Made by a program: the position numbers and the translations under genes. The notes under the pieces were generated by a model. It had not been told where the DNA came from and did not search any database. It saw only the letters and a program-made list of their open reading frames with translations. This document shows, one piece after another, positions 1 through 64,000 of a stretch of DNA of 64,000 nt. Positions within the stretch are counted from its first letter, which is position 1. Every line of letters begins with the position of its first letter. This DNA is from Tumebacillus lacus (GTDB lineage Bacteria; Bacillota; Bacilli; Tumebacillales; Tumebacillaceae). The stretch is taken from contig NZ_JAPMLT010000014.1 in assembly GCF_026410385.1 (NCBI RefSeq), forward strand, positions 62,001 through 126,000, read 5' to 3'.

Positions 1-1346
1 ACATCACGGCGATCGGCTACGGCTCGCAAGACCCCGCGATGCAAGAGACCTACAACAAATACTGGCCGGCCGACGTCCATGTCATCGGCAAGGACATCGT
101 CCGCTTCCACACGATCTACTGGCCGATCTTCCTGATGGCGCTCGACCTGCCGCTTCCTAAGAAAGTGTTTGGCCACGGCTTCTTCCTCTCCGGCGGGGAT
201 AAAATGTCCAAGTCGAAAGGCAACGTCGTCGACCCGGTACCGCTGATCGACCGCTACGGCCTCGACGCGCTGCGCTATTTCGTCCTGCGCGAAGTGCCGT
301 TCGGCCAAGACGGGACGTTCACCCCGGAGGCGTTCGTCCACCGCGTGAACTCCGACCTCGCCAACGACCTCGGCAATCTGCTCTCCCGCACCGTGGCGAT
401 GATCGAGAAATACAACGACGGCATCATCCCGCAGCGCGGTGAGTCGACCGAGCTCGACCTGACCCTGCAAGCGCTCGCGTCCGACTCGGTCGTGCGCGCT
501 GAAGAGGCGATGGACCGCATGCAGTTCTCGCTGGCGCTGGGGGCTGTGTGGGATCTCGTCTCCCGCACCAACAAATACATCGATGAAAACGCACCGTGGG
601 TGCTGGCGAAGGACGACGCACAAAAGCCGCGCCTCGACACCGTGCTCTATCATCTGGCCGAGTCGCTGCGGGTGTCGGCGATCCTCGTCCAGCCGTTCTT
701 GACCAAGGCTCCGGCGGAGATCTTCCGTCAGCTCGGCGTGGCAGATGCCAGCCTGACCCTGTGGGAGAGCGCGAAAGAATTCGGCGCGCTGCCGGCGGGC
801 GTGAAAGTGGAGAAAGCACCGGCCCTCTTCCCGCGTCTCGATGTGGCGGTGGAAGTGAAGGCGATTGAAGACATGCTGGGAGGTACGACTGTGAACGCTG
901 AAGAAACCACGCAACCGGCTGTGGAAGAGAAACAAGAAGGCAAGCCGGGTCAAGAAACTCCGGACCCGAAAGGCGAGGAGAAACCGGCCGTCGCCGCTGC
1001 CGATGAAAAACCGGAAGGCGTCGCCCTGATCGGCATCGATGATTTTGCGAAAGTCGAGCTGCGCGTGGCGGAAGTCCTCGAGTGTGAGCGCATCCCGAAA
1101 GCGGACCGACTGCTCCTGTTCCAACTGGACCTTGGCACCGAAAAACGCCAAGTCGTCTCCGGCATCGCCAAATACTACGAGCCGGAACAGTTGATCGGCA
1201 AAAAAGTCATTCTCGTCTCCAACCTCAAGCCGGTCAAATTGCGCGGCTACGAGTCGAACGGCATGATCCTCTCCGCATCGGTCGGCGAAGAGCTGTACGT
1301 CACCACCGTGGACGGCCCGATTGCCAACGGCGCGCTGGTGAAATAA
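1..1346 (+). CDS. metG: Methionyl-tRNA synthetase, 3' part (5' end outside window)
   Basis: Charges tRNA-Met with methionine in the cytoplasm. The reading frame is open from base 3, so the gene begins upstream of the window. The visible part holds the end of the Rossmann catalytic core, with the class I signature KMSKS (in [15 protein letters not shown], near base 200). The anticodon-binding helical domain follows. After a Glu/Lys/Pro-rich linker (about bases 895-1010) comes a C-terminal EMAP/Trbp111-type tRNA-binding domain ([20 protein letters not shown]...). This domain order is typical of the Bacillus dimeric enzyme. The stop codon lies 2 bases before tatD, so the two are probably co-transcribed, as in Bacillus. 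Confidence 0.97.
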
Positions 1347-1348
1347 GC

Positions 1349-2128
1349 ATGACGACGCCGCACCTGTTTGACACACACAGCCACCTGAACTCGCCCAAGT
1401 TCGAGAGCGAACTGCCGCAGTTGATCGAAGCCGCCCGTGCGAACGGCGTGCACAACATCGTCATCCCCGGCTACGACTACGAGTCGAACGTGCGGGCGGT
1501 GGAGATCGCCGAGGCGAACGACGGCATCTACTGCGCGGTGGGCTATCACCCGTGCGACCTGAACGATCTGACCGACGATCACTACCAGCAGTTGTATACG
1601 TGGGCCAAACTCGACTCGGTCGTCGCCATCGGCGAGATCGGCCTCGACTACTACTGGGACACGACGACCAAGGAACTGCAGGATGAAATGTTCCGCAAGC
1701 AGATCGCGATTGCAAAAGACCTGAGCTTGCCGATCGTCATCCATGACCGCGACGCGCACGGCGACATCCTGCGCCTCCTGCAAGAAGAGGACGCCGCCAA
1801 GGTCGGCGGTATCATGCACTGCTTCTCCGGCTCGTGGGAGATGGCGCAGGAATGCATGAAGCTCGGATTTTACATCTCCTTCGGCGGCCCGGTCACCTTC
1901 AAAAACGGCAAACGCCCGGCTGAAGTCGCGGCCAAAATCCCGCTCGACCGCCTGCTCGTCGAAACGGACGCCCCGTACCTGACGCCGGAACCCTATCGCG
2001 GCAAACGCAACGAACCCGCCTATGTCAAGCACGTGGCGGAGAAGATCGCTGCGTTGCGCGAGATGCCGTTTGAGGAGCTGGCAGCGGCGACGACGGCGAA
2101 TGCGAAGACGCTGTTTCGAATCAGCTAA
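1349..2128 (+). CDS. tatD: TatD family metal-dependent DNase
   Basis: A 259-residue TIM-barrel hydrolase of the TatD/YabD family, metal-dependent nucleases thought to act on DNA 3' ends. The N-terminal metal motif is visible as DTHSHLNSP. The central GEIGLDYYWD and VIHDRDAHGDI motifs and the late VETDAPYLTPEPYRGKRNEP motif supply the remaining metal ligands. Length matches the family (about 255-260). It starts 2 bases after metG, the classic metG-tatD pairing. A strong hairpin terminator follows at about 2220-2270. Confidence 0.95.
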   Translation: MTTPHLFDTHSHLNSPKFESELPQLIEAARANGVHNIVIPGYDYESNVRAVEIAEANDGIYCAVGYHPCDLNDLTDDHYQQLYTWAKLDSVVAIGEIGLDYYWDTTTKELQDEMFRKQIAIAKDLSLPIVIHDRDAHGDILRLLQEEDAAKVGGIMHCFSGSWEMAQECMKLGFYISFGGPVTFKNGKRPAEVAAKIPLDRLLVETDAPYLTPEPYRGKRNEPAYVKHVAEKIAALREMPFEELAAATTANAKTLFRIS

Positions 2129-2219
2129 AAAAGAAATGACGAACAAAAGAAGGCGTTCCAGGCAGGTACCGAGCGATGTAGGCTGGAACATCTACTGATA
2201 CGACAGAATGAAATTTTTC

Positions 2220-2270
2220 AGCTTCTGAAACGACAGGATCCCGTATCCGATTCGTTTCAGAAGCTTTTTT
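2220..2270 (+). terminator. Rho-independent terminator after tatD
   Basis: A 14-bp inverted repeat (2220-2233 with 2252-2265, AGCTTCTGAAACGA arm) is followed by a T run at 2266-2270. It closes the metG-tatD unit. Confidence 0.85.
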
Positions 2271-2290
2271 ATTTCCGGTTCAGTAAGTGA

Positions 2291-2333
2291 AAAGGGACGA
2301 TCGCCTCTGCTCAAAAAAGAGAGGGGATCGTCG
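2291..2333 (-). terminator. Terminator of the ilv operon
   Basis: An inverted repeat with arms GACGATC-CCTCT / AGAGG-GATCGTC (2296-2332) lies just beyond the ilvD stop. On the minus strand it runs into CCCTTTTC. The T tail is short, so efficiency is uncertain. Confidence 0.65.
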
Positions 2334-2341
2334 CCCGGCGA

Positions 2342-4006
2342 CTAGTCTACACGCAATACAGCTCCCGTGTTGGCCGAGGTCACCAACTTTGCATAACGCC
2401 CCAGCCAGCCGGATTTGACCTTTTGTTCCGGTTGTTCCCACGCGGCGCGACGCTGTGCCAGCTCCTGCTCGCTCAGTTTCACTTCGATCACGCGCGTCTC
2501 GACATCGATGCTCACCCTGTCCCCGTCGCGCAGCAAGGCTATCGGCCCTCCCGCTGCCGCCTCCGGGGAGATGTGACCGACGGAGATCCCGCGCGATGCG
2601 CCAGAGAAGCGCCCGTCTGTGATCAGCGCCACATCGGCATCCAGCCCCATGCCGGCGATGGCGGCAGTCGGCGCGAGCATCTCCGGCATCCCAGGGCCCC
2701 CTTTCGGTCCTTCGTAGCGGATCACCACCACATCGCCTTTCTGGACACGACCTGCCAAGATGCCGGCCAACGCGTCTTCCTGCGATTCAAACAGGACGCA
2801 AGGGCCTTCGAAGCGAACGACATCGGTCGCGCCGCTTTTGATGATCCCGCCATCGGGCGCGAGGTTGCCTGTCAGAACGCGCAGCCCGCCCTGCTCACTG
2901 TGCGGGTGTTCCAGCGTGCGGATCACCTCCGGATCTTGAATGTCCGCCGCGGCGATGTTTTCACCCAGCGTGTATCCGGTGACTGTCGGCCGGTCGAGAT
3001 GAAGCACGCCAGGTTTCCGGGCCAACTCTTTCAGGATCGCGCTGATGCCGCCTGCCCGATGAATGTCTTCCATATGCCAGTTGGAGGCCGGGCTGACTTT
3101 GCACAGGTGCGGCACGCGGCGCGAGATCTCATCGATGCGCGACATGTCGTACTGGATGCCCGCCTCTTGCGCGATGGCCAGCGTATGCAACACCGTGTTC
3201 GTCGAACCGCCCATCGCCATGTCCAGCGCAAAGGCATCGTCGATCGCCTCACGAGTCACGATGTCACGCGGCTTCAGATCCTGTTCGATCAGCAGTTTCA
3301 ATTTCTCGGCCGCCTGCGCGATCAGCGTCTTGCGCGCCGGATCGGTCGCGAGAATCGAGCCGTTGCCCGGCAGTGCGATGCCCAGCACTTCGCAGAGGCA
3401 GTTCATCGAATTGGCCGTAAACATGCCCGAGCAGGAACCGCAGGAGGGGCAGCCGTGATCCTCGATGTCCTTCAGTTCCTCTTCGGTGATGCGACCCGAC
3501 TGATAGGCGCCGACGCCTTCAAATACAGAGCTGAGGTCGACCACCTGCCCTTTCGACGTCTTCCCGGCCGCCATCGGCCCGCCTGACAGAAAGACGGTCG
3601 GAATGTTGATGCGCATCGCCGCCATCATCATGCCGGGCGTGATCTTGTCACAGTTGGGAATGCAGATCATCCCGTCAAACCAATGGGCGTTGACCACCGT
3701 CTCGACCGAATCGGCGATCAGTTCCCGGCTCGGCAACGAATAGCGCATGCCGATGTGGCCCATCGCGATGCCGTCATCGACACCGATTGTGTTAAATTCG
3801 AACGGAATCATCCCGGCTGCCCGCACCGCTTCCTTGACCAGACGGCCAAATTCGTTCAAATGCATATGACCTGGGATGATCTCGACAAACGAATTGCAGA
3901 TCGCCACAAACGGCTTGTCAAAATCCTCGTCTTTCAGACCGGTTGCCTTCAATAAACTGCGATGCGGCGCTCGGTCGAACCCTTTTTTGATCGTATCGCT
4001 TCTCAT
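2342..4006 (-). CDS. ilvD: Dihydroxy-acid dehydratase
   Basis: Converts 2,3-dihydroxy-isovalerate or -methylvalerate to the 2-keto acid, the third common step of Val/Ile synthesis. The 554 residues match the IlvD/Edd family. Visible motifs are the Fe-S cluster segments [10 protein letters not shown] (about residue 117) and [19 protein letters not shown] (about 186), plus [12 protein letters not shown]-like sequence ([13 protein letters not shown]) and GRFSGASRG near the C-terminus. The start ATG at 4006 has GGAGGGGACA just upstream. It is the last gene of the ilvE-B-N-C-D operon, only 15 bases after ilvC. Confidence 0.97.
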
Positions 4007-4021
4007 GCGCTGTCCCCTCCT

Positions 4022-5008
4022 TTACCGCTCGATCCAACTCATCATCTCGCGCAGGCGTGCCCCCACCGTTTCAATCGGATGATGCGCTTCGGCCTGTTTG
4101 ATCGCGTTGTAGGACGGTCGTCCGGCTTGATTTTCCAAGATCCATTTTTTCGCAAACTCACCGCGCTGGATCTCGGCCAGCACGTGTTGCATCTCCCGTT
4201 TCGTCTCGTCCGTCACGATCCGCGAACCGGTCATATAGTCGCCAAACTCCGCCGTGTCGGAGATCGAGTGCCGCATGCGGGACAATCCCCCCTCATACAT
4301 CAGGTCGACGATCAGTTTCAGCTCATGCAGACATTCAAAGTAGGCGATCTCCGGTCGGTACCCCGCTTCGGTCAACGTCTCAAATCCCGCCTTGACCAAT
4401 GCGGTCACGCCGCCGCACAGCACCGCTTGCTCACCGAACAGATCGGTCTCCGTCTCTTCGCGAAACGTCGTCTCGATCACGCCGGCACGGGTGCAGCCGA
4501 TGCCTTTTGCGTAGGCGAGCGCCAGGTCTTTCGCCCGCCCCGTCGCATCCTGATGCACGGCGACCAATCCGGGCACACCCGCCCCTTGCACATACACCCG
4601 GCGCACCAGATGACCCGGGCTCTTGGGTGCCACCATCGCCACATCGACATCTTCCGGCGGTTGGATCTGCCCGAAGTGGATGTTAAAGCCGTGCGAGAAC
4701 AACAACATCTGGCCTTTGCGCAGATGCGGGGCAACCTCCTCCCGATACGTATGGGCCTGACTCTCATCCGGCAGCAGCATCTGCACCACATCGGCCGCTC
4801 TCGTCGCCTCGGCCACCGTCATGACTTCAAACCCGTCTTGTTCAGCCCGTGTCCACGACTTTCCACGACGGAGTCCAACGACGACGCGGACACCCGCATC
4901 GCGCAGATTTTGCGCTTGCGCATGACCTTGCGATCCATACCCGACCACCGCTACCGTTTTCGCTTGCAACAGCCCGAGATCCGCCTGCTGGTCATAGTAC
5001 ATTTCCAT
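4022..5008 (-). CDS. ilvC: Ketol-acid reductoisomerase (class I)
   Basis: NADPH-dependent isomerisation and reduction of acetolactate or acetohydroxybutyrate. The 328-residue size is that of the short class I enzymes. The Rossmann motif [19 protein letters not shown] lies near residue 21, followed by the cofactor-specificity loop VGLRRGKSW. The C-terminal knotted domain carries the metal-site segments [12 protein letters not shown] and [17 protein letters not shown]. It sits 27 bases downstream of ilvN in the ilv operon. Confidence 0.97.
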
Positions 5009-5035
5009 AATATTAAAACTCCTTTGAATATTATT

Positions 5036-5275
5036 TTAATTCGGAAAATATTCGACCTTGATCACGTCGATCAGCTTGTTCAGTTGTCTGACAAATTGCC
5101 CGCCTGCCCTTTCATCGATCCCGACGACGATGGTCATCTGCGCCATGCCCGGCTCTTCCGGCTTTTGACGGGATGTCAGCGAGACGATGTTGTACCCGCG
5201 CCTGACAAACTGTCCGGTCACCCGCGCCAGAACGCCCGGACGGTCATGGGCGGTGACGAAGATCGATACGCTCAT
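5036..5275 (-). CDS. ilvN: Acetolactate synthase small (regulatory) subunit, short form
   Basis: An ACT-domain regulatory subunit that gives AHAS valine sensitivity. The sequence MSVSIFVTAHDRPGVLARV is the expected ACT start. The ATG at 5275 overlaps the ilvB stop (ATGA), suggesting translational coupling; an in-frame GTG at 5284 is an alternative start. The protein is only about 80 residues, whereas most Firmicute IlvN proteins are about 160-170. It therefore keeps the ACT domain but lacks the second C-terminal domain, resembling IlvM-type short subunits. Confidence 0.9.
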   Translation of the reverse strand: MSVSIFVTAHDRPGVLARVTGQFVRRGYNIVSLTSRQKPEEPGMAQMTIVVGIDERAGGQFVRQLNKLIDVIKVEYFPN

Positions 5276-6987
5276 TCCTCCCACCCCCTCAGCAAGATCT
5301 CATGATTCCCTTTCCCCGGCGGCACCATCGGGAATAAATTCTCTTCTTCCTCGACGAGGAAGTCGACCACCACCGGCCCTGGATGCGCCAACGCTTCGAC
5401 GATCACTTGACGCGCTTCGTCCGGCGTCGTGGCTCGAAGCCCCTTTACCTTGTACGCTTCCGCCACCCGGACAAAATCAGGCGCACCGATCCGCGACTCG
5501 GACAGCCGATTTTCATAGAACATCTTTTGCCATTGGCGCACCATGCCCAAGAAACGGTTGTTGATCACCATCACCTTGACCGGAATGTTTCGTTCGGCGA
5601 CCGTTTGCAATTCCTGAATGTTCATCTGGAACGATGCGTCGCCGGCGATGCAGACCACCGTCGCCTCCGGGACGGCCAGTTGTGCGCCGATCGCAGCCGG
5701 AAACCCAAATCCCATCGTGCCGAGTCCGCCCGAGGTCAGAAACGTGCGCGGTCGTTTGGCGCGGTAAAAATGCGCCGCCCACATCTGATGCTGGCCCACC
5801 TCCGTCGTCACTATCGCCTCCGAGCCGGTCATCTCATTCAGCAGATCGATCACATACTGAGGTTTCAAGCTCGATTCGTCCTGCGAATAGGTCAAAGGAT
5901 GCTCCTGCCCCCACGCCTGTACTTGAGCCAACCAACTCGCGCATGTGCAGGGCGGCGACATCGACCGCAACGCTTGCAACGCCTGTTTGGCATCGGCGAT
6001 GACCGGATAGTCCACCCTCACATTTTTCTCGATCTCAGCGGGATCGATCTCGATGTGCACCTTTTTCGAGTGCGGGGAAAACAGTTCCAGCTTGCCCGTC
6101 ACCCGGTCGTCGAAGCGGACACCGCACGCGATCAGGAGATCGCACTGCTGCACCGCCAGATTGGCCGCATACGTGCCGTGCATCCCGAGCATCCCCAGAA
6201 ACAGCGGATCATCCGGCGGGAAGGCTCCGAGCCCCATCAACGTGGAGACGACCGGAATCCCCGTCTGCCGAGCGAACGCCCGCAGTTCCTCTGATGCTCC
6301 CGCGCTGACAATGCCCCCGCCGATGTAGAGCAACGGACGTTGCGCCTCCGTGATCGCGGCACAGACTCGTTGCAGTTGCAGCGCATCCGGCAGTGTGGGA
6401 GGATGATATCCCGGAATCTCCACTGCCTCCGGGAACACAAAGGGTGCCACTTGGCTCGATACATCCTTGGGGATATCGACCAATACGGGGCCGGGACGTC
6501 CGGTACTCGCGAGATGATACGCTTCGCACAAGACGCGCGGCAGATCTGCCGTCTCTCGCACCTGATAATTGTGTTTGGTGATCGGCATCGTGATCCCGAC
6601 CACATCGGCCTCTTGAAATCCGTCGCGACCGAGCAGCGGAGTGGCTACCTGCCCGGTGATGATCACCAGCGGCGTGGAATCCATAAAGGCATCGGCGATC
6701 CCGGTCACCAGATTGGTCGCGCCAGGTCCTGACGTGGCAAATACGGTCCCTGTGCGTCCGGTCGCCCGCGCATATCCTTCCGCGGCATGGATCGCGCCTT
6801 GCTCATGCCGTGTCAACACATGGTCGATCGAACTGCCGTGCAGCGCATCGTAGATCGGCAAGATCGCCCCGCCCGGATAGCCGAACACCGTCTCGACGCC
6901 CAATCTCTCCATGCATGCGATCACCATCTGCGCTCCTGACATCGTGGTTTGCGCGTGATTTGTGACGTTTGCATTCACAGTCATCAC
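5272..6987 (-). CDS. ilvB: Acetolactate synthase large (catalytic) subunit
   Basis: ThDP-dependent condensation of pyruvate with pyruvate or 2-ketobutyrate, the first step of Val/Leu and second of Ile synthesis. The 571 residues show the full architecture. The N-terminal Pyr domain has the catalytic Glu in RHEQGAIHAAEGYARATG and GYPGGAILPIYD. A middle FAD-type domain follows. The C-terminal PP domain has the ThDP/Mg motif GDASFQMNIQEL...VINN. It lies 18 bases after ilvE and overlaps ilvN by the ATGA junction. Confidence 0.97.
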   Translation of the reverse strand: MMTVNANVTNHAQTTMSGAQMVIACMERLGVETVFGYPGGAILPIYDALHGSSIDHVLTRHEQGAIHAAEGYARATGRTGTVFATSGPGATNLVTGIADAFMDSTPLVIITGQVATPLLGRDGFQEADVVGITMPITKHNYQVRETADLPRVLCEAYHLASTGRPGPVLVDIPKDVSSQVAPFVFPEAVEIPGYHPPTLPDALQLQRVCAAITEAQRPLLYIGGGIVSAGASEELRAFARQTGIPVVSTLMGLGAFPPDDPLFLGMLGMHGTYAANLAVQQCDLLIACGVRFDDRVTGKLELFSPHSKKVHIEIDPAEIEKNVRVDYPVIADAKQALQALRSMSPPCTCASWLAQVQAWGQEHPLTYSQDESSLKPQYVIDLLNEMTGSEAIVTTEVGQHQMWAAHFYRAKRPRTFLTSGGLGTMGFGFPAAIGAQLAVPEATVVCIAGDASFQMNIQELQTVAERNIPVKVMVINNRFLGMVRQWQKMFYENRLSESRIGAPDFVRVAEAYKVKGLRATTPDEARQVIVEALAHPGPVVVDFLVEEEENLFPMVPPGKGNHEILLRGWEE

Positions 6988-7005
6988 TTCCTTTCGGGAT
7001 GGATA

Positions 7006-7905
7006 TCAGATTAATTCAGGAGCCAGCCCCGGCACCTTGACACCGCGCTCTCTCGTCAATTTTCGAAACTCTTCGGTCAGCAGGAGCGTCGTCGCGCCGG
7101 GGGTGCCGTCCCCGATGGTGCGGGAGTCCACGTCGACGACCGCGATCACCTCGGCAGCCGTGCCGGTTAAAAACACCTCGTCGGCCACGTATACATCGTG
7201 GAGCGTAAACGGCTTCTCCTCGCAGGGGATGCCGTGCAGTTCGCACAGCTCCATCACCGCGTTGCGCGTGATCCCTTCGAGCGCGCCCAAGTAGGTCGGC
7301 GGCGTTGTCACTTTTCCGTTTTTGACGAGAAACACGTTGTCGCCCGAACCTTCGCACACATACCCTTCATGGTTGAGCATTAGTGCTTCCAAGACACCAG
7401 CTTGTGCGGCTTCGATCTTGACGAGGATGTTGTTCAGGTAGTTCAAGGACTTGATCTTCGGATTCAGCGCATCCGGCACGTTGCGCCGCGTGGGAACCGT
7501 CACGATCCGCAATCCCCGGTCGTAATTTTCCTGCGGGAACAGTTTTAACTGCTCGGCGATGATGATCACGTTGGCCTGCTTGCAACTTCTCGGGTCCAAG
7601 CCGAGATCGCCGACTCCCCGCGAGACGATGAGCCGGATATACGCATCCGGGTAGCGGTTGACCCGCAGCGTTTCCAAGACGGCCTGTTCCATCTCGTCCG
7701 GTGACATCGGGATCGTCAAGAGGATCGACTTCGCAGACTCATACAGCCGTTTGATGTGCTCGTGCAGGCAAAACACGTTGCCCGCATAGCTGCGAATCCC
7801 CTCAAAGATCCCGTCGCCGTACAGGAACCCGTGGTCATAGACAGACACCACCGCCTTGTGCTTTTCCACAAACTCGCCGTTCAGATAGATCAACTGCTCA
7901 CTCAT
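7006..7905 (-). CDS. ilvE: Branched-chain amino-acid aminotransferase (class IV PLP)
   Basis: Catalyses the final transamination giving Ile, Val and Leu. The 299-residue fold-type IV protein starts MSEQLIYLNGEFV at an ATG preceded by AAGGAGTGGTGGAGA. The frame stays open upstream to 8046, but that part runs through the T-box RNA and is not coding. Motifs: GDGIFEGIRSYAGNVF near residue 30, the PLP lysine in KSLNYLNN around residue 157, and EGSGDNVFLV. It is the first gene of the ilv operon and is controlled by the three upstream T-boxes. Confidence 0.95.
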   Translation of the reverse strand: MSEQLIYLNGEFVEKHKAVVSVYDHGFLYGDGIFEGIRSYAGNVFCLHEHIKRLYESAKSILLTIPMSPDEMEQAVLETLRVNRYPDAYIRLIVSRGVGDLGLDPRSCKQANVIIIAEQLKLFPQENYDRGLRIVTVPTRRNVPDALNPKIKSLNYLNNILVKIEAAQAGVLEALMLNHEGYVCEGSGDNVFLVKNGKVTTPPTYLGALEGITRNAVMELCELHGIPCEEKPFTLHDVYVADEVFLTGTAAEVIAVVDVDSRTIGDGTPGATTLLLTEEFRKLTRERGVKVPGLAPELI

Positions 7906-7949
7906 TCTCCACCACTCCTTGTTTTTTTGTGTTCTTGCAGGGGTCGGGA

Positions 7950-8253
7950 ATAAAAAATTCCCTCGCCCCAGTCTTGGAATCTCTCGTAGGAGAGAATTAT
8001 TCCAAGACTGGGGCGAGGGAATCGCGGTACCACCCAGTTGCTCCATCTTCTCACGAAGATGGACTCTGCGAGTTTTTGAAAAAACTCCGGCCTGATAACG
8101 AAGGCCCTCCGTCGCCCACTACTCGGACGCATCCGCGTCCTTTGGCAGGCAAAGCTCCAAGGTGATTTTCAACGTCGAGATGGTCACCGCCCTCCCAGCC
8201 TAGGGGCAGCTCTCTGACACCAGCGCTCACGTCTACTCTTCCTTTTCTACGCC
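7950..8253 (-). promoter_or_regulatory. T-box leader 3 (gene-proximal), isoleucine-type
   Basis: tRNA-sensing leader of the ilv operon. On the minus strand, stem I begins at about 8253, and the specifier-loop stretch TTGAAAATCACC gives codon ATC (Ile). The T-box core CTGGGTGGTACCGCGA lies at about 8025-8040, its variable base T matching a tRNA discriminator A. A long terminator follows: ATTCCCTCGCCCCAGTCTTG pairs with its complement around a 17-20 nt loop and ends in TTTTTTATT. Uncharged tRNA-Ile should favour antitermination. This terminator differs in sequence and length from those of the two upstream copies. Confidence 0.93.
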
Positions 8254-8269
8254 TTTTATTTGGTTGTCT

Positions 8270-8552
8270 GAAAATAAAAACGCCCCAGTCATCGGAATGC
8301 CGATGACTGGGGCGAGGGGATCGCGGTACCACCCAGTTGCTCCATCTTCTCGCGAACATGGACTCTGTGAGTTTATCAAAAACTCCGGCCTGATAACGAA
8401 GGCCACTCCGTCGCCCACTACTCGAACGCATCCGCGTCCTTTGGTAGGCAAAGCTCCAAGGTGATTTTCAACGTTGAGATGGTCACCGCCCTCCCAGCCT
8501 AGGGGCAGCTCTCTGACACCAGCGCTCACGTCTACTCTTCCTTTTCTACGCC
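8270..8552 (-). promoter_or_regulatory. T-box leader 2 (middle), isoleucine-type
   Basis: Second complete T-box unit, more than 90% identical by eye to leaders 1 and 3. Specifier segment TTGAAAATCACC (ATC, Ile) lies near 8463-8474. The T-box core GGGTGGTACCGCGA is near 8322-8336. The terminator hairpin CGCCCCAGTCATCGG / CCGATGACTGGGGCG is followed by TTTTTATTTT. The copy starts 299 bases upstream of leader 3, so the array has a period of about 300 bases. Confidence 0.93.
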
Positions 8553-8569
8553 TTTTATTTTGTTGTCTG

Positions 8570-8850
8570 AAAATAAAAACGCCCCAGTCATCGATTTTTC
8601 GATGACTGGGGCGAGGGATCGCGGTACCACCCAGTTGTTCCATCTTCTCACGAAGATGGACTCTGCGAGTTTCTCAGAAACTCCGGCCTGTTAACGAAGG
8701 CCACTCCGTCGCCCATTACTCGGACACATCCGCGTCCTTTGGCAGGCAAAGCTCCAAGGTGATTTTCAACATCGAGATGGTCACCGCCCTCCCAGCCTAG
8801 GGGCAGCTCTCTGACACCAGCGCTCACGTCTACTCTTCCTTTTCTACGCC
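8570..8850 (-). promoter_or_regulatory. T-box leader 1 (promoter-proximal), isoleucine-type
   Basis: First transcribed T-box of the tandem array. It has the same stem I sequence as the other two copies: AGAGAGCTGCC distal loop, GGCTGGGAG bulge strand, and specifier ATC in TTGAAAATCACC. The core GGGTGGTACCGCGA is followed by the terminator GCCCCAGTCATCGA / TCGATGACTGGGGC and TTTTTATTTT. The roughly 85 nt of stem I nearest the 5' end look identical in all three copies, which suggests recent duplication or strong constraint. Confidence 0.93.
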
Positions 8851-8905
8851 ACGATATCGAGTGCGATCTGCTCGTTTACAGATCACATCAGGTTTGTTGA
8901 GTTCA

Positions 8906-8934
8906 ATACTAGGCAACTCATAACCGAAAGTCAA
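8906..8934 (-). promoter_or_regulatory. Sigma-A promoter of the ilv operon
   Basis: On the minus strand, -35 TTGACT (8934-8929), a 17-nt spacer and -10 TAGTAT (8911-8906). The start point would fall near 8899, about 50 nt before T-box leader 1, giving an untranslated leader of about 1 kb. Confidence 0.75.
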
Positions 8935-9373
8935 GCCCCTTCGATGAGAATTTTTTTGGTCGGGGTGAATTTTGTATTGGGTACTCCTATTTAACAATAC
9001 GACCAAGAAAGGGAGCGGGGGCTGAGGAATATCATTTAACAGATAAATGCAAACCATACCCTGATAATTGTAGTGTTCTTGTTGTGGAATACTCGAATGA
9101 ATTCACACTTTACTGTAAATGTTTCCGTAACGAATCCTTCCTTTTTTTACTCGTAGGTAATCAAAAATTTGTATGTTAATGAATGACTTGTGCAAAACCC
9201 ACAATGAAAACCGATTGACAAGGGGCTACCTGAAAAAGGTGAACCTCCAGGCTGGGAAGCACAAGGGAGGTCTATTTCTTTTTACATGATCATTCCTTCT
9301 GCCGCATATCTTTCAATTGGAAGGAAATCCTATTCCGACGCACAACTGTAACCCCTTTTTCACAGGATGTTTG
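8935..9373. other. Intergenic region between the divergent ilv operon and SEDS gene
   Basis: No convincing gene is seen in these 440 bases. A weak hairpin (ACCTCC 9243-9248 with GGAGGT 9266-9271, then a T-rich stretch) could be a terminator or remnant RNA, but it matches no RNA family I recognise. The stretch 9058-9200 is AT-rich and featureless. Confidence 0.5.
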
Positions 9374-9379
9374 CTATAA
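9371..9379 (+). promoter_or_regulatory. Extended -10 promoter of the SEDS gene
   Basis: TTTGCTATAAT contains TGN-TATAAT, an extended -10, with no clear -35. It lies about 35 bases before the ATG at 9414, leaving a short leader. Confidence 0.6.
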
Positions 9380-9413
9380 TGGTACGGACTCTATAGAAGT
9401 GAGGAAACGCAGA

Positions 9414-10589
9414 ATGGGGACTTATCATTCTCGATGGTATAAAGACTTAGATTTGTTCTTGATCTTTGTCGTGCTCGCGATCTGTGCGGCGAGTGTCGTG
9501 GCGATCTCGTCGGCGACGCATACGAGCGGCAATGGGTATGCGATCAAGCAGATGGCGTTTATCGGCATCGGGCTGGTCGCGATGATTTTCTTTATTCGGA
9601 CTGATTATCGGCTGTTGGTCAGGCATGTGGAGATTCCGTATTGGTTTGTGATTCTGCTCCTGATCGTCGTGTTGTTTCTGCCGGAGATCAAAGGGGCGCA
9701 TGCGTGGATTCCCATCGGGCCGTTCTCGTTGCAGCCGTCGGAGTTGTTCAAGGTCGTATTTGTTCTGATGATGGCGAAGTTTCTCGCCAATGAGGATGAG
9801 GACGAAAATGGGCATCGACCCGACCCGCTTCGAAATTATCTCTTCCTGGCCGCTTACGGCATTCTGGGCATCGGCTTGATCGTCATCGAGCCGGATCTCG
9901 GGCAGACGATGATCTTGATGGCGTTGATCGGTTCCGCCATGTTTGTCCATCTGCCGTCGAAGGTGTTCTGGTCGCTGGCGTTGGTCGCTGTCATCTTTAT
10001 CGTGATCTTTTTCTCGGTTGTGGCGGTGTACCCGGATGAAACTTTGGCGATCTTTAAGGCGTGGAATGAAAAAGGCATTTTGGAAGACCATCAATACAAA
10101 CGTTTCCTTACGTTCATCCACCCGGAGGACGATCTCGCCGGGGGCGGCTACCAAGTCTATCAAGCCAAGGTCGCCATCGGCTCCGGGCAGTTGTTCGGGA
10201 AGGGGCTCTACCAAGGCTCGCAGACGCAGGGCAACTGGGTGCCGGAGCAGCAGACCGACTTTATCTTCACCGTCATCGGCGAGGAACTCGGCTTTGTCGG
10301 TTCGGTCGCGGTGATCTTCCTCTACTTCCTGATGTTCTACCGGATCATCATGAACGGCCTGCGGGCCGGGGACCGCACAGGGATGTATATCTGCGCGATG
10401 GTAGCGGGGATGTTTACGTTCCAGTTGTTTGAGAACATCGGCATGAGCTTGCAGTTGATGCCGATGACCGGCGTCACCCTGCCGTTTATCTCCTACGGCG
10501 GCTCGTCGGTGCTGGCGAACTTCATGTTGATCGGCATCGTGCTCAACATCGGATTCCGTCGCCGCAAATTGAGTTTCCGCAACGCATGA
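9414..10589 (+). CDS. rodA: SEDS-family peptidoglycan glycosyltransferase (RodA/FtsW-like)
   Basis: A polytopic membrane enzyme that polymerises lipid II into glycan strands together with a class B PBP. The 391 residues hold about ten hydrophobic helices. The RodA-type signatures are HAWIPIGPFSLQPSELFKV, then GKGLYQGSQTQ...PEQQTDFIFTVIGEE (with the essential extracytoplasmic Asp), and LPFISYGGSS near the C-terminus. ATG 9414 is chosen because GTGAGGAAA is an apt ribosome site; the in-frame GTG at 9399 would sit on it. Motifs look more RodA- than FtsW-like, but SpoVE/FtsW cannot be excluded. It is monocistronic, with a terminator at 10613. Confidence 0.88.
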   Translation: MGTYHSRWYKDLDLFLIFVVLAICAASVVAISSATHTSGNGYAIKQMAFIGIGLVAMIFFIRTDYRLLVRHVEIPYWFVILLLIVVLFLPEIKGAHAWIPIGPFSLQPSELFKVVFVLMMAKFLANEDEDENGHRPDPLRNYLFLAAYGILGIGLIVIEPDLGQTMILMALIGSAMFVHLPSKVFWSLALVAVIFIVIFFSVVAVYPDETLAIFKAWNEKGILEDHQYKRFLTFIHPEDDLAGGGYQVYQAKVAIGSGQLFGKGLYQGSQTQGNWVPEQQTDFIFTVIGEELGFVGSVAVIFLYFLMFYRIIMNGLRAGDRTGMYICAMVAGMFTFQLFENIGMSLQLMPMTGVTLPFISYGGSSVLANFMLIGIVLNIGFRRRKLSFRNA

Positions 10590-10612
10590 CCCATTTTAAA
10601 ATACGTGTCGAG

Positions 10613-10650
10613 GAAGAGCGTCCGAACCAGCGGCGCTCTTCTTTTTCTTT
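10613..10650 (+). terminator. Terminator after the SEDS gene
   Basis: GAAGAGCG (10613-10620) pairs with CGCTCTTC (10634-10641), followed by TTTTTCTTT. Confidence 0.85.
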
Positions 10651-10745
10651 CGCGACCGCATACTTGCCGAAAAATGACAATATTGATAAGGTTGTGCATG
10701 GATGAAGTCTACATCATCGCATCAGTCAGAGGAGGTCCTGCTGCC

Positions 10746-11366
10746 ATGGCTTTTCTGCACGGATTTTTGTTGGCTTTCGGCTTGATCCTGCCGCTCGGTG
10801 TGCAGAATGTGTTCGTATTTAACCAAGGCGCGACGCAGCCACGCTATGTAAAGGCGTTGCCGGTGGTGCTCACGGCCTCCTTGTGCGATCTGCTCTTGAT
10901 CTTGCTCGCTGTCACCGGAGTGTCCGTTCTGGTGCTGCAGTTTGCATGGTTCAAATACATCCTGCTGGTCGGGGGCCTGCTGTTTCTGCTCTATATGGGG
11001 TGGGTGACGTGGAAGAGCGGAGCCGCGCCGAATGAGGAAGACTCGGAGGCTCCCTCCGCGACCCAGACGGCACCCGTCTCCGCGAAAAAGCAGATCTTGT
11101 TCGCCGCCTCCGTCTCGCTGCTCAACCCGCACGCGATCCTCGATACGGTCGGCGTGATTGGCACGTCGTCCTTGCAATACGCCGGTGCGGACCGGGTGTG
11201 GTTTACGGCGGCATGCATCGCGGTGTCGATCCTGTGGTTTTTCTCTCTGGCGGCGGCCGGGCATTGGGTCGGGCGGCTCAATCCGAATTTCCTGCCGATG
11301 CTCAATCGCGTCTCGGCACTGGTCATGTGGGGAAGTGCGGTGTATCTGGCCGTCTCGCTGGCGTAG
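10746..11366 (+). CDS. LysE/ArgO family amino-acid exporter
   Basis: A predicted inner-membrane exporter of basic or other amino acids. The 206 residues hold about six hydrophobic segments. The LysE hallmark LILPLGVQNVFVFNQGA comes near the N-terminus and SLLNPHAILDTVGVIG in the middle, with a charged cytoplasmic loop (SGAAPNEEDSEAPS...) between helices 3 and 4. The ATG at 10746 follows GAGGAGGT at 9-base spacing; the longer in-frame extension runs back into the upstream terminator and is rejected. Substrate cannot be told from sequence. Confidence 0.88.
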   Translation: MAFLHGFLLAFGLILPLGVQNVFVFNQGATQPRYVKALPVVLTASLCDLLLILLAVTGVSVLVLQFAWFKYILLVGGLLFLLYMGWVTWKSGAAPNEEDSEAPSATQTAPVSAKKQILFAASVSLLNPHAILDTVGVIGTSSLQYAGADRVWFTAACIAVSILWFFSLAAAGHWVGRLNPNFLPMLNRVSALVMWGSAVYLAVSLA

Positions 11367-11397
11367 CGAATACCGCTCCATGTCCGTGGGAAAACTT

Positions 11398-11406
11398 TGC
11401 TATAAT
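11398..11406 (+). promoter_or_regulatory. Extended -10 promoter of rnmV
   Basis: TTGCTATAAT holds TG (11398-11399) and TATAAT (11401-11406). No strong -35 is seen. The start point is expected near 11413. Confidence 0.6.
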
Positions 11407-11422
11407 AAGATCAAGCAAACTG

Positions 11423-11454
11423 CGAGTCTCCGTATACGAGACTCGTTCTTTTTT
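11423..11454 (+). terminator. Terminator-like hairpin in the rnmV leader
   Basis: CGAGTCTC (11423-11430) and GAGACTCG (11438-11445) form an 8-bp stem with a 7-nt loop, followed by TTCTTTTTT. It lies between the rnmV promoter and its GTG start, so it may act as an attenuator. Confidence 0.7.
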
Positions 11455-11472
11455 GAAAAGAGGGAATCCCGA

Positions 11473-12042
11473 GTGAAGATCAAAGAAGTGATCGTCGTCG
11501 AAGGCTATCACGACAAGCAAGCGATTGACGCAGCGGTGGAGGCAGACTGTCTGCTGTCGAATGGCTCGGAGGTCAGTGAGAGCTTTTTGAAACAGGTGGA
11601 GCGCGCCGCCAAGGAGCGCGGTGTGATCATCTTCACCGACCCGGACTCGGCCGGCGAGCGGATCAGACGCCTCGTGTCCCGCCGGGTGCCCGGATGCAAG
11701 CACGCCTTTCTGTCCCGAGAGGAAGCGCGGGCGAAGGACGGCGACCTCGGCATTGAAAACGCCAACGCCGACTCGATCCGCCGCGCGCTCGAGAGCGTAC
11801 GCACGGAGTGGACGGGCAGCGAGCCGGAGTTTTCCTGGGTGGAGATCATCGAGTATGGCCTGACCGCTCACCCGGCGGCTGCGCAGCGTCGGATGGCGAT
11901 CGGGGAGCGGCTTGGCATCGGCTATGGCAATGCGAAGACGTTTTGGAAAAAGCTGAACATGCTCGGCGTCTCCCGCGCAGAGTTTGAAAGGGTGTACGCG
12001 GAGGTCGAACCTGACTATGTCCCGGAACCGCGTCCGGAATAG
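11473..12042 (+). CDS. rnmV: Ribonuclease M5 (5S rRNA maturation)
   Basis: Trims precursor 5S rRNA using ribosomal protein L18 as cofactor. The 189-residue protein opens with a Toprim domain: KEVIVVEGYHDKQAIDAAVEAD contains the catalytic Glu, and IIFTDPDSAGERIRR the DxD pair. This is followed by the family-specific C-terminal helical region. The GTG at 11473 has AGAGGG upstream. The open frame back to 11158 overlaps the lysE gene and is non-coding. rsmA follows 14 bases later, the same order as in Bacillus. Confidence 0.95.
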   Translation: MKIKEVIVVEGYHDKQAIDAAVEADCLLSNGSEVSESFLKQVERAAKERGVIIFTDPDSAGERIRRLVSRRVPGCKHAFLSREEARAKDGDLGIENANADSIRRALESVRTEWTGSEPEFSWVEIIEYGLTAHPAAAQRRMAIGERLGIGYGNAKTFWKKLNMLGVSRAEFERVYAEVEPDYVPEPRPE

Positions 12043-12056
12043 GAGGAGTACATACG

Positions 12057-12929
12057 GTGAACAAACGATTGGTCAACCCGTCGGTCACACGCGAGATCGT
12101 GAACCGTTTTGAGTTCCAATTTAAAAAATCGCTCGGTCAGAACTTCCTGATCGACGGCAACATCCTCGACAAGATCGTCGAAGCGGCCGAACTGGACAAA
12201 GAGTCCGGCGCACTGGAGATCGGGCCCGGCATCGGGACGCTGACCCAAGAGCTGTGCGAAGAGGCGGGCCGGGTGCTGGCGGTGGAGAAAGACAACCGCC
12301 TGCTGCGCGTGCTGGCCAAGACGCTGGAAGACTACGACAACGTCCACGTCCATCACGCCGACGTGCTGGAGGCGGATCTGCATGCGCTGTTTGCCGAGCA
12401 CTTCGCAGGGCGCAAGGTCAGCGTCGTGGCCAACCTGCCGTACTACGTGACGACGCCCATCGTCATGAAACTGCTGGAGGAAAAACTGCCGCTGCGCTCC
12501 ATCGTCGTGATGGTGCAGCGCGAGGTGGCCGACCGCATGGCAGCCAAACCGGGCGGCAAAGACTACGGGGCGCTGACGATTGCCGTTCAGTATTACACCG
12601 AGCCGTCGATCGTCTGCCGGGTGCCGGAGTCGTCGTTCATGCCCGCGCCAAACGTCGAGTCGACGGTGATCAAGCTGAAAGTGCGGGAGACGCCGGCCGT
12701 CGAGGTGGCGGATGAGCGCTATTTCTTCCATCTCGTCAAAGCGTCGTTTGCCCAGCGTCGTAAAACGCTGCTGAACAACCTGCAAAACAACCTCCAGCCG
12801 AAACTGGAAAAAGACGCGCTCCTCGCCGCTTGCGAACGCGCCGGCATCGAGCCGCAACGTCGCGGTGAGACGCTGTCTCTGGAAGAATATGCAAAATTGG
12901 CAACGGAACTGAAAGCAGCCCTCGTGTGA
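12057..12929 (+). CDS. rsmA: 16S rRNA (A1518/A1519-N6) dimethyltransferase
   Basis: KsgA: dimethylates two adjacent adenines in helix 45 of 16S rRNA during 30S assembly. The 290 residues show FKKSLGQNFLIDGNILDKI, the SAM-binding motif GALEIGPGIGTLTQEL, the acidic VLAVEKD motif and the catalytic NLPYYVTTPI motif. The C-terminal part with SFAQRRKTLLNNL is typical. GTG start at 12057 after AGGAGGAGTA. The terminator overlaps its stop codon. It forms one operon with rnmV. Confidence 0.97.
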   Translation: MNKRLVNPSVTREIVNRFEFQFKKSLGQNFLIDGNILDKIVEAAELDKESGALEIGPGIGTLTQELCEEAGRVLAVEKDNRLLRVLAKTLEDYDNVHVHHADVLEADLHALFAEHFAGRKVSVVANLPYYVTTPIVMKLLEEKLPLRSIVVMVQREVADRMAAKPGGKDYGALTIAVQYYTEPSIVCRVPESSFMPAPNVESTVIKLKVRETPAVEVADERYFFHLVKASFAQRRKTLLNNLQNNLQPKLEKDALLAACERAGIEPQRRGETLSLEEYAKLATELKAALV

Positions 12930-12945
12930 GGGCTGTTTTTGTTTT
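12915..12945 (+). terminator. Terminator overlapping the end of rsmA
   Basis: CAGCCCTC (12916-12923) pairs with GAGGGCTG (12928-12935) around GTGT, followed by TTTTTGTTTT. The rsmA stop codon TGA is inside the hairpin. Confidence 0.88.
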
Positions 12946-12990
12946 ATAATGGATGTAAATATTTGGGCGACACAGAAGGGGGCGAGCTAT

Positions 12991-13227
12991 GTGAAGGAAA
13001 CGAAGTTTCACGAAACACAACCGCCGTATCTGTCAGAAGCTCCAGACCGGGAATCAGCCCTCGACCCGCAGATCGCGCAGTTGCAACGCATCGAAGCAGG
13101 CGGCCTGCTCAAACCGGTCCAGTTGAGCACGATGCCAAGGTGGTTGCGGATCGGGGGCTATGTGGTGCGGGCGATTTTTGTGATGATGCTCCTGTTTGGG
13201 TTGTATATGAGCTTGACGGGCCATTGA
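12991..13227 (+). CDS. Small single-pass membrane protein, unknown function
   Basis: About 78 residues, not recognised. The N-terminal half is soluble and charged, followed by one C-terminal transmembrane helix (VVRAIFVMMLLFGLYMSL), so it is probably tail-anchored with its bulk in the cytoplasm. GTG 12991 is favoured because AAGGGGG lies 8 bases upstream; the in-frame ATG at 12949 overlaps a TATAAT sequence and lacks a ribosome site. It sits alone after the rsmA terminator. Confidence 0.6.
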   Translation: MKETKFHETQPPYLSEAPDRESALDPQIAQLQRIEAGGLLKPVQLSTMPRWLRIGGYVVRAIFVMMLLFGLYMSLTGH

Positions 13228-13340
13228 TCGAGAACAAATAAGCTTATGATGTATTCTTACATCTGCCGGGTGATAAATAGGCACTCGTCTACATGATCCC
13301 TGCCGTTCCCGAATAAACTAGGGGCAAAGGCGGTGAGATC

Positions 13341-13823
13341 ATGGACTTTGTGAACGCAACGAAGGGCAAGCTCAGCCTCCCTCTGGTCGTACAAGACATG
13401 CTGTCCTATATGCGCGAGGCACCGGATGCCGAATACAAGATCACGATCGGCTCCGATTCGCAAAACAAAGAACAGCGTCGGCAAACGACGTTCGTCACGG
13501 CGGTGATCGTGCATCGCGTGGGGAAAGGGGCCCGCTACTACATTCATAAAAAGTCACGGCCTCTGTTCAAAGCGATGCGACAACGCATGTATACGGAAGC
13601 CTCCATGTCTCTCTTGGTCTGCTCCAAACTGCAAGAACTGTTTGAAGAACTGCCGCAACAATCTCCCAACCTCGAAATCCACCTCGACATCGGCCAGAAC
13701 GGCGCCACCCAGCCCCTGATCAAAGAACTGCTCGGCTGGGTCGAAGGCAGCGGCTACGAGGCCAAGATCAAACCGGATTCGTTCGCCGCTTCGAAAGTGG
13801 CCGACCGGTATACGCGCGTCTGA
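13341..13823 (+). CDS. YkuK-like ribonuclease H-fold protein (DUF458)
   Basis: A 160-residue protein resembling the Bacillus YkuK/DUF458 family, predicted to have an RNase H-like fold. It carries KITIGSDSQNKEQRR (first acidic strand), FVTAVIVHRVGKGARYY, and LEIHLDIGQNGATQPLI, which place Asp residues where the RNase H family has its metal ligands. Biochemical role is not established to my knowledge. ATG 13341 follows AAAGGCGGTGAG. A bidirectional terminator follows. Confidence 0.75.
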   Translation: MDFVNATKGKLSLPLVVQDMLSYMREAPDAEYKITIGSDSQNKEQRRQTTFVTAVIVHRVGKGARYYIHKKSRPLFKAMRQRMYTEASMSLLVCSKLQELFEELPQQSPNLEIHLDIGQNGATQPLIKELLGWVEGSGYEAKIKPDSFAASKVADRYTRV

Positions 13824-13825
13824 AA

Positions 13826-13862
13826 AACAGCCCGTCTCTCCACGAGATCGGGCTGTTTTTTT
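13826..13862. terminator. Bidirectional terminator between converging genes
   Basis: AACAGCCCG-TCTC pairs with GAGA-T-CGGGCTGTT. A T run follows on the plus strand and the A run at 13823-13827 supplies one on the minus strand. It serves the ykuK-like gene (plus) and the lipoprotein gene (minus). Confidence 0.85.
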
Positions 13863-15330
13863 ATCGTTGCGGTGCTGTCCTCGAATAGTCGGTCAGATCG
13901 CGCGGGAACCATTTGACGCCGATGCTGCCGCGTCCGGTGTGATCCGGTTTGTTGACTTGGTACTCGTCGGCCGACAAAGGCTTCATGTTGACCAACAGAT
14001 GCGTTTTCTCCGGGTCTTCCACGTAGAAGGTCAGGCCGCGCACCTTGTCGAGCACGAGCGGTTGCGGACCGAACAGCGGGTCTTGGATCGCGGTGATGTT
14101 CAGCCAGGTCTCGCCGTCCTTATGAGCGACGGCATACTGGACGTATTTTTGCGCGACCGAGTAGTTGAGCAGGCGCGACGTGCGGGCGACGAGCACATGG
14201 CCTTGCTCTTGGTAGCTTTCCAGCATGCGCAGGGTCTGGACGCCTTTTTCGTCGAACGGGAACCCGATGTTGTAGCCGCCGAGATGTTGGCCGATCACGG
14301 CGTATTGCTCGTTCTCGATCAGGGCATCGAGGCGTTCCTTGGTGATCTGACGGTGTACCTCGCGCGGGACCCATGTCCAGTCGTGGGCTCGATTTTTTTG
14401 CTCGTGCGTGTAGCGGTGGATGCCCCAGATCTTTTGCCCGTCGCGCAAGGAGATCTCAAAGATCGGCGAGTCGTTGCCAAATTGGGACTCGCCCTTGGAG
14501 TTCCAGACGAAGTGGACGCCGTTTTTGATTGTCAAGTCGGTGTGGTAGTTCGGTGATTTGGGGTTGTCGCCTTCTTGGTATTTGGAGAACTGCTTCGGGT
14601 GAAAGGCACCGAAAGCATCGACGTTGGCTTCGTTGCCGTGGTTGATCCAGACTTCACACTGGATGCCGTTCGCCTTCATTTCCTCCCAGGCTTTGACTGC
14701 ATACTCGCGCTTGAACACGACGTCCTTTGGATTTTTGCGGGAGAAATCGCCGAACGTGTGCATCGAGTCGATCCAGCCGGACTGCCAGTAGTGTTTGATC
14801 AGGTCTTTGTAGCGGTATTTCGTCATGTCGGTGTAATCGAACCACGTCATGATCCCTTCAAAGCCGTGACCCGATTTGTCGGCGATGTTCGGCTTGTCAT
14901 TGGCGAGGTAGAACCACATCGAGTCGCCGACGTCGAGACCGACTCCCGGCCCCACGCCGGGGATCTCTTCCTTTGTATTTAAAAAGCGATGGTATTCGGC
15001 GAACTCCTCCGGTGTCGTATCGTCGATGTCGGACGCGAACGCCAACATGCCGCGATACGGGTGCGGAAATTTGCGCAACTGGCGCTGATTGGCGGGAACA
15101 GACCGTTGCAAGGCGGCTTTGAGATCTTCCGGCACGGCCACCGATCCGGCCCGCTGTCGGAACAAGATCGCGTCTTCCAGATGCGGCGGGTAGAACGCGG
15201 GCGTTTCCGCTTTGAAAGAAAGCTCAGTCCCAGGCTCCGTGCTGGTCTTCTCCGCAGCCGGAACGCAGCCGCTGACCGCAAGCATCACAATGAGACTGGA
15301 CGCGAACCCTGCTTTTTTTATGTGTTTCAT
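13861..15330 (-). CDS. Secreted lipoprotein, possible deacetylase-like domain
   Basis: A 489-residue exported protein. The N-terminus MKHIKKAGFASSLIVMLAVSGC is a lipoprotein signal with lipobox VSGC, so the mature protein should be anchored outside the membrane. The body has no family I can name with certainty. The early AFASDIDDTTPEEF (Asp-rich), MHTFGDFSRKNP and EVWINHGNEANVDAF segments are reminiscent of NodB-type polysaccharide deacetylase barrels. It stands alone beside a secreted lipase-like gene. Function is unassigned; a role on cell-surface or environmental polysaccharide is a guess. Confidence 0.75.
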   Translation of the reverse strand: MKHIKKAGFASSLIVMLAVSGCVPAAEKTSTEPGTELSFKAETPAFYPPHLEDAILFRQRAGSVAVPEDLKAALQRSVPANQRQLRKFPHPYRGMLAFASDIDDTTPEEFAEYHRFLNTKEEIPGVGPGVGLDVGDSMWFYLANDKPNIADKSGHGFEGIMTWFDYTDMTKYRYKDLIKHYWQSGWIDSMHTFGDFSRKNPKDVVFKREYAVKAWEEMKANGIQCEVWINHGNEANVDAFGAFHPKQFSKYQEGDNPKSPNYHTDLTIKNGVHFVWNSKGESQFGNDSPIFEISLRDGQKIWGIHRYTHEQKNRAHDWTWVPREVHRQITKERLDALIENEQYAVIGQHLGGYNIGFPFDEKGVQTLRMLESYQEQGHVLVARTSRLLNYSVAQKYVQYAVAHKDGETWLNITAIQDPLFGPQPLVLDKVRGLTFYVEDPEKTHLLVNMKPLSADEYQVNKPDHTGRGSIGVKWFPRDLTDYSRTAPQR

Positions 15331-15502
15331 CCCTTATCCCCCCCAGGTCGGCTTCCTCTTCATTATCAGAGGAATCCCAATTTTTGTCTATTGGTAATTT
15401 GATGTTTATTTATTGAAGGTAATATTTACATATCTCCGAAGTATGATAAAGTAGGGGTAAGAAGCGATCCTTGAAATCGCATACAAAGAGGGAGGAATAT
15501 TT

Positions 15503-17101
15503 ATGAAAAAAATTCTGAAGATTACAACAGCGGCAGCGATGCTGGGTGTCTCGCTGGCTCCGCAAGCGGTGATGGCGGCGGCTCCGGCCCCGATCTTGCA
15601 CAATGACAACGCAACGTACAAGTTTGGCGACTGGTACCACGGGGCGATCCCGCCGAACGTTGATTCTAACAAGCCGGTCATCCTTTTCGTTCAGGGGCTG
15701 CACTCCGACTACACGACGTGGTACAACTCGGACGGTTTTTATGACGCCGCGTACAACGCAGGCTACCGCACGGCGTTTGTCCAACTGAAGGACGCGGACG
15801 GCGGCGGCGGCAACATGTGGACCAACGGTCCGGTGCTGGCGAACGTGATTCAGAAAGTTCGCACCTACTACGGCGTGAACAAGATCAACATCGTCGCCCA
15901 CTCCAAAGGCGGCATCGACACGCAGACGGCGTTGGTGCATTACGGCGCGTATCCGTACGTCAACCTCGTGCACCAGCTCTCCACTCCGAACAAAGGCTCG
16001 GAGATCGCCGACATGGCGTACAGCTCGTGGACGTGGTGGCTGGCGGCGATCATGGGGCAGCGCGATGACGCGGTGTATTCGTTGCAGACTTCCTACATGA
16101 GCAATTTCCGCAATCAAACGGATGGTCGGTCGGAAAACAACTACACCCGCACCTACATGTCGGGCGGCACGGGTGATGACGGGTTCTTCTCGGCGACCTA
16201 TTACTCCCGCGCGTTCCTGCCGGGCGAGGATGACGGCGCGGTGGCGATCTACTCCGCGTTTGGCCTGCCGTACGGGTACTACGGATTTACAGACAACGGG
16301 TCGGACCGCCTGTCGCACACCGAGATGCGCTACGCTTCAGAGACGTGGTGGCAAGTCAGACCGCGCCTGACCACGACTTCCTACTACGGCGCAGTGGCAC
16401 CGAACATGCTGGCTTCGAAGGATCTGATCTCGCCGACCGCATCGGTGGAAGAGAGCAGCAACTACATCCTGCGCGGCGGTGAGATCGCCGGGACGGCAAC
16501 CGACACCTTCACGCTGGAGAGCGGCCTGAACGCGATCCGTCTCGACCTGATGACCGCGTCGAAAGCGACCCAAGTCACGCTCGTCTCCCCGTCCGGCAAA
16601 ACGTACACCGGCACGGCGTCTGACGGCTCGACTGACGACCTCGCGTTTGCCAAGGCGTCGCACAACCTCTTCTCTATCGACAAGCCGGAAGCGGGCACTT
16701 GGACGGTGCAGATGGAGGGCGCGAACGACGCGTACTTTATGAACGCGGTCCTCGAAGGCGGCTCCCAAGTAAAAGTGAAAGCGAACAAAAAAGTCCACAG
16801 CAAACAAGACGCGACCGTCTCGCTCTCCCTCGCCCTCGACGGGGCGAAAGTCGACGGTAAACAGGTGAAGATCGCCAAGCTGAACAAAGCGGAGAAAAAC
16901 GGCACCTCGAAGAAGAGCGACGTCGAACTGAAAGCCGACAGCAAAGGCGGCGTGACCGCAACCTTCGTCAAGCCGACCGAAGCGGGCGTCTACAACCTCT
17001 CCTTCGACGTCGTCGGGACGAACGCAAAAGGCGAGGCTGTGACCCGCTCGGTCAACTACAACTTTGCCGTGACCGACGAAGCGGGCAATCTGCCGAAGTA
17101 A
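15503..17101 (+). CDS. Secreted alpha/beta hydrolase (lipase/esterase-like)
   Basis: A 532-residue exported enzyme. The signal peptide ends at about AVMAAAPAP. An alpha/beta-hydrolase domain follows: oxyanion region ILFVQGLHSDYTTW, nucleophile elbow NIVAHSKGGIDTQ (Ser near residue 133), an acidic residue in the GEDDGAV region and a probable catalytic His in RLSHTEMRYA. The C-terminal 210 residues look like beta-sandwich accessory domains (GEIAGTATDTFTLESG... and a Lys-rich NKKVHSKQDATVSLSLALDG). AGGGAGGAATATTT precedes the ATG. It probably hydrolyses lipids or esters outside the cell; exact substrate unknown. Confidence 0.85.
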   Translation: MKKILKITTAAAMLGVSLAPQAVMAAAPAPILHNDNATYKFGDWYHGAIPPNVDSNKPVILFVQGLHSDYTTWYNSDGFYDAAYNAGYRTAFVQLKDADGGGGNMWTNGPVLANVIQKVRTYYGVNKINIVAHSKGGIDTQTALVHYGAYPYVNLVHQLSTPNKGSEIADMAYSSWTWWLAAIMGQRDDAVYSLQTSYMSNFRNQTDGRSENNYTRTYMSGGTGDDGFFSATYYSRAFLPGEDDGAVAIYSAFGLPYGYYGFTDNGSDRLSHTEMRYASETWWQVRPRLTTTSYYGAVAPNMLASKDLISPTASVEESSNYILRGGEIAGTATDTFTLESGLNAIRLDLMTASKATQVTLVSPSGKTYTGTASDGSTDDLAFAKASHNLFSIDKPEAGTWTVQMEGANDAYFMNAVLEGGSQVKVKANKKVHSKQDATVSLSLALDGAKVDGKQVKIAKLNKAEKNGTSKKSDVELKADSKGGVTATFVKPTEAGVYNLSFDVVGTNAKGEAVTRSVNYNFAVTDEAGNLPK

Positions 17102-17123
17102 GGAAAGGAATAGGAAGGCAACG

Positions 17124-17152
17124 AACCCCTGTGCGGATGCACAGGGGTTTTT
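17124..17152 (+). terminator. Terminator after the lipase-like gene
   Basis: ACCCCTGTGC (17125-17134) pairs with GCACAGGGGT around GGAT, followed by TTTTT. Confidence 0.88.
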
Positions 17153-17298
17153 GGGGTGGGGGGAGGTTGGATCGGGGAGCATTGCGGAGGTTACAGCAGA
17201 TTTGAAGGAATGTTGCAGTAAACATTTATTGGAAGCCGTTGTAAAGTGATGGTAGTATTGGATTACACCAATTAGTCATTTTTTCGAGGTGAATCCTG

Positions 17299-18756
17299 AT
17301 GAGTCGCATGATTGATACAGCAAACATACGAGTCGGTGCGCGAAATTTTTACGCGGCGGCACATGAAATGCACGGGAATGCCAAGCATTTGGATCACATC
17401 TATCAGAACCTTTCCAGCGGTCAAAACGGGTGGAAAGGCGAAGGGGCAGAGGCGTTTCAAACGGTGAACAATCAGATGCGGGATGACTGTTATGCAGCGG
17501 CCCGGGCGTTTGAACGCACCTCGTCTGTACTGAGTACGTTGGCCGGGATGTTCGATCAGGTCAACCAATTGCGTCAACAGGCTGACCATCTCGACCGGCA
17601 GATCGATTCTCTGGAGTCGCAACTTTGGGGTGCGGAAGAGACCCGTCGGTCCTCGTTGCGCAGTGAGATCACGCAGTTGCGTCATCGGAAGTCTTCGCTG
17701 GAGCATGAGGCGGACTCGCTGGAGTATCGGGCTCATTCGGCTGCTTCGTCGCAATTCCAACAGATTGAGGCGATGGCCAATCGCTTGCATTACGGGCCTG
17801 GAGGCTCTGCTCATGCAGAAGAAGGGGGCCTGATCGACAAGACGAAAAATTTCCTTGGCGGCTTATGGGATTCTGCAAAAGAAGCCGTGGACGAGATCGG
17901 AGACAAGGCCGAGGAGTTTGGTGACTTTCTCGAAGCCAAAGCGGGAGACCTTGAGCACTTCGTCGAAGAGAAAATGGATGAGTGGCTAGATGATGAGATG
18001 GAGTACTACGCCCGGATCGCATGGGGCAACTTCGGCGATTTTGCCGAGGGGGCTGTGTGTTCATTTGCGAACAATATGACCTACGGGTTGTTTGAAGAGT
18101 ATTTGCTTGATGACGATCCCTCGCGCGGACAAGCCTATTTCCTCGGCCGCATCGGCGGCGATGCGGCCGCCGGCGCGGTAGGGGCCGCACTCACAGAAGT
18201 CGGTTTCGGCGCCGCATCCGGCGGTGGCTCGACCGCTGTCGCCGCCTTGGCAGGAGGCCCGGCAGGCTGGGTCGTCTCCGGCGGAGCTCTGGTCGTCGCA
18301 GGTGTAGGCGTCGCCGGCATGGCATACGGCGGGGGCGTGGCTCTCCATTCGGCTGCACAGGCCTCGAAGGACTGGGATCTTTTGATGCGGGCACAGGGGA
18401 GCGGTGGAGGAAAATCCGGTGGGAACGGTACTGTTGAAAAGCCTGTTAGTTACGACCGTCCATCTGGTTTCAGAAAAGGAGTTCGTGACAAGGTATGGGA
18501 TAATGCAAAAGACGCGGATGGAAAAGTAAAAGATCCGCTAACCGGTCAAGAAATGGATAGAGGCCAGCCTTGGGATATGGGGCATAAGCCAGGTTTCGAG
18601 TTCCGTAAACATAAGGAGAGCGCAAAAGAACGTGAAATCACACGTAAAGAGTTCTTGGATGAATATAACGAACCGAATCATTATCGACCTGAATTGCCAA
18701 GCTCTAATAGAAGTCATAAAGGGGAAGACATGTCAGATGATTACTTTGGGCCATGA
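17299..18756 (+). CDS. WXG100-type polymorphic toxin with C-terminal GH-E nuclease domain
   Basis: A 485-residue predicted type VII-type effector. The N-terminus is a helical WXG100-like domain (SGQNGWKGEGAEAF, W near residue 45), followed by a coiled coil rich in Gln/Glu/Leu (about 90-160). A Gly/Ala-rich hydrophobic stretch lies at about 275-355. The last 95 residues look like the HNH/Endo VII-superfamily GH-E nuclease: QPWDMGHKPGFEF, then TRKEFLDEYN, and YRPELPSSNRSHKGED. Bases from about 18413 on are much more AT-rich (about 37-45% GC in sampled lines) than the preceding 73%, as expected for a swapped toxin tip. The immunity gene follows 21 bases downstream. No secretion genes are nearby. 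Confidence 0.85.
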   Translation: MSRMIDTANIRVGARNFYAAAHEMHGNAKHLDHIYQNLSSGQNGWKGEGAEAFQTVNNQMRDDCYAAARAFERTSSVLSTLAGMFDQVNQLRQQADHLDRQIDSLESQLWGAEETRRSSLRSEITQLRHRKSSLEHEADSLEYRAHSAASSQFQQIEAMANRLHYGPGGSAHAEEGGLIDKTKNFLGGLWDSAKEAVDEIGDKAEEFGDFLEAKAGDLEHFVEEKMDEWLDDEMEYYARIAWGNFGDFAEGAVCSFANNMTYGLFEEYLLDDDPSRGQAYFLGRIGGDAAAGAVGAALTEVGFGAASGGGSTAVAALAGGPAGWVVSGGALVVAGVGVAGMAYGGGVALHSAAQASKDWDLLMRAQGSGGGKSGGNGTVEKPVSYDRPSGFRKGVRDKVWDNAKDADGKVKDPLTGQEMDRGQPWDMGHKPGFEFRKHKESAKEREITRKEFLDEYNEPNHYRPELPSSNRSHKGEDMSDDYFGP

Positions 18757-18777
18757 TACGTCGAGGAGGAATTGTAA

Positions 18778-19356
18778 ATGACAGTATCCATTCAAAAGAA
18801 ACAGATCGCAAAAGCTGCCTTTCAAGTCTTTGGTGGCAAGCCTTCTGTCTTCAAATATTGGGATAACCAGCAAAAGAACGATGTCGACATTCTTTCTTGT
18901 CCGGACCGCCCGCAGGCGGGGGTGACCTCCTATTCGACGATTGGACTGTCGGATGCGTCGATTGGCCTGACTTCGGATGAAGTCCCGTTGCGAGTGGAGA
19001 TTGTGGGGGCTTGCGGGAGTGCGTTTGCGGGATATGCGAATGTATTGGCGACGTGTGCGTTTGATGTGATGGAAGCGAATGCAGAGTGTCGACCGGGTGC
19101 TGTTCTTCGCGATGCGGTGGCGGTGAACGTTCCGGATGTGGAGATGAAGCATGTGTGGCTCGTTCCGCCGTTTTTATGGGAAGAGGAGCTAAAGACGCTG
19201 GAGTTTCCTTCGATGAAAGTGGCTTGGTTGCTTGCTGTGCCGATCTCAGAGGCGGAGCGGGCCTTTGCCGAGGAGCAGGGGGCAGAGGCGCTGGAATCTT
19301 TGTTTGAAGAGAAGCAGATCGATCTGTTTGATCTGCGCCGTGCGTCCGTTTTATAA
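18778..19356 (+). CDS. SUFU-family immunity protein for the adjacent toxin
   Basis: A 192-residue cytosolic protein of the suppressor-of-fused (SUFU) type, a family common as antitoxin or immunity to bacterial nuclease toxins. Typical segments are YSTIGLSD near residue 52, RVEIVGACGSAFAGYAN, MKHVWLVPPFLWEEELKTL and VAWLLAVPISEAERAF near the C-terminus. ATG 18778 follows GAGGAGGAATTGTAA. Its position right after the GH-E toxin makes immunity its most likely job. The first 130 bases are AT-richer than the rest, continuing the drop seen in the toxin tip. Confidence 0.85.
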   Translation: MTVSIQKKQIAKAAFQVFGGKPSVFKYWDNQQKNDVDILSCPDRPQAGVTSYSTIGLSDASIGLTSDEVPLRVEIVGACGSAFAGYANVLATCAFDVMEANAECRPGAVLRDAVAVNVPDVEMKHVWLVPPFLWEEELKTLEFPSMKVAWLLAVPISEAERAFAEEQGAEALESLFEEKQIDLFDLRRASVL

Positions 19357-19509
19357 GTTTCATGGAGGAAGGAGCCGTTGCCGGGTGCAAAGGCCCTTTT
19401 TCTTTTCATTGACGCCCCGCCGCCTGAGGGTGGATAATAAAGCTAAATGTGCATTACGGAGAGCGGTTTGTACTTTATAAAAATTTGTAAACGGGAAGAA
19501 GGAGCGAGG

Positions 19510-20436
19510 GTGAAAAAGGTCGGGATCATCTATCTGCTGATGCTACTCGTGCCGCTGTTCTGGGGCGGGGCGTTTGGGGCGGGGAAGCATGTGGTGACGG
19601 AGTTGCCACCCTTTACGACGGCGGCGATCCGGTTTGGGATGGCCAGCGTGTTGCTGGTGATCTGGTTGACGGTGCAGAAGGGCTGGGATTGGCAGCTGAT
19701 GCGGGAGCGGTGGAAGGGGCTCTTGTTCGTGTCGGTGACCGGGATCTTTGCGTACAACGCGTTTTTCTTCCTCGGGCTCCAGTACACGTCCGCGACGAAC
19801 GGGTCGCTGGTCGTGTCGATGAATCCGATGACGACGACGCTGCTCGCCGTGCTGTTTCTCGGCGAGGTGTGGAACCGGCAGATCGGGTTCGGGATGGTGC
19901 TGTCCTTGCTCGGGGTGCTGACGGTCATCTCCGGCGGATCCCTCGATGTGATCCGCACCTTGTCGTTCAACGTCGGCGATCTGATCTTGATCGGGGCGGT
20001 CCTCTGCTTCTCCACGTACGGGATCGTCTCCAAGGCGGTGCTCAAAGGCGTGCCGTCGCTGCTCGTGACGACGGTGACGATGACGATCGGCTCGCTGTTG
20101 CTCTTTGCCGTCTCGCTGTTTGAAGGCGGCTGGGGGCAGGTGCCTGCGATCTCCGGGCAGTCGTGGCTGGAGTTGGTCTACATGGCGGTGTGCGCGACGG
20201 TGGTGGCGTTTGTGATCTGGAACATGGGCATCGCCCGCCTCGGACCGAGCAAAGCCAGCGCGTATGTCAATCTGGTGCCGATCAATGCGATGTGGATCTC
20301 GTCGGTCTTTTACGGCGAGTCGCTGCATCTGTCGCAGTTGGTCGGGGTGGTACTGGTCATCGGCGGTGTGGTGCTGACGACGCGTGCGCCGGGGAAAAAG
20401 ACCGCGCCGCTCCCGCAAAAAGGAGCAGAGGTGTAG
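19510..20436 (+). CDS. EamA/DMT-superfamily transporter
   Basis: A 308-residue inner-membrane protein with ten hydrophobic helices arranged as two EamA repeats: PLFWGGAFGAGKHVV...PPFTTAAIRFGMA in the first half, and STYGIVSKAVLKG...LGPSKASAYVNLVPINA in the second. The family exports metabolites or amino acids; the substrate cannot be read from sequence. GTG 19510 is chosen because AAGGAG lies 5 bases before it; the upstream in-frame ATG at 19447 lacks a ribosome site. The Lys-rich cytoplasmic tail is typical. Confidence 0.85.
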   Translation: MKKVGIIYLLMLLVPLFWGGAFGAGKHVVTELPPFTTAAIRFGMASVLLVIWLTVQKGWDWQLMRERWKGLLFVSVTGIFAYNAFFFLGLQYTSATNGSLVVSMNPMTTTLLAVLFLGEVWNRQIGFGMVLSLLGVLTVISGGSLDVIRTLSFNVGDLILIGAVLCFSTYGIVSKAVLKGVPSLLVTTVTMTIGSLLLFAVSLFEGGWGQVPAISGQSWLELVYMAVCATVVAFVIWNMGIARLGPSKASAYVNLVPINAMWISSVFYGESLHLSQLVGVVLVIGGVVLTTRAPGKKTAPLPQKGAEV

Positions 20437-20499
20437 TTTTCAGGCAAGTTTTGGGACAGGATAGTAGATGAACCGTTTCCATCGCGATCTCATATCCTA

Positions 20500-20505
20500 T
20501 ATAAT
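20500..20505 (+). promoter_or_regulatory. Probable -10 element before the DHH gene
   Basis: TATAAT in CCTATATAATAATG lies about 90 bases before the start codon at 20594. The -35 match is poor. Confidence 0.4.
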
Positions 20506-20593
20506 AATGTTTGATTCTGTAGACAGGCGCGATAGGGTTTATTTGTAAAACGGAGCCAGTTCAGGTTTCAATATAGGATGGTGCAGCTTTTCC

Positions 20594-21535
20594 ATGAATT
20601 TTGCAGAGACGATAGCGAAGATGAGAGGAGAGCACAACCTGGTGCTCTGTCATGATCAGGCTGACAGCGACGCCATCGGCGCCGCCTACGCGGTGTCCCG
20701 CTACATCGGGGCCGATGTGGGCGTGCCGGGGGCGGTGGCGACTCATGCGTACCGCCTGATGGACGAACTGGAGCTGGAGGTGCTGATCGCACCCGACCCG
20801 AGCCGCTACGACAATGTCGTGATCGTGGACGCCGCTTCGCCCGTGCAGTTGAAGGAATCGCTGCCCGACAGGTATTATTTTGTCGATCATCACCCGGAGA
20901 ACACGTTGCGGGAGAAGGCGCTCGGCGGCCTGTATGATCAGGTGTCATCGACCTGCCAGTTGGTCTACCGCCTGCTGTGCGAGCTGAAGGCACCGCTCGA
21001 CCGCAAGACCGGCCTCGCACTGGCGGCGGGGATCATGACCGATACGATCAATTTCCACAAAGGCGACTCGGAGGCGTTCCGCTCGTTCGGCGAGATCTTG
21101 GCGACGTGCGGGCTGACGTACGAGGAGATCCAGCGGCTGTACGTGGTCGACGAGCGCAAGGATCGCGGCGCAATCTGTCAGGCTGCGCTCGATGCGCAGA
21201 AGTACACGTTCAACGGCTATCACGTGCTGGTGACGACGATTGAGTCGAACATCCCGACGTTTGCCGCCCGGGCGCTGTTTGACCTCGGGGCGGACGTTTC
21301 CATCGTCGGGCACATGCGCGGCGAGGAAGCGGAGATCCGCATGTACATCCGCCAAGAGCTGTCCCAGAAATACAACATCAACGCGGCCCATGTGTTTAAG
21401 GCGGCACGCGGGATGGACGGAGGCGGCATCTGGGGCTACGCGCTGTTTGCCGGCTACCGGGCAAAGGGCGATCTGAAGGTGCTGCTCCCGAGCATCATCG
21501 AGCAGTTTTCGACGCTGCTTGGCGACGAGGAGTAA
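20594..21535 (+). CDS. DHH/DHHA1 family phosphoesterase
   Basis: A 313-residue cytoplasmic metallophosphoesterase. The DHH domain carries LVLCHDQADSDAIGAAYA (motif I), NVVIVDAASP (motif II) and YYFVDHHPENTL (the DHH motif III). The C-terminal DHHA1 domain ends in the substrate-binding ARGMDGGGIWGYALFAGY. Relatives degrade oligonucleotides or cyclic dinucleotides (NrnA/GdpP type), but no PAS/GGDEF part is present, so this is an NrnA-like stand-alone form of unproven substrate. The ribosome site is weak. Confidence 0.85.
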   Translation: MNFAETIAKMRGEHNLVLCHDQADSDAIGAAYAVSRYIGADVGVPGAVATHAYRLMDELELEVLIAPDPSRYDNVVIVDAASPVQLKESLPDRYYFVDHHPENTLREKALGGLYDQVSSTCQLVYRLLCELKAPLDRKTGLALAAGIMTDTINFHKGDSEAFRSFGEILATCGLTYEEIQRLYVVDERKDRGAICQAALDAQKYTFNGYHVLVTTIESNIPTFAARALFDLGADVSIVGHMRGEEAEIRMYIRQELSQKYNINAAHVFKAARGMDGGGIWGYALFAGYRAKGDLKVLLPSIIEQFSTLLGDEE

Positions 21536-21543
21536 AAAAGCAG

Positions 21544-21583
21544 AAAAGAGGTTCTGTCGCAGATGACAGAACCTCTTTTTTTT
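21544..21583. terminator. Bidirectional terminator between converging genes
   Basis: AGAGGTTCTGTC pairs with GACAGAACCTCT around a 6-base loop, then T8 on the plus strand. On the minus strand it is followed by TTTTCTGCTTTTTT. It serves the DHH gene and the glycosyltransferase gene. Confidence 0.9.
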
Positions 21584-22376
21584 ATGTGCGGGTGAGCGAG
21601 CGGGCGAATCGAGCCAACAAGTCGAATCTCCGCTCGGAGTCGTATCCGTCAAAGAGGCGGCTGTGCAGGCGGCGACTGCGCGGGCGGCCGTCGAGGTAGC
21701 AGAACGCCTCCAGGTGGTCGCCGATGATCGTCTCGCGGATCTTCGCATAGTGCTCCGGCCCTTTGTGTGCAGAGCCGAGGCGCGCGTGCGGGATGCGGGC
21801 GAGGGCGTCGAGGTGCAGACCGGCGCGCGCGGCGTAGGCGAGCACGAGCGGCGGCTTGGCGAGGAAGTCGAGCGGGATGTGGCGCAGGAGGGCGCGGGAG
21901 ACGATGTGCGGGCCGTGAGCCGGGTTGGAGAGCCCGAGCCGCCCTTCGAGGCCGAGCCGCCGGGCAAGGTCGCGACGCAGGGCGAGCAGCGGCTCGCGGG
22001 CGACGTCGAGGCCATGCGCGGTGCCGTAAGGATCGGTGAGCGCGAGGTCGAGGGAGAAGCGGCGGGCGCTGTCGATCAACTTGCCCAGTTCGTCGCGGTG
22101 GGGGCCGATCAGGTCGCCGTCGTAGAACAGCACGTGCTCCGCCCCTTTGCGGTAGGCGTAGGCGGCCCCGACGGCGCGGGGGATGTCGACGCCGAGCGCC
22201 TCGTCGAAATGCAGAAGGGTCAGGCGGCCGTCCTGCAGGGAGGCGGCGACGTCTCTCGTGTGATCCTGACAGCCGTTGACCACGACGATGAGATCGCGAA
22301 GGCCGGCCTGCCGCACGGTCTGGACCGCCTGCCGCAGACGGGTGCCTTCGTTGCGGGCGGGAATCACTGCGTACAC
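21582..22376 (-). CDS. Family 2 glycosyltransferase (GT-A fold)
   Basis: A 264-residue glycosyltransferase-2-like protein. The N-terminal nucleotide-sugar motif is MYAVIPARNEGTRLRQAV, with DLIVVVNGCQDHTRDVA following and the metal-binding FYDGDLIGPH near residue 105. No transmembrane segments are seen, so it is cytosolic or peripheral. The acceptor is unknown. GTG start after GGAGGTGAT. It is divergent from yabG, with 98 bases between the start codons. Confidence 0.8.
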   Translation of the reverse strand: MYAVIPARNEGTRLRQAVQTVRQAGLRDLIVVVNGCQDHTRDVAASLQDGRLTLLHFDEALGVDIPRAVGAAYAYRKGAEHVLFYDGDLIGPHRDELGKLIDSARRFSLDLALTDPYGTAHGLDVAREPLLALRRDLARRLGLEGRLGLSNPAHGPHIVSRALLRHIPLDFLAKPPLVLAYAARAGLHLDALARIPHARLGSAHKGPEHYAKIRETIIGDHLEAFCYLDGRPRSRRLHSRLFDGYDSERRFDLLARFARSLTRT

Positions 22377-22474
22377 GAGTCATCACCTCCTTGTACCTCA
22401 GTCTATGCGGCATGTGACCAAAGGGCACTGATCGGAATACACTGGGAGAGCACAGGAAAGGAGGGGGCTCGCAC

Positions 22475-23335
22475 ATGTGGAAAATCGGTGATCTCGTCAC
22501 GCGCAAATCGTACGGCAAAGACATCTGTTTTCACATCGTCGAAGTCGAACCCGACAAAAGCGTGGCCACGCTCAAAGGGATCGAGGTCCGCTTGATGGCC
22601 GACGCCCCGCTCTCGGATCTCGAACGGGTGACGGAGAACGAACTGCGCCATTATCGGGAGAGCTACACGCGGGAGGAAAACGACTGCCTGCGCTTGATCC
22701 GAATGCGCCGTCTGGTCGAAGAGGAAAAGCGGATGATGCGTTCGGATGTCAAATTTCGCGCCAGCCACGATTTTTTTGAAAAGCCGGGACGCGTTCTGCA
22801 TGTGGACGGGGATGTAAACTACCTGGACAAATGCTTGATGTTCTATGAAGAACTGCGCATCCCGGCGGTGGGTCATCATGTGAATGAGGCGCGGATGGCC
22901 GAGGTGTTGCCGCATTTTCTGGAGGAGTACCAACCGGACATCCTGATCCTGACCGGCCACGACGGGCTGCTGCGCAAGGGGCAGGATCTGGGCAACCTCT
23001 ACAACTACCGCAACACGGAGAAGTTTATCAAGGCGGTCAAAGCAGCGCGGAAATATGAGCGCAGCTTTGACGATCTGATCATTTTTGCCGGGGCTTGTCA
23101 ATCGCACTACGAGTCGCTCCTCGACGCCGGGGCCAATTTTGCTTCGTCGCCGCACCGGATCTTGATCCATGCGCTCGACCCGGTGTTTATCGCGGAGAAG
23201 ATCGCCTATACGCCGATCAACCAGACGGTGAATATCTTCGACGTGGTCAAGTCGACGATCACCGGGACGGACGGTCTGGGCGGCTTGGAAACGCGAGGGA
23301 AATACCGGATCGGACTGCCGCGATCTCCGTATTAA
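22475..23335 (+). CDS. yabG: Sporulation-specific protease YabG
   Basis: Spore-coat processing protease of the U57 type, expressed late in the mother cell (sigma-K in B. subtilis). The 286 residues match the family throughout. They include WKIGDLVTRKSYGKDICFHI at the N-terminus, VGHHVNEARMAEVLPHFLEEY, DILILTGHDGLLRKGQDL with the conserved His/Asp, IIFAGACQSHYESLLDAGANF with the conserved Cys, and the C-terminal KSTITGTDGLGGLETRGKYR. An AAAGGAGG site precedes ATG 22475. Its position upstream of veg matches Bacillus. Confidence 0.95.
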   Translation: MWKIGDLVTRKSYGKDICFHIVEVEPDKSVATLKGIEVRLMADAPLSDLERVTENELRHYRESYTREENDCLRLIRMRRLVEEEKRMMRSDVKFRASHDFFEKPGRVLHVDGDVNYLDKCLMFYEELRIPAVGHHVNEARMAEVLPHFLEEYQPDILILTGHDGLLRKGQDLGNLYNYRNTEKFIKAVKAARKYERSFDDLIIFAGACQSHYESLLDAGANFASSPHRILIHALDPVFIAEKIAYTPINQTVNIFDVVKSTITGTDGLGGLETRGKYRIGLPRSPY

Positions 23336-23438
23336 TCGCGGGTGTGGTTCTAAAGGGAAAGTAAGGCGAATGAAAGAGCTAAACTGACTTTTCAGACAAC
23401 ATTCGAGATTAATCCCTATTTTTTCTTTGTAAAGGTCG

Positions 23439-23468
23439 TTGACAGGTTTTTCGAGTCGCTGATATAAT
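23439..23468 (+). promoter_or_regulatory. veg promoter P1 (sigma-A)
   Basis: -35 TTGACA (23439-23444), 18-nt spacer, -10 TATAAT (23463-23468); both hexamers are perfect consensus. Confidence 0.85.
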
Positions 23469-23480
23469 AGTTCGCGTCAT

Positions 23481-23509
23481 TTGACAAAGTTCGTCATACA
23501 TGCTACACT
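23481..23509 (+). promoter_or_regulatory. veg promoter P2 (sigma-A, extended -10)
   Basis: -35 TTGACA (23481-23486), 17-nt spacer, -10 TACACT (23504-23509) preceded by TGC, an extended -10. It would start transcription very near the veg ribosome site. Confidence 0.6.
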
Positions 23510-23533
23510 ATGTACTGGAAAGAGGTGGTGTGT

Positions 23534-23821
23534 ATGACAGCGAAAAACGCACTGAACGAGATCAAGCGCAGCCTCGACCGTCATGTCGGCGAGAAGATCT
23601 TGCTGCGCGCTAACGGTGGACGTCGAAAAACCATTGAGCGCACTGGCGTTCTCGAAGAGACATACCCTTCTGTTTTCGTCATCAAGTTGGATCAGGAGAA
23701 CTCTTTCAAACGCGTCTCCTACAGCTACGCAGATATCCTCACCGAAACTGTAGAGCTTATGGTCTGCAATGATGATGGTGAAGTACGTCTGGCTTACGAG
23801 CCGGGATACTTAGAGGCATAA
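23534..23821 (+). CDS. veg: Veg protein
   Basis: A highly expressed small protein (95 residues) linked in B. subtilis to biofilm regulation. It starts [20 protein letters not shown] and continues [21 protein letters not shown] and [11 protein letters not shown], the family core. The ATG at 23534 follows AAGAGGTGGTGTGT; an upstream in-frame ATG at 23510 overlaps promoter P2 and is rejected. Two strong promoters precede it and a terminator follows, as expected for the strongly transcribed veg unit between yabG and sspF. Confidence 0.96.
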
Positions 23822-23839
23822 AATACAATCTTGACCCTG

Positions 23840-23877
23840 GAGCTTCTCATAACACATGAGAGGCTTTTTTCTTTTTT
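23840..23877 (+). terminator. Terminator after veg
   Basis: AGCTTCTCAT pairs imperfectly with ATGAGAGGCT around AACAC, followed by TTTTTCTTTTTT. Confidence 0.85.
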
Positions 23878-23888
23878 CCGGAATGGAG

Positions 23889-23895
23889 CATACTA
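23889..23895 (+). promoter_or_regulatory. Possible sigma-G/F -10 element before the SASP gene
   Basis: CATACTA, the forespore sigma -10 consensus, lies about 37 bases before the SASP start. The -35 region does not match well. Confidence 0.4.
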
Positions 23896-23931
23896 CCCCC
23901 ATACGCCGGAACTCAAAAGGAGGAAGCACCT

Positions 23932-24114
23932 GTGGGACGCAGACGACGGGGCGGTGTGATGTCGGAGTCGTTGAAGTATGAGATCGCAAAGGACATGGGC
24001 ATCCTCGATACGGTACAAAAGGAAGGCTGGGGCGGCATCAAAGCGAAGGATGCGGGCAATCTGGTCAAGCGGGCGATTGAGATGGCGGAGCGCTCCGTTT
24101 CGGATCGTCCGTAG
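23932..24114 (+). CDS. sspF: Small acid-soluble spore protein, SspF-like alpha/beta type
   Basis: A 60-residue DNA-binding spore protein that coats forespore DNA. It shows the Arg-rich start [20 protein letters not shown] and the signature [22 protein letters not shown], with the Gly-Glu-Ile-like SASP protease site region partly altered (GWGGIKA). GTG 23932 after AAGGAGGAAGCACCT. The position between veg and ispE matches Bacillus sspF. Confidence 0.93.
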
Positions 24115-24123
24115 CGTGATTTT

Positions 24124-24175
24124 GACAGGATCAGGGCGGTCGGTCTGGCACCGATTTCGCCCTGATTGTCATTTT
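24124..24175 (+). terminator. Terminator-like hairpin after sspF
   Basis: ATCAGGGCG pairs with CGCCCTGAT, with an inner GGTCGG/CCGATT helix, followed by TGTCATTTTG. The T tail is interrupted. Confidence 0.6.
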
Positions 24176-24274
24176 GAAAACAAAACGGATGAATAACCGC
24201 TCGCAACAAGAGGGAAGACTGTCATCCTGAAGCAGTATTTCCAACTCCTAACAAGAATGAGGAGGCTATTCGTT

Positions 24275-25126
24275 TTGAGTATGCGAGGAGGCAAGTTGGT
24301 CATCATCGGCGGTGCGGAGGAGAAGCAGAACGATTGTGAAATTCTTCGCGAAGTGGTCCGTCTCGCGGGCGGCAAACATGCGCGCGTGGTCGTGATGACC
24401 GTTGCGACCGAATTGCCGATCGAGGTCGGGTCGGAGTACATCGAGGTCTTTGACCGGATCGGCGTGGCCGACGTGCGCATGTTCGACGTGTCAACGCGGG
24501 ATGCGGCCGACCGTGCCAGCGCGATCAAAGCGATTGAGGACGCCACCTGCGTCTTTTTCACAGGCGGTGATCAGGTGCGCGTGACCAAACTGCTCGGCGG
24601 CACCAAAATGGATACGACCCTGCATAAGCGATATCAGGAAGATGGATTGATCCTCGCCGGGACGTCTGCCGGCGCATCGATGATGTCCAGCACGATGATC
24701 GTGACCGGCCTTGGGGAGACCAATCCCAAAGTCGGGATCGTCGAGATGGCGCCGGGGATGGAGTTTATCTCGGGCGTGGTGATCGATCAGCATTTTGCTC
24801 AGCGGGGGAGGTACGGACGTTTGTTTTCGGCGGTGGCTCAATACCCGCACCATATGGGGCTCGGCATTGATGAAAATACTGCCATCGTGGTGGAGGGCCA
24901 GGAGTTTCATGTGATCGGAGCAGGCGCGGTCTCTGTCATCGATGCGGCGCATCTCACCTATTCCAATCTGGAGCAGGTGCGTCATGGCGATGATCTCGCG
25001 CTGTTTGGCATCAAGATGCACATTTTGCCCCGAGGGTCGCGCTTTCACTTGCGCGACCGGGAACCGATTCCAGAAGCGGACACGGCGAAGACGTCCGAAC
25101 GAACACGAGGAGTGGACAACGAATGA
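24275..25126 (+). CDS. cphB: Cyanophycinase (S51 serine peptidase)
   Basis: Exo-peptidase that releases beta-Asp-Arg dipeptides from the storage polymer cyanophycin. The 283 residues contain KLVIIGGAEEKQND, the acidic FFTGGDQVRVTKLL segment and the nucleophile motif ILAGTSAGASMMS (Ser near residue 131), followed by GMEFISGVVIDQHFAQRGR with the conserved DQHF and R. TTG 24275 is preferred, with AGGAGG 9 bases upstream; an in-frame ATG lies at 24257. Its stop overlaps the cphA start by ATGA, so the two are translationally coupled. Confidence 0.94.
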   Translation: MSMRGGKLVIIGGAEEKQNDCEILREVVRLAGGKHARVVVMTVATELPIEVGSEYIEVFDRIGVADVRMFDVSTRDAADRASAIKAIEDATCVFFTGGDQVRVTKLLGGTKMDTTLHKRYQEDGLILAGTSAGASMMSSTMIVTGLGETNPKVGIVEMAPGMEFISGVVIDQHFAQRGRYGRLFSAVAQYPHHMGLGIDENTAIVVEGQEFHVIGAGAVSVIDAAHLTYSNLEQVRHGDDLALFGIKMHILPRGSRFHLRDREPIPEADTAKTSERTRGVDNE

Positions 25127-27783
25127 AAATCGAGGATATTCGGTTCATTCCCGGACCGAATCTCTATTTGCATCGGCCGGTGATGGTGATGCGTTTACAT
25201 TTGGAACAGTATACAGGCACAGAGTCGTATGAACTCGCAGGCATGACGGAGCGGCTGCTCGGCGTATTGCCGGGGCTCCATGATCATCATTGCGCAAAAG
25301 GCGAGCCCGGCGGGTTTGTGGAGCGGCTCTACGGCGGTACATATATCGGACATGTGATCGAACATGCCGCGATTGAGATGAGTCAGCTCGCAGGACTCAC
25401 CGCCAATCGCGGACAGACGCTGTACGCCGATGAGGGCGTGTACGATGTGATCGTCGAATGCCAGAACGAAGCGGCGATGGAGCATTTGCTGCGCAGCGCG
25501 TTCGATCTGATCGAAGCGATGATCGCAGGCGAGCCGTACTCGGTGGAGGCGGCTGTCGAGGAAGCGAAGCGGTTGATCGGCCGCACCGGGCTCGGAGAGA
25601 GTACGCGCTCCCTCGTGGAAGCGGCGGAGAAGCGCGGGATCCCGTGTTTCCGGCTGAACGGAGCCTCGCTGGTGCAATTGGGCAGTGGACGGCATTTGAA
25701 GCGCATCCAGGCGACGATCACTGAGCAGACGTCCTGCATCGGCGTGGACATCGCCGGCGACAAGGATCTGACGAAGGAGTTGCTCTATCTCGCCGCCATC
25801 CCCGTGCCGTATGGCCGGGTGGCAGGCGATGCGGAGGAAGCCGTGGAGATGTTCCGCGACGTCGGGGCCCCGGTGGTCGTCAAGCCGCTCGACGGCAATC
25901 AGGGCAAAGGCGTGTCGCTGAATCTCGTCACAGAGGCGGAAGTGCGCGACGCGTATGAAAAGGCGTCGTATTACGGCCCGGATGTGATCGTGGAGAGCTA
26001 TCTGGAAGGCCGTCATTACCGGGTGCTGGTCGTCGGCGGCGAAGTGGTCGCGGCGGCGGAGCGGATGCCGGCCAGCGTGGTCGGCGACGGGGTGCATACG
26101 ATTGAGAAACTGATCGCGCTGGAAAATGAGAATCCGCTCCGTGGCGACGGTCATGAGAAGCCGCTGACCAAGATCCGCATCGACGAAGCGGTGATCACCA
26201 AGCTGGCCCGCGCCGGACTCGCCATCGGCGATGTGCCGCACAACGGCGAGCAGGTGATGCTGCGCGACAACGCCAATCTGTCGACCGGCGGCACGGCGGC
26301 CGACCGCACCGGGGAGATCCACCCGAGCGTCGCCGATGTATGCAAGCGGGCGGCGAGGATCGTCGGCCTCGACGTGTGCGGGCTCGACCTCGTCTGCCCG
26401 GATATCTCGAGGCCCTTCGATGAGCGAAAGAGCGCGATCATCGAGGTCAACGCAGCGCCCGGCATCCGGATGCACACGCGTCCGAGCACCGGGGAGCCCC
26501 GCGAAGTGGGCGAGCGGATCCTCGACATGCTCTATCCGCCGGGGAGTGAGTCGCGCATCCCGGTGATCGCGATCACGGGCACCAACGGCAAGACGACGAC
26601 GACGCGGATGATCGGGCATGTGATGCAGCAGACGACAGGCAAGACGGTGGGGATGACGTCGACCGACGGCATCTACATCGACGGGACGTGCATCGCCAAA
26701 GGCGACACGACCGGCCCGCGCTCTGCGAGGGCGATCCTGTGCGACCCGGGCGTCGACATCGCGGTGCTGGAGACGGCACGCGGCGGGATGGTGCGCGGGG
26801 GCTTGGGATTTGACTGGGCGGACATCGGCATCATCACCAACGTGCAGCCGGATCACCTCGGGCAGGATGGCATTCACAAAGTCGAGGACCTGCTCGCAAT
26901 CAAATCGCTGATCGCCGAGCGGGTGCGTCCGGGCGGCACGGTGATCCTCAACGCGGACGATCCGAACATCCGCGAGCTGCCCAAGCACCTGAAACCGCGC
27001 CACCGGGAAGGGCGGCAGTACGTGTTCTTCTCGCTCGATCCGCAATCGCGCATCTTGCGCCGTCATCTGTCGGAAGGCGGGACGGGGTATTTCCTGCGCG
27101 ACGGGGTGATCTTCGAGGCGGTCGGCGACACGGCACAGCGGATCATGCGGGCCGACGAGATCCCGGTGACGATGCACGGAGCGGCACTGTTCCACGTTGC
27201 CAACGCGATGGCGGCGATCGCAGCCTGCCGGGCGTACGGCCTGTCGAAGGAAAAAGTGGTCGAGTCTCTGCGCGGATTTCGCAGTGATCTGCACAATCCG
27301 GGGCGGGTCAATCTCTATCAGGTCGGACGCGGCTACGTGCTGGTCGACTACGGGCACAACCCGCACTCGTTCGCCGCGATCTGCGAGATGGCGGGCCGGA
27401 TGCCGAACCGCCGCGTCACCGGCGTCGTCGGTGTGCCGGGCGACCGCAACAACGAGATCGTCTCCGAGTCGGGCCGCGTGGCGGCGAGCGGCTTCCACCG
27501 CTTGTTCGTCAAGGAGGACACCGACCTGCGCGGACGGCACAAAGGCGAGGTGGCCGACCTGCTGCACCATGCGATCCGGCGCGTCGACCCAAAGAAGGAG
27601 TGCCGGGTGATCCACAACGAATGCGAAGCGCTGGAGACGGCGTTGCGCGAGATCGAGGACGGCGAGCTGATCGTGGTGTTTTATGAAAAGCTCGCTCCGG
27701 TCCTCGACGTGCTCAAGCGGCACGATGCTGTTTCCGTCTCGCACATGTCGCTGTTTGACCAGGGCGGGGTCTTGAAAGCATAA
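25123..27783 (+). CDS. cphA: Cyanophycin synthetase
   Basis: ATP-dependent, template-free synthesis of the Asp-Arg polymer cyanophycin. The 886 residues match CphA1 (about 870-900). An N-terminal domain spans about residues 1-160. An ATP-grasp domain (about 215-475) has VVVKPLDGNQGKGVSLNL and the metal-binding IIEVNAAPGIRMH. A Mur-ligase-like domain starts near residue 483 with the P-loop AITGTNGKTTTTR and contains ETARGGMVRGGLGFDWAD and LVDYGHNPHSF. Both ligase sites look intact. It overlaps cphB by 4 bases. Confidence 0.96.
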   Translation: MKIEDIRFIPGPNLYLHRPVMVMRLHLEQYTGTESYELAGMTERLLGVLPGLHDHHCAKGEPGGFVERLYGGTYIGHVIEHAAIEMSQLAGLTANRGQTLYADEGVYDVIVECQNEAAMEHLLRSAFDLIEAMIAGEPYSVEAAVEEAKRLIGRTGLGESTRSLVEAAEKRGIPCFRLNGASLVQLGSGRHLKRIQATITEQTSCIGVDIAGDKDLTKELLYLAAIPVPYGRVAGDAEEAVEMFRDVGAPVVVKPLDGNQGKGVSLNLVTEAEVRDAYEKASYYGPDVIVESYLEGRHYRVLVVGGEVVAAAERMPASVVGDGVHTIEKLIALENENPLRGDGHEKPLTKIRIDEAVITKLARAGLAIGDVPHNGEQVMLRDNANLSTGGTAADRTGEIHPSVADVCKRAARIVGLDVCGLDLVCPDISRPFDERKSAIIEVNAAPGIRMHTRPSTGEPREVGERILDMLYPPGSESRIPVIAITGTNGKTTTTRMIGHVMQQTTGKTVGMTSTDGIYIDGTCIAKGDTTGPRSARAILCDPGVDIAVLETARGGMVRGGLGFDWADIGIITNVQPDHLGQDGIHKVEDLLAIKSLIAERVRPGGTVILNADDPNIRELPKHLKPRHREGRQYVFFSLDPQSRILRRHLSEGGTGYFLRDGVIFEAVGDTAQRIMRADEIPVTMHGAALFHVANAMAAIAACRAYGLSKEKVVESLRGFRSDLHNPGRVNLYQVGRGYVLVDYGHNPHSFAAICEMAGRMPNRRVTGVVGVPGDRNNEIVSESGRVAASGFHRLFVKEDTDLRGRHKGEVADLLHHAIRRVDPKKECRVIHNECEALETALREIEDGELIVVFYEKLAPVLDVLKRHDAVSVSHMSLFDQGGVLKA

Positions 27784-27802
27784 CGAACGGCGCGTCGGGA
27801 GG

Positions 27803-27841
27803 AACAGGGAAAAAGCGTCTTGGCACGCTTTTTTTCCTGTT
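27803..27841 (+). terminator. Terminator after cphA
   Basis: AACAGGGAAAAAGCGT pairs with ACGCTTTTTTTCCTGTT around a short loop; the U run is inside the 3' arm. Confidence 0.75.
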
Positions 27842-27853
27842 GACGGGAGGAAA

Positions 27854-27904
27854 ATGACCTATTGCATGGAACAGTATCGTGAAAAGAAGGAACAGAAGCG
27901 ATGA
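27854..27904 (+). CDS. Possible 16-codon leader ORF upstream of ispE
   Basis: ATG at 27854 after GGGAGG (3-base gap) opens a 16-codon frame, MTYCMEQYREKKEQKR, ending in TGA 15 bases before the ispE start. Its first bases AATGACCTA (27853-27861) are the exact inverse of TAGGTCATT (27908-27916) at the ispE ribosome site. Translation is unproven, the ribosome-site spacing is short, and the peptide matches nothing I know. Confidence 0.25.
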   Translation: MTYCMEQYREKKEQKR

Positions 27905-27919
27905 AAGTAGGTCATTCTT

Positions 27920-28768
27920 ATGTGGACTGAAAAAGCACAAGCGAAAATCAACCTCACCCTCGACGCGCTCTACAAACGCCCGGACGGCTACCACGAGGTG
28001 GAGATGGTGATGCAGACGGTCGACCTCTCCGACCACCTGACGTTCACCGAGCGGGAGGCGGACGAGATCGCGCTCTCCTGCACCGCTCCGTACATTCCGC
28101 TCGACGAGCGCAACTTGGTCTACCAAGCGGCGAAGTTGATGAAAGAGACGTTCGGCGTGCAAAAGGGCATCCACATCCACATTGACAAGCGCATCCCGGT
28201 CGCAGCAGGCCTTGCAGGCGGCTCCAGCGACGCGGCGGCGACGCTGCGCGGATTGAACAAAGTCTGGAACCTCGGCCAGTCGCTCGACCAACTGGCGGAG
28301 CTCGGCGCAAAGATCGGCTCGGACGTCCCGTTTTGCATGTATGGCGGAACGGCGGTGGCGAGAGGACGCGGCGAAAAGATCGAGCGGCTCCCGAACACCT
28401 GCCCGATGTGGGTCGTGCTGGTCAAGCCGCCGATCGCGGTGTCGACAGCAGAGGTCTACGGCCGTCTGCGCACCGATGAGATCGAAAAGCACCCGAGCAC
28501 GAAGGCGATGGTGGAGGCGCTCGCCAAAGGCGATCTCCGACAGATCTGCGCCGAGATGGGAAATGTACTGGAAAAAGTGACGTTTGCGATGCACCCGGAA
28601 GTTGAGCGGCTCAAGTCGCAACTGCTCAAATTCGGCGCACCGGGCGCGATGATGTCCGGCAGCGGCCCGACGGTGTTTGCGCTGGTGGAACGCGAGGAAA
28701 AAGCGCTGCGCATCTGCAACGCCCTGCGCGGTTTCTCGCGGGAAGTGTATCTCTGCCGATTCTTTTAA
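27920..28768 (+). CDS. ispE: 4-diphosphocytidyl-2-C-methyl-D-erythritol kinase
   Basis: GHMP kinase of the MEP isoprenoid pathway. The 282 residues show the N-terminal AKINLTLDALYKRPDGYHEV and the ATP-binding glycine loop VPVAAGLAGGSSDAAATLRG-like sequence (PVAAGLAGGSSDAAATLRG). SDVPFCMYGGTAVARGRGE and the C-terminal GAMMSGSGPTVFAL follow. It sits upstream of a nucleotidyltransferase and purR, close to the Bacillus sspF-ispE-purR order. The ribosome site is poor and lies inside an inverted repeat. Confidence 0.97.
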   Translation: MWTEKAQAKINLTLDALYKRPDGYHEVEMVMQTVDLSDHLTFTEREADEIALSCTAPYIPLDERNLVYQAAKLMKETFGVQKGIHIHIDKRIPVAAGLAGGSSDAAATLRGLNKVWNLGQSLDQLAELGAKIGSDVPFCMYGGTAVARGRGEKIERLPNTCPMWVVLVKPPIAVSTAEVYGRLRTDEIEKHPSTKAMVEALAKGDLRQICAEMGNVLEKVTFAMHPEVERLKSQLLKFGAPGAMMSGSGPTVFALVEREEKALRICNALRGFSREVYLCRFF

Positions 28769-28790
28769 TAACAGAAGATGAGGGATCTTC

Positions 28791-29489
28791 GTGATCGATG
28801 CAATCGTGATGGCGGGCGGCCGTACAGACCGCCTGCCGCTTCCATATAAGGCGGACCTGACCCTCGGCGACCGGAGGATGGTCGACTATGTCGTCGCCGC
28901 TTTGCAGGCGGTGCCGGAGATCGGCGACGTGCGCGTCCATCGCGGCACTCACAAGGATCTCGTGCCCAATTTGCTCGATGCGCTGACCGATGTGGCCGAC
29001 GACAGCCGCTATGTGCTGGTCGTCTCCTGCGACATCCCCTTTCTCACGCCGGAAGCGGTGCAGGATTTTCTCGGCCGCTGCGACGGGACGGCCGACGTGT
29101 ACTACCCCATCATCTCCCGCGACGCCTGCGAACGGCAGTTTCCCGATGTGCGACGGACGTATGCGCGGCTGCGCGAAGGGACGTTTACGGGGGGCAATCT
29201 GTTTTTGATCCGGCCCGGCATCCTGCCGCCCCTGTCCGTGCGGCTGGAGCGGCTGTTTGCGTTGCGCAAGAGTCCGCTGCGGCTATCGAAGGAGCTCGGC
29301 TACGGGGTGATCGGACGATTTCTCCTCTCCGCGCTGTTCCGCACGCTGTCGGTGCACGCGCTGGAAGCGAGAGTGGGTCGGATCGCAGGTCTGCGGGCCA
29401 AAGCGGTGATCAGCGACTACCCGGAGATCGGAACCGACATCGACAAGGAGAGCGACCTGATCCTCGCCCGGCGAGTTCACTTGCTATAA
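28791..29489 (+). CDS. MobA-like NTP transferase domain protein
   Basis: A 232-residue single-domain nucleotidyltransferase-like protein. It begins with AIVMAGGRTDRLPLPYKADL, a variant of the GGxSxRxGxxK loop, and has VLVVSCDIPFLTPEAV with the metal-binding Asp. The C-terminal half contains GTFTGGNLFLIRPGIL and DIDKESDLILA. Donor and acceptor are unknown; IspD/MobA-type NTP binding is inferred. GTG start after GATGAGGGA, 22 bases after ispE and before purR. Confidence 0.75.
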   Translation: MIDAIVMAGGRTDRLPLPYKADLTLGDRRMVDYVVAALQAVPEIGDVRVHRGTHKDLVPNLLDALTDVADDSRYVLVVSCDIPFLTPEAVQDFLGRCDGTADVYYPIISRDACERQFPDVRRTYARLREGTFTGGNLFLIRPGILPPLSVRLERLFALRKSPLRLSKELGYGVIGRFLLSALFRTLSVHALEARVGRIAGLRAKAVISDYPEIGTDIDKESDLILARRVHLL

Positions 29490-29531
29490 ACACGAAAATG
29501 GTGATATATTCAATGAATCAATGTTCGTGTT
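29481..29531 (+). promoter_or_regulatory. purR promoter with PurBox-like inverted repeat
   Basis: A possible extended -10 (TGA-TATATT, 29505-29510) has TTGCTA (29481-29486) at 18-nt spacing. Overlapping it, AACACGAA (29489-29496) and TTCGTGTT (29524-29531) form an inverted repeat with the central CGAA of PurR boxes. Autoregulation by PurR is plausible. Confidence 0.45.
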
Positions 29532-29551
29532 TTTGAAGGGAGATCAGCTTT

Positions 29552-30391
29552 GTGAGTAAAATGCGACGCAGTGAGCGCATCGTGCGATTGACCCAGATCC
29601 TGCTCGAACAACCGCATCGCGTGCTGTCTCTGACCGAGATGGCAGACAAGCTCTCCTCCGCCAAATCTTCGCTCAGCGAAGACCTTGCGATCATCCGCGA
29701 GGTGATGGAGGCGGAGGGCTTGGGCACGCTGGAGACGCAGGCGGGCGCGGCCGGCGGTGTGCGCTATGTACCGGGGTACCGCCGCGATCTCGGCTTGCGG
29801 TTTATTGAAGGGATCTCCGAGACCCTGACGGACGGCGATCGCATTTTGCCGGGGGGTTTCCTCTATATGTCGGACGTGCTCGGACTGCCGGAGGTGCTCG
29901 ATACGGCGGGCAAGCTGTTCGCGTCCCGCTTTCGAGAGTCGGGCGCGGACTATGTGGTCACCGTCGAGACCAAGGGCATCCCGCTGGCGGTGGCGACCGC
30001 ACGTTTTCTCAACGTGCCGATGGTCGTCGTCCGCCGCGATCACAAGGTGACCGAAGGCTCGGCCGTGTCGATCAACTACGTCTCCGGCTCGCGGCGCATC
30101 CAGACGATGTCGTTGTCGCGACGCTCGTTGCCGCAGGGGACGAAAGTGCTGTTGATCGACGACTTTATGAAAGCGGGCGGCACGTCGAAAGCGGTGATCG
30201 ACCTGATGCACGAGTTTCATGTCGACGTGGTCGGCATCGGTGTGTTCATCGACACGGCTGAACCGCAGAACAAGATCGTCAAAGAGTATCTCTCGCTCGC
30301 CACCTTGCAAGAGGTGGACGAAGAGACCCGGCAGGTAAAAGTCGTGCCGGGCACGTATTTTGAAGAAGACGCATCTGAAGGAGGACGTTAA
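29552..30391 (+). CDS. purR: Pur operon repressor
   Basis: Represses purine genes; PRPP relieves repression. The 279 residues comprise an N-terminal winged-helix domain ([20 protein letters not shown]...[16 protein letters not shown]) and a phosphoribosyltransferase-like domain. The latter has the PRPP motif [17 protein letters not shown] near residue 198 and the flexible-loop region [20 protein letters not shown] start after GGGAG. ridA follows 4 bases downstream, as in Bacillus (purR-yabJ-spoVG). Confidence 0.97.
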
Positions 30392-30395
30392 TCTC

Positions 30396-30776
30396 ATGGA
30401 AAAACAAATCATCTCCACCACCAACGCGCCGGCTGCCATCGGCCCGTACTCGCAAGCGGTCAAAGCGGGCAACATGATCTTCACCTCGGGTCAGATCCCG
30501 CTCCTGCCGAACGGTGAACTGCTCACCGGCTCGATCCAAGAGCAGACGCACCAAGTCTTCAAAAACCTGCAAGCGGTGCTCGCGGAAGCGGGCGCGACCT
30601 TGAACGACGTCGTCAAAGCGGGCGTCTTCATCGCCGACATGAACCAGTTTGGCGAGATCAACGAAGTGTATGCCCAATACTTCGGCGACCACCGTCCGGC
30701 TCGCTCCACCGTACAAGTGGCGCGCCTGCCCAAAGACGTCGGCGTCGAGATCGACCTGATCGCCATCGTCAAATAA
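30396..30776 (+). CDS. ridA: RidA family reactive intermediate deaminase
   Basis: YabJ/RidA: hydrolyses reactive enamine/imine intermediates made by PLP enzymes. The 126-residue trimeric-type protein begins [20 protein letters not shown]. It has [16 protein letters not shown], the conserved Arg in [16 protein letters not shown], and ends [13 protein letters not shown] 30396 follows GAAGGAGGACG. It is directly after purR, with a terminator downstream. Confidence 0.96.
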
Positions 30777-30796
30777 CAAAGCCTGCTGCACCATCG

Positions 30797-30828
30797 AAAG
30801 CGCCCCTGTTAACCGGGGGCGCTTTTTA
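30797..30828 (+). terminator. Terminator after ridA
   Basis: AAAGCGCCCC pairs with GGGGGCGCTTT around TGTTAACC, followed by TTATT. Confidence 0.9.
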
Positions 30829-30929
30829 TTCGTTTAAGAGGTTAATAACGACATGACCCGGTTTTCGTATTTGCAAAAATAAACTAAAGTAGACCTGACA
30901 AACTTTTTAAAAAATTTTCTGTAGTAAGC

Positions 30930-30957
30930 AGGAATTAAGTCCCGAACCGTGGTATTA
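30930..30957 (+). promoter_or_regulatory. Possible sigma-H promoter of spoVG
   Basis: AGGAATT (30930-30936) and GTGGTATTA (30949-30957) fit the sigma-H -35 and -10 patterns with one mismatch in the -10 core. The AT-rich run just upstream (30903-30920) resembles the AbrB-bound AT box of B. subtilis spoVG. spoVG is a known sigma-H gene. Confidence 0.5.
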
Positions 30958-31011
30958 TAAAAGTAAAGTTAGGCAACACGTACTACATCCATACTTTCGA
31001 GGTGACCAATT

Positions 31012-31302
31012 GTGCAAATTACAGACGTACGTCTTCGCAAAATGAACACGGAAGGCCGCATGAAAGCGATCGCCTCCATCACGATTGACCATGAGTTCGT
31101 CGTACACGACATCCGCGTGATCGACGGCAACAACGGGATGTTTGTGGCGATGCCGAGCAAGCGCACGCCGGACGGTGAGTTCCGCGACATCGCGCACCCG
31201 ATCTCTTCCGAAACGCGGAAAAAAATTCAAGACGCTGTCTTGGACGCTTATTACCAAGCGGACGAAACCGAAGAAGTTGTCGAGGAATCGACGATTGCCT
31301 AA
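31012..31302 (+). CDS. spoVG: Septation/regulatory RNA-DNA-binding protein SpoVG
   Basis: A 96-residue small nucleic-acid-binding protein affecting septation, capsule and sporulation gene expression. It carries the family sequence [40 protein letters not shown] and [20 protein letters not shown], followed by an acidic tail. GTG start after CGAGGTGACC. It is bracketed by terminators at 30797 and 31320, so it is its own unit with a likely sigma-H promoter. Confidence 0.97.
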
Positions 31303-31319
31303 GCCAAATCGGCATACGT

Positions 31320-31366
31320 AAACAGACCTTGCATGCTCCCCCAGCGTGTCGAGGTCTGTTTTTTTT
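31320..31366 (+). terminator. Terminator after spoVG
   Basis: AACAGACCT (31321-31329) pairs with AGGTCTGTT (31352-31360), then a run of Ts. Confidence 0.9.
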
Positions 31367-31384
31367 ACGATATTTTGAAGTCGG

Positions 31385-31413
31385 TTGAAAAGGGTACCCC
31401 TTTAAGATATAGT
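31385..31413 (+). promoter_or_regulatory. Sigma-A promoter of glmU-prs
   Basis: -35 TTGAAA (31385-31390), 17-nt spacer, -10 TATAGT (31408-31413). The spacer contains the near-palindrome AAGGGTACCCCTT. Confidence 0.7.
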
Positions 31414-31497
31414 TTGAAATGGACAACCTAAAGATCGTGTAAACTCTTCTACTCTTACATAACCGTTTTTTCGGAATCCTGATGGGAGGATTGTCAG

Positions 31498-32886
31498 ATG
31501 GCAGGAACTTTTGCGGTGGTCCTCGCGGCCGGCCTCGGGACACGGATGAAGTCCAAGACGCACAAGGTGCTTCACCCGATCTGCGGCAAGCCGATGATTC
31601 AGCACATGCTGGACACCTTGAATACGACCGGATTTGACCGCAAGATCGTGGTCATAGGCAAATTGAAAGAACAGGTGATGGCGGCGCTCGGCGAAGGCTA
31701 CGAGTACGCCGTCCAAGACGAGCAACTCGGCACCGCGCACGCGGTGATGATGGCACAGCCGCAGCTGGCAGGCGAGGACGGCACCACGCTGGTCTGCGCC
31801 GGTGACACGCCGATCATCCGTCCGGCGACGATTGAGAAGATGCTGGCGGAGCACCGGGCGAGCGGCGCGGCTGTGACCGTGCTGACCGCCATCGTCGACA
31901 ACCCGTTTGGCCTTGGGCGGATCATCCGCGACGAGGAGACGGGCGACGTGCTGCGCATCGTCGAGGAGAAAGACGCGACGGAGGCGCAGCGGCTGATCCG
32001 CGAGATCAACTCGTCCGTCTACCTGTTTGACAACCGCCTGCTCTTTGACGCGCTCTCCAAGATCGATAACAACAACTCCCAAGGGGAATACTACCTGACG
32101 GATTGCCTGGAAGTGCTGCGCGGTGCAGGCCACAAGGTCGGCGCGTTCATCACAGATGATCCGAAGGAGATCCAAGGGATCAACGACCGCGCCCAACTGG
32201 CTGTGGCGAACGGGATCATCCGCGAGCGCATCGCGCTGGAGCACATGAAAAACGGCGTCACCATCGTCGATCCGGGCAACACCTACATCGACGCAGGCGT
32301 TGTGATCGGCGCGGACACCACCTTGCTGCCGGGCACTGTGCTCGAAGGCAAGACGGTGATCGGCGAGGGCTGCACCGTCGGCCCGAACGCGCACCTCAAG
32401 GACGTGACCGTGGGCGACGACGTCAAGATCCAGCACTCCGTGCTGACCGAGGCAGTCGTCGAAGATCTGGCGACGGTCGGCCCGTTCGCGTACCTGCGCC
32501 CGAAGGCGCACATCGGGAAAAAGGGCAAGATCGGCGATTTTGTCGAGATCAAAAACGCCCGCATCGGCGAAGGGAGCAAGGTCTCGCACCTTTCCTACAT
32601 CGGCGACGCGGAGGTGGGAGCCGGTGTCAACGTCGGCTGCGGCACGATCACGGTCAACTATGACGGCGTGAACAAATACAAGACGATCATCGGCGACGGC
32701 ACCTTCATCGGCTGCAACTCCAACCTCGTCGCGCCGGTGACGATCGGCAACAAAGCGTACATCGCCGCCGGTTCGACGATCACCGACGACGTGCCGGACG
32801 GTTCGCTGGCGATCGCCCGCGAGCGTCAGACCACCAAAGAAGGCTATACCGACAAATTAGATGCCCGTCTGCGGCAGAAAAAATAG
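31498..32886 (+). CDS. glmU: Bifunctional UDP-GlcNAc pyrophosphorylase / GlcN-1-P acetyltransferase
   Basis: Makes UDP-GlcNAc for peptidoglycan. The 462-residue protein begins with the uridyltransferase domain, VVLAAGLGTRMKSKTHKVLH, with CAGDTPII around residue 101. From about residue 252 it continues as a left-handed beta-helix of hexapeptide repeats (e.g. VVIGADTTLLPGTVLEGKT) carrying the acetyltransferase site (GCGTITVNYDGVNKYKT). GGGAGGATTGTCAG precedes the ATG. prs follows 15 bases downstream. Confidence 0.98.
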   Translation: MAGTFAVVLAAGLGTRMKSKTHKVLHPICGKPMIQHMLDTLNTTGFDRKIVVIGKLKEQVMAALGEGYEYAVQDEQLGTAHAVMMAQPQLAGEDGTTLVCAGDTPIIRPATIEKMLAEHRASGAAVTVLTAIVDNPFGLGRIIRDEETGDVLRIVEEKDATEAQRLIREINSSVYLFDNRLLFDALSKIDNNNSQGEYYLTDCLEVLRGAGHKVGAFITDDPKEIQGINDRAQLAVANGIIRERIALEHMKNGVTIVDPGNTYIDAGVVIGADTTLLPGTVLEGKTVIGEGCTVGPNAHLKDVTVGDDVKIQHSVLTEAVVEDLATVGPFAYLRPKAHIGKKGKIGDFVEIKNARIGEGSKVSHLSYIGDAEVGAGVNVGCGTITVNYDGVNKYKTIIGDGTFIGCNSNLVAPVTIGNKAYIAAGSTITDDVPDGSLAIARERQTTKEGYTDKLDARLRQKK

Positions 32887-32901
32887 TGAGGAGCTTAGCG
32901 C

Positions 32902-33852
32902 ATGCCATACATGGATAACAAGCTGAAGATTTTCTCGGGGAATGCGAATCCGGAACTGGCAAAGGAGATTGCAGATCACGTCGGCATCGAGCTTGGCAAC
33001 GCGAGCATCGTCCGCTTCTCGGACGGTGAAGTGCGGATCAAGATCGAGCAGAGCGTTCGCGGTTGCGACGTGTACGTCGTCCAGCCGACCTCCGCTCCGG
33101 CCAACGAGCACATGATGGAACTGTTGATCATGATCGACGCGCTCAAGCGGGCTTCGGCCAAGTCGATCAACGTCGTCATCCCGTACTACGGCTATGCACG
33201 CCAAGACCGCAAAGCCCGCGCCCGCGAACCGATCACGGCCAAGTTGGTCGCCGACCTGCTGTCGACGGCAGGGGCGCAGCGCGTGATCACCATCGACCTG
33301 CATGCAGGCCAGATCCAGGGCTTCTTCAACATCCCGGTCGATCATCTGCTGGCAGAGCGCATCCTCTCGAACTATTTCCTCGAAAAGAACCTCGACGACG
33401 TGGTCATCGTCTCCCCGGACATGGGTGGCGTGACCCGTGCGCGCACGATGGCAGACCGCCTCGGCGCCGGCATCGCGATCATCGACAAGCGTCGCCCGGA
33501 GCCGAACGTCTCCGAGGTCATGAACATCATCGGCAACATCGAAGGCAAGACGGCGATCATGATCGACGACATGATCGACACCGCCGGCACCATCGCCCAA
33601 GGCGCGAAAGCCCTGATGGAGCGCGGTGCCCGCGAAGTCTACGCGTGCTGCACCCACCCGGTCTTCTCGGGCCCGGCGATCCAGCGTCTGCAGGACTCCG
33701 TGATCAAAGAGGTCGTCGTGACCAACTCCATCGCCCACTCGGCGGAGGACTTCGAAGGCTGCGACAAGATCACCGTCCTCTCGATCGCACCTCTCATCGG
33801 CGATGCGATCATCCGCATCCACGAGGAAGTGTCGGTTTCGACGTTGTTCTAA
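32902..33852 (+). CDS. prs: Ribose-phosphate pyrophosphokinase
   Basis: Makes PRPP from ribose-5-phosphate and ATP for nucleotide, His and Trp synthesis. The 316 residues show [29 protein letters not shown], the flexible-loop [34 protein letters not shown] and the PRPP motif [13 protein letters not shown]. It is co-transcribed with glmU and ends in a strong terminator. Confidence 0.98.
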
Positions 33853-33865
33853 ATTAGCAAAAAGG

Positions 33866-33898
33866 ACCTGGCAACTTTACGTTGCCGGGTTTTTTTAT
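33866..33898 (+). terminator. Terminator after prs
   Basis: ACCTGGCAAC pairs with GTTGCCGGGT around TTTAC, followed by TTTTTTATT. Confidence 0.9.
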
Positions 33899-33966
33899 TC
33901 TCCTTTTGGGCATCCTGTTCAGGTAGAAGCACCGACAGTTTTGGAAAGAACGGGAGGAACTCGCAA

Positions 33967-34605
33967 ATGGCTACCAACCGCATCACACTGGAAGCAGGGC
34001 GCAGACTTGCGCTGACCAAAGGCGAAAAGCGCCAAATCCGCAACCGCGGCGACGTGCCGGGCGTTCTGTACGGCAAAGACGTGCCGCCGCAAGCGATCTA
34101 CATCAAGCATGAATCGTTCAAGCAGATCAAAGGCCACGGCCGGATGCTGGTGGACGTGAACATCGAGGGCACGAACCGCATTGCGGCGTTGATTCAAGAG
34201 ATCGACCGCGACATGCTGAACAAATTCCCGGTGCACATCGACCTGCACGCCGTCGACCTGCGCGAACCGGTCAAAGTGGAAGTGCCTGTCATCCTCGACG
34301 GACTGGAAAGAGTCGAGAAACAAGGCGCGGTGATCCAACAACTGATGCGCGAAGTGGGCATCCGCTGCCTGCCGACCGAAGTGCCGGAGTTCATCACCCA
34401 CAACATCGCCGACCTCAAAATCGGCGAAAACCTCACCTGCGCACAGATCGTGCTCCCGAGCGGCGTCGAGCTCAACCAAGAAGGCGGCGACGTCATCTGC
34501 ATGATCGTCGAAGCGAAAAACGCACCGCCGGAAACCGAGATCGAACCGAAAGAACCGGAGATCGTCCACGACCAAGAAGGCAAGGGCAAGGAAGCGATGG
34601 TATAA
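33967..34605 (+). CDS. ctc: 50S ribosomal protein L25, Ctc form
   Basis: Binds 5S rRNA; in Bacillus it is a general stress protein. The 212 residues comprise an N-terminal L25 domain (RKLRNRG-like KRQIRNRGDVPGVLYGKD) and a C-terminal TL5 beta domain (NIADLKIGENLTCAQIVLP), with an acidic tail. ATG 33967 after GGGAGGAACTCGCAA. The position between prs and pth is as in Bacillus, although another gene intervenes before pth here. Confidence 0.95.
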   Translation: MATNRITLEAGRRLALTKGEKRQIRNRGDVPGVLYGKDVPPQAIYIKHESFKQIKGHGRMLVDVNIEGTNRIAALIQEIDRDMLNKFPVHIDLHAVDLREPVKVEVPVILDGLERVEKQGAVIQQLMREVGIRCLPTEVPEFITHNIADLKIGENLTCAQIVLPSGVELNQEGGDVICMIVEAKNAPPETEIEPKEPEIVHDQEGKGKEAMV

Positions 34606-34626
34606 GAACCAAATAAGATGTTCAGA

Positions 34627-34662
34627 AAAAGTACCGACCTTACAGGTGGGTACTTTTACTAT
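34627..34662 (+). terminator. Terminator after ctc
   Basis: AAAAGTACC-GACCT pairs with AGGT-G-GGTACTTTT, followed by ACTATTT. Confidence 0.75.
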
Positions 34663-34739
34663 TTAATAAAATAATAAATGACCATGTCCGAACGATTGAC
34701 CTTTGGGATGATCGAACCAATTAAAAGGGGTGATCAAAG

Positions 34740-35183
34740 ATGATGAAGAAGATCACAATCGCTACTGCCGCGCTCCTATTGGCAGCAAGTACTTTGCATA
34801 TCACAGGCAAAATGCTGGCAGCGGGGATGTCGATTGAGGCACCAACGTCTCCTGGAAAAATCAAAGAGAGGGAAGCACTTGAAAGTGCCAAGCAACAGTC
34901 CCCTGGTTGGGCACGGGACGCCAAGGAAGTGAAAGTAGAGTACCACTTGATGACAAATAAACGGTACCAAGGATTTTCCGAGGAAGCATTGGAGAAGAAC
35001 GCAAATTTAAAAGCAAACAAGCACATGAACAAGACTCCAGTATACATCGTCTCGTTTATAGGCATGGAGTACGAAGTCGGTGCACCCATCAAGTACAAAG
35101 GTGAAAAGATAATCCATCATGAATACAACGTTGTGGTCGACGCCACGACAGGAGTTCCTTTGATGGGGTTCTCGCATCGATAA
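34740..35183 (+). CDS. Secreted protein of unknown function
   Basis: A 147-residue protein not recognised. The N-terminus MMKKITIATAALLLAASTLH is a signal peptide or single membrane helix. The mature part is charged and ends in NVVVDATTGVPLMGFSHR, a motif style seen in PepSY-like secreted proteins, though assignment is not supported. Base composition is clearly lower in GC than the neighbours. It interrupts the conserved ctc-pth neighbourhood and has its own terminators on both sides, which suggests insertion. RBS AGGGGTGATCAAAG. Confidence 0.7.
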   Translation: MMKKITIATAALLLAASTLHITGKMLAAGMSIEAPTSPGKIKEREALESAKQQSPGWARDAKEVKVEYHLMTNKRYQGFSEEALEKNANLKANKHMNKTPVYIVSFIGMEYEVGAPIKYKGEKIIHHEYNVVVDATTGVPLMGFSHR

Positions 35184-35209
35184 GAGAGGGATCATCCATC
35201 TCTTTTTAT
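35182..35209 (+). terminator. Weak terminator after the secreted-protein gene
   Basis: AAGAGA-GG and CC-TCTCTT form an interrupted stem, followed by TTTATTT. Confidence 0.55.
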
Positions 35210-35273
35210 TTGCATCCCCTACCCAAAACGGGTATCGTAAAGGAATAGGCTACCATCAGGAGGAACGCCCCGC

Positions 35274-35831
35274 ATGAAACTGATCATCGGACTTGGCAAC
35301 CCGGGCAAGGAATACGAGATGACCCGGCACAATATCGGCTGGATGGCGCTCGACCGTCTGGCGAAAGAGTGGAACATCGACGTCACGAAAAGCAAATACC
35401 GCGCGCTGTACGGCGAAGGCACGGTCAAAGGGGAAAAGGTCGTGCTGCTCAAGCCGATGACCTATATGAACTTGTCCGGCGAATCGCTGTCGCAGGCGAT
35501 GCAGTGGTACAAGCCGGATCTCAAGGATATCGTCGTGCTCTATGACGACATGGACATCCCGCTTGGCAAGCTGCGTCTGCGCACCAAAGGCTCACCAGGC
35601 GGGCACAACGGCATCAAGTCGCTGGTGCAGCACCTCGGCACGCAGGAGTTTAACCGCGTGCGCATGGGCATCGGCCGTCCGCATCCGGGCAGCGATGTCA
35701 TCAAACATGTTCTGACAAATTTCCGCAAAGAAGAAGTCGAAGATGTCGAAAATGCGGTCTCAAAAATCGGCGACGTCATAGAATGTATCATCGACCAAGG
35801 CTTCTTGATCGCGATGAACCGGTTTAATTAG
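35274..35831 (+). CDS. pth: Peptidyl-tRNA hydrolase
   Basis: Recycles tRNA from peptidyl-tRNA that falls off the ribosome. The 185 residues begin MKLIIGLGNPGKEYEMTRHN (catalytic His at residue 20). They contain KPMTYMNLSGESL, the catalytic-site DDMDIPLGKLRLR and GSPGGHNGIKSLV, with RMGIGRPHPGSDV following. AGGAGGAACGCCCCGC precedes ATG. The next gene, fin, lies 49 bases later, as in Bacillus. Confidence 0.98.
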   Translation: MKLIIGLGNPGKEYEMTRHNIGWMALDRLAKEWNIDVTKSKYRALYGEGTVKGEKVVLLKPMTYMNLSGESLSQAMQWYKPDLKDIVVLYDDMDIPLGKLRLRTKGSPGGHNGIKSLVQHLGTQEFNRVRMGIGRPHPGSDVIKHVLTNFRKEEVEDVENAVSKIGDVIECIIDQGFLIAMNRFN

Positions 35832-35880
35832 GCAGGAGATGCTCATACTAGTTGGGAGCACACACAAGGAGTGATTCCCA

Positions 35881-36114
35881 ATGCGTATCATCTACTATTG
35901 CAGACACTGCCACACCAACCTCGGGGAGATCGACGGTCAGCGCGTCGACGAAGCAAGACTCGGCTTTCGTTCCTTGACGCCTGAAGAAGCGGCCGATATA
36001 ATTACTTATAATTCCATTGAAAATTCAACCTACGTTAAAACGGTCTGCGAACATTGCCAAGAAGCACTCGATGCACATCCGGAACTGAATCTGCTATCCA
36101 ATCCGTTGCAATAG
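35881..36114 (+). CDS. fin: Anti-sigma-F factor Fin
   Basis: Forespore protein that helps switch from sigma-F to sigma-G (YabK in B. subtilis). The 77 residues carry two zinc-ribbon CxxC pairs: YYCRHCHTNLGEIDG near the N-terminus and VKTVCEHCQEAL near the C-terminus. AGGAGTGATTCCCA precedes the ATG. It sits between pth and mfd exactly as in Bacillus. Confidence 0.95.
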   Translation: MRIIYYCRHCHTNLGEIDGQRVDEARLGFRSLTPEEAADIITYNSIENSTYVKTVCEHCQEALDAHPELNLLSNPLQ

Positions 36115-36136
36115 ACCACCAATACTGAAACTGACA

Positions 36137-36168
36137 AGGCCTTAGCAGACGGCTAAGGCTTTTTTTGC
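36137..36168 (+). terminator. Terminator after fin
   Basis: GCCTTAGC pairs with GCTAAGGC around a short loop, then seven or more Ts, only 14 bases before mfd. Confidence 0.88.
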
Positions 36169-36181
36169 TCTTGCGGAGGGG

Positions 36182-39100
36182 ATGTCTTTGTTTTCATTGA
36201 TCAACATCTTGCATACGGACGCTGAGTATCTGCGCGTCATCAACGGCATTCGCGAAGGGCTTCGCGAACAGCTCGTCACAGGACTGACAGGCTCCTCCCA
36301 GCACCTCTGGTTTGCCGGGATTCGGGGCTCTTTGGCGCGTCCGATGCTGATCGTCACGCACAACACCAGCCGTGCCCAGCAGGTCTACGAAGATCTGCTG
36401 GAACTTCTGCCAAGCGAAGACGTGCGCCTGTTCCCGGAGCGGGAGATCGGATTTGCCGACATCATGGCCTATTCGCCGGAACTGGCGGCCACCCGCCTTG
36501 CCGTGCTGGAAGCGCTGGCAGCGGGTCGCGCCCCGGTCGTGATCGCACCGGTGTCGGCGATCCACCAACCGATCTCGTCGCCGACGGCGTTTCGCGATGC
36601 ATTCCGGGAGCTGGCGGTCGGTGACTCGGTCGACCTGAACGAACTGATCTCGCATCTGATCCTGCTCGGCTATGAGCGGGTTGACATGGTCGAGGCCAAG
36701 GGCGAATTTTCTCTCCGGGGAGGCATTCTCGATCTGTTCCCGTTGACCGGGGAGGATGCGATCCGAATCGAGTTCTTCGACGTGGAGATCGACTCGATCC
36801 GGATGTTTGACGCGACCAACCAGCGCTCGAAAGAAAAACTCGACCGCGTCACGCTCGCTCCGATCCGCGAAGTGTTTGCCGAGCCGGAGCGTCTGCAAGC
36901 GGCAGGTCGGGCCCTGCGTCTGCGCCTCGATGAGCACCTGACCAAACTCAAAGATCAGGAAGTGGCCGACAAACTGCGCGAAAATCTCGGTGCCGATATC
37001 GAGCAGATGGAGCAGGGCCTGAACTTCCCGAACCTCGTCCGCTATCTGGAACTGCTCGATCCGCAGACGCCGAATCTGCTCTCCTACCTCTCGCCGGACG
37101 CGCTGTTGCTGTTCGACGAGCCGGCCCGCCTGCGTGAGACGATCAAGATCATCGAGCGCGAGGAATCGGAGTGGCTGACCACCGCCCTCGAATACGGCGA
37201 GATGATCCCGGGCCTCGTCTCCGAGCGCAACCGCGCCGAGATGATGAGCGACAAGTCCAAGCAAAAGCTGATGTTCTCGCTGTTCACCCGCGCCATTCCG
37301 GGGCTCTCCCCGCAGGCGATCATCAACACCAGCGTGCGGTCGATGCAAAACTTCCACGGCCAGATGAACGTGCTCAAAGCCGAACTGGAACGGTGGGGCA
37401 AAATGGGCTACCGCGTCGTCTTCCTCGCCGCCAACCAAGAGCGGGCCGAGCGGATGCACCGCGTGCTCGAAGACTACAAGATGGAAGCCGACCTGCGCAA
37501 AGACTGGGACGGACACGGGCTGCGTCCGGTCATTTTGGAAGGCAACCTCGCCACCGGCTTTGAAAATACGGGTCTGAAACTGGCGGTGATCACCGAGACC
37601 GAGGTGTTCACCAACAAAAAGAAAACCCGCAAAGTCCGCTCCTCGATGTCGGATGCTCAAAAGATCAAGTCGTACCAAGATCTCAAAGTTGGCGATTACG
37701 TGGTGCACATCAACCACGGCATCGGCAAATACATGGGCATCCAGACCAAAGAGATCCTCGGCATTCATAAAGATTATCTGCAGATCAAATACAAAGGCAA
37801 AGACGAGCTCTTTGTCCCCGTCGAGCAGATCGACCTCGTGCAAAAATACATCGGTGCCGAAGAGAAGGAGCCGAAGATCTACTCCCTCGGCGGCACCGAC
37901 TGGCAGCGCGTGCGCTCGAAAGTCCAGTCGGCCGTCCAAGACATCGCCGAAGAGCTGATCAAGCTGTACGCCAAACGGCAAGCGACGCCGGGTCACCCGT
38001 TCGGTACTGATACGGCGTGGCAGCGCGAGTTTGAGGCGATGTTCCCGTACACAGAGACGGACGATCAGATGCGCTGCATCGAAGAGATCAAAAAGGACAT
38101 GCAAAAGTCCCGCCCGATGGACCGCCTGCTCTGCGGCGACGTCGGCTACGGCAAAACGGAGGTCGCCGTGCGCGCTGCCTTTAAAGCGGTGATGGACGGC
38201 AAGCAGGTCGCCGTGCTCGTGCCGACGACGATCCTCGCCCAGCAGCATTACGAGACGTTCAAAGAGCGTTGCTCCGGGTTCCCGGTCAACGTCGAGCTGA
38301 TCTCCCGCTTCCGCAGCAAAGCGCAGATCACCGAAGTGCAAAAAGGGATGAAGGCAGGCTCTGTCGACATCGTCATCGGCACGCACCGCCTCTTGTCCAA
38401 AACGTTCGGCTTCAAAGACCTCGGCCTGCTGATCATCGACGAAGAGCAACGCTTTGGCGTCACGCACAAGGAAAAGCTTAAGCAGCTCAAGACCAACGTC
38501 GACTGTCTGACCCTCACCGCGACGCCGATCCCGCGCACCCTGCACATGTCGATGATCGGCGTGCGCGACCTGTCTGTCATCGAGACGCCGCCGGAGAACC
38601 GCTTCCCGGTGCAGACCTACGTCGCCGAATACAGCGACGCGGTGGTTCGCGAGGCGATCGAACGGGAGCTCGGACGCGGCGGGCAGGTGTATTTCCTCTA
38701 TAACAAGGTCAACGGCATCCAAGAGATGGCCGCCCACCTGCAGATGCTCGTCCCCGATGCAAAAGTCCTCGTCGGCCACGGCCAGATGAACGAGGATGAG
38801 CTGGAGCGGACGATGATCGATTTCCTGCAAGGCGACGCCGACGTGCTCGTCTCGACGACGATCATCGAGACCGGTCTCGACGTGCCGAACGTCAACACGC
38901 TGATCGTGCACGACGCCGATCACCTCGGCCTCTCGCAGCTCTACCAATTGCGCGGCCGCGTCGGTCGTTCCAATCGCATCGCCTATGCCTACTTCACCTA
39001 TCAACGGAATAAAGTATTAACAGAGGTGGCCGAAAAGCGTCTGCAGGCGATCAAGGAGTTTACGGAGCTAGGCTCCGGTTTCAAGATCGCGATGCGCGAC

Positions 39101-39724
39101 CTCTCGATCCGCGGTGCGGGCAACCTGCTCGGGGCGCAGCAGCACGGCTTTATCGCGTCGGTCGGCTTTGACCTGTACTCGCAGATGCTCGGCGAGGCGA
39201 TTGAAGAGCTGAAAGGCGAAAAGGTCGAGCAACTGCCCGATCCGACCGTCGAGCTGTCGGTGGATGCGTACATCCCGACGCATTACATCATGGATGCCAT
39301 GCAAAAGATCGAAATCTACAAAAAATTTGTGGGCGCACGCACGCTCGAAGAAGTGCGCGATCTGGAGGAAGAGGTCGAGGACCGCTTTGGCGACATCCCG
39401 ACCGAGGTGCGCAATCTGCTCGCCGTCTCCCGCCTGAAAGCGTACGCGATCCGCTACAAGATGACCGAGATCAAGCAGACGCACACCGGCGACGTGCTGA
39501 TCAAACTGCATGAGAGCGAAAACGGCAACGTGGACGGGGAAAAACTGTTCTCGCTTTCCCGCGAGTTTAAAAACTTGAAGCTCACCGCGCAGCAGCAGAT
39601 CGTCATGACGTTCAAAGTGAAAGGCTTGAAAGAGGATCAATTGCTTCAAATGCTGGAGAAATTCATGGAAGCCTACAAGATCGTGCCAAAGCACAGGGAG
39701 GTCTTGGAGAATGTCACCGGGTAA
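36182..39724 (+). CDS. mfd: Transcription-repair coupling factor
   Basis: Displaces stalled RNA polymerase and recruits UvrA/B. The 1180 residues match Bacillus Mfd. An N-terminal UvrB-like module has FFDVEIDSIRMFDATNQRS and GGILDLFPLTGEDAIRIEFF. The RNAP-interaction (CarD-like) domain includes DYVVHINHGIGKYMGI. A RecG-like translocase has Walker A CGDVGYGKTEVAVRAA near residue 653 and the DEEQ box IIDEEQRFGV near 752. The C-terminal TRCF domain follows. ATG 36182 sits right on GGAGGGG; TTG 36188 would have better spacing. It overlaps the next gene by 14 bases. Confidence 0.98.
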   Translation: MSLFSLINILHTDAEYLRVINGIREGLREQLVTGLTGSSQHLWFAGIRGSLARPMLIVTHNTSRAQQVYEDLLELLPSEDVRLFPEREIGFADIMAYSPELAATRLAVLEALAAGRAPVVIAPVSAIHQPISSPTAFRDAFRELAVGDSVDLNELISHLILLGYERVDMVEAKGEFSLRGGILDLFPLTGEDAIRIEFFDVEIDSIRMFDATNQRSKEKLDRVTLAPIREVFAEPERLQAAGRALRLRLDEHLTKLKDQEVADKLRENLGADIEQMEQGLNFPNLVRYLELLDPQTPNLLSYLSPDALLLFDEPARLRETIKIIEREESEWLTTALEYGEMIPGLVSERNRAEMMSDKSKQKLMFSLFTRAIPGLSPQAIINTSVRSMQNFHGQMNVLKAELERWGKMGYRVVFLAANQERAERMHRVLEDYKMEADLRKDWDGHGLRPVILEGNLATGFENTGLKLAVITETEVFTNKKKTRKVRSSMSDAQKIKSYQDLKVGDYVVHINHGIGKYMGIQTKEILGIHKDYLQIKYKGKDELFVPVEQIDLVQKYIGAEEKEPKIYSLGGTDWQRVRSKVQSAVQDIAEELIKLYAKRQATPGHPFGTDTAWQREFEAMFPYTETDDQMRCIEEIKKDMQKSRPMDRLLCGDVGYGKTEVAVRAAFKAVMDGKQVAVLVPTTILAQQHYETFKERCSGFPVNVELISRFRSKAQITEVQKGMKAGSVDIVIGTHRLLSKTFGFKDLGLLIIDEEQRFGVTHKEKLKQLKTNVDCLTLTATPIPRTLHMSMIGVRDLSVIETPPENRFPVQTYVAEYSDAVVREAIERELGRGGQVYFLYNKVNGIQEMAAHLQMLVPDAKVLVGHGQMNEDELERTMIDFLQGDADVLVSTTIIETGLDVPNVNTLIVHDADHLGLSQLYQLRGRVGRSNRIAYAYFTYQRNKVLTEVAEKRLQAIKEFTELGSGFKIAMRDLSIRGAGNLLGAQQHGFIASVGFDLYSQMLGEAIEELKGEKVEQLPDPTVELSVDAYIPTHYIMDAMQKIEIYKKFVGARTLEEVRDLEEEVEDRFGDIPTEVRNLLAVSRLKAYAIRYKMTEIKQTHTGDVLIKLHESENGNVDGEKLFSLSREFKNLKLTAQQQIVMTFKVKGLKEDQLLQMLEKFMEAYKIVPKHREVLENVTG

Positions 39725-40646
39725 CAGATGGCGTTCCTTGTCCTGCGCCTTCGTGCTGGCGGCGTCGCTGTTTTTGACCGGTTGCACCGATGGGGACACC
39801 GAGAACAAAACGGCGGTCGTCGCCACGTACCAAGGCGGGCAGATCACCGCCGCCGAGTTTGAAAAGCAATTTCACCTCGGCCGCGATCTGATCATGCCGG
39901 ATTTCCAAGTGAACGAGGAGAACAAGCGCAAATTTCTCATCGAGTACATCACCTTGTACAAAGTGCTAACCAAGCAAGCGACCGACGCCGGGATCAAACC
40001 GGACGAAGCCGCTCTCGACGGCCAGGTGAAAGAGTACAAAGAACAGGTCGCCGCTCTGGTCTACAACGGCGACCAACAGGCGTTCGAACAGCGGCTGAAG
40101 CAATTTGCGATCCGCGACGAAGACATCAAGGAGCTCGCCCGCCAAGACGAACTCCTGCGTCTCTACAAATCGGCGAAGATCGGCGAGATCAAGCCGACCG
40201 AGGAAGAGCTCCAGACCTATTTCGGGCAGCACAAAGGCGCACTCTCGACCGGCACCGTCTCTCACGTACTCGTGAAGACAGAAGCGGAAGCGAAGGCGGT
40301 CAAAGAGCGCCTTGGCAAAGGAGAGGACTTTGCCGCCGTCGCCAAAGAACTTTCCCTCGATCCGACAGCCAAGGAGAACGGCGGCCGGATGGCGGACGTG
40401 CAGTTTGACCTGTTTGTCCCGGAGTTTCGCGATGCGGCGGCCACGTTGCCCCTGAACACGCTCTCCGACCCGATCCGGACCGAATACGGCTGGCACATCC
40501 TGCGCGTCGACAGCCGCCAAGAGCCCGCCTTCGACGCGGTCAAAGCGGACGTGATCCTCAAGGTCAAAGAGGTCAAAGAGAACGCGATCTGGAACGATAT
40601 CTATGAAAAAGCGCAGGCAGAAGCGGAGATCAACGTGAAGATATAA
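39711..40646 (+). CDS. PrsA/SurA-like peptidyl-prolyl isomerase lipoprotein
   Basis: An extracytoplasmic foldase. The N-terminus ends in lipobox LFLTGC (Cys near residue 25). An N-terminal chaperone region follows (YQGGQITAAEFEKQF). A parvulin-type rotamase domain spans about residues 180-275: VSHVLVKTEAEAKAVKERL, FAAVAKELSLD, GGRMADVQFDLFVPEF and EYGWHILRVDSR. 311 residues is the usual size. It starts inside the end of mfd (14-base overlap), where Bacillus has a similar gene after mfd. Confidence 0.92.
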   Translation: MSPGNRWRSLSCAFVLAASLFLTGCTDGDTENKTAVVATYQGGQITAAEFEKQFHLGRDLIMPDFQVNEENKRKFLIEYITLYKVLTKQATDAGIKPDEAALDGQVKEYKEQVAALVYNGDQQAFEQRLKQFAIRDEDIKELARQDELLRLYKSAKIGEIKPTEEELQTYFGQHKGALSTGTVSHVLVKTEAEAKAVKERLGKGEDFAAVAKELSLDPTAKENGGRMADVQFDLFVPEFRDAAATLPLNTLSDPIRTEYGWHILRVDSRQEPAFDAVKADVILKVKEVKENAIWNDIYEKAQAEAEINVKI

Positions 40647-40670
40647 ATCTCGATCTGTCTGCCGCAACAG

Positions 40671-40703
40671 GAAAGCCGCCCCGACTCGGGCGGCTTTTTC
40701 TTG
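40671..40703 (+). terminator. Terminator after the PrsA-like gene
   Basis: AAAGCCGCCC pairs with GGGCGGCTTT around CGACTC, then TTCTTG. Confidence 0.9.
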
Positions 40704-40931
40704 TGCTGGCAAATGATGAATAAATGGGCAAATCCCGCCCCATACTATCATCACTTTCCCCACAAAAAGGAGGGCGGACGCACGGGAGAGACGGCATCCC
40801 ACCAACAGTTTCCTTTGGTAAAAACGTTGACAACGGGACAAGATAATGCCAACAACATAACTGCTGACCCAGCCAATCCATACACCATTCATACCCCATT
40901 CTTCCACGGAAAGAGAGGTCGAATCGAAGAA

Positions 40932-41474
40932 ATGAAAGCAACAGGTATTGTACGTAGAATCGACGATTTGGGCCGTGTCGTAATTCCGAAGGAAATCAGA
41001 AGAACCCTCCGCATTCGCGAGGGCGATCCGCTGGAGATCTTTGTCGACCGCGACGGAGAAGTCATCCTCAAGAAATACTCGCCGATCGGTGAGCTGGGCG
41101 ACTTCGCCAAGGAATATGCAGAATCGTTGTCCGAAACGCTGGGTCACATCTGCCTGATCACCGACCGCGACGTCATCATTGCCGTATCCGGCACGTCCAA
41201 GAAAGACTTCATGGAAAAGCCGATCGGCGCAGACGTCGAAAAGGCGATGGAAGACCGCAAGACGGTCGCCACCTTCACCGCCGGTGAGTTTGGGATCACC
41301 CGCGACAAAGCGGAGGCGTTCTCCGGGCAAGTCATCGCCCCGATCATCGCCGGCGGCGACCCGATCGGCACCGTGATCATGCTCTCCCGCGATGAAGCCG
41401 CCAAGATGGGCGAATTGGAAACCAAGCTGGCCGAGACGGCAGCCGGATTCCTCGCCAAGCAGATGGAGCAGTAA
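40932..41474 (+). CDS. spoVT: Stage V sporulation protein T
   Basis: Forespore transcription factor modulating sigma-G genes. The 180 residues comprise an AbrB-type DNA-binding domain (MKATGIVRRIDDLGRVVIPK, RTLRIREGDPLEIFVDRDGE) and a C-terminal GAF-like domain (LGHICLITDRDVIIAVSGTS...). The ending AETAAGFLAKQMEQ is diagnostic. The frame is open back to 40701, but the extra 77 residues are not family-like. The 228 bases between the upstream terminator (ending 40703) and the start hold no gene. Confidence 0.97.
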   Translation: MKATGIVRRIDDLGRVVIPKEIRRTLRIREGDPLEIFVDRDGEVILKKYSPIGELGDFAKEYAESLSETLGHICLITDRDVIIAVSGTSKKDFMEKPIGADVEKAMEDRKTVATFTAGEFGITRDKAEAFSGQVIAPIIAGGDPIGTVIMLSRDEAAKMGELETKLAETAAGFLAKQMEQ

Positions 41475-41518
41475 TTCTACTCACAGCCAGCCAGCAATCA
41501 TCCGATTCATACGGAAAG

Positions 41519-41552
41519 GGACAGGCCGATCCCAGATGGCCTGTCTTTTTTC
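41519..41552 (+). terminator. Terminator after spoVT
   Basis: GACAGGCC pairs with GGCCTGTC, followed by TTTTTTCG. Confidence 0.88.
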
Positions 41553-41614
41553 GCCTCCCCGCTCATAACATGGAAAAAGACAAGTTGACTGTTATAATGG
41601 GGAGGAGACGCAAG

Positions 41615-43237
41615 ATGTCGGACCGCAACCTGTTTTTACGCGGCGCGCTGGTGCTCGGGCTGGCCGGGATCTTATCCAAGCTGCTCGGGTCTGTCTATAC
41701 GATCTTTTTGCAAAACATCATCGGGGACCGGGGGATCGGGCTGTATCAGATGGCCTATCCGATCTATTCGACGCTGTTGATCCTGTCGACCGCCGGATTC
41801 CCGGTCGCCGTCTCCAAATTTGTCGCGGAACACATTGCGTTGGGCGACTACACCGGCGCCAAAAAAGTGTTTCGCGTCTCGTCGGTGCTGCTCGCCGTCA
41901 CCGGGGTGGCGTTTTTCCTGTTGCTGTTCTTTGGCGCGGATGAGTTTGCTCGGATGTTTGGCGATGCGGACGCGGCCTACGCCATCAAAATGATCGCGCC
42001 CGCGCTGCTGGTCGTGCCGCTGATGAGCGCCATCCGCGGCTATTTTCAAGGCTGGCAGCGGATGGAGCCGACCGCCACGTCGCAGCTCGTCGAGCAGTTC
42101 GTCCGCGTCGGGACGATCCTCGCCTTGGCCACGCTGCTCCTGCAATGGGGCTACAGCGAGGCGCACGCGGCGGCGGGGGCAGCGTTTGGCGCGTTTACCG
42201 GCGGGCTGTGCGGATTTGTCGTCTTGCTCGGCTATGCCTGGCGCAAGCGGGAATATTTCCGCCACGATGTGCGCATGAAAAATAAAGTGCCGCCGCAGCG
42301 GACGTGGGCGGTCGTCAAAAAGCTTTGCTGGTACGCGTTTCCCGTCTCGCTCGGGGCACTGGTCGTCCCGCTGATGAACAACATCGACGTGGTGACGGTC
42401 GTCAACCTGCTCAAGCAATGCGGCTACTCGCAAGCGGAAGCCACGGAGATGTTCGGCCTGCTGACCGGGCGCGCGTTCAAATTGATGCTGCTCCCGACCA
42501 CGTTTGCCTCCGCCATCGGCACGGCGCTGATGCCCGCCATCGCGGCGGCGATCGCCATCCGCAACATGCGGCAAGTGTCCGCCCGGATGGAGCTGTCGAT
42601 GCGGATGACGATGCTGGTGGCGCTGCCGTCGGCGGTGGGGCTGGCTCTGCTCGCCGAGCCGATCGACATCATGCTGTTCAAAGACATGCAGGGCTCCGAG
42701 GTGATCGTCTGGATCGCGGCCGCCACGCTGTTCGCCTCCATCCAGCTGACGACCTCGGCGATCCTGCAAGGCATCGGCCGCGTGTATCTGCCCGTCAGAA
42801 ACCTGTTCATCGGCGCGGTGGCAAAGCTCGGCCTGAACGTCGCGCTGATCCCGCTGTTTGGCATCAACGGGGCCGCTCTGGCGACCGTCGTGTCCTACCT
42901 GATCGCGACGATGCTGAACCTCTACAGCATGTACCGCCGCACCGGCGTCGTGTTCGATCTGCGCTCGATGCTGGTCCGCCCGATGCTCGCGACATTCTTC
43001 ATGGCGGTGGCGGTGTTTGGCATGGTGACGTACGTCGCTCCGATCCTCGACGCGCAGATCGAGTCGGACCGCCTGTTCGCCGGTGCGACCGCTCTGTCGT
43101 CCATCGGGGCGGCGACGCTCGTCTATGTGGTCGCACTGCTCGTGACCGGGACGGTGACGCGTCAAGATCTGCACGCCGTGCCGCGATTTGGCCCTCGACT
43201 GGCCGCCTTTTTCGCAAAGCTCGGCATGATACGATAG
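41615..43237 (+). CDS. SpoVB/MurJ-like polysaccharide exporter (MOP superfamily)
   Basis: A 540-residue membrane protein with about 14 hydrophobic helices, related to SpoVB, YabM and MurJ flippases. It begins NLFLRGALVLGLAGILSKLLG and has YPIYSTLLILSTAGFPVAVS and GYFQGWQRMEPTATSQLVEQ, typical of the SpoVB family. It should flip lipid-linked precursors. ATG 41615 follows GGGAGGAG; the upstream in-frame ATG at 41570 lacks a site. Located between spoVT and yabN as in Bacillus (yabM). Confidence 0.9.
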   Translation: MSDRNLFLRGALVLGLAGILSKLLGSVYTIFLQNIIGDRGIGLYQMAYPIYSTLLILSTAGFPVAVSKFVAEHIALGDYTGAKKVFRVSSVLLAVTGVAFFLLLFFGADEFARMFGDADAAYAIKMIAPALLVVPLMSAIRGYFQGWQRMEPTATSQLVEQFVRVGTILALATLLLQWGYSEAHAAAGAAFGAFTGGLCGFVVLLGYAWRKREYFRHDVRMKNKVPPQRTWAVVKKLCWYAFPVSLGALVVPLMNNIDVVTVVNLLKQCGYSQAEATEMFGLLTGRAFKLMLLPTTFASAIGTALMPAIAAAIAIRNMRQVSARMELSMRMTMLVALPSAVGLALLAEPIDIMLFKDMQGSEVIVWIAAATLFASIQLTTSAILQGIGRVYLPVRNLFIGAVAKLGLNVALIPLFGINGAALATVVSYLIATMLNLYSMYRRTGVVFDLRSMLVRPMLATFFMAVAVFGMVTYVAPILDAQIESDRLFAGATALSSIGAATLVYVVALLVTGTVTRQDLHAVPRFGPRLAAFFAKLGMIR

Positions 43238-43251
43238 GAGTGAAATGACAG

Positions 43252-44724
43252 ATGGCACAAGTGACCATCGTCGGGCTCGGTCCCGGCTCGTGGGCGGGGC
43301 TCCCGCTCGGGTCGTGGAACCTGCTCGACGAACAGACTCAGCAAAACGGTGCGATCCTGCTGCGCACCGAACGCCATCCGGTGGTAGACGATCTCCGCAA
43401 CAAGGGGATCGTCTTCACTGCGTTGGACAGCTATTACGACGCAGGAGACAGCTTTGAAGAAGTCTACAACCGCATCGCGGAGCACGTGATCGCGACGGCG
43501 AAGGAAAAAGGGCATCTCGTCTACGCGGTGCCGGGTCATCCGGGCGTGGCGGAGACGACCGTGCAACTGCTCCGCAAAAAAGGCCCGGAGGCGGGCGTCG
43601 CCATCAAGATCGGCCCCGGCCACTCCTTCCTCGACGACCTGTTTGCCGCCGTCGGCGTCGATCCGAACGACGGGACGCTGTTGCTCGACGGGACGAGCCT
43701 CCTGCCGCGCCAGATCAACCCGAGCCTGCACACGGTGATCGCGCAGGTGTATTCCCGCGACGTGGCGTCCGACGTGAAATTGACCCTGATGGGGCAGTAT
43801 CCGGACGACTACCAAGTCACCGTCGCCCGCGCCATCGGCATCGAGGGAATGGAGCGGATCGAGACGATGCCGCTTTTCGAGATCGACCGCCTCGACTGGA
43901 TCGACCACCTCACCTCCGTCTACGTGCCCGCCACGCTGGAGGAGCGCGTGATCAACCGCCAGCTCTGGCAGTTCCGCGACATCATCGCCGCCCTGCGCGA
44001 CCCGGACACCGGCTGCCCGTGGGATCTCAAGCAGACGCACCAATCCCTGCGCAAATACCTGCTCGAAGAAGCGTACGAAGCGGCCGACGCCATCGACCGC
44101 GAGGACTCGTTCGACCTGGCCGACGAGCTCGGCGACGTTTTGCTCCAGATCGTGCTGCACGCGCAGATCGGCTCGGAGGAAGGCACGTTTGATCTCTATG
44201 ACGTGATCCAGTCGGTCACCGACAAGATGATCCGCCGCCATCCGCACGTCTTTGCCGCCGCACAAGCGGATACGGCGGAAGACGTGGTGGCAAACTGGCA
44301 GGAGATCAAACAGCAGGAAAAGGCGGACGCGGGCGTGGAAGAGCTCTCTCTGCTCGACAGCATCCCGGTGTCGTTGCCTGCTGTGACGGCCGCTTACCGC
44401 TTGCAAAAGAAAGCGGCCGACGTCGGATTTGACTGGGATGATATGCAGGACGTATATGCGAAGATCAAAGAAGAAATAAATGAGTTGGAAGAGACGGACG
44501 ATAAAGAAGATGAGTTTGGCGACCTGCTGTTTGCGATGATCAATCTGTCCCGCTTCTGGAAGATCGACCCGGAAGAAGCGCTGTCCCGCACCAACCGCAA
44601 GTTCCGCCGTCGTTTCGCCTATGTGGAAAAGCGTCTGCGCGAGATGGGCAAAACGCCGGAGCAGAGCACGCTCCAAGAGATGGACAAGCTGTGGGACGAG
44701 ATTCGACATCAGGAAAAATCCTGA
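43252..44724 (+). CDS. mazG: YabN: tetrapyrrole methylase domain fused to MazG pyrophosphohydrolase
   Basis: A 490-residue two-domain protein. Residues 1-230 are a tetrapyrrole/corrin methylase-like domain starting VTIVGLGPGSWAGLPLGSWN, with VYAVPGHPGVAETTVQLL. From about residue 240 two MazG helical units follow (CPWDLKQTHQSLRKYLLEEA, EAADAIDREDSFDLADELGD, then a second EEINELEETDDKEDEFGDL), whose EExxE/ExxD residues bind metal and NTP. It hydrolyses abnormal NTPs; whether the methylase domain is active is unknown. It follows the SpoVB-like gene by 14 bases. Confidence 0.94.
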   Translation: MAQVTIVGLGPGSWAGLPLGSWNLLDEQTQQNGAILLRTERHPVVDDLRNKGIVFTALDSYYDAGDSFEEVYNRIAEHVIATAKEKGHLVYAVPGHPGVAETTVQLLRKKGPEAGVAIKIGPGHSFLDDLFAAVGVDPNDGTLLLDGTSLLPRQINPSLHTVIAQVYSRDVASDVKLTLMGQYPDDYQVTVARAIGIEGMERIETMPLFEIDRLDWIDHLTSVYVPATLEERVINRQLWQFRDIIAALRDPDTGCPWDLKQTHQSLRKYLLEEAYEAADAIDREDSFDLADELGDVLLQIVLHAQIGSEEGTFDLYDVIQSVTDKMIRRHPHVFAAAQADTAEDVVANWQEIKQQEKADAGVEELSLLDSIPVSLPAVTAAYRLQKKAADVGFDWDDMQDVYAKIKEEINELEETDDKEDEFGDLLFAMINLSRFWKIDPEEALSRTNRKFRRRFAYVEKRLREMGKTPEQSTLQEMDKLWDEIRHQEKS

Positions 44725-44840
44725 AAAATCAACAAAGAGCCCGCACCGATGCAGGAATTTGCAACCATCAGGACGAATTAGCAAGTGGAATTTTTTTTAA
44801 CCCACAGACATTTGTCACTTGAAAGGGGCATTTTTCGACA

Positions 44841-45113
44841 ATGAACAAAGTGGAACTGATCGCGGCAGTCGCCGAGAAGTCCGGCCTGAAGAAAAAGGAC
44901 GCAGAGATTGCGGTTAACTCCTTCCTGGAAACGATTGAAGAAGCGTTGAAAGCTGGCGACAAAGTCCAGTTGATCGGCTTTGGCACGTTCGAGACCCGCA
45001 AGCGTTCCGCACGCTCCGGCCGCAACCCGAAGACCGGCGCGGAGATCACCATTCCGGAATCGGTCGTTCCGGCTTTCAAACCGGGCAACAAGCTCAAGGA
45101 AGCGACGAAGTAA
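44841..45113 (+). CDS. hup: DNA-binding protein HU
   Basis: A histone-like nucleoid protein of 90 residues. The sequence [20 protein letters not shown] is the HU N-terminus. [20 protein letters not shown] with TGAEITIPE forms the DNA-embracing arm, followed by [24 protein letters not shown] precedes the ATG. rqcP starts 3 bases after its stop, so the two are coupled. No terminator separates them. Confidence 0.98.
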
Positions 45114-45116
45114 TAC

Positions 45117-45410
45117 ATGCGTTTGGATAAATTTTTGAAGGTATCCCGGATCATCAAACGCCGCACCTTGGCCAAAGAAGTCTGTGACCAAGGCCGCATC
45201 GCGATCAACGGCCGCCCGGCTAAAGCCAGCGCCAAAGTCGCAGCAGGCGATGTCCTCACGATCACCTTCGGGACCAAGATCGTCGAGGCTCGCATTGAGA
45301 TGATCCAAGAGTCCGCGAAAAAAGAAATCGCCGCTCAGATGTACACCATCCTCTCCGAAACGCGCAAAGAAGGCGACCCCGCCTTGGATGACAGCGACGA
45401 CGAGGAGTAG
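45117..45410 (+). CDS. rqcP: RqcP-type S4-domain ribosome quality-control protein
   Basis: A 97-residue RNA-binding protein (YabO/Hsp15 family) that works with RqcH in Ala-tailing on stalled 50S subunits. The S4 domain is seen in MRLDKFLKVSRIIKRRTLAK, EVCDQGRIAINGRPAKAS and KVAAGDVLTITFGTKIVEAR, with an acidic tail. The start codon is 3 bases beyond the hup stop, the same arrangement as Bacillus hup-yabO. Confidence 0.95.
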   Translation: MRLDKFLKVSRIIKRRTLAKEVCDQGRIAINGRPAKASAKVAAGDVLTITFGTKIVEARIEMIQESAKKEIAAQMYTILSETRKEGDPALDDSDDEE

Positions 45411-45431
45411 GGAGACGGAGCCGGCTCAAAC

Positions 45432-45475
45432 AGAAGCATCCTGTCAGCGGAAACGCGGGCGGGGTGCTTTTCTTT
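45432..45475 (+). terminator. Terminator after rqcP
   Basis: AAGCATCC (45434-45441) pairs with GGGTGCTT (45462-45469, one G-T pair), followed by TTCTTTC. Confidence 0.65.
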
Positions 45476-45528
45476 CTGTAACCAAACACAACCCGGCCGC
45501 GTCCCAAACATAGGAGGTGCGAGTCGGC

Positions 45529-46107
45529 ATGTGGAAAAAAATCATTCTCGCCGCCCTGGCACTTGGGGCGGCTTTGTTTATTTATGGAGAAGCAAAGACG
45601 GAACAACAGGAGCTCGTCTCCTCATTTGGCGGGCTGACGCAGTTGGTCGTGCTCGACGGAATCGAGAAAAAGCGGGTGCTGGTGCTCGATGCCGGAACGC
45701 AGGAAGTCCAGTATGAGATCCCCGCCGGGAACAATCCGCAGGTGGAGGTCTCACCGAAACAAAAGCGACTCTATTTGTTTGACGGAGATCGCCTGAAAGT
45801 GATCGATCTGCAGAGCGGGCAGGTGCTGAAGGAGACGGACGTGCCGCATCGCGTCAAATACACGATCTATGCGGATTTCACCGAGATCTCCCGCGACGGC
45901 CGGACGCTCGTAACGGCTGCACTCGATGATGAGACGAGGACGGAGTGGGTCACGCTGATCGACACCGAGACGCTCGAAGTGCGCAGCACGGAGCCGCGTC
46001 CGTACGACAGCCTCGACATCGCCTGTGCAGGCCGTGACACCGCGCAGATGCTCGTCACCGACGCAACAGGGCACAGAGCCTGCTCGACGTCGCACAGGCG
46101 GTTCTGA
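45529..46107 (+). pseudogene. Exported propeller-like protein, 5' fragment of a frameshifted gene
   Basis: The first 192 codons encode an N-terminal membrane anchor or signal (MWKKIILAALALGAALFIYG) and repeats typical of YncE/WD40-like beta-propellers (VVLDGIEKKRVLVLDAGTQ, RLYLFDGDRLKVIDLQSGQ, TLVTAALDDET). Near 46062-46107 the frame runs off into CSTSHRRF and stops, while propeller-like sequence continues in the frame one base earlier. This fits a 1-base loss (or a sequencing error). AGGAGG precedes the start. No family name can be given. Confidence 0.6.
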
Positions 46108-46616
46108 AGCCGCGTGAGGGGGTGGAGACGAACGGGATGGATCTGCTCACCGCTGCCGAGCACGACGGAGACGGGTACATCCGGGTGCGGGAGGACGGCA
46201 CCGTCTATGAAGTGAACGGCCAAGACTTGAGCGTCACCCGCACGTGGAAGATCCCTCTCCCCCGATTGACGAAGGTCGTCAACGTGCGCGGACTTGCTTT
46301 GACGCCTGATGATCGGACGCTCATCGTCGGCGTGCTCGATCCGAAATGGATCGGCACCGGGTTTGACCGTATCCTGATGGTCGATCGGCAGACGGGTGAG
46401 ATTCGCGACACGATCAAGATCACCGACAGCGAAACGGCCCGCTCTCTCCAGTTGCTCCCGGACGGCACGATCGCCGTCTACGGCAACGGCTCCTACAAAA
46501 AAGGGGTCCACGACGTCATCGAAATCTACAACATCGCCGACACGGCGCACGTCAAACGCATCGCCGGCATCGAGTCGATCCCGATGCCGGTCGAAGTCCT
46601 TGGAACGGTTCTGTGA
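46077..46616 (+). pseudogene. Same propeller-like gene, 3' fragment
   Basis: The downstream frame reads SLLDVAQAVLKPREGVE from about 46077, then DGYIRVREDGTVYEVNGQDL, GLALTPDDRTLIVGVLDP, ILMVDRQTGEIRDTIKI and LQLLPDGTIAVYGNGS. These are more propeller-type repeats matching the style of the upstream fragment. An ATG at 46122 could restart translation, but without a strong ribosome site (GAGGGGGTGGAG lies close by). A terminator overlaps the stop, as expected for the end of one original gene. Confidence 0.6.
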
Positions 46617-46638
46617 AAACAGGGCCGTTTCTTTTTTT
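46603..46638 (+). terminator. Terminator overlapping the end of the split gene
   Basis: AACGG-TT-CTGT pairs with ACAG-GG-CCGTT around GAAA, followed by TCTTTTTTT. Confidence 0.85.
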
Positions 46639-46715
46639 AGTATTGAAGAGACGACCCCCCGCATAGATTGTACCAATACGAAATCTGGGAACTATCGACG
46701 GGGAGGAACAGACAA

Positions 46716-47015
46716 ATGCCGGACGATCGCATCCGAAATAAACAGTATCAACTCCACGAAGTGACTCTCAAAAACAGACAGAACCTGGAAGTCAACGGGG
46801 TGCTGAACGTGGAGAGCTTTGACGCTCACGAGTTTGTGCTCCAGACGCACTATGGATTTTTGGCGATCCGCGGGGAGAACCTGCACATCAAAACGCTCAA
46901 TCTGGAAGGCGGATTTGTCGCCATCGAAGGGTTGATCTACGACATGGGGTACTTTGACGAAGGTGTGTCGCCGGGTGAAAAGGCAAAAGGCTTTTTCTCC
47001 AAGCTGTTCAAATAA
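46716..47015 (+). CDS. yabP: Sporulation protein YabP
   Basis: A 99-residue spore-envelope protein of the YabP/YqfC family. The core is QLHEVTLKNRQNLEVNGVLN, VESFDAHEFVLQTHYGFLAI and GENLHIKTLNLEGGFVAIEG, then GLIYDMGYFDE. ATG 46716 follows GGGGAGGAACAGACAA; the in-frame ATG at 46668 has none. yabQ follows 33 bases later, the Bacillus order. Confidence 0.93.
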   Translation: MPDDRIRNKQYQLHEVTLKNRQNLEVNGVLNVESFDAHEFVLQTHYGFLAIRGENLHIKTLNLEGGFVAIEGLIYDMGYFDEGVSPGEKAKGFFSKLFK

Positions 47016-47048
47016 CGGGCGGGGTAATGCCGGAAAGGAGGAGGGGCA

Positions 47049-47729
47049 GTGACCCTCACGATGCAATACCTCACCGTGTTTGCGATGAGCGTCAGCGGCG
47101 CGGTGCTCGGCGCTGTGTACGACGTGTACCGCACCATTTTGAAGGAATGGAAATATCTTAGATGGATGGGATCGATCCTCGATTTCTCCTACTGGATCTT
47201 CGCCCTGCTCTGGGTGTTGTGGTCTTTGCACTGGGCCAATCACGTCGACATGCGGCTCTATATCTTCTTGATCATGGCGATCGGTCTCGGTCTGTACAGG
47301 CTCTTGCTGCGCAAGGCGGTCGTCGGCTCCACCGTCGGCATGGTCATGGCGGTCACGTGGTTCCTGCAGGCGGTGTGGCGGATCTTCCTGATCACCGTCG
47401 TCGGCCCGCTGCTGTGGCTGTGGCGACTGCTGCTGGCTCTGCTGCGCCTGATCGACCGCGTCGCGCGCGGGATCGAGAGCATCCTGCTCTGGCCGTTCAA
47501 GCCGCTGCTCCACACACTGGAATGGCTCGGACGCGTGCTCTACCGCTGGACGGTGCAGCCGTTGATCGAGCCGGTGATCAAGCCGGTCAAAAAGCAGATC
47601 GACGCGTGGATGCGTCCGTTAAGAAAATTTGCTAGTCAGACAAAGGCAAAGTGGAAAGGATTCCTGCGTCGCGTGGCGAATTGGTTAACAGATTCCGACT
47701 CGGATGAGAACAACCAAAAACGCGATTAG
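47049..47729 (+). CDS. yabQ: Sporulation membrane protein YabQ
   Basis: A 226-residue membrane protein required for the spore cortex. N-terminal helices (MQYLTVFAMSVSGAVLGAVY) are followed by the family-typical DVYRTILKEWKYLRW and LDFSYWIFALLWVLW, and further helices to about residue 135. A basic/aromatic cytoplasmic tail ends the protein. GTG 47049 after AAAGGAGGAGGGGCA. It lies between yabP and divIC as in Bacillus. Confidence 0.92.
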   Translation: MTLTMQYLTVFAMSVSGAVLGAVYDVYRTILKEWKYLRWMGSILDFSYWIFALLWVLWSLHWANHVDMRLYIFLIMAIGLGLYRLLLRKAVVGSTVGMVMAVTWFLQAVWRIFLITVVGPLLWLWRLLLALLRLIDRVARGIESILLWPFKPLLHTLEWLGRVLYRWTVQPLIEPVIKPVKKQIDAWMRPLRKFASQTKAKWKGFLRRVANWLTDSDSDENNQKRD

Positions 47730-47747
47730 ACAGGAGGAAGCCTCACG

Positions 47748-48113
47748 ATGACAAAGCCGGCCCGATCGAACGTTCTGTCCCTGCCAAAGGATCAGGAGAC
47801 GAAGCCGCATCCTGCAAAACAACCTGCTGGCAAAGGACAAAAACGCCGAGTGAAAGGGCGCACCGTGGTGCTGCTGGGCATCACAGCTTGGGCTGCGTAC
47901 GTGTTCTTCTTTGTCCAAACGCCGGATATGAACCGTCTGGAAGAGGATCAGGCGCGCCTCGACGCGCAGATCCAACAGGCAGCTCAGACGAATCAGGAAC
48001 TGCAAGAAAAAATCGACCAACTTCAAGATCCCGATTATATCGCAGAGCTCGCCAGGAGAAAATATATGATGGTCAAAGAGGGCGAAACCCTCTTCGTCGA
48101 GCCCAAACAATAA
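47748..48113 (+). CDS. divIC: Septum formation initiator DivIC/FtsB family
   Basis: A bitopic cell-division protein of 121 residues. A basic cytoplasmic N-terminus precedes one transmembrane helix (TVVLLGITAWAAYVFFFV). An extracytoplasmic leucine-zipper coiled coil follows (RLEEDQARLDAQIQQAAQTN...LQEKIDQLQD) and then the family ending YIAELARRKYMMVKEGETLF. It pairs with FtsL and DivIB at the septum. Located after yabQ as in Bacillus. Confidence 0.95.
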   Translation: MTKPARSNVLSLPKDQETKPHPAKQPAGKGQKRRVKGRTVVLLGITAWAAYVFFFVQTPDMNRLEEDQARLDAQIQQAAQTNQELQEKIDQLQDPDYIAELARRKYMMVKEGETLFVEPKQ

Positions 48114-48143
48114 GCTTCCAACCTTTGCTTTTCTTGGGCTCCC

Positions 48144-48172
48144 TTGAACTTTTCCCGATCTCTCGTTATAAT
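48144..48172 (+). promoter_or_regulatory. Sigma-A promoter of the S1-domain gene
   Basis: -35 TTGAAC (48144-48149), 17-nt spacer, -10 TATAAT (48167-48172). Confidence 0.8.
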
Positions 48173-48222
48173 TTTTTTAGTGGAATCTTTTTGTGTACCT
48201 TTAGAGGAGGAGCTTTTTTTAC

Positions 48223-48693
48223 ATGGCCATCGAATTGGGCAGCAAATTGGAAGGCAAAGTCACCGGGATCACGCATTTCGGTGCATTCGTATTGCTTCCT
48301 GGTAATGTGACGGGTCTCGTACACATCTCGGAGATCGCAGACACCTACGTCAAGGATATCAACGATCATCTGAAGGTCAACGACATGGTGCAGGTCAAAG
48401 TCATCAACGTAGACAAGGATGGCAAGATCGGCCTCTCGATCCGTCAGGCGAAAGAACCGGCTCCGGGCGCACCGGCACCGGCTCCCAAGCGCGACTTCGG
48501 TCCGCGCGGTGACCGTCCTCCTCGCGGGGATCGTCCGGGCGGCGGTCCGCGCGGCGGCAACCGTCAAGGCGGCGGCGGTCGTCTGAACTTCGAAGACAAG
48601 CTCAACCGTTTCATGAAGGAAAGTGAAGACCGTCTGTCCGCACTCAAGCGCAACGATGCGAAACGCGGCGGACGTGGCGGACGTCGCGGGTAA
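48223..48693 (+). CDS. yabR: S1 RNA-binding domain protein (YabR/general stress protein 13 type)
   Basis: A 156-residue protein with one N-terminal S1 domain (GSKLEGKVTGITHFGAFVLL, GLVHISEIADTYVKDINDHL, IGLSIRQAKEP). A long Pro/Arg/Gly-rich low-complexity linker (about 85-125) and a short conserved C-terminal helix (FEDKLNRFMKESEDRLSALK) follow. The RGG-like linker is typical of these RNA-binding stress proteins. AGAGGAGGAGC precedes the ATG. It has its own promoter and terminator. Confidence 0.92.
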   Translation: MAIELGSKLEGKVTGITHFGAFVLLPGNVTGLVHISEIADTYVKDINDHLKVNDMVQVKVINVDKDGKIGLSIRQAKEPAPGAPAPAPKRDFGPRGDRPPRGDRPGGGPRGGNRQGGGGRLNFEDKLNRFMKESEDRLSALKRNDAKRGGRGGRRG

Positions 48694-48707
48694 CACCCCG
48701 CATATAC

Positions 48708-48740
48708 CGGCATCCTGAATGACTCGGGATGCCTTTTTTC
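48708..48740 (+). terminator. Terminator after yabR
   Basis: GGCATCC pairs with GGATGCC, followed by TTTTTTC. Confidence 0.88.
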
Positions 48741-48771
48741 TAGTGACGAAACCTGAGTAAAATTCTCCATT

Positions 48772-48801
48772 TTGACACACCCTAGATCTTGTCTTTATAA
48801 T
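48772..48801 (+). promoter_or_regulatory. Sigma-A promoter of the small membrane-protein gene
   Basis: -35 TTGACA (48772-48777), 18-nt spacer, -10 TATAAT (48796-48801); perfect hexamers. Confidence 0.85.
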
Positions 48802-48872
48802 AAAATAGTTGTAGACCGGATTTTTGGGTATTCTTAATGGATAATCCTGAGTTTTGAGAGGTGACAAGTCTC

Positions 48873-49067
48873 ATGTTCTTGCTTGAAGGTATGACTTTGC
48901 ATCCGATCAGCGTCGGTATCTGCTTCCTGCTGTTCGCGATCCTGGCTCTTTCGACCATGTTCTCCATGGTCAAACAACGCAAGATGGGCCTCGCGGGCAT
49001 GATGTTCGTCTTCGCAGCGCTGCTGGTCTGGAGCGCGTACATCTCGGCATCCGTATCGGCTGTCTAA
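48873..49067 (+). CDS. Small two-helix membrane protein (DUF2759-like)
   Basis: A 64-residue protein with two hydrophobic helices (VGICFLLFAILALSTMF and MMFVFAALLVWSAYISAS) separated by the basic turn VKQRKMGLAG. This topology and turn resemble the DUF2759 small proteins of Bacillales; the match is by eye. ATG 48873 follows GAGAGGTGA with 8-base spacing. A very good promoter and a strong terminator suggest it is well expressed. Function unknown. Confidence 0.7.
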   Translation: MFLLEGMTLHPISVGICFLLFAILALSTMFSMVKQRKMGLAGMMFVFAALLVWSAYISASVSAV

Positions 49068-49075
49068 ACACCCGG

Positions 49076-49110
49076 AAAAAGCCTGCTCCCTCGCGGAGCA
49101 GGCTTTTTCA
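49076..49110 (+). terminator. Terminator after the small membrane-protein gene
   Basis: AAAAAGCCTGCTCC pairs with GGAGCAGGCTTTTT. Confidence 0.92.
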
Positions 49111-49228
49111 ATGCGTGCAATAATCAGAATAATGTTATTTTACATGAGCCGTGCACTTTTCATACCCCTCCACATACTGTATAACGTCAAGCGACAAAAT
49201 TAGAGAAAGTACGTGGAGGGAAATCATC

Positions 49229-49363
49229 ATGGGTTTTAATTTGAATGAGATGCAAGAGTACAGCGCGCTGAAATATCACGAACTGCGGATCGCCGAGCTG
49301 GAGTCGTTCTGGAAGCGGTTTGGCTATTGGCTGTTCGATGACAAAAAGAAACAAGCATCCTGA
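49229..49363 (+). CDS. 44-residue protein of unknown function
   Basis: A short charged protein (MGFNLNEMQEYSALKYHELR...) ending FGYWLFDDKKKQAS. It is largely helical with an aromatic patch; no transmembrane span. ATG 49229 is preceded by GTGGAGGGAAATCATC, a proper ribosome site, and a strong terminator follows directly, so it looks like a real gene. The open frame upstream to 49151 lacks a start signal. Confidence 0.55.
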   Translation: MGFNLNEMQEYSALKYHELRIAELESFWKRFGYWLFDDKKKQAS

Positions 49364-49365
49364 CG

Positions 49366-49407
49366 AAAAAAGCCACCGACCTTTGTGGTCGGCGGCTTTT
49401 TTCTATT
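49366..49407. terminator. Bidirectional terminator between two micro-genes
   Basis: AAAAAGCC-CCGACC pairs with GGTCGG-GGCTTTTTT; A and T runs on both sides let it work on both strands. It closes the 44-residue gene (plus) and the 35-residue gene (minus). Confidence 0.88.
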
Positions 49408-49510
49408 TGGCTTTGCGCGTGTATTTGCTGTACATCCACCAGATGGTGAGACCGACCAGCACGAGCACGCTGACGCCGATGAATGCGTACGACCAAAGAT
49501 AATGGCTCAT
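49403..49510 (-). CDS. 35-residue single-pass membrane protein
   Basis: ATG at 49510 is preceded by GGAGAGGGTACAATTTG, a good ribosome site. The product MSHYLWSYAFIGVSVLVLVG continues LTIWWMYSKYTRKAK: one transmembrane helix and a basic tail, expected inside. Codon use is like the neighbours. No family name is certain. It converges with the 44-residue gene on a shared terminator. Confidence 0.55.
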   Translation of the reverse strand: MSHYLWSYAFIGVSVLVLVGLTIWWMYSKYTRKAK

Positions 49511-49542
49511 CAAATTGTACCCTCTCCTTCGCATTCCAGTTC

Positions 49543-49571
49543 TTGTGATAGTATGTGTCATGTGATATAAT
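49543..49571 (+). promoter_or_regulatory. Sigma-A promoter of rpoE
   Basis: -35 TTGTGA (49543-49548), 17-nt spacer, extended -10 TGA-TATAAT (49566-49571). The leader to rpoE is about 110 nt. Confidence 0.7.
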
Positions 49572-49688
49572 TTCATTTGCTCCAGATGAAGAGAAAATGG
49601 AATATATTCTCTGTCTGTGGCTAAACTAGAGTATTGAATTTGTACGTTGTACATACATAGAAACGATTTCGAGAGGATGTGGCTAGCA

Positions 49689-50216
49689 GTGGCTGAAACC
49701 AACGCAATCTCGCTCAACGCACAAAACAAAGCCGAGATGTCCTTGATCGATATGGCATATGCGATCTTGAAGCAAACGAACAAACCGTTTCATTACCGCG
49801 ACTTGATGCAGGAGGTCGCCCGTCTCAAGGGCCTGACCGAAGAGCAAGTCACCGAGGTGATCGCCCGCCTGTACACGGAGATCAACATCGACGGCCGCTT
49901 TGTCTGCATCGGCGGCAACGTATGGGGCCTCAAGCGCTGGTACCCGACCGACAAGACCACCACGGAGAAGGCGACCGGCGGCAAGAAGTTTGTCCGCAAA
50001 GACATGGATGACGACGATGACTTCTTTGACGAGGAAGAGGAAGTCGAGGACGAGGATGATGCATTCGACGACTACGACCGCGTAGCGGACGACGACGAAG
50101 AGGCTGTGGAAGGCTTCGAAGACGAAGAGGTCGAAGGCGAGGAAGAAGAGATCGAAGGCGAAGAAGTCGAGGAAGAAGACGAGGTCGACTCCTACGACGA
50201 AGACGACGATTTTTAA
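49689..50216 (+). CDS. rpoE: RNA polymerase delta subunit
   Basis: A Firmicute-specific RNAP subunit that speeds recycling and increases specificity. The folded N-terminal HARE-HTH domain (AEMSLIDMAYAILKQTNKPF, FHYRDLMQEVARLKGL, NIDGRFVCIGGNVWGLKRWY) is followed by a long, almost entirely Asp/Glu tail (about residue 100 on). GTG 49689 gives MAETNAISLN; ATG 49677 is an in-frame alternative sitting on GAGAGG. It is upstream of pyrG as in Bacillus. Confidence 0.95.
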   Translation: MAETNAISLNAQNKAEMSLIDMAYAILKQTNKPFHYRDLMQEVARLKGLTEEQVTEVIARLYTEINIDGRFVCIGGNVWGLKRWYPTDKTTTEKATGGKKFVRKDMDDDDDFFDEEEEVEDEDDAFDDYDRVADDDEEAVEGFEDEEVEGEEEEIEGEEVEEEDEVDSYDEDDDF

Positions 50217-50249
50217 ATCCCAAACGTTTTGCAAACAAAACAGTCTGAT

Positions 50250-50285
50250 CCAGCCGCGAACCTGAAAAGGGGCGCGGCTGTTTTC
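50250..50285 (+). terminator. Terminator after rpoE
   Basis: CAGCCGCG (50251-50258) pairs with CGCGGCTG (50273-50280), followed by TTTT. Confidence 0.85.
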
Positions 50286-50296
50286 GCTGGACTCTA

Positions 50297-50324
50297 TTGA
50301 CAAACTTTTGCGGTGTGGTACGAT
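50297..50324 (+). promoter_or_regulatory. Sigma-A promoter of pyrG
   Basis: -35 TTGACA (50297-50302), 16-nt spacer, -10 TACGAT (50319-50324). Confidence 0.65.
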
Positions 50325-50344
50325 ACTAGAGGTTATTTTCAAGG

Positions 50345-50369
50345 AAAAACGAGATGTTCGTTTTTTTTT
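50345..50369 (+). terminator. Terminator-like hairpin in the pyrG leader
   Basis: AAAAACGA (50345-50352) can pair with TCGTTTTT (50358-50365), within a run of nine Ts. It lies between the promoter and pyrG. B. subtilis pyrG is attenuated at such a leader terminator by CTP level; here the stem is A-T rich and no GGG start run is seen, so the mechanism is open. Confidence 0.5.
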
Positions 50370-50420
50370 GTGCGCGGAAGAGAATGTTAAGATCATGCAG
50401 TACATAGGAGGAGCAGCTGA

Positions 50421-52031
<1,611 letters not shown>

Positions 52032-52059
52032 AACGCATGCAACACCAGGATAAGAGAAG

Positions 52060-52096
52060 AAGAGCCGGTTTCCCTAAGGGGAGACCGGCTCTTTGC
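52060..52096 (+). terminator. Terminator after pyrG
   Basis: AGAGCCGGT pairs with ACCGGCTCT around a TCCC/GGGGA inner helix, followed by TTGCG. The 225 bases beyond it, to 52323, hold no gene I can support. Confidence 0.8.
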
Positions 52097-52323
52097 GTGT
52101 GAGGAGGAGCAGTTCGACGCGCCACCGTTCTGGGAGCGGTGAGTGGATGTCGTGCGTCGGATCGGCGTGCTGTTCCGCTTGAGGCTGGCAAATCGTCTGC
52201 TCTCTCATCGAAAATTGAGCGAGAAATACGGGCATTTGCATCAGAAATGCGTCCCCCCTGCTCCTTTTGTCGATTTGCGGCCCTACACATTACGGATATG
52301 ACGGCTGTGAATGTCTTATACCT

Positions 52324-52701
52324 TTAGACTCCGGCCGTTTGTTTGGACTTCCAGACGGCGTACTCGATGAACTCTTTAAATTGCTCTTGGGTCAGGCCGC
52401 TTTCGGCAGCTTGTTTGGTGAGTTGGAGCCAGCCGAGATCGAGCTCCTTGACGATCTCGACCATCTCGGGGGCGACCTGATCGGCGAGCGCTTGAGCGGT
52501 GGTGTACGTTTTATCGATAAAAAACTCGGTCGGTACATGCAGCACCGTGCCGATCTTCTCTAAGAACTGGATGGAGGGGTTGTCGCGCACACCGCGTTCG
52601 ATGTCGCTCAGATAGCTTTTGGCACAGTCGGCCCGTTCGGCCAGCTCGCCGAGGCTCATGCCTTTTTCTTTGCGCAGTTGTCTGATCTTGGCTCCGAGCA
52701 C
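52324..52701 (-). CDS. SinR-like helix-turn-helix regulator
   Basis: A 125-residue DNA-binding protein. An N-terminal Cro/CI-type HTH (GAKIRQLRKEKGMSLGELAE, CAKSYLSDIERGVRDNPSIQ) is followed by a C-terminal SinR/SinI-type dimerisation motif (LGWLQLTKQAAESGLTQEQF, KEFIEYAVWKSKQ). This suggests a biofilm or sporulation regulator like SinR, but its targets are unknown. GTG 52701 follows AAAGGAGCGAAGACC; the frame upstream of it crosses the promoter and is rejected. Confidence 0.85.
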   Translation of the reverse strand: MLGAKIRQLRKEKGMSLGELAERADCAKSYLSDIERGVRDNPSIQFLEKIGTVLHVPTEFFIDKTYTTAQALADQVAPEMVEIVKELDLGWLQLTKQAAESGLTQEQFKEFIEYAVWKSKQTAGV

Positions 52702-52735
52702 GGTCTTCGCTCCTTTCCAACTAGGCGGTACACCT

Positions 52736-52764
52736 ATTGTATCAACGTTGCAAAGGGTGGTAAA
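52736..52764 (-). promoter_or_regulatory. Sigma-A promoter of the SinR-like gene
   Basis: On the minus strand, -35 TTTACC (52764-52759), 17-nt spacer, -10 TACAAT (52741-52736). Confidence 0.65.
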
Positions 52765-52794
52765 TGCGTCCACGCGCCCATTTACACCCGTATG

Positions 52795-52835
52795 AAAAAA
52801 GGCCGGAGAGCAGGGAGCTCTCCGGCCTTTTTTTC
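52795..52835 (-). terminator. Terminator of the 5'-nucleotidase gene
   Basis: GGCCGGAGAGC (52801-52811) pairs with GCTCTCCGGCC (52817-52827). The six As at 52795-52800 give the T run on the minus strand; Ts also follow on the plus strand. Confidence 0.88.
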
Positions 52836-52845
52836 GTTCCACGCT

Positions 52846-54993
52846 TTATTTGATGTCCAGACGCACGTCGCGGCCGTCGTTTGCAGCGGAGACTTGTTTG
52901 CCTGCTGCATGCAGGGCTTTCGTGTGGTTGACCCACGCGTCGAGCAGGATCGCGCCGTCTTTCCATTCCTTCACTTGGCCGAATACCGCATAGCCGTCGC
53001 CGGTGCCGGTCGCCATGAAGTCGTTGGTGGTAACTTGGAAGGTGCGGTCGGTGTTGAACGTGCCGTCGACGTATACCGGAGTGCCGTCTACCAGCGTGAT
53101 CTTGGTGAACTTGTCACCTTTCTCGCGGGTGTTGTCCCACTCGACCTTCAGGCCGGAGAACTGGAGAGCCGGGAGATTGGTGTATTTGTCGAGGACTTCC
53201 AGAGCCGTTTTGACTTGCTCGGCCGTCATCGTGCCGGTCACGTTGTAGTTGCCGAACGGCAGGACTTCAAACATCTCGGAGTAGGTGATCTCGCCCGGCT
53301 CAACGTCCGCACGGATGCCGCCGATGTTGGTGAAGGCGATGTCGGAGCCTTCCGTTGCGCGCATCGCGTCGGTGATCAGCGCGCCCAGCGGGGTGATGCC
53401 GTCACGGTCTTTGTTGCCGTTTTGCGCGTATCGGTAGGAGAGGCGGGTGAGTTTCTCAGCGGCGATGCCTTCGACTTCGCCCGCTTTTTCCGAGATCAGT
53501 GACTTGTAGTCGGCGACGATCTTGGCCACGTCCGCATCAGCCTGTGTCAAGTTGCCGTACGTCTCCAAGAGCGAGGCGCTGGACGAAACGACCTTCTTGG
53601 TCTCTTTGTCGACATACAGTTGGATGTGACCGACCGCTCCGAGCCAGCTTTGCGCCTCGACCACCGGGATGCCGTTGACCAGCCCGGAGACACGGCGGTG
53701 CGAGTGACCGCCGACGATGGCGTCGAGCGTGCCGTTGCCTGTGCCGTTCGCCAGATCGACCAGTTCGCCCATGATCTCAGCCGTTTTCGCGTCTTGTTCA
53801 CCCGGCAGATGGGAGGTGACCATGACGACGTCCGCGCCTTTGGCACGCAGTTCGGCCGAAAGATCTTTTGCGAACGGAACCGGATCTGCAAAGGTGAGAC
53901 CTTTGATGTTGGTCGATTTCGTGGTCGTGGCGGTCTGCGGTGTCGCGAAACCGATGATGCCCACTTTCAGACCTGCTTTTTCCACAATCGTGTACGGCTG
54001 CGTCCAGTCGACGCGCTTGCCGGTCGCATCTTCGATGATGTTCGCGCCAAGGATCGGGAAGGTCGCATTTTTGATGTTGTTGATCAGCACGTCGCGACCA
54101 AAGTCAAACTCGTGGTTGCCGACCGCCGCTGCGTCGTATTCGATCTCGTCCATCGACTTGATGACCGATTCGCCGTTGACGGTGTTCGAGATCAGCGTGC
54201 CTTGCCAAGCGTCGCCGCCGTCGACGACCACCGTGCCTTGCGGGTTGATCGCGCGGAAATCGTTGACGATGCCGCCCAGCGTTTCGATGCCGCCTTGCGC
54301 TGCATTGCGTTTTTTATCAAAACCGACTTCGATCTTGCCGTGAATGTCGTTGGTGGTCAAAATATCGAGAACCGTGAACAGGATCGGCTTCAGCCCTTTT
54401 GCCGCTTCGCCGCGGGTGACCGGAGCTTTCGGGTCGAAGGTGCCGTCCAATTTCAGGTCAAAAATGCCTGCCATCGCCGCGACGGCCACGTATTGGCGCG
54501 CCCACGGGGAGATTTGGTCTTGATCTTTAAAATAGTTCAGGACTTCTTCATTCACTTTCGGCATGTCTTTGCCGTGGTACATGGAACGCACGATGATCGC
54601 CGCCAGTTCCTCGCGGTTGATCGTGCGGTTCGGTTGGAATTGGTTGTAGCCGACGCCTTTGACGATCCCGGCTGCCGTCGCATTTTCTACTGCTTCGCCC
54701 ATCCAGTCGGACAGGTCGTTGTAGGATGCTTTTTTCACTTGAACCTTGCTCAGTTTCGCCGCGCGGTTGATCATGACGACCAGTTCCGCACGGGTGACCG
54801 GTTTGTTTTCCAGCAGATCGGTCGTGCCCGGGTAGCCTTTGATCGCGCCTTCTTCAACCGCCAGTTGGATGTCGGTTTTCACTTGAGCTGTTGCAGCCGC
54901 AGCTGCCGGTGCAGCCGTTTCTGCAAATGCGGCCGGAGCCAGCAACGTGGATACGAGAGAGGTCATAACGACCAGGGTGCCAATTTTGTTCAT
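52846..54993 (-). CDS. SLH-domain 5'-nucleotidase / metallophosphatase
   Basis: A 715-residue secreted enzyme. A signal peptide (MNKIGTLVVMTSLVSTLLAP, cleavage near AFA) is followed by three S-layer homology repeats (about 40-205; e.g. GYNQFQPNRTINREELAAII and GTFDPKAPVTRGEAAKGLKP) that would anchor it to cell-wall polymer. A calcineurin-like phosphatase domain has ILTTNDIHGKIE, VVVDGGDAWQGTLISN, AAVGNHEFDFGRD and IVGGHSHRRVSG, and a 5'-nucleotidase C-terminal domain ends it (FGNYNVTGTMT, NDFMATGTGDGYAVF). It probably scavenges phosphate or nucleosides outside the cell. GAGGAGG precedes ATG 54993. Confidence 0.93.
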   Translation of the reverse strand: MNKIGTLVVMTSLVSTLLAPAAFAETAAPAAAAATAQVKTDIQLAVEEGAIKGYPGTTDLLENKPVTRAELVVMINRAAKLSKVQVKKASYNDLSDWMGEAVENATAAGIVKGVGYNQFQPNRTINREELAAIIVRSMYHGKDMPKVNEEVLNYFKDQDQISPWARQYVAVAAMAGIFDLKLDGTFDPKAPVTRGEAAKGLKPILFTVLDILTTNDIHGKIEVGFDKKRNAAQGGIETLGGIVNDFRAINPQGTVVVDGGDAWQGTLISNTVNGESVIKSMDEIEYDAAAVGNHEFDFGRDVLINNIKNATFPILGANIIEDATGKRVDWTQPYTIVEKAGLKVGIIGFATPQTATTTKSTNIKGLTFADPVPFAKDLSAELRAKGADVVMVTSHLPGEQDAKTAEIMGELVDLANGTGNGTLDAIVGGHSHRRVSGLVNGIPVVEAQSWLGAVGHIQLYVDKETKKVVSSSASLLETYGNLTQADADVAKIVADYKSLISEKAGEVEGIAAEKLTRLSYRYAQNGNKDRDGITPLGALITDAMRATEGSDIAFTNIGGIRADVEPGEITYSEMFEVLPFGNYNVTGTMTAEQVKTALEVLDKYTNLPALQFSGLKVEWDNTREKGDKFTKITLVDGTPVYVDGTFNTDRTFQVTTNDFMATGTGDGYAVFGQVKEWKDGAILLDAWVNHTKALHAAGKQVSAANDGRDVRLDIK

Positions 54994-55113
54994 GAAGAGA
55001 GCCTCCTCAACCGAGTTCGTTTTCAGACGAATGAGAATAATTCTACCGAAAACTATTATACTCGATTGGGAGGCTGATAGGTTCAAATTTCCACAAAACT
55101 TTTGTTAAGCGGT

Positions 55114-55869
55114 TTATTCGAAGATGAGAGTCTCGCCGTCGGCCGGGATATGCACCTGCTCCAAGCCTTTTGCCTGCACAAAGCGGCGCAGGTCGGCCCG
55201 CGACTCGGCGCAGTGGTTGACCGCCTCCATATGTACGGCGATCACCTGCGTGCCCGGCGTGTGGGCGAGGACCTCGGCGATGTCCGCTCCTGTCATCGTG
55301 ATCGGATCGCCGACTTTGAACCGCGCGCCGCCTGCGTTGACGACCGTCACTTGCGGCGCGTGGGCGGTCAAGGCGGCTTCCATCGGTTCGCACCACACGG
55401 TGTCACCGGCGATATACAGCGACGGCTCCCCGGCCGCCCGCAGCACAAAGCCTGAGACGGGCGCCATCTTTTGCGCGATCTCGCCTCGGCCGTGTTCGCC
55501 GCCGGTGCGGGTGAACTCGATGCCGGCGTAGGTGAGTGACGTCCCGACCGGGTGCACGTCGGTAAAGCCGAAGCCGCGCAGTTTGTCTTCGTCTTCGGGC
55601 TGGATCAGCAACGGCATGTCTTTGGGCAGTTCTTTCGAGGCGGCCACATCGAAATGATCGTTGTGCGTGTGCGTGATCAGCGCGAAGTCGACGCCGTCGA
55701 GCAACCGGGCCAGCGGCATCGCCATCGGCACCAGCGGATTGCGGTGATCGTTGGCGGTGTTCATGACGGCCGGATAGGAGCCGGGCTCGCCGATCATCGG
55801 ATCGACGAGGATCTTTCGGCCCGCATAGTGCACGAGCAGCGTGGCATGGCGTATCAGTTGAATGTTCAT
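55114..55869 (-). CDS. Metallo-beta-lactamase-fold hydrolase (UlaG-like)
   Basis: A 251-residue cytoplasmic protein of the MBL superfamily. The metal motif is FALITHTHNDHFDVAA (HxHxDH type, here THNDH); further ligands lie in GGEHGRGEIAQK, LYIAGDTVWCEPMEAAL and VIAVHMEAVNHCAESRADLR. It resembles UlaG-like L-ascorbate-6-phosphate lactonase relatives, but the substrate is unknown. ATG 55869 follows GAGGGAGGCAATACCC. It stands alone between the nucleotidase and dinB. Confidence 0.88.
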   Translation of the reverse strand: MNIQLIRHATLLVHYAGRKILVDPMIGEPGSYPAVMNTANDHRNPLVPMAMPLARLLDGVDFALITHTHNDHFDVAASKELPKDMPLLIQPEDEDKLRGFGFTDVHPVGTSLTYAGIEFTRTGGEHGRGEIAQKMAPVSGFVLRAAGEPSLYIAGDTVWCEPMEAALTAHAPQVTVVNAGGARFKVGDPITMTGADIAEVLAHTPGTQVIAVHMEAVNHCAESRADLRRFVQAKGLEQVHIPADGETLIFE

Positions 55870-55984
55870 GGGTATTGCCTCCCTCAAATCGTGATGTGCG
55901 TTATCCAGTATCGGTGTGAAAGGGAAAAAAGAGCCGTGTCGCCGTAAAAGATACACGGGAAAACCTGTACTTTATGATCCATGT

Positions 55985-56010
55985 AAAAGAGCCTTCGCAT
56001 AGGAAGGCTC
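55985..56010 (-). terminator. Terminator of dinB
   Basis: GAGCCTTC (55989-55996) pairs with GAAGGCTC (56003-56010); AAAA at 55985-55988 supplies a short T run on the minus strand. Confidence 0.7.
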
Positions 56011-56025
56011 GGTTTGTGGCGGGGC

Positions 56026-57276
56026 TTACAGGTCCTCCCGTTTGACCAAGCGGGCGCGGGTGAGGATGCCCTCGCCAAATTTGTCTTTCAGACGGTCGAC
56101 CGCCTGGGTCAATTGCTGTTGGCGAGGGTCATGCGGCGGCGGTGCTGTCGGAGCGGCGGGCACCTCTTCGAAGAGGGAGAGCTGTTGTATCGTCTCTGCC
56201 TCGGCGGCGAGAGAGCTCGCGCCCTCCGGAACCAGCGAGCCGACCGTGACGCCGATCAGACGGATCGCGTCGCGGGAGGTGAGAGCGCATTTGTGCAGCA
56301 ATCCTTTGACGGTGTCGTAGAGCGGCTTTTCCAAGGCGGTGGCGGTCGGCAGGGTGTGGCTGCGGGTGATCGTTTGAAACGGAGAGTAGCGCAGTTTCAG
56401 CGTCACCGTCCGACCTTCGACGCCCTGCTGGCGCAGGCGGCGTGCGACCGTCTCCACCTGGGCGAGCAGCGTCCGCTCCAAGAGCGCGAGATCGCGCACA
56501 TCCTGTGCAAACGTCGTCTCTTGCCCGACCGATTTGGCTTCACGTCCCGTCTCCACCGGGCGGTCATCGCGTCCGTGGGCGAGGGCGTGGAGGTGGTCGG
56601 CCATCGAGCCGAGATAGCGGCGCATCCTCTCGACGTCCATCTGTGCGACGTCGCCGATGGTGCGCAGATGCAGCCGCTCCAGTTGCTCCGCGCTTTTTTT
56701 GCCGACGCCCCAGAGCCGGGTGACCGGCAGTGGATGGACGCGGCTCGCCAGATCGGCCGGGGTGAGCACGACCAGCCCGTTCGGCTTTTCCAGATCGGAG
56801 GCGAGCTTGGCTAAAAATTTGTTATAGGACACGCCGACCGATGCGGTCAGGCCGAGCTCCTCGCGGATCTCCGCCTTTAATCGGCGGGCGATCGTCACCC
56901 CGTCGCCAAAGAGCAGGCGGCTGCCGGTCACGTCGAGAAACGCTTCGTCGACCGACAGCTTTTCCAATAGCGGCGTGTAGCGGGAGAGGATCGCGATCAT
57001 CTGCCGCGACACCGCCGCATAGCGGGACATATCGGGCGGGAGGTAGATGCCGTCCGGGCACAGCCGACGCGCCTGCTGGACCGGCATCGCCGAGCGGACG
57101 CCAAAACGCCGCGCTTCATAGGAGCAGGTCGAGACCACACCCCGCCCGCCGAGGCCGCCGATGATCACCGGCTTTCCGCGCAGCTCCGGCCGGTCGCGCT
57201 GCTCCACCGACGCGAAAAACGCGTCCATGTCGAGGTGCAAGATCACCCGCTCCTCCGTCCGTTTTCCCTGACTCAT
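56026..57276 (-). CDS. dinB: DNA polymerase IV (Y-family)
   Basis: Error-prone translesion polymerase. The roughly 416 residues contain the catalytic LHLDMDAFFASVEQRDRP, SYEARRFGVRSAMPVQQAR and KLSVDEAFLDVTGS (SxDE). Helix-hairpin-helix and little-finger domains follow, and near the C-terminus the beta-clamp-binding motif IQQLSLFEE. ATG 57276 has GAGGAGG at 8 bases; ATG 57282 is closer to it. A LexA-type box sits in the 54-59 base gap upstream, so it is probably SOS-controlled while downstream of the ATP-grasp gene. Confidence 0.95.
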   Translation of the reverse strand: MSQGKRTEERVILHLDMDAFFASVEQRDRPELRGKPVIIGGLGGRGVVSTCSYEARRFGVRSAMPVQQARRLCPDGIYLPPDMSRYAAVSRQMIAILSRYTPLLEKLSVDEAFLDVTGSRLLFGDGVTIARRLKAEIREELGLTASVGVSYNKFLAKLASDLEKPNGLVVLTPADLASRVHPLPVTRLWGVGKKSAEQLERLHLRTIGDVAQMDVERMRRYLGSMADHLHALAHGRDDRPVETGREAKSVGQETTFAQDVRDLALLERTLLAQVETVARRLRQQGVEGRTVTLKLRYSPFQTITRSHTLPTATALEKPLYDTVKGLLHKCALTSRDAIRLIGVTVGSLVPEGASSLAAEAETIQQLSLFEEVPAAPTAPPPHDPRQQQLTQAVDRLKDKFGEGILTRARLVKREDL

Positions 57277-57299
57277 CTCCATCCCCTCCTCGCCCGTTC

Positions 57300-57313
57300 C
57301 GAACGTTTGTTTC
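57300..57313 (-). promoter_or_regulatory. LexA-type SOS box upstream of dinB
   Basis: CGAACGTTTGTTTC (plus-strand reading) matches the Gram-positive LexA consensus CGAACRNRYGTTYC with one mismatch. It lies 24 bases before the dinB start, just after a possible -35 TTGCAA / -10 TATGCT pair on the minus strand (16-nt spacing). Confidence 0.65.
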
Positions 57314-57335
57314 CTTGTCTATAAGCATATCAAAT

Positions 57336-58403
57336 TCAAAGCGTCTTGCAATAGCGCACGAGGCAGGCGAACGCACGCGATCTCTCCGCCGCTCCCAGCG
57401 ATTTGCGCCCCGGGCGCGGGTTGATGTCCAGCACGTAGGCGCGACCTGTCGTGTCGAGCGCCAGATCGAGGCCGAGAAACGCCAACGTCGGTCGAATCAA
57501 TGTCACAGCCTCCGCCGCTTGGACGGCGATCTGCTCCAGCCGCTCCCGTTGCGGTGCGCGCAGGCCTTGTTCGGTCATTCGCTCGGTCAGCCAGGCGAAC
57601 TCTTTCACTTGCCCGCCTTGCGCCAGATTGGTCACGACGCTCCCGATCGCCCCCATGCGCGGCACCGTCGTGATCGGCTGCCACGTCCGGTCGCCGTCGC
57701 GGTGCAACACGATGCGCAAGTCGATCTTGCAGCCCTCCGTTTCAAATAAGGACAGGCCCTGCTGGATCAAGTGCGGTGTCTCCCCCAGTCTTTTCTTTAA
57801 AAAGAAGGACCATTCCTCTCGTCTCCACAGGCTCTTTTTCGCTCCGGCGACGCGGTAAGTCCCCGCCTGATCCCGGCTCACGCGCAGCACGCCCCGCCCG
57901 CCAGAGCCGCGCACCGGTTTTAAAAAGACCGACTCGTGCCGGTCCAGCCATCGCTCCAGATCGGCCGCGCTGCGCATCACCGCCGTCTCCGGCAGATGAT
58001 CGGCCAGCAGAGGCTGTCGCTGGAGCGCTTGCCAGACCCCGCTTTTGTCGGGGAGCCGGGGGTTGAGCACGACGGTGCCGCGCTGCTCCAGCGCCCGCTT
58101 GTTGCCGGCGTAGAGGCGGTCGGTACGGGCGATGTGGACATACACGTTGTCGACGACGACGCGGGGCAGGGGCACGCGGATCGGCATCCAGCCTGTGCCC
58201 GGATGATAGCGGACGCCGGTGACGGTGCGGCGTTTGAGATCGATCCGGTGCGGGTGGAAAAAGACGACCGGGAGATCCTCCGCGATCCCCGCTTCGGCCA
58301 ATCGCTGCCAAGTCGGGGCCATCGTGCGCCGCGACTTGGGCAGATCGGTCGTCATCAGACCGAGGTGAGTATGTAACGGTGCTGTATCCGACAGGGACGG
58401 CAC
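57336..58403 (-). CDS. ATP-grasp protein, YheC/YheD spore-coat-associated type
   Basis: A 355-residue ATP-grasp-fold protein similar to the endospore coat-associated YheC/YheD family. It shows VYVHIARTDRLYAGNKRALE, FLKPVRGSGGRGVLRVSRD (ATP-binding loop), KIDLRIVLHRDGDRTWQP and the metal-binding LDLALDTTGRAYVLDINPRP. Reaction unknown; a ligase role at the spore surface is a family-level inference. GTG 58403 follows AAAGGAGGGATCTCT. dinB follows on the same strand. Confidence 0.8.
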   Translation of the reverse strand: MPSLSDTAPLHTHLGLMTTDLPKSRRTMAPTWQRLAEAGIAEDLPVVFFHPHRIDLKRRTVTGVRYHPGTGWMPIRVPLPRVVVDNVYVHIARTDRLYAGNKRALEQRGTVVLNPRLPDKSGVWQALQRQPLLADHLPETAVMRSAADLERWLDRHESVFLKPVRGSGGRGVLRVSRDQAGTYRVAGAKKSLWRREEWSFFLKKRLGETPHLIQQGLSLFETEGCKIDLRIVLHRDGDRTWQPITTVPRMGAIGSVVTNLAQGGQVKEFAWLTERMTEQGLRAPQRERLEQIAVQAAEAVTLIRPTLAFLGLDLALDTTGRAYVLDINPRPGRKSLGAAERSRAFACLVRYCKTL

Positions 58404-58557
58404 AGAGATCCCTCCTTTGCGCACATTTGATCTCAGTCTATGACAGGCAGGGGGATTTGGTCCGTATACTTACAACGCAGGAAAGATCATGCTAACATAA
58501 GAAAGTGTGTACCTGTAAGATTTTCCAATTGTGAACCAATGAGGAGGCAACCATAGA

Positions 58558-59454
58558 ATGAGTGACTATCTTGTTCGCGCAACGGCACTTGAGGGCAAGC
58601 TGCGCGCGTTTGCTTGCATCACGACCGAGACGGTGCGCGAGATCACCGACCGACACGGCACCCTGGCTTTGGCGAGCGCGGCGCTCGGCCGCACCTTGAC
58701 GATGGGGTCGATGATGGGCGTTACGCTGAAAGGCAGAGAGACGATCACCTTGAAGATCAGCGGTGACGGACCGCTCGGCCAGATCACCGTCACGGCGGAC
58801 AGCTCCGGCCATGTGCGCGGCTTCGTGCAAAACCCGCACGTGGAACTGCCGCCCAAAGACGGCATCGTATTTGGCGACGTGGAAAAGCTCGACGTCGGCG
58901 CGGGCGTCGGTCAAGGCTTCCTGTATGTGATCAAAGACCTCGGCCTGAAAGAGCCGTTTGTCGGTTCTGTGCCGCTGTACTCCGGCGAGATCGGCGAGGA
59001 CTTCCTGCTGTACTTCGCCCAGTCCGAGCAGATCCCGTCGGCCGTCGGCCTTGGCGTCTTGATGGAAAAGGATCAGACGGTCAAAGCAGCGGGCGGTTTT
59101 CTTATCCAGCTTCTGCCGGGCGTCTCGGATGAAGACATCAACTACATTGAAGAGCAGATCAAGCAATTCCCGCATATCACCTCGCTGCTGGTGCAAGGCC
59201 TGACGCCGGAGGACATCCTGCGCCGTCTGATCCCGGGCGAAGTCGACATCAAGGAGCGGATCGACATCGGCCACCGCTGCGATTGCTCCCGCGAACGATT
59301 CGAACGCGGTCTGTTGTCGCTCGGACCGACGGAGATCTCGTCGATCATCGAGGAAGACAAGCACGCGGAGCTCGTCTGCCATTTCTGCAACGAGAAGTAT
59401 CAGTTCGACGAAGAACAGTTAAAAACGTTGCATGAACAATCGTTGCAACGTTAA
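58558..59454 (+). CDS. hslO: Redox-regulated chaperone Hsp33
   Basis: A holdase chaperone activated by disulfide formation. The 298 residues match the family: MSDYLVRATALEGKLRAFAC, GRTLTMGSMMGVTLKGRETI and SGHVRGFVQNPHV. The C-terminal zinc-binding redox switch has four Cys as CDCSRERF (CxC) and CHFCNEKYQF (CxxC). GAGGAGGCAACCATAG precedes the ATG. The order hslO-cysK-folate genes is as in Bacillus (yacC-cysK-...). Confidence 0.97.
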   Translation: MSDYLVRATALEGKLRAFACITTETVREITDRHGTLALASAALGRTLTMGSMMGVTLKGRETITLKISGDGPLGQITVTADSSGHVRGFVQNPHVELPPKDGIVFGDVEKLDVGAGVGQGFLYVIKDLGLKEPFVGSVPLYSGEIGEDFLLYFAQSEQIPSAVGLGVLMEKDQTVKAAGGFLIQLLPGVSDEDINYIEEQIKQFPHITSLLVQGLTPEDILRRLIPGEVDIKERIDIGHRCDCSRERFERGLLSLGPTEISSIIEEDKHAELVCHFCNEKYQFDEEQLKTLHEQSLQR

Positions 59455-59461
59455 ACAGGGA

Positions 59462-59491
59462 TTGACAGGGTCAGTTCCCACAGGCTACACT
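59462..59491 (+). promoter_or_regulatory. Sigma-A promoter of cysK
   Basis: -35 TTGACA (59462-59467), 18-nt spacer, -10 TACACT (59486-59491). The leader to cysK is about 70 nt. Confidence 0.6.
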
Positions 59492-59568
59492 GAATATATC
59501 ATGTAAAACCAATGCTATTACTCGGTTTTAAATTGCGGTTTTCCATATAGAGACAGGGGGATTCAACC

Positions 59569-60492
59569 ATGCGCGTTGCAAACAACATTGCGGAACTGAT
59601 CGGTCAAACGCCGATTGTCAAACTGAACACGATTGCAGGTCCGGATGATGCGGAGATCTACCTCAAGCTGGAATCGTTCAACCCGGGCGGCTCGGTCAAA
59701 GACCGCATCGCCTACTCGATGATCACCGAAGCGGAGCTCGACGGCTCTCTCAAGCCGGGCTCGACCATCGTGGAGCCGACCTCCGGCAACACCGGCATCG
59801 GCCTTGCGATGATGGCGGCTGCAAAAGGCTACCGTGCCGTCCTCGTCATGCCGGACACCATGTCGGTTGAACGCCGCAACCTGCTGCGCGCATACGGCGC
59901 TGAGCTCGTGCTCACCCCGGGTGCGGAAGGCATGAAAGGCGCGATTGCCAAAGCGACCGCGCTGAAAGAAGAAAACCCGGACTGGTTCATGCCGCAACAG
60001 TTCGACAACGCGAACAACCCGAAAGTCCACCGCGAGACCACTGCTGTCGAGATCCTCGAAGCGCTGCCGGACGTGAACGCGTTCGTCGCAGGCGTCGGCA
60101 CCGGCGGCACGATCACCGGCGTCGGTGAAGTGTTGAAAGAAAAGCGCGGCGGCGACGTGCAGATCGTCGCAGTCGAGCCGACCGCGTCTCCGGTACTCTC
60201 CGGCGGCACCCCGGGCCCGCACAAGATCCAAGGCATCGGCGCCGGCTTTGTCCCGTCGATCCTCAACACCGACGTGTATGACGAGATCATCCAAGTCGAA
60301 AACGAGACCGCGTTTGAAATCTCCCGCCGCCTCGCCAAAGACGAAGGCATCCTCGTCGGCATCTCCACCGGTGCAAACGTCTACGCCGCGTTGCAAGTCG
60401 CGAAAAAGCTCGGCAAAGGCAAAAAGGTCCTCGCAGTCGCTCCGTCCACCGGCGAGCGCTACCTGTCGACCGCGCTGTTCCAGTTCGAATAA
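59569..60492 (+). CDS. cysK: Cysteine synthase (O-acetylserine sulfhydrylase)
   Basis: PLP-dependent final step of cysteine synthesis. The 307 residues carry [13 protein letters not shown], the PLP lysine in [53 protein letters not shown] and the C-terminal [22 protein letters not shown]-type site before ATG (ACAGGGGGATTCAACC). A terminator separates it from folP. Confidence 0.98.
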
Positions 60493-60513
60493 GACCTACT
60501 CGCACGGGCGATG

Positions 60514-60543
60514 CGGAGCACCTCTCTTTGAGGTGCTCTTTTT
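60514..60543 (+). terminator. Terminator after cysK
   Basis: GAGCACCTC (60516-60524) pairs with GAGGTGCTC (60530-60538), followed by TTTTT. Confidence 0.92.
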
Positions 60544-60583
60544 GGTATACTAGTCTCAGTTTGGCTGAAGGAGGGATAGGCGA

Positions 60584-61369
60584 GTGCAAGCGGACAAGAC
60601 CCTGATCATGGGGATTCTCAACGTGACGCCCGATTCATTTTCTGACGGCGGCAGATGGAACACCGACATCGACCTGGCCGTCACCCATGCCAAGGAGATG
60701 GTCGCAAACGGCGCCGACGTGATCGACATCGGCGGCGAATCGACACGGCCGGGGCATGCACCCGTGGATGCGGCGGAAGAGATGCGCCGCGTGATTCCGG
60801 TGATCGAGCGATTGGCGCGGGAGATCGAGGTGCCGATCTCCATCGATACATATAAAGCGAGCGTAGCCGAGGCGGCCGTGCGGGCAGGGGCTCGGATCAT
60901 CAACGACATCTGGGGCTGCAAAGGCGACCCGGAGATGGCCCACGTCATGGCCGATCTCGGCGTGCCGGTGATCTTGATGCACAACCGCGACGTCCCGCAC
61001 GCAGCGGACGTGATGGCAAACGTCATCCGCGATCTGCGCGAGTGCGTCTCGTTGGCGCGGGCTGGCGGGGTGCGCGACGAGCAGATCTGGCTCGATCCGG
61101 GCATCGGATTTGGCAAGACGCACGAGCAAAATCTGCACGTGATGGGACATCTGGAGGAGATCGTCGGAATCGGCTATCCGGTTCTGCTCGCCACCTCGCG
61201 CAAATCGATGATCGGCAACGCGCTCGGTCTTCCCGTCGAGCAGCGCGTCGAAGGCACGGCGGCCACCGTGGCGTTTGGCATCGCCAAGGGCGTGCGGATG
61301 GTGCGCGTGCATGACGTATTGGAGATGAGCCGCGTGGCGCGGATGACAGACGCGATGATGCGAGCCTAA
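60584..61369 (+). CDS. folP: Dihydropteroate synthase
   Basis: Joins p-aminobenzoate to dihydropterin pyrophosphate in folate synthesis; the sulfonamide target. The 261-residue TIM barrel shows MGILNVTPDSFSDGGRW, ADVIDIGGESTRPGHAPVDA, SIDTYKASVAEAAVRAGARI, NDIWG and the late DPGIGFGKTHEQNL and ATSRKSMIG. GTG start after GAAGGAGGGATAGGCGA. It heads the folP-folB-folK cluster. Confidence 0.98.
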   Translation: MQADKTLIMGILNVTPDSFSDGGRWNTDIDLAVTHAKEMVANGADVIDIGGESTRPGHAPVDAAEEMRRVIPVIERLAREIEVPISIDTYKASVAEAAVRAGARIINDIWGCKGDPEMAHVMADLGVPVILMHNRDVPHAADVMANVIRDLRECVSLARAGGVRDEQIWLDPGIGFGKTHEQNLHVMGHLEEIVGIGYPVLLATSRKSMIGNALGLPVEQRVEGTAATVAFGIAKGVRMVRVHDVLEMSRVARMTDAMMRA

Positions 61370-61385
61370 AAAGGAGGATCAGCGA

Positions 61386-61745
61386 ATGGACGCGATCTAT
61401 TTGAACGGACTGGAGTTTTACGCGTATCACGGCGTGTTTGACGAAGAGAATCGTTTGGGGCAGCGGTTTTCGGCTGACGTCGTCTTTTACCTGTCCACCA
61501 AGGAAGCAGGCGAGTCGGACGACCTGAGCAAGACGGTCAACTACGCCTCCGCCTACGAAGTGATCAAGAGCATCCTCGACGGTCAGCCGGTGCAGCTCGT
61601 CGAGACGCTGTGCGAGCGGATCGCCGCCGCACTGCTCGAACAGTTTGCGCTCGTCCAGCAGGTGCGCGTGCGCGTCAACAAACCCAACCCGCCGATCCCC
61701 GGCATCCTCGCCGGCGTGGCGGTGGAGATCACCCGTGGCCGCTGA
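61386..61745 (+). CDS. folB: Dihydroneopterin aldolase
   Basis: Cleaves 7,8-dihydroneopterin to 6-hydroxymethyl-dihydropterin. The 119 residues include IYLNGLEFYAYHGVFDEENR (catalytic Tyr/Glu region), LGQRFSADVVFYL, TVNYASAYEVIKSI, QLVETLCERIAAALLEQF and VRVRVNKPNPPIPG. AAAAGGAGGATCAGCGA precedes the ATG. folK begins 11 bases before its stop. Confidence 0.97.
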   Translation: MDAIYLNGLEFYAYHGVFDEENRLGQRFSADVVFYLSTKEAGESDDLSKTVNYASAYEVIKSILDGQPVQLVETLCERIAAALLEQFALVQQVRVRVNKPNPPIPGILAGVAVEITRGR

Positions 61746-62268
61746 GTGGCGCACCGGCTACCTGTCTTTGGGCGCCAACCTCGGTGATCGCCGCCTGAAC
61801 CTGCGGACGGCGATCGCGCGGCTGGACAGCCAACCGGAGATTCAGGTGACGCAGATCTCCCCGCTCTATGAGACCAAACCGGTCGGTTACGCGGACCAAC
61901 CCGACTTTTTAAACCTGTGCATCGAAATAAAAACGACACTATCGCCGGAAAATTTACTGAAAATCACCGGTTCTACAGAACTCGACCTGGGTCGACAAAG
62001 GGATATCTACTGGGGTCCTCGAACTTTAGATATAGATATCCTGCTACTAGAAGGGCAGGTCTTGGACACGGAGGACCTCATTCTTCCCCACCCACGCATG
62101 AAGGAACGCGCTTTCGTCTTACTACCTCTCGCAGACATAGCGGGTGATCTGGTCCACCCCGTAACGCAACAGTCCGTGTCGGACATGGCCGATCTGGTCG
62201 TCGGAAAGGAAGGAGTCTTTCGATGTCAGATACCATTGGCAAGCGACTACGAGCCTACCGAAAGCTAA
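61735..62268 (+). CDS. folK: HPPK: 6-hydroxymethyl-dihydropterin pyrophosphokinase
   Basis: Adds pyrophosphate to the pterin before folP. The 177 residues carry GYLSLGANLGDRRLNLRTAI, SPLYETKPVGYADQPDFLN and the signature RDIYWGPRTLDIDILLLEG, with LILPHPRMKERAFVLLPLAD. GTG 61735 overlaps folB by 11 bases. From about 61915 the DNA becomes markedly more AT-rich with codons such as TTA, CTA and ATA, unlike its first 60 codons. Its end overlaps the next gene by 46 bases. Confidence 0.95.
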   Translation: MAAEWRTGYLSLGANLGDRRLNLRTAIARLDSQPEIQVTQISPLYETKPVGYADQPDFLNLCIEIKTTLSPENLLKITGSTELDLGRQRDIYWGPRTLDIDILLLEGQVLDTEDLILPHPRMKERAFVLLPLADIAGDLVHPVTQQSVSDMADLVVGKEGVFRCQIPLASDYEPTES

Positions 62269-62441
62269 AGAACCTCACTCAGCAGGAACTGGCAGATCGT
62301 CTTCATGTCTCGATTGCCATCGTCGGCGCGGTCGAACGCGGCACCCGGATGCCTTCCAAAGAGCTGATGCGCTCCATCCATGAGGTGCTCGGCGTGACCG
62401 AACAAGAGTTGCGCGGCGAGAGTCTAACATTTGGCGGTTGA
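62223..62441 (+). CDS. Small helix-turn-helix protein (YazB-like)
   Basis: A 72-residue Cro/CI-type regulator. The HTH core is GKRLRAYRKLKNLTQQELAD, RLHVSIAIVGAVERGTRMPS and ELMRSIHEVLGVTEQELRG. In Bacillus the small gene yazB sits at the same place, between folK and dusB. The ATG follows AAAGGAAGGAG inside folK, whose last 46 bases it overlaps, so translation is coupled. Targets unknown. Confidence 0.88.
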   Translation: MSDTIGKRLRAYRKLKNLTQQELADRLHVSIAIVGAVERGTRMPSKELMRSIHEVLGVTEQELRGESLTFGG

Positions 62442-62467
62442 GAAGGGTGTTCTCCTGGTGGTACAAT
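62438..62467 (+). promoter_or_regulatory. Sigma-A promoter of dusB
   Basis: -35 TTGAGA (62438-62443, overlapping the HTH gene stop), 18-nt spacer, -10 TACAAT (62462-62467). The start point is expected near 62474. Confidence 0.7.
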
Positions 62468-62494
62468 GGGGACACTACAAAACACGGCGCGGAG

Positions 62495-62521
62495 CACAGG
62501 GGCAACAGAACCTGTGTTTTT
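62495..62521 (+). terminator. Terminator-like hairpin in the dusB leader
   Basis: CACAGG (62495-62500) pairs with CCTGTG (62511-62516), followed by TTTTT. It lies about 20 nt after the predicted start point and 26 nt before the dusB ATG. Confidence 0.6.
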
Positions 62522-62546
62522 CGCATGTATGGAGGTGTTTTTCCAT

Positions 62547-63581
62547 ATGACTCAAGAAATGAAGAAAGAGACGACTTTTGATAAAAAGCTCATGATCGGT
62601 CATGTCGAGCTTGAAAATAATGTGATCCTCGCCCCGATGGCGGGCGTTTGCAATCCTTCCTTCCGCGTCCTCGCCAAAGAGATGGGGGCGGGCTTGGTCT
62701 GCGCCGAGATGGTCGCAACCAAGGCGCTGCAGCACGGCAACCAAAAGACCCGTTCGATGTTGACGATCCTCGAAGAAGAGCGTCCGGTCTCGATGCAGCT
62801 CGTCGGTTGTGATGAAGAATCGATGAAGATCGCGGCCGAACTGGTGGCAAACACCGACGCAGCCATCGTCGACATCAACATGGGCTGCCCGGCTACGAAA
62901 GTCCACAAAGCAGGCTCCGGCGCGGCGTTGGCCCGCGACCCGGAAAAGGCCTACAAGATCATCGAGGCGGTCGTCAAAGCGGTGCCGCACAAACCGGTCA
63001 CCGTCAAGTTCCGCAAAGGCTGGGACGATGACAACATCAACGCCATCGACGTCGCCCGCGCGGCGGAGGCGGCCGGTGCCAAGTCGGTCGCCGTCCACGG
63101 ACGCACGGCCAAGCAGATGTATACCGGTCAGGCGGACTGGGACATCATTCGCCAAGTCAAAGAAGCGGTCAACATCCGCGTCATCGGCAACGGCGACATC
63201 ACCTCGCCGCAAAAAGCGGTGGAGATGCTACGTCTCACCGGCGCGGACGGCGTGATGATCGGCCGCGGCTCGCTCGGCAACCCGTGGATCTTCCAGCAGG
63301 TCGCCCACTACATCAAGACGGGTGAAGAGCTGCCGGCTCCGACGGCGATGGACCGCATTCAGGTCTGCCTGCGTCATCTGGACCTGCTCGTCGCGGAAAA
63401 AGGCGATTTTGTCGGCGTCCGCGAGATGCGCAAACACGCGGCGTGGTACACCAAGGGTCTGCGCGATTCCAACGCATTCCGCGATGAGATCAACCTGATC
63501 GAAACGCCGGACGCGATGCGCAGCGCTTTGAACCGCTACCTCGAAACCATTCTCAAGCACGAAGCGGCTGTCATCGTTTGA
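62547..63581 (+). CDS. dusB: tRNA-dihydrouridine synthase B
   Basis: FMN-dependent reduction of uridines in tRNA. The 344 residues have the barrel motifs NNVILAPMAGVCNPSFRVLA, DINMGCPATKVHKAGSGAAL (catalytic Cys in the MGCPA motif), VTVKFRKGWDDDNINAIDVA, VAVHGRTAKQMYTGQADWD and GADGVMIGRGSLGNPWIFQQ. The C-terminal helical tRNA-binding domain follows. ATG 62547 follows GGAGGTG at 9 bases; the frame upstream of it covers the promoter and hairpin. Order folK-HTH-dusB as in Bacillus. Confidence 0.97.
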   Translation: MTQEMKKETTFDKKLMIGHVELENNVILAPMAGVCNPSFRVLAKEMGAGLVCAEMVATKALQHGNQKTRSMLTILEEERPVSMQLVGCDEESMKIAAELVANTDAAIVDINMGCPATKVHKAGSGAALARDPEKAYKIIEAVVKAVPHKPVTVKFRKGWDDDNINAIDVARAAEAAGAKSVAVHGRTAKQMYTGQADWDIIRQVKEAVNIRVIGNGDITSPQKAVEMLRLTGADGVMIGRGSLGNPWIFQQVAHYIKTGEELPAPTAMDRIQVCLRHLDLLVAEKGDFVGVREMRKHAAWYTKGLRDSNAFRDEINLIETPDAMRSALNRYLETILKHEAAVIV

Positions 63582-63601
63582 TTGTGATCGTCCGATTTGG
63601 G

Positions 63602-63624
63602 AGAGGATGAGTCTATCATCCTCT
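63602..63624 (+). repeat. Perfect 9-bp inverted repeat after dusB
   Basis: AGAGGATGA (63602-63610) and TCATCCTCT (63616-63624) with a 5-nt loop. No T run follows, so it may be a T-less terminator or an operator before the next gene. Confidence 0.5.
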
Positions 63625-63645
63625 AACAGACAGGCGGGATCGCAG

Positions 63646-64000
63646 GTGAAACATATCGTCAGCGTCTCTCTGGGCGCATCGTCGAGAGATCATTCGGTCA
63701 CCGTCGATCTGCTCGGCGAGCAAGTGTTGATCGAGCGGATCGGCACCGACGGCAACAGACGGCGTGCGATGCAGGAGATCGTCCGATTGGACGGCGAGGT
63801 CGATGCTTTCGGAATGGGAGGCATCGACCGATACATAAGGGTCGGTAACAAACGGTACACATTCCGCGAGGCGGAAAAGATCGCCACTTGTGCTCGGATC
63901 ACGCCGATCTTCGACGGGTCCGGACTAAAAAATTCATTGGAGCGTCATGTCGTCAGGCAACTGGCCGACCATCCGCTCCTTTCTTTGCGTGGCAAAAAAG
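63646..64000 (+). CDS. Protein of uncertain function, 5' part (runs off window)
   Basis: GTG at 63646 opens a frame that stays open to the window end (118 codons): MKHIVSVSLGASSRDHSVTV, continuing DLLGEQVLIERIGTDGNRRR, then AFGMGGIDRYIRVGNKRYTF, ARITPIFDGSGLKNSLERHV. The SLGxSxRDH start and the GGID and DGSGLKN(T/S)LER segments look like a conserved Firmicute family often annotated as quinate 5-dehydrogenase-like; that assignment is from memory and unproven. A ribosome site is not obvious (GGGATCGCAG). The 3' end is missing. Confidence 0.7.
   Translation, partial: MKHIVSVSLGASSRDHSVTVDLLGEQVLIERIGTDGNRRRAMQEIVRLDGEVDAFGMGGIDRYIRVGNKRYTFREAEKIATCARITPIFDGSGLKNSLERHVVRQLADHPLLSLRGKK

Follow-up and report, generated by a model that had tools for sequence, protein, structure and literature searches.

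Contiguous T-boxes are enriched in Bacillota according to PMC12452182, in which triple T-boxes account for 2% of the contiguous cases for ilvB, 3% for ilvN, 1% for trp genes, 6% for glnQ and artP, and 13% for thrS. For ilvE, the entries in Table 2 of that study comprise doubles and T-box/guanidine pairs, with no triple. Serial, pseudo-cooperative action of tandem riboswitches has been described (PMC9481103, with the same expectation in PMC12452182), and a natural triple c-di-GMP riboswitch was reported to be more stringent and digital than the double or single arrangement (PMC4759541). The locus analyzed here contains three complete units with three terminators and the same codon upstream of one gene cluster, which is a tandem riboswitch arrangement. 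As in the contiguous T-boxes of PMC12452182, complete tandem units precede branched-chain amino acid genes; the ilvB triples of that study are compared with this array by gene and share. The array is similar to the triple c-di-GMP riboswitch of PMC4759541 in placing three complete same-ligand switches in series, and differs from it in RNA class and ligand. Compared to the isoleucine (AUC) T-box leader of Rfam family RF00230, all three units show a full-length match, the specifier register, the UGGU bulge, and the antiterminator/terminator pair; a single unit shows no difference, and the number of units alone sets the array apart. We did not find this array described in the parts of PMC12452182, PMC7583486, PMC7778990, PMC9481103, and PMC4759541 that were consulted, a set that excludes a supplementary table of individual cases.

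The window, i.e., the whole stretch of DNA that was analyzed, comprises 64,000 nt of Tumebacillus lacus (assembly GCF_026410385.1, contig NZ_JAPMLT010000014.1, positions 62,001 to 126,000), and all coordinates are relative to it. The minus strand from 8855 to ~7955 consists of three T-box leaders arranged head to tail (T1, T2, and T3, starting from the 5' end), each matching the full length of RF00230 (model positions 1 to 219 of 219) (Table 1). The common unit starts at positions 8850, 8552, and 8253, corresponding to spacings of 298 and 299 bases. The stem I elements, the AUC specifier, the T-box core, the antiterminator, and the terminator are present in T1, T2, and T3 alike, and each copy retains the searched motifs (AGTA, AGAGA, specifier, T-box core, and antiterminator strand) intact. 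A sequence-only reading of this DNA had proposed three complete T-boxes, head to tail at intervals of 298 to 299 bases, each with an ATC specifier and its own terminator, upstream of ilvE-B-N-C-D. All of these features were borne out, and the span given for them (7950 to 8850) was right within a few bases.

Table 1. Features of the T-box array and of the downstream ilv genes (window coordinates)
Feature	Position	Strand	Evidence or remark
T1, 5'-most T-box leader	8604-8855	minus	RF00230 88.9 bits, E 1.4e-19
T1 specifier ATC	8763-8761	minus	
T1 T-box bulge TGGT	8629-8626	minus	
T1 terminator	8580-8613	minus	15-pair stem, then TTTTTATTTT; predicted -29.6 kcal/mol
T2, middle T-box leader	8305-8557	minus	RF00230 97.1 bits, E 1.1e-21
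T2 specifier ATC	8465-8463	minus	
T2 T-box bulge TGGT	8331-8328	minus	
T2 terminator	8281-8314	minus	15-pair stem, then TTTTTATTTT; predicted -30.7 kcal/mol
T3, gene-proximal T-box leader	8006-8258	minus	RF00230 99.7 bits, E 2.4e-22
T3 specifier ATC	8166-8164	minus	
T3 T-box bulge TGGT	8032-8029	minus	
T3 terminator	7956-8023	minus	Longer stem, then T run; folding -55.4 kcal/mol for 7955-8026
Sigma-70-like promoter candidate TTGACT-17-TAGTAT	8906-8934	minus	Consensus match only; nearer of two upstream of T1
Second promoter-like site, upstream of T1	9316-9289		Consensus match only
ilvE, branched-chain amino acid aminotransferase	7006-7905	minus	NF009126 573.1 bits, cut-off 518
ilvB, acetolactate synthase large subunit	5272-6987	minus	NF005228 and TIGR00118 above cut-off
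ilvN, acetolactate synthase small subunit	5036-5284	minus	TIGR00119 65.9 bits, cut-off 56.9
ilvC, ketol-acid reductoisomerase	4022-5008	minus	TIGR00465 above cut-off
ilvD, dihydroxy-acid dehydratase	2342-4006	minus	TIGR00110 above cut-off

Scanning of the window at the Rfam gathering score for RF00230 (93 bits) retrieved T2 and T3 only, T1 missing the threshold by 4.1 bits. The covariance search proposed in the sequence-only reading thus recovered three complete T-boxes, but the gathering score alone lists two. Annotation at the Rfam cut-off can therefore undercount arrays, as for two of the three T-boxes here. The covariance search detected no fourth or degenerate T-box at E ≤ 0.1 in region 7700 to 9400; five other matches at this threshold in the same region were weak, belonged to miRNA/sRNA families, were all located on terminator hairpins, and scored far under the gathering scores. 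In the alignment to the model, a pair is broken in stem II of T1 and another in stem III of T2, and there is one non-standard stem I pair in each of the three units and one non-standard antiterminator pair in T2 and T3, so that equal strength of the three units is not assured. Two minus-strand reading frames, of 126 aa (8051-8431) and 136 aa (8233-8643), cross the array; these are taken as chance frames through RNA that could be misannotated as hypothetical proteins.

The five ilv genes are located downstream of the array on the same strand and were identified by NCBIfam matches. The product of ilvN is short, its 82 aa representing about half of the length of the TIGR00119 model (158).

When 30 T-boxes were aligned, the AUC triplets of T1 to T3 lined up in register with that of the ileS leader of the same genome and with those of three ilvA-type leaders from other genomes (the ilvA, pheA, and ileS labels of the aligned leaders having been assigned by eye). 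A pattern search showed that the genome encodes tRNA-Ile(GAU), and both of the tRNA-Ile(GAU) genes whose sequences were inspected terminate in CCCACCA. With this 3' end, the acceptor ACCA is complementary to the T-box bulge, and A73 is able to pair with the final U of UGGU. At the level of sequence, tRNA-Ile(GAU) is thereby confirmed as the predicted specificity shared by all three units. The specifier register comes from the alignment; folding of each unit, which had also been proposed for locating the specifier, gave minimum-energy structures that favored the terminators and lacked the canonical stem I.

A consensus scan detected the terminators of T1 and T2, whereas that of T3, which differs from them by a stem extended at the base and at the top, was missed by the scan and revealed by folding. 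The scan returned five terminator-like sites versus 1.7 expected, namely, the terminators of T1 and T2, a site farther upstream at 9260, and two short sites lying within T2 and T3. The lower terminator stem is identical in T1 and T2, and where the two differ, in the upper stem and the loop, the 15 pairs are preserved. In T1, the 5' arm of the terminator overlaps the 3' strand of the antiterminator, and a CCCAG strand is predicted to be common to the antiterminator and the terminator in each unit. The two structures are thus predicted to be mutually exclusive in all three units, with antiterminator energies of -10.7 to -10.8 kcal/mol. Folding of the entire 993-base leader produced 24 long-range pairs. 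In region 7800 to 9400, a consensus scan of both strands identified two promoter-like sites, which is near the chance expectation of 1.0 obtained by shuffling, and none between the copies. The location of these sites provides weak evidence for a single transcription start upstream of T1.

The copies are 92.9% (T1-T2), 94.8% (T1-T3), and 96.4% (T2-T3) identical, in agreement with the value of more than 90% estimated by eye in the sequence-only reading. That reading had also noted an identical 5' stretch of ~85 nt; such a stretch exists and measures 77 nt of the common unit in all three copies. The 17 variable alignment columns all occur from column 83 on and include private differences in each copy. 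The probability that none of the 17 would fall in the first 77 nt is 0.0013 if the rate is uniform and 0.0043 if a slower 5' part is allowed for, based on five other T-box pairs that share members. As proof of gene conversion, the identical stretch was not retained, these probabilities being suggestive only.

As a same-codon control, we considered 13 tandem T-box pairs from 13 genomes (L176 to L188), which belong to one family (f26) and do not represent 13 independent cases. In each pair, UUC (Phe-type) occupies the same register in the two copies, and the pairs precede genes that by eye resemble those for sodium:neurotransmitter symporters (SNF transporters), one of which was tested. The two copies within a genome are 55 to 72% alike (mean, 60.4%), versus ~81% for copies at the same position in different genomes, and on these values the f26 pairs are old ones that diverged without homogenization. 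General concerted evolution of tandem T-boxes accordingly finds no support in these pairs of a single family, nor in two other same-codon pairs, L174 (57.3%) and L175 (73.3%, with one copy partly masked). The 93 to 96% identity of the present array, compared to 55 to 72% in the control, is indicative of recent amplification, or of conversion specific to this lineage, rather than of routine homogenization. The sequence comparison therefore suggests, as the initial reading had, that the array arose by recent amplification or gene conversion. In a tree, the branch of T3 has a near-zero length, and its extended terminator resembles, by eye, the terminators of the ilvE leaders of two related genomes (G011 and G012). 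Since T1 and T2 share a common terminator and that of T3 is extended as in these relatives, T3 may be the copy closest to the ancestral element.

To place the array among relatives, as the initial reading had recommended, leaders were compared in a sample of the order comprising 14 genomes, including that of T. lacus, with loci reaching 1.5 kb on either side of the gene match. A T-box precedes ilvE or ilvB in 7 of the 13 other genomes (G002 and G007 to G012), each time in a single copy, the specifier being CUC (Leu) in six of them and GUC (Val) in G008 according to the alignment register. In G001 and G003, three ilvE loci were scanned and yielded no T-box at E ≤ 0.1. The four remaining genomes (G004, G005, G006, and G013), in which ilvE-like matches reach 32 to 41% identity only, lie outside the T-box scan. 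In that sample, the isoleucine codon and the triplication thus appear to be confined to T. lacus. A protein search for named relatives led to loci at 49 to 57% identity. In G003, contig C22 carries two ilvE-like genes ~1 kb apart (73178-74059 and 75115-75990), the products of which are 78% and 77% identical to IlvE of the window, with no T-box in the loci.

Within T. lacus, a search with RF00230 at E ≤ 0.001 gave 17 matches, of which the array accounts for three; according to their coordinates, none of the others are contiguous. From the downstream frames inspected by eye, we take these 14 to be the leaders of leuS, ileS, valS, tyrS, hisS, argS, pheS, alaS, glyQ, metG, thrS, serS, a cys gene cluster, and an aminotransferase gene. 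Derivation of the array from the ileS T-box of the same genome was rejected, since the identity (49 to 51%) was no closer than that to the T-boxes of leuS or alaS. T3 shares 63 to 66% identity with the ilvE leaders of G007, G011, and G012, 62 to 66% with two ilvA leaders (51% with a third), and 64.5 to 65% with two pheA leaders, with which the tree groups it at a support of only 0.69. T3 being about equally like the ilvE, ilvA, and pheA leaders of the relatives (62 to 66%), no one of these stands out as the ancestor of the array. Its origin may be either a codon change in place or the replacement of a leader.

In a search by exact pattern, two T-box cores separated by 262 to 292 bases were present in 17 of the 398 genomes of the class, an undercount, since the pattern requires perfect cores and a single spacing range. 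Two of these 17 genomes, that of T. lacus and G115, have three cores in a row. Two isoleucine-type specifier regions at the same spacing were found, again by exact pattern, in only 1 of 398 genomes of the phylum, that of T. lacus. The array of G115 (L189, 1299-2106) is a second same-codon triple located before a Biopterin_H gene (PF00351). It is similar to the present array in having three same-codon T-boxes, a similar spacing, and high copy identity (90.5 to 97.9% over matched units and 89.3 to 96.3% over a shorter stretch), and differs from it by its Tyr-type specifier (UAC), its target gene, and the bacterial family in which it occurs (f21). The view that three same-specificity copies are unusual is upheld by these counts as regards rarity, but triples, including those of ilvB, are already in print. 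Triple T-box arrays are rare and already known. In two other genomes, a Guanidine-I match below the gathering score adjoins a T-box located before ilv genes (L117, 2868-2976, and L025, 1102-1200). These matches may correspond to a ppGpp-type relative. Proximity of a T-box and a guanidine riboswitch is an arrangement reported in PMC12452182.

From the anatomy of the units, the specifier register, the tRNA match, the operon, the copy identities, and the relatives, we infer a response to tRNA, a serial logic, and a history for the array: very probably, three isoleucine T-boxes of the same specificity act in series to attenuate transcription of ilvEBNCD, the array having been amplified recently from one ~298-base unit. 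AUC in stem I would read the anticodon of tRNA-Ile, and UGGU in the antiterminator bulge would read its free 3' end. Uncharged tRNA-Ile would stabilize the antiterminator, and the terminator would form in the presence of charged tRNA. RNA polymerase would have to pass three gates before reaching ilvE, each terminator demanding uncharged tRNA-Ile, so that leak and induced readthrough would both multiply, resulting in a steeper response. As the individual units have the appearance of standard T-boxes, the effects of three in series would be expected to multiply: with illustrative inputs of 5% passage per gate in the uninduced state and 60% in the induced state, three gates would let through 0.0125% and 21.6%, respectively, a 1,728-fold range versus 12-fold for one gate. 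Tandem amplification of one ~298-base unit, possibly combined with gene conversion, would have generated the array recently. The occurrence of promoter-like sites upstream of T1 only, in a number near that expected by chance, is weakly in favor of a single transcript, and serial action is supported by the preservation of the 15 pairs even where the upper stems of the T1 and T2 terminators differ. Serial antitermination, proposed in the initial reading, is also the expectation in the consulted parts of PMC12452182 and PMC9481103, and the behavior reported for the natural triple c-di-GMP riboswitch (PMC4759541) goes the same way.

A single unit, probably T3, might instead perform nearly all of the regulation, with T1 and T2 being products of a recent neutral duplication that are decaying or mainly lower the output. 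The broken pairs of T1 and T2 in stems that are intact in T3, the decrease in RF00230 scores from T3 to T2 to T1, the near-zero branch of T3, and the likeness of its terminator to those of the G011 and G012 ilvE leaders are all compatible with this scenario. We nevertheless consider it unlikely, although deserving of attention, because the searched motifs are intact in all three units and because T1 and T2 have strong terminators in which the loop-side differences keep the pairing. An assembly artefact, affecting either the presence of the third copy or the precise number of copies, is very improbable: a near-identical unit of ~298 bases is a type of repeat that short reads may misplace, but the 17 differing columns with private differences per copy, the distinct T3 terminator, the distinct 5' flank of T1, and the location of the array inside a 129-kb contig argue against it.

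The near identity of the terminator arms also raises the question of whether the gates could interact. The 3' arm of the T1 terminator, once freed, could form 14 perfect pairs with the 5' arm of the T2 terminator, thereby altering the decision at T2; the corresponding number for T2 and T3 is 10. When the T1 antiterminator was imposed on a transcript extending no further than the T2 5' arm, cross-pairing reached a predicted probability of 0.969, that of the T2 antiterminator dropping to 0.0, and forcing of both T1 and T2 led to a value of 0.935 for T2-to-T3 cross-pairing, in a calculation that leaves outside the finished T3 terminator, bound tRNA, kinetics, and tertiary structure. However, once the T2 terminator was fully transcribed, the local hairpin prevailed (0.986 versus 0.0 for cross-pairing), and unforced cross-pairing was 0.0. 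Because cross-pairing is strong only in a constrained, unfinished transcript, lack of independence of the gates is kept as a minority reading that we regard as improbable. The corresponding physical model is, if anything, slightly more doubtful: the RNA arm freed at T1 would bind the antiterminator/terminator strand of the next unit, and T3, partly insulated by its longer private terminator, would give the final decision. Coupling, if true, would represent a real interaction between T-boxes, beyond multiplication. The array of T. lacus is a clean natural case in which to study the benefit of additional T-boxes, as it combines three near-identical isoleucine gates that differ little with the availability of relatives that have one gate and another codon.
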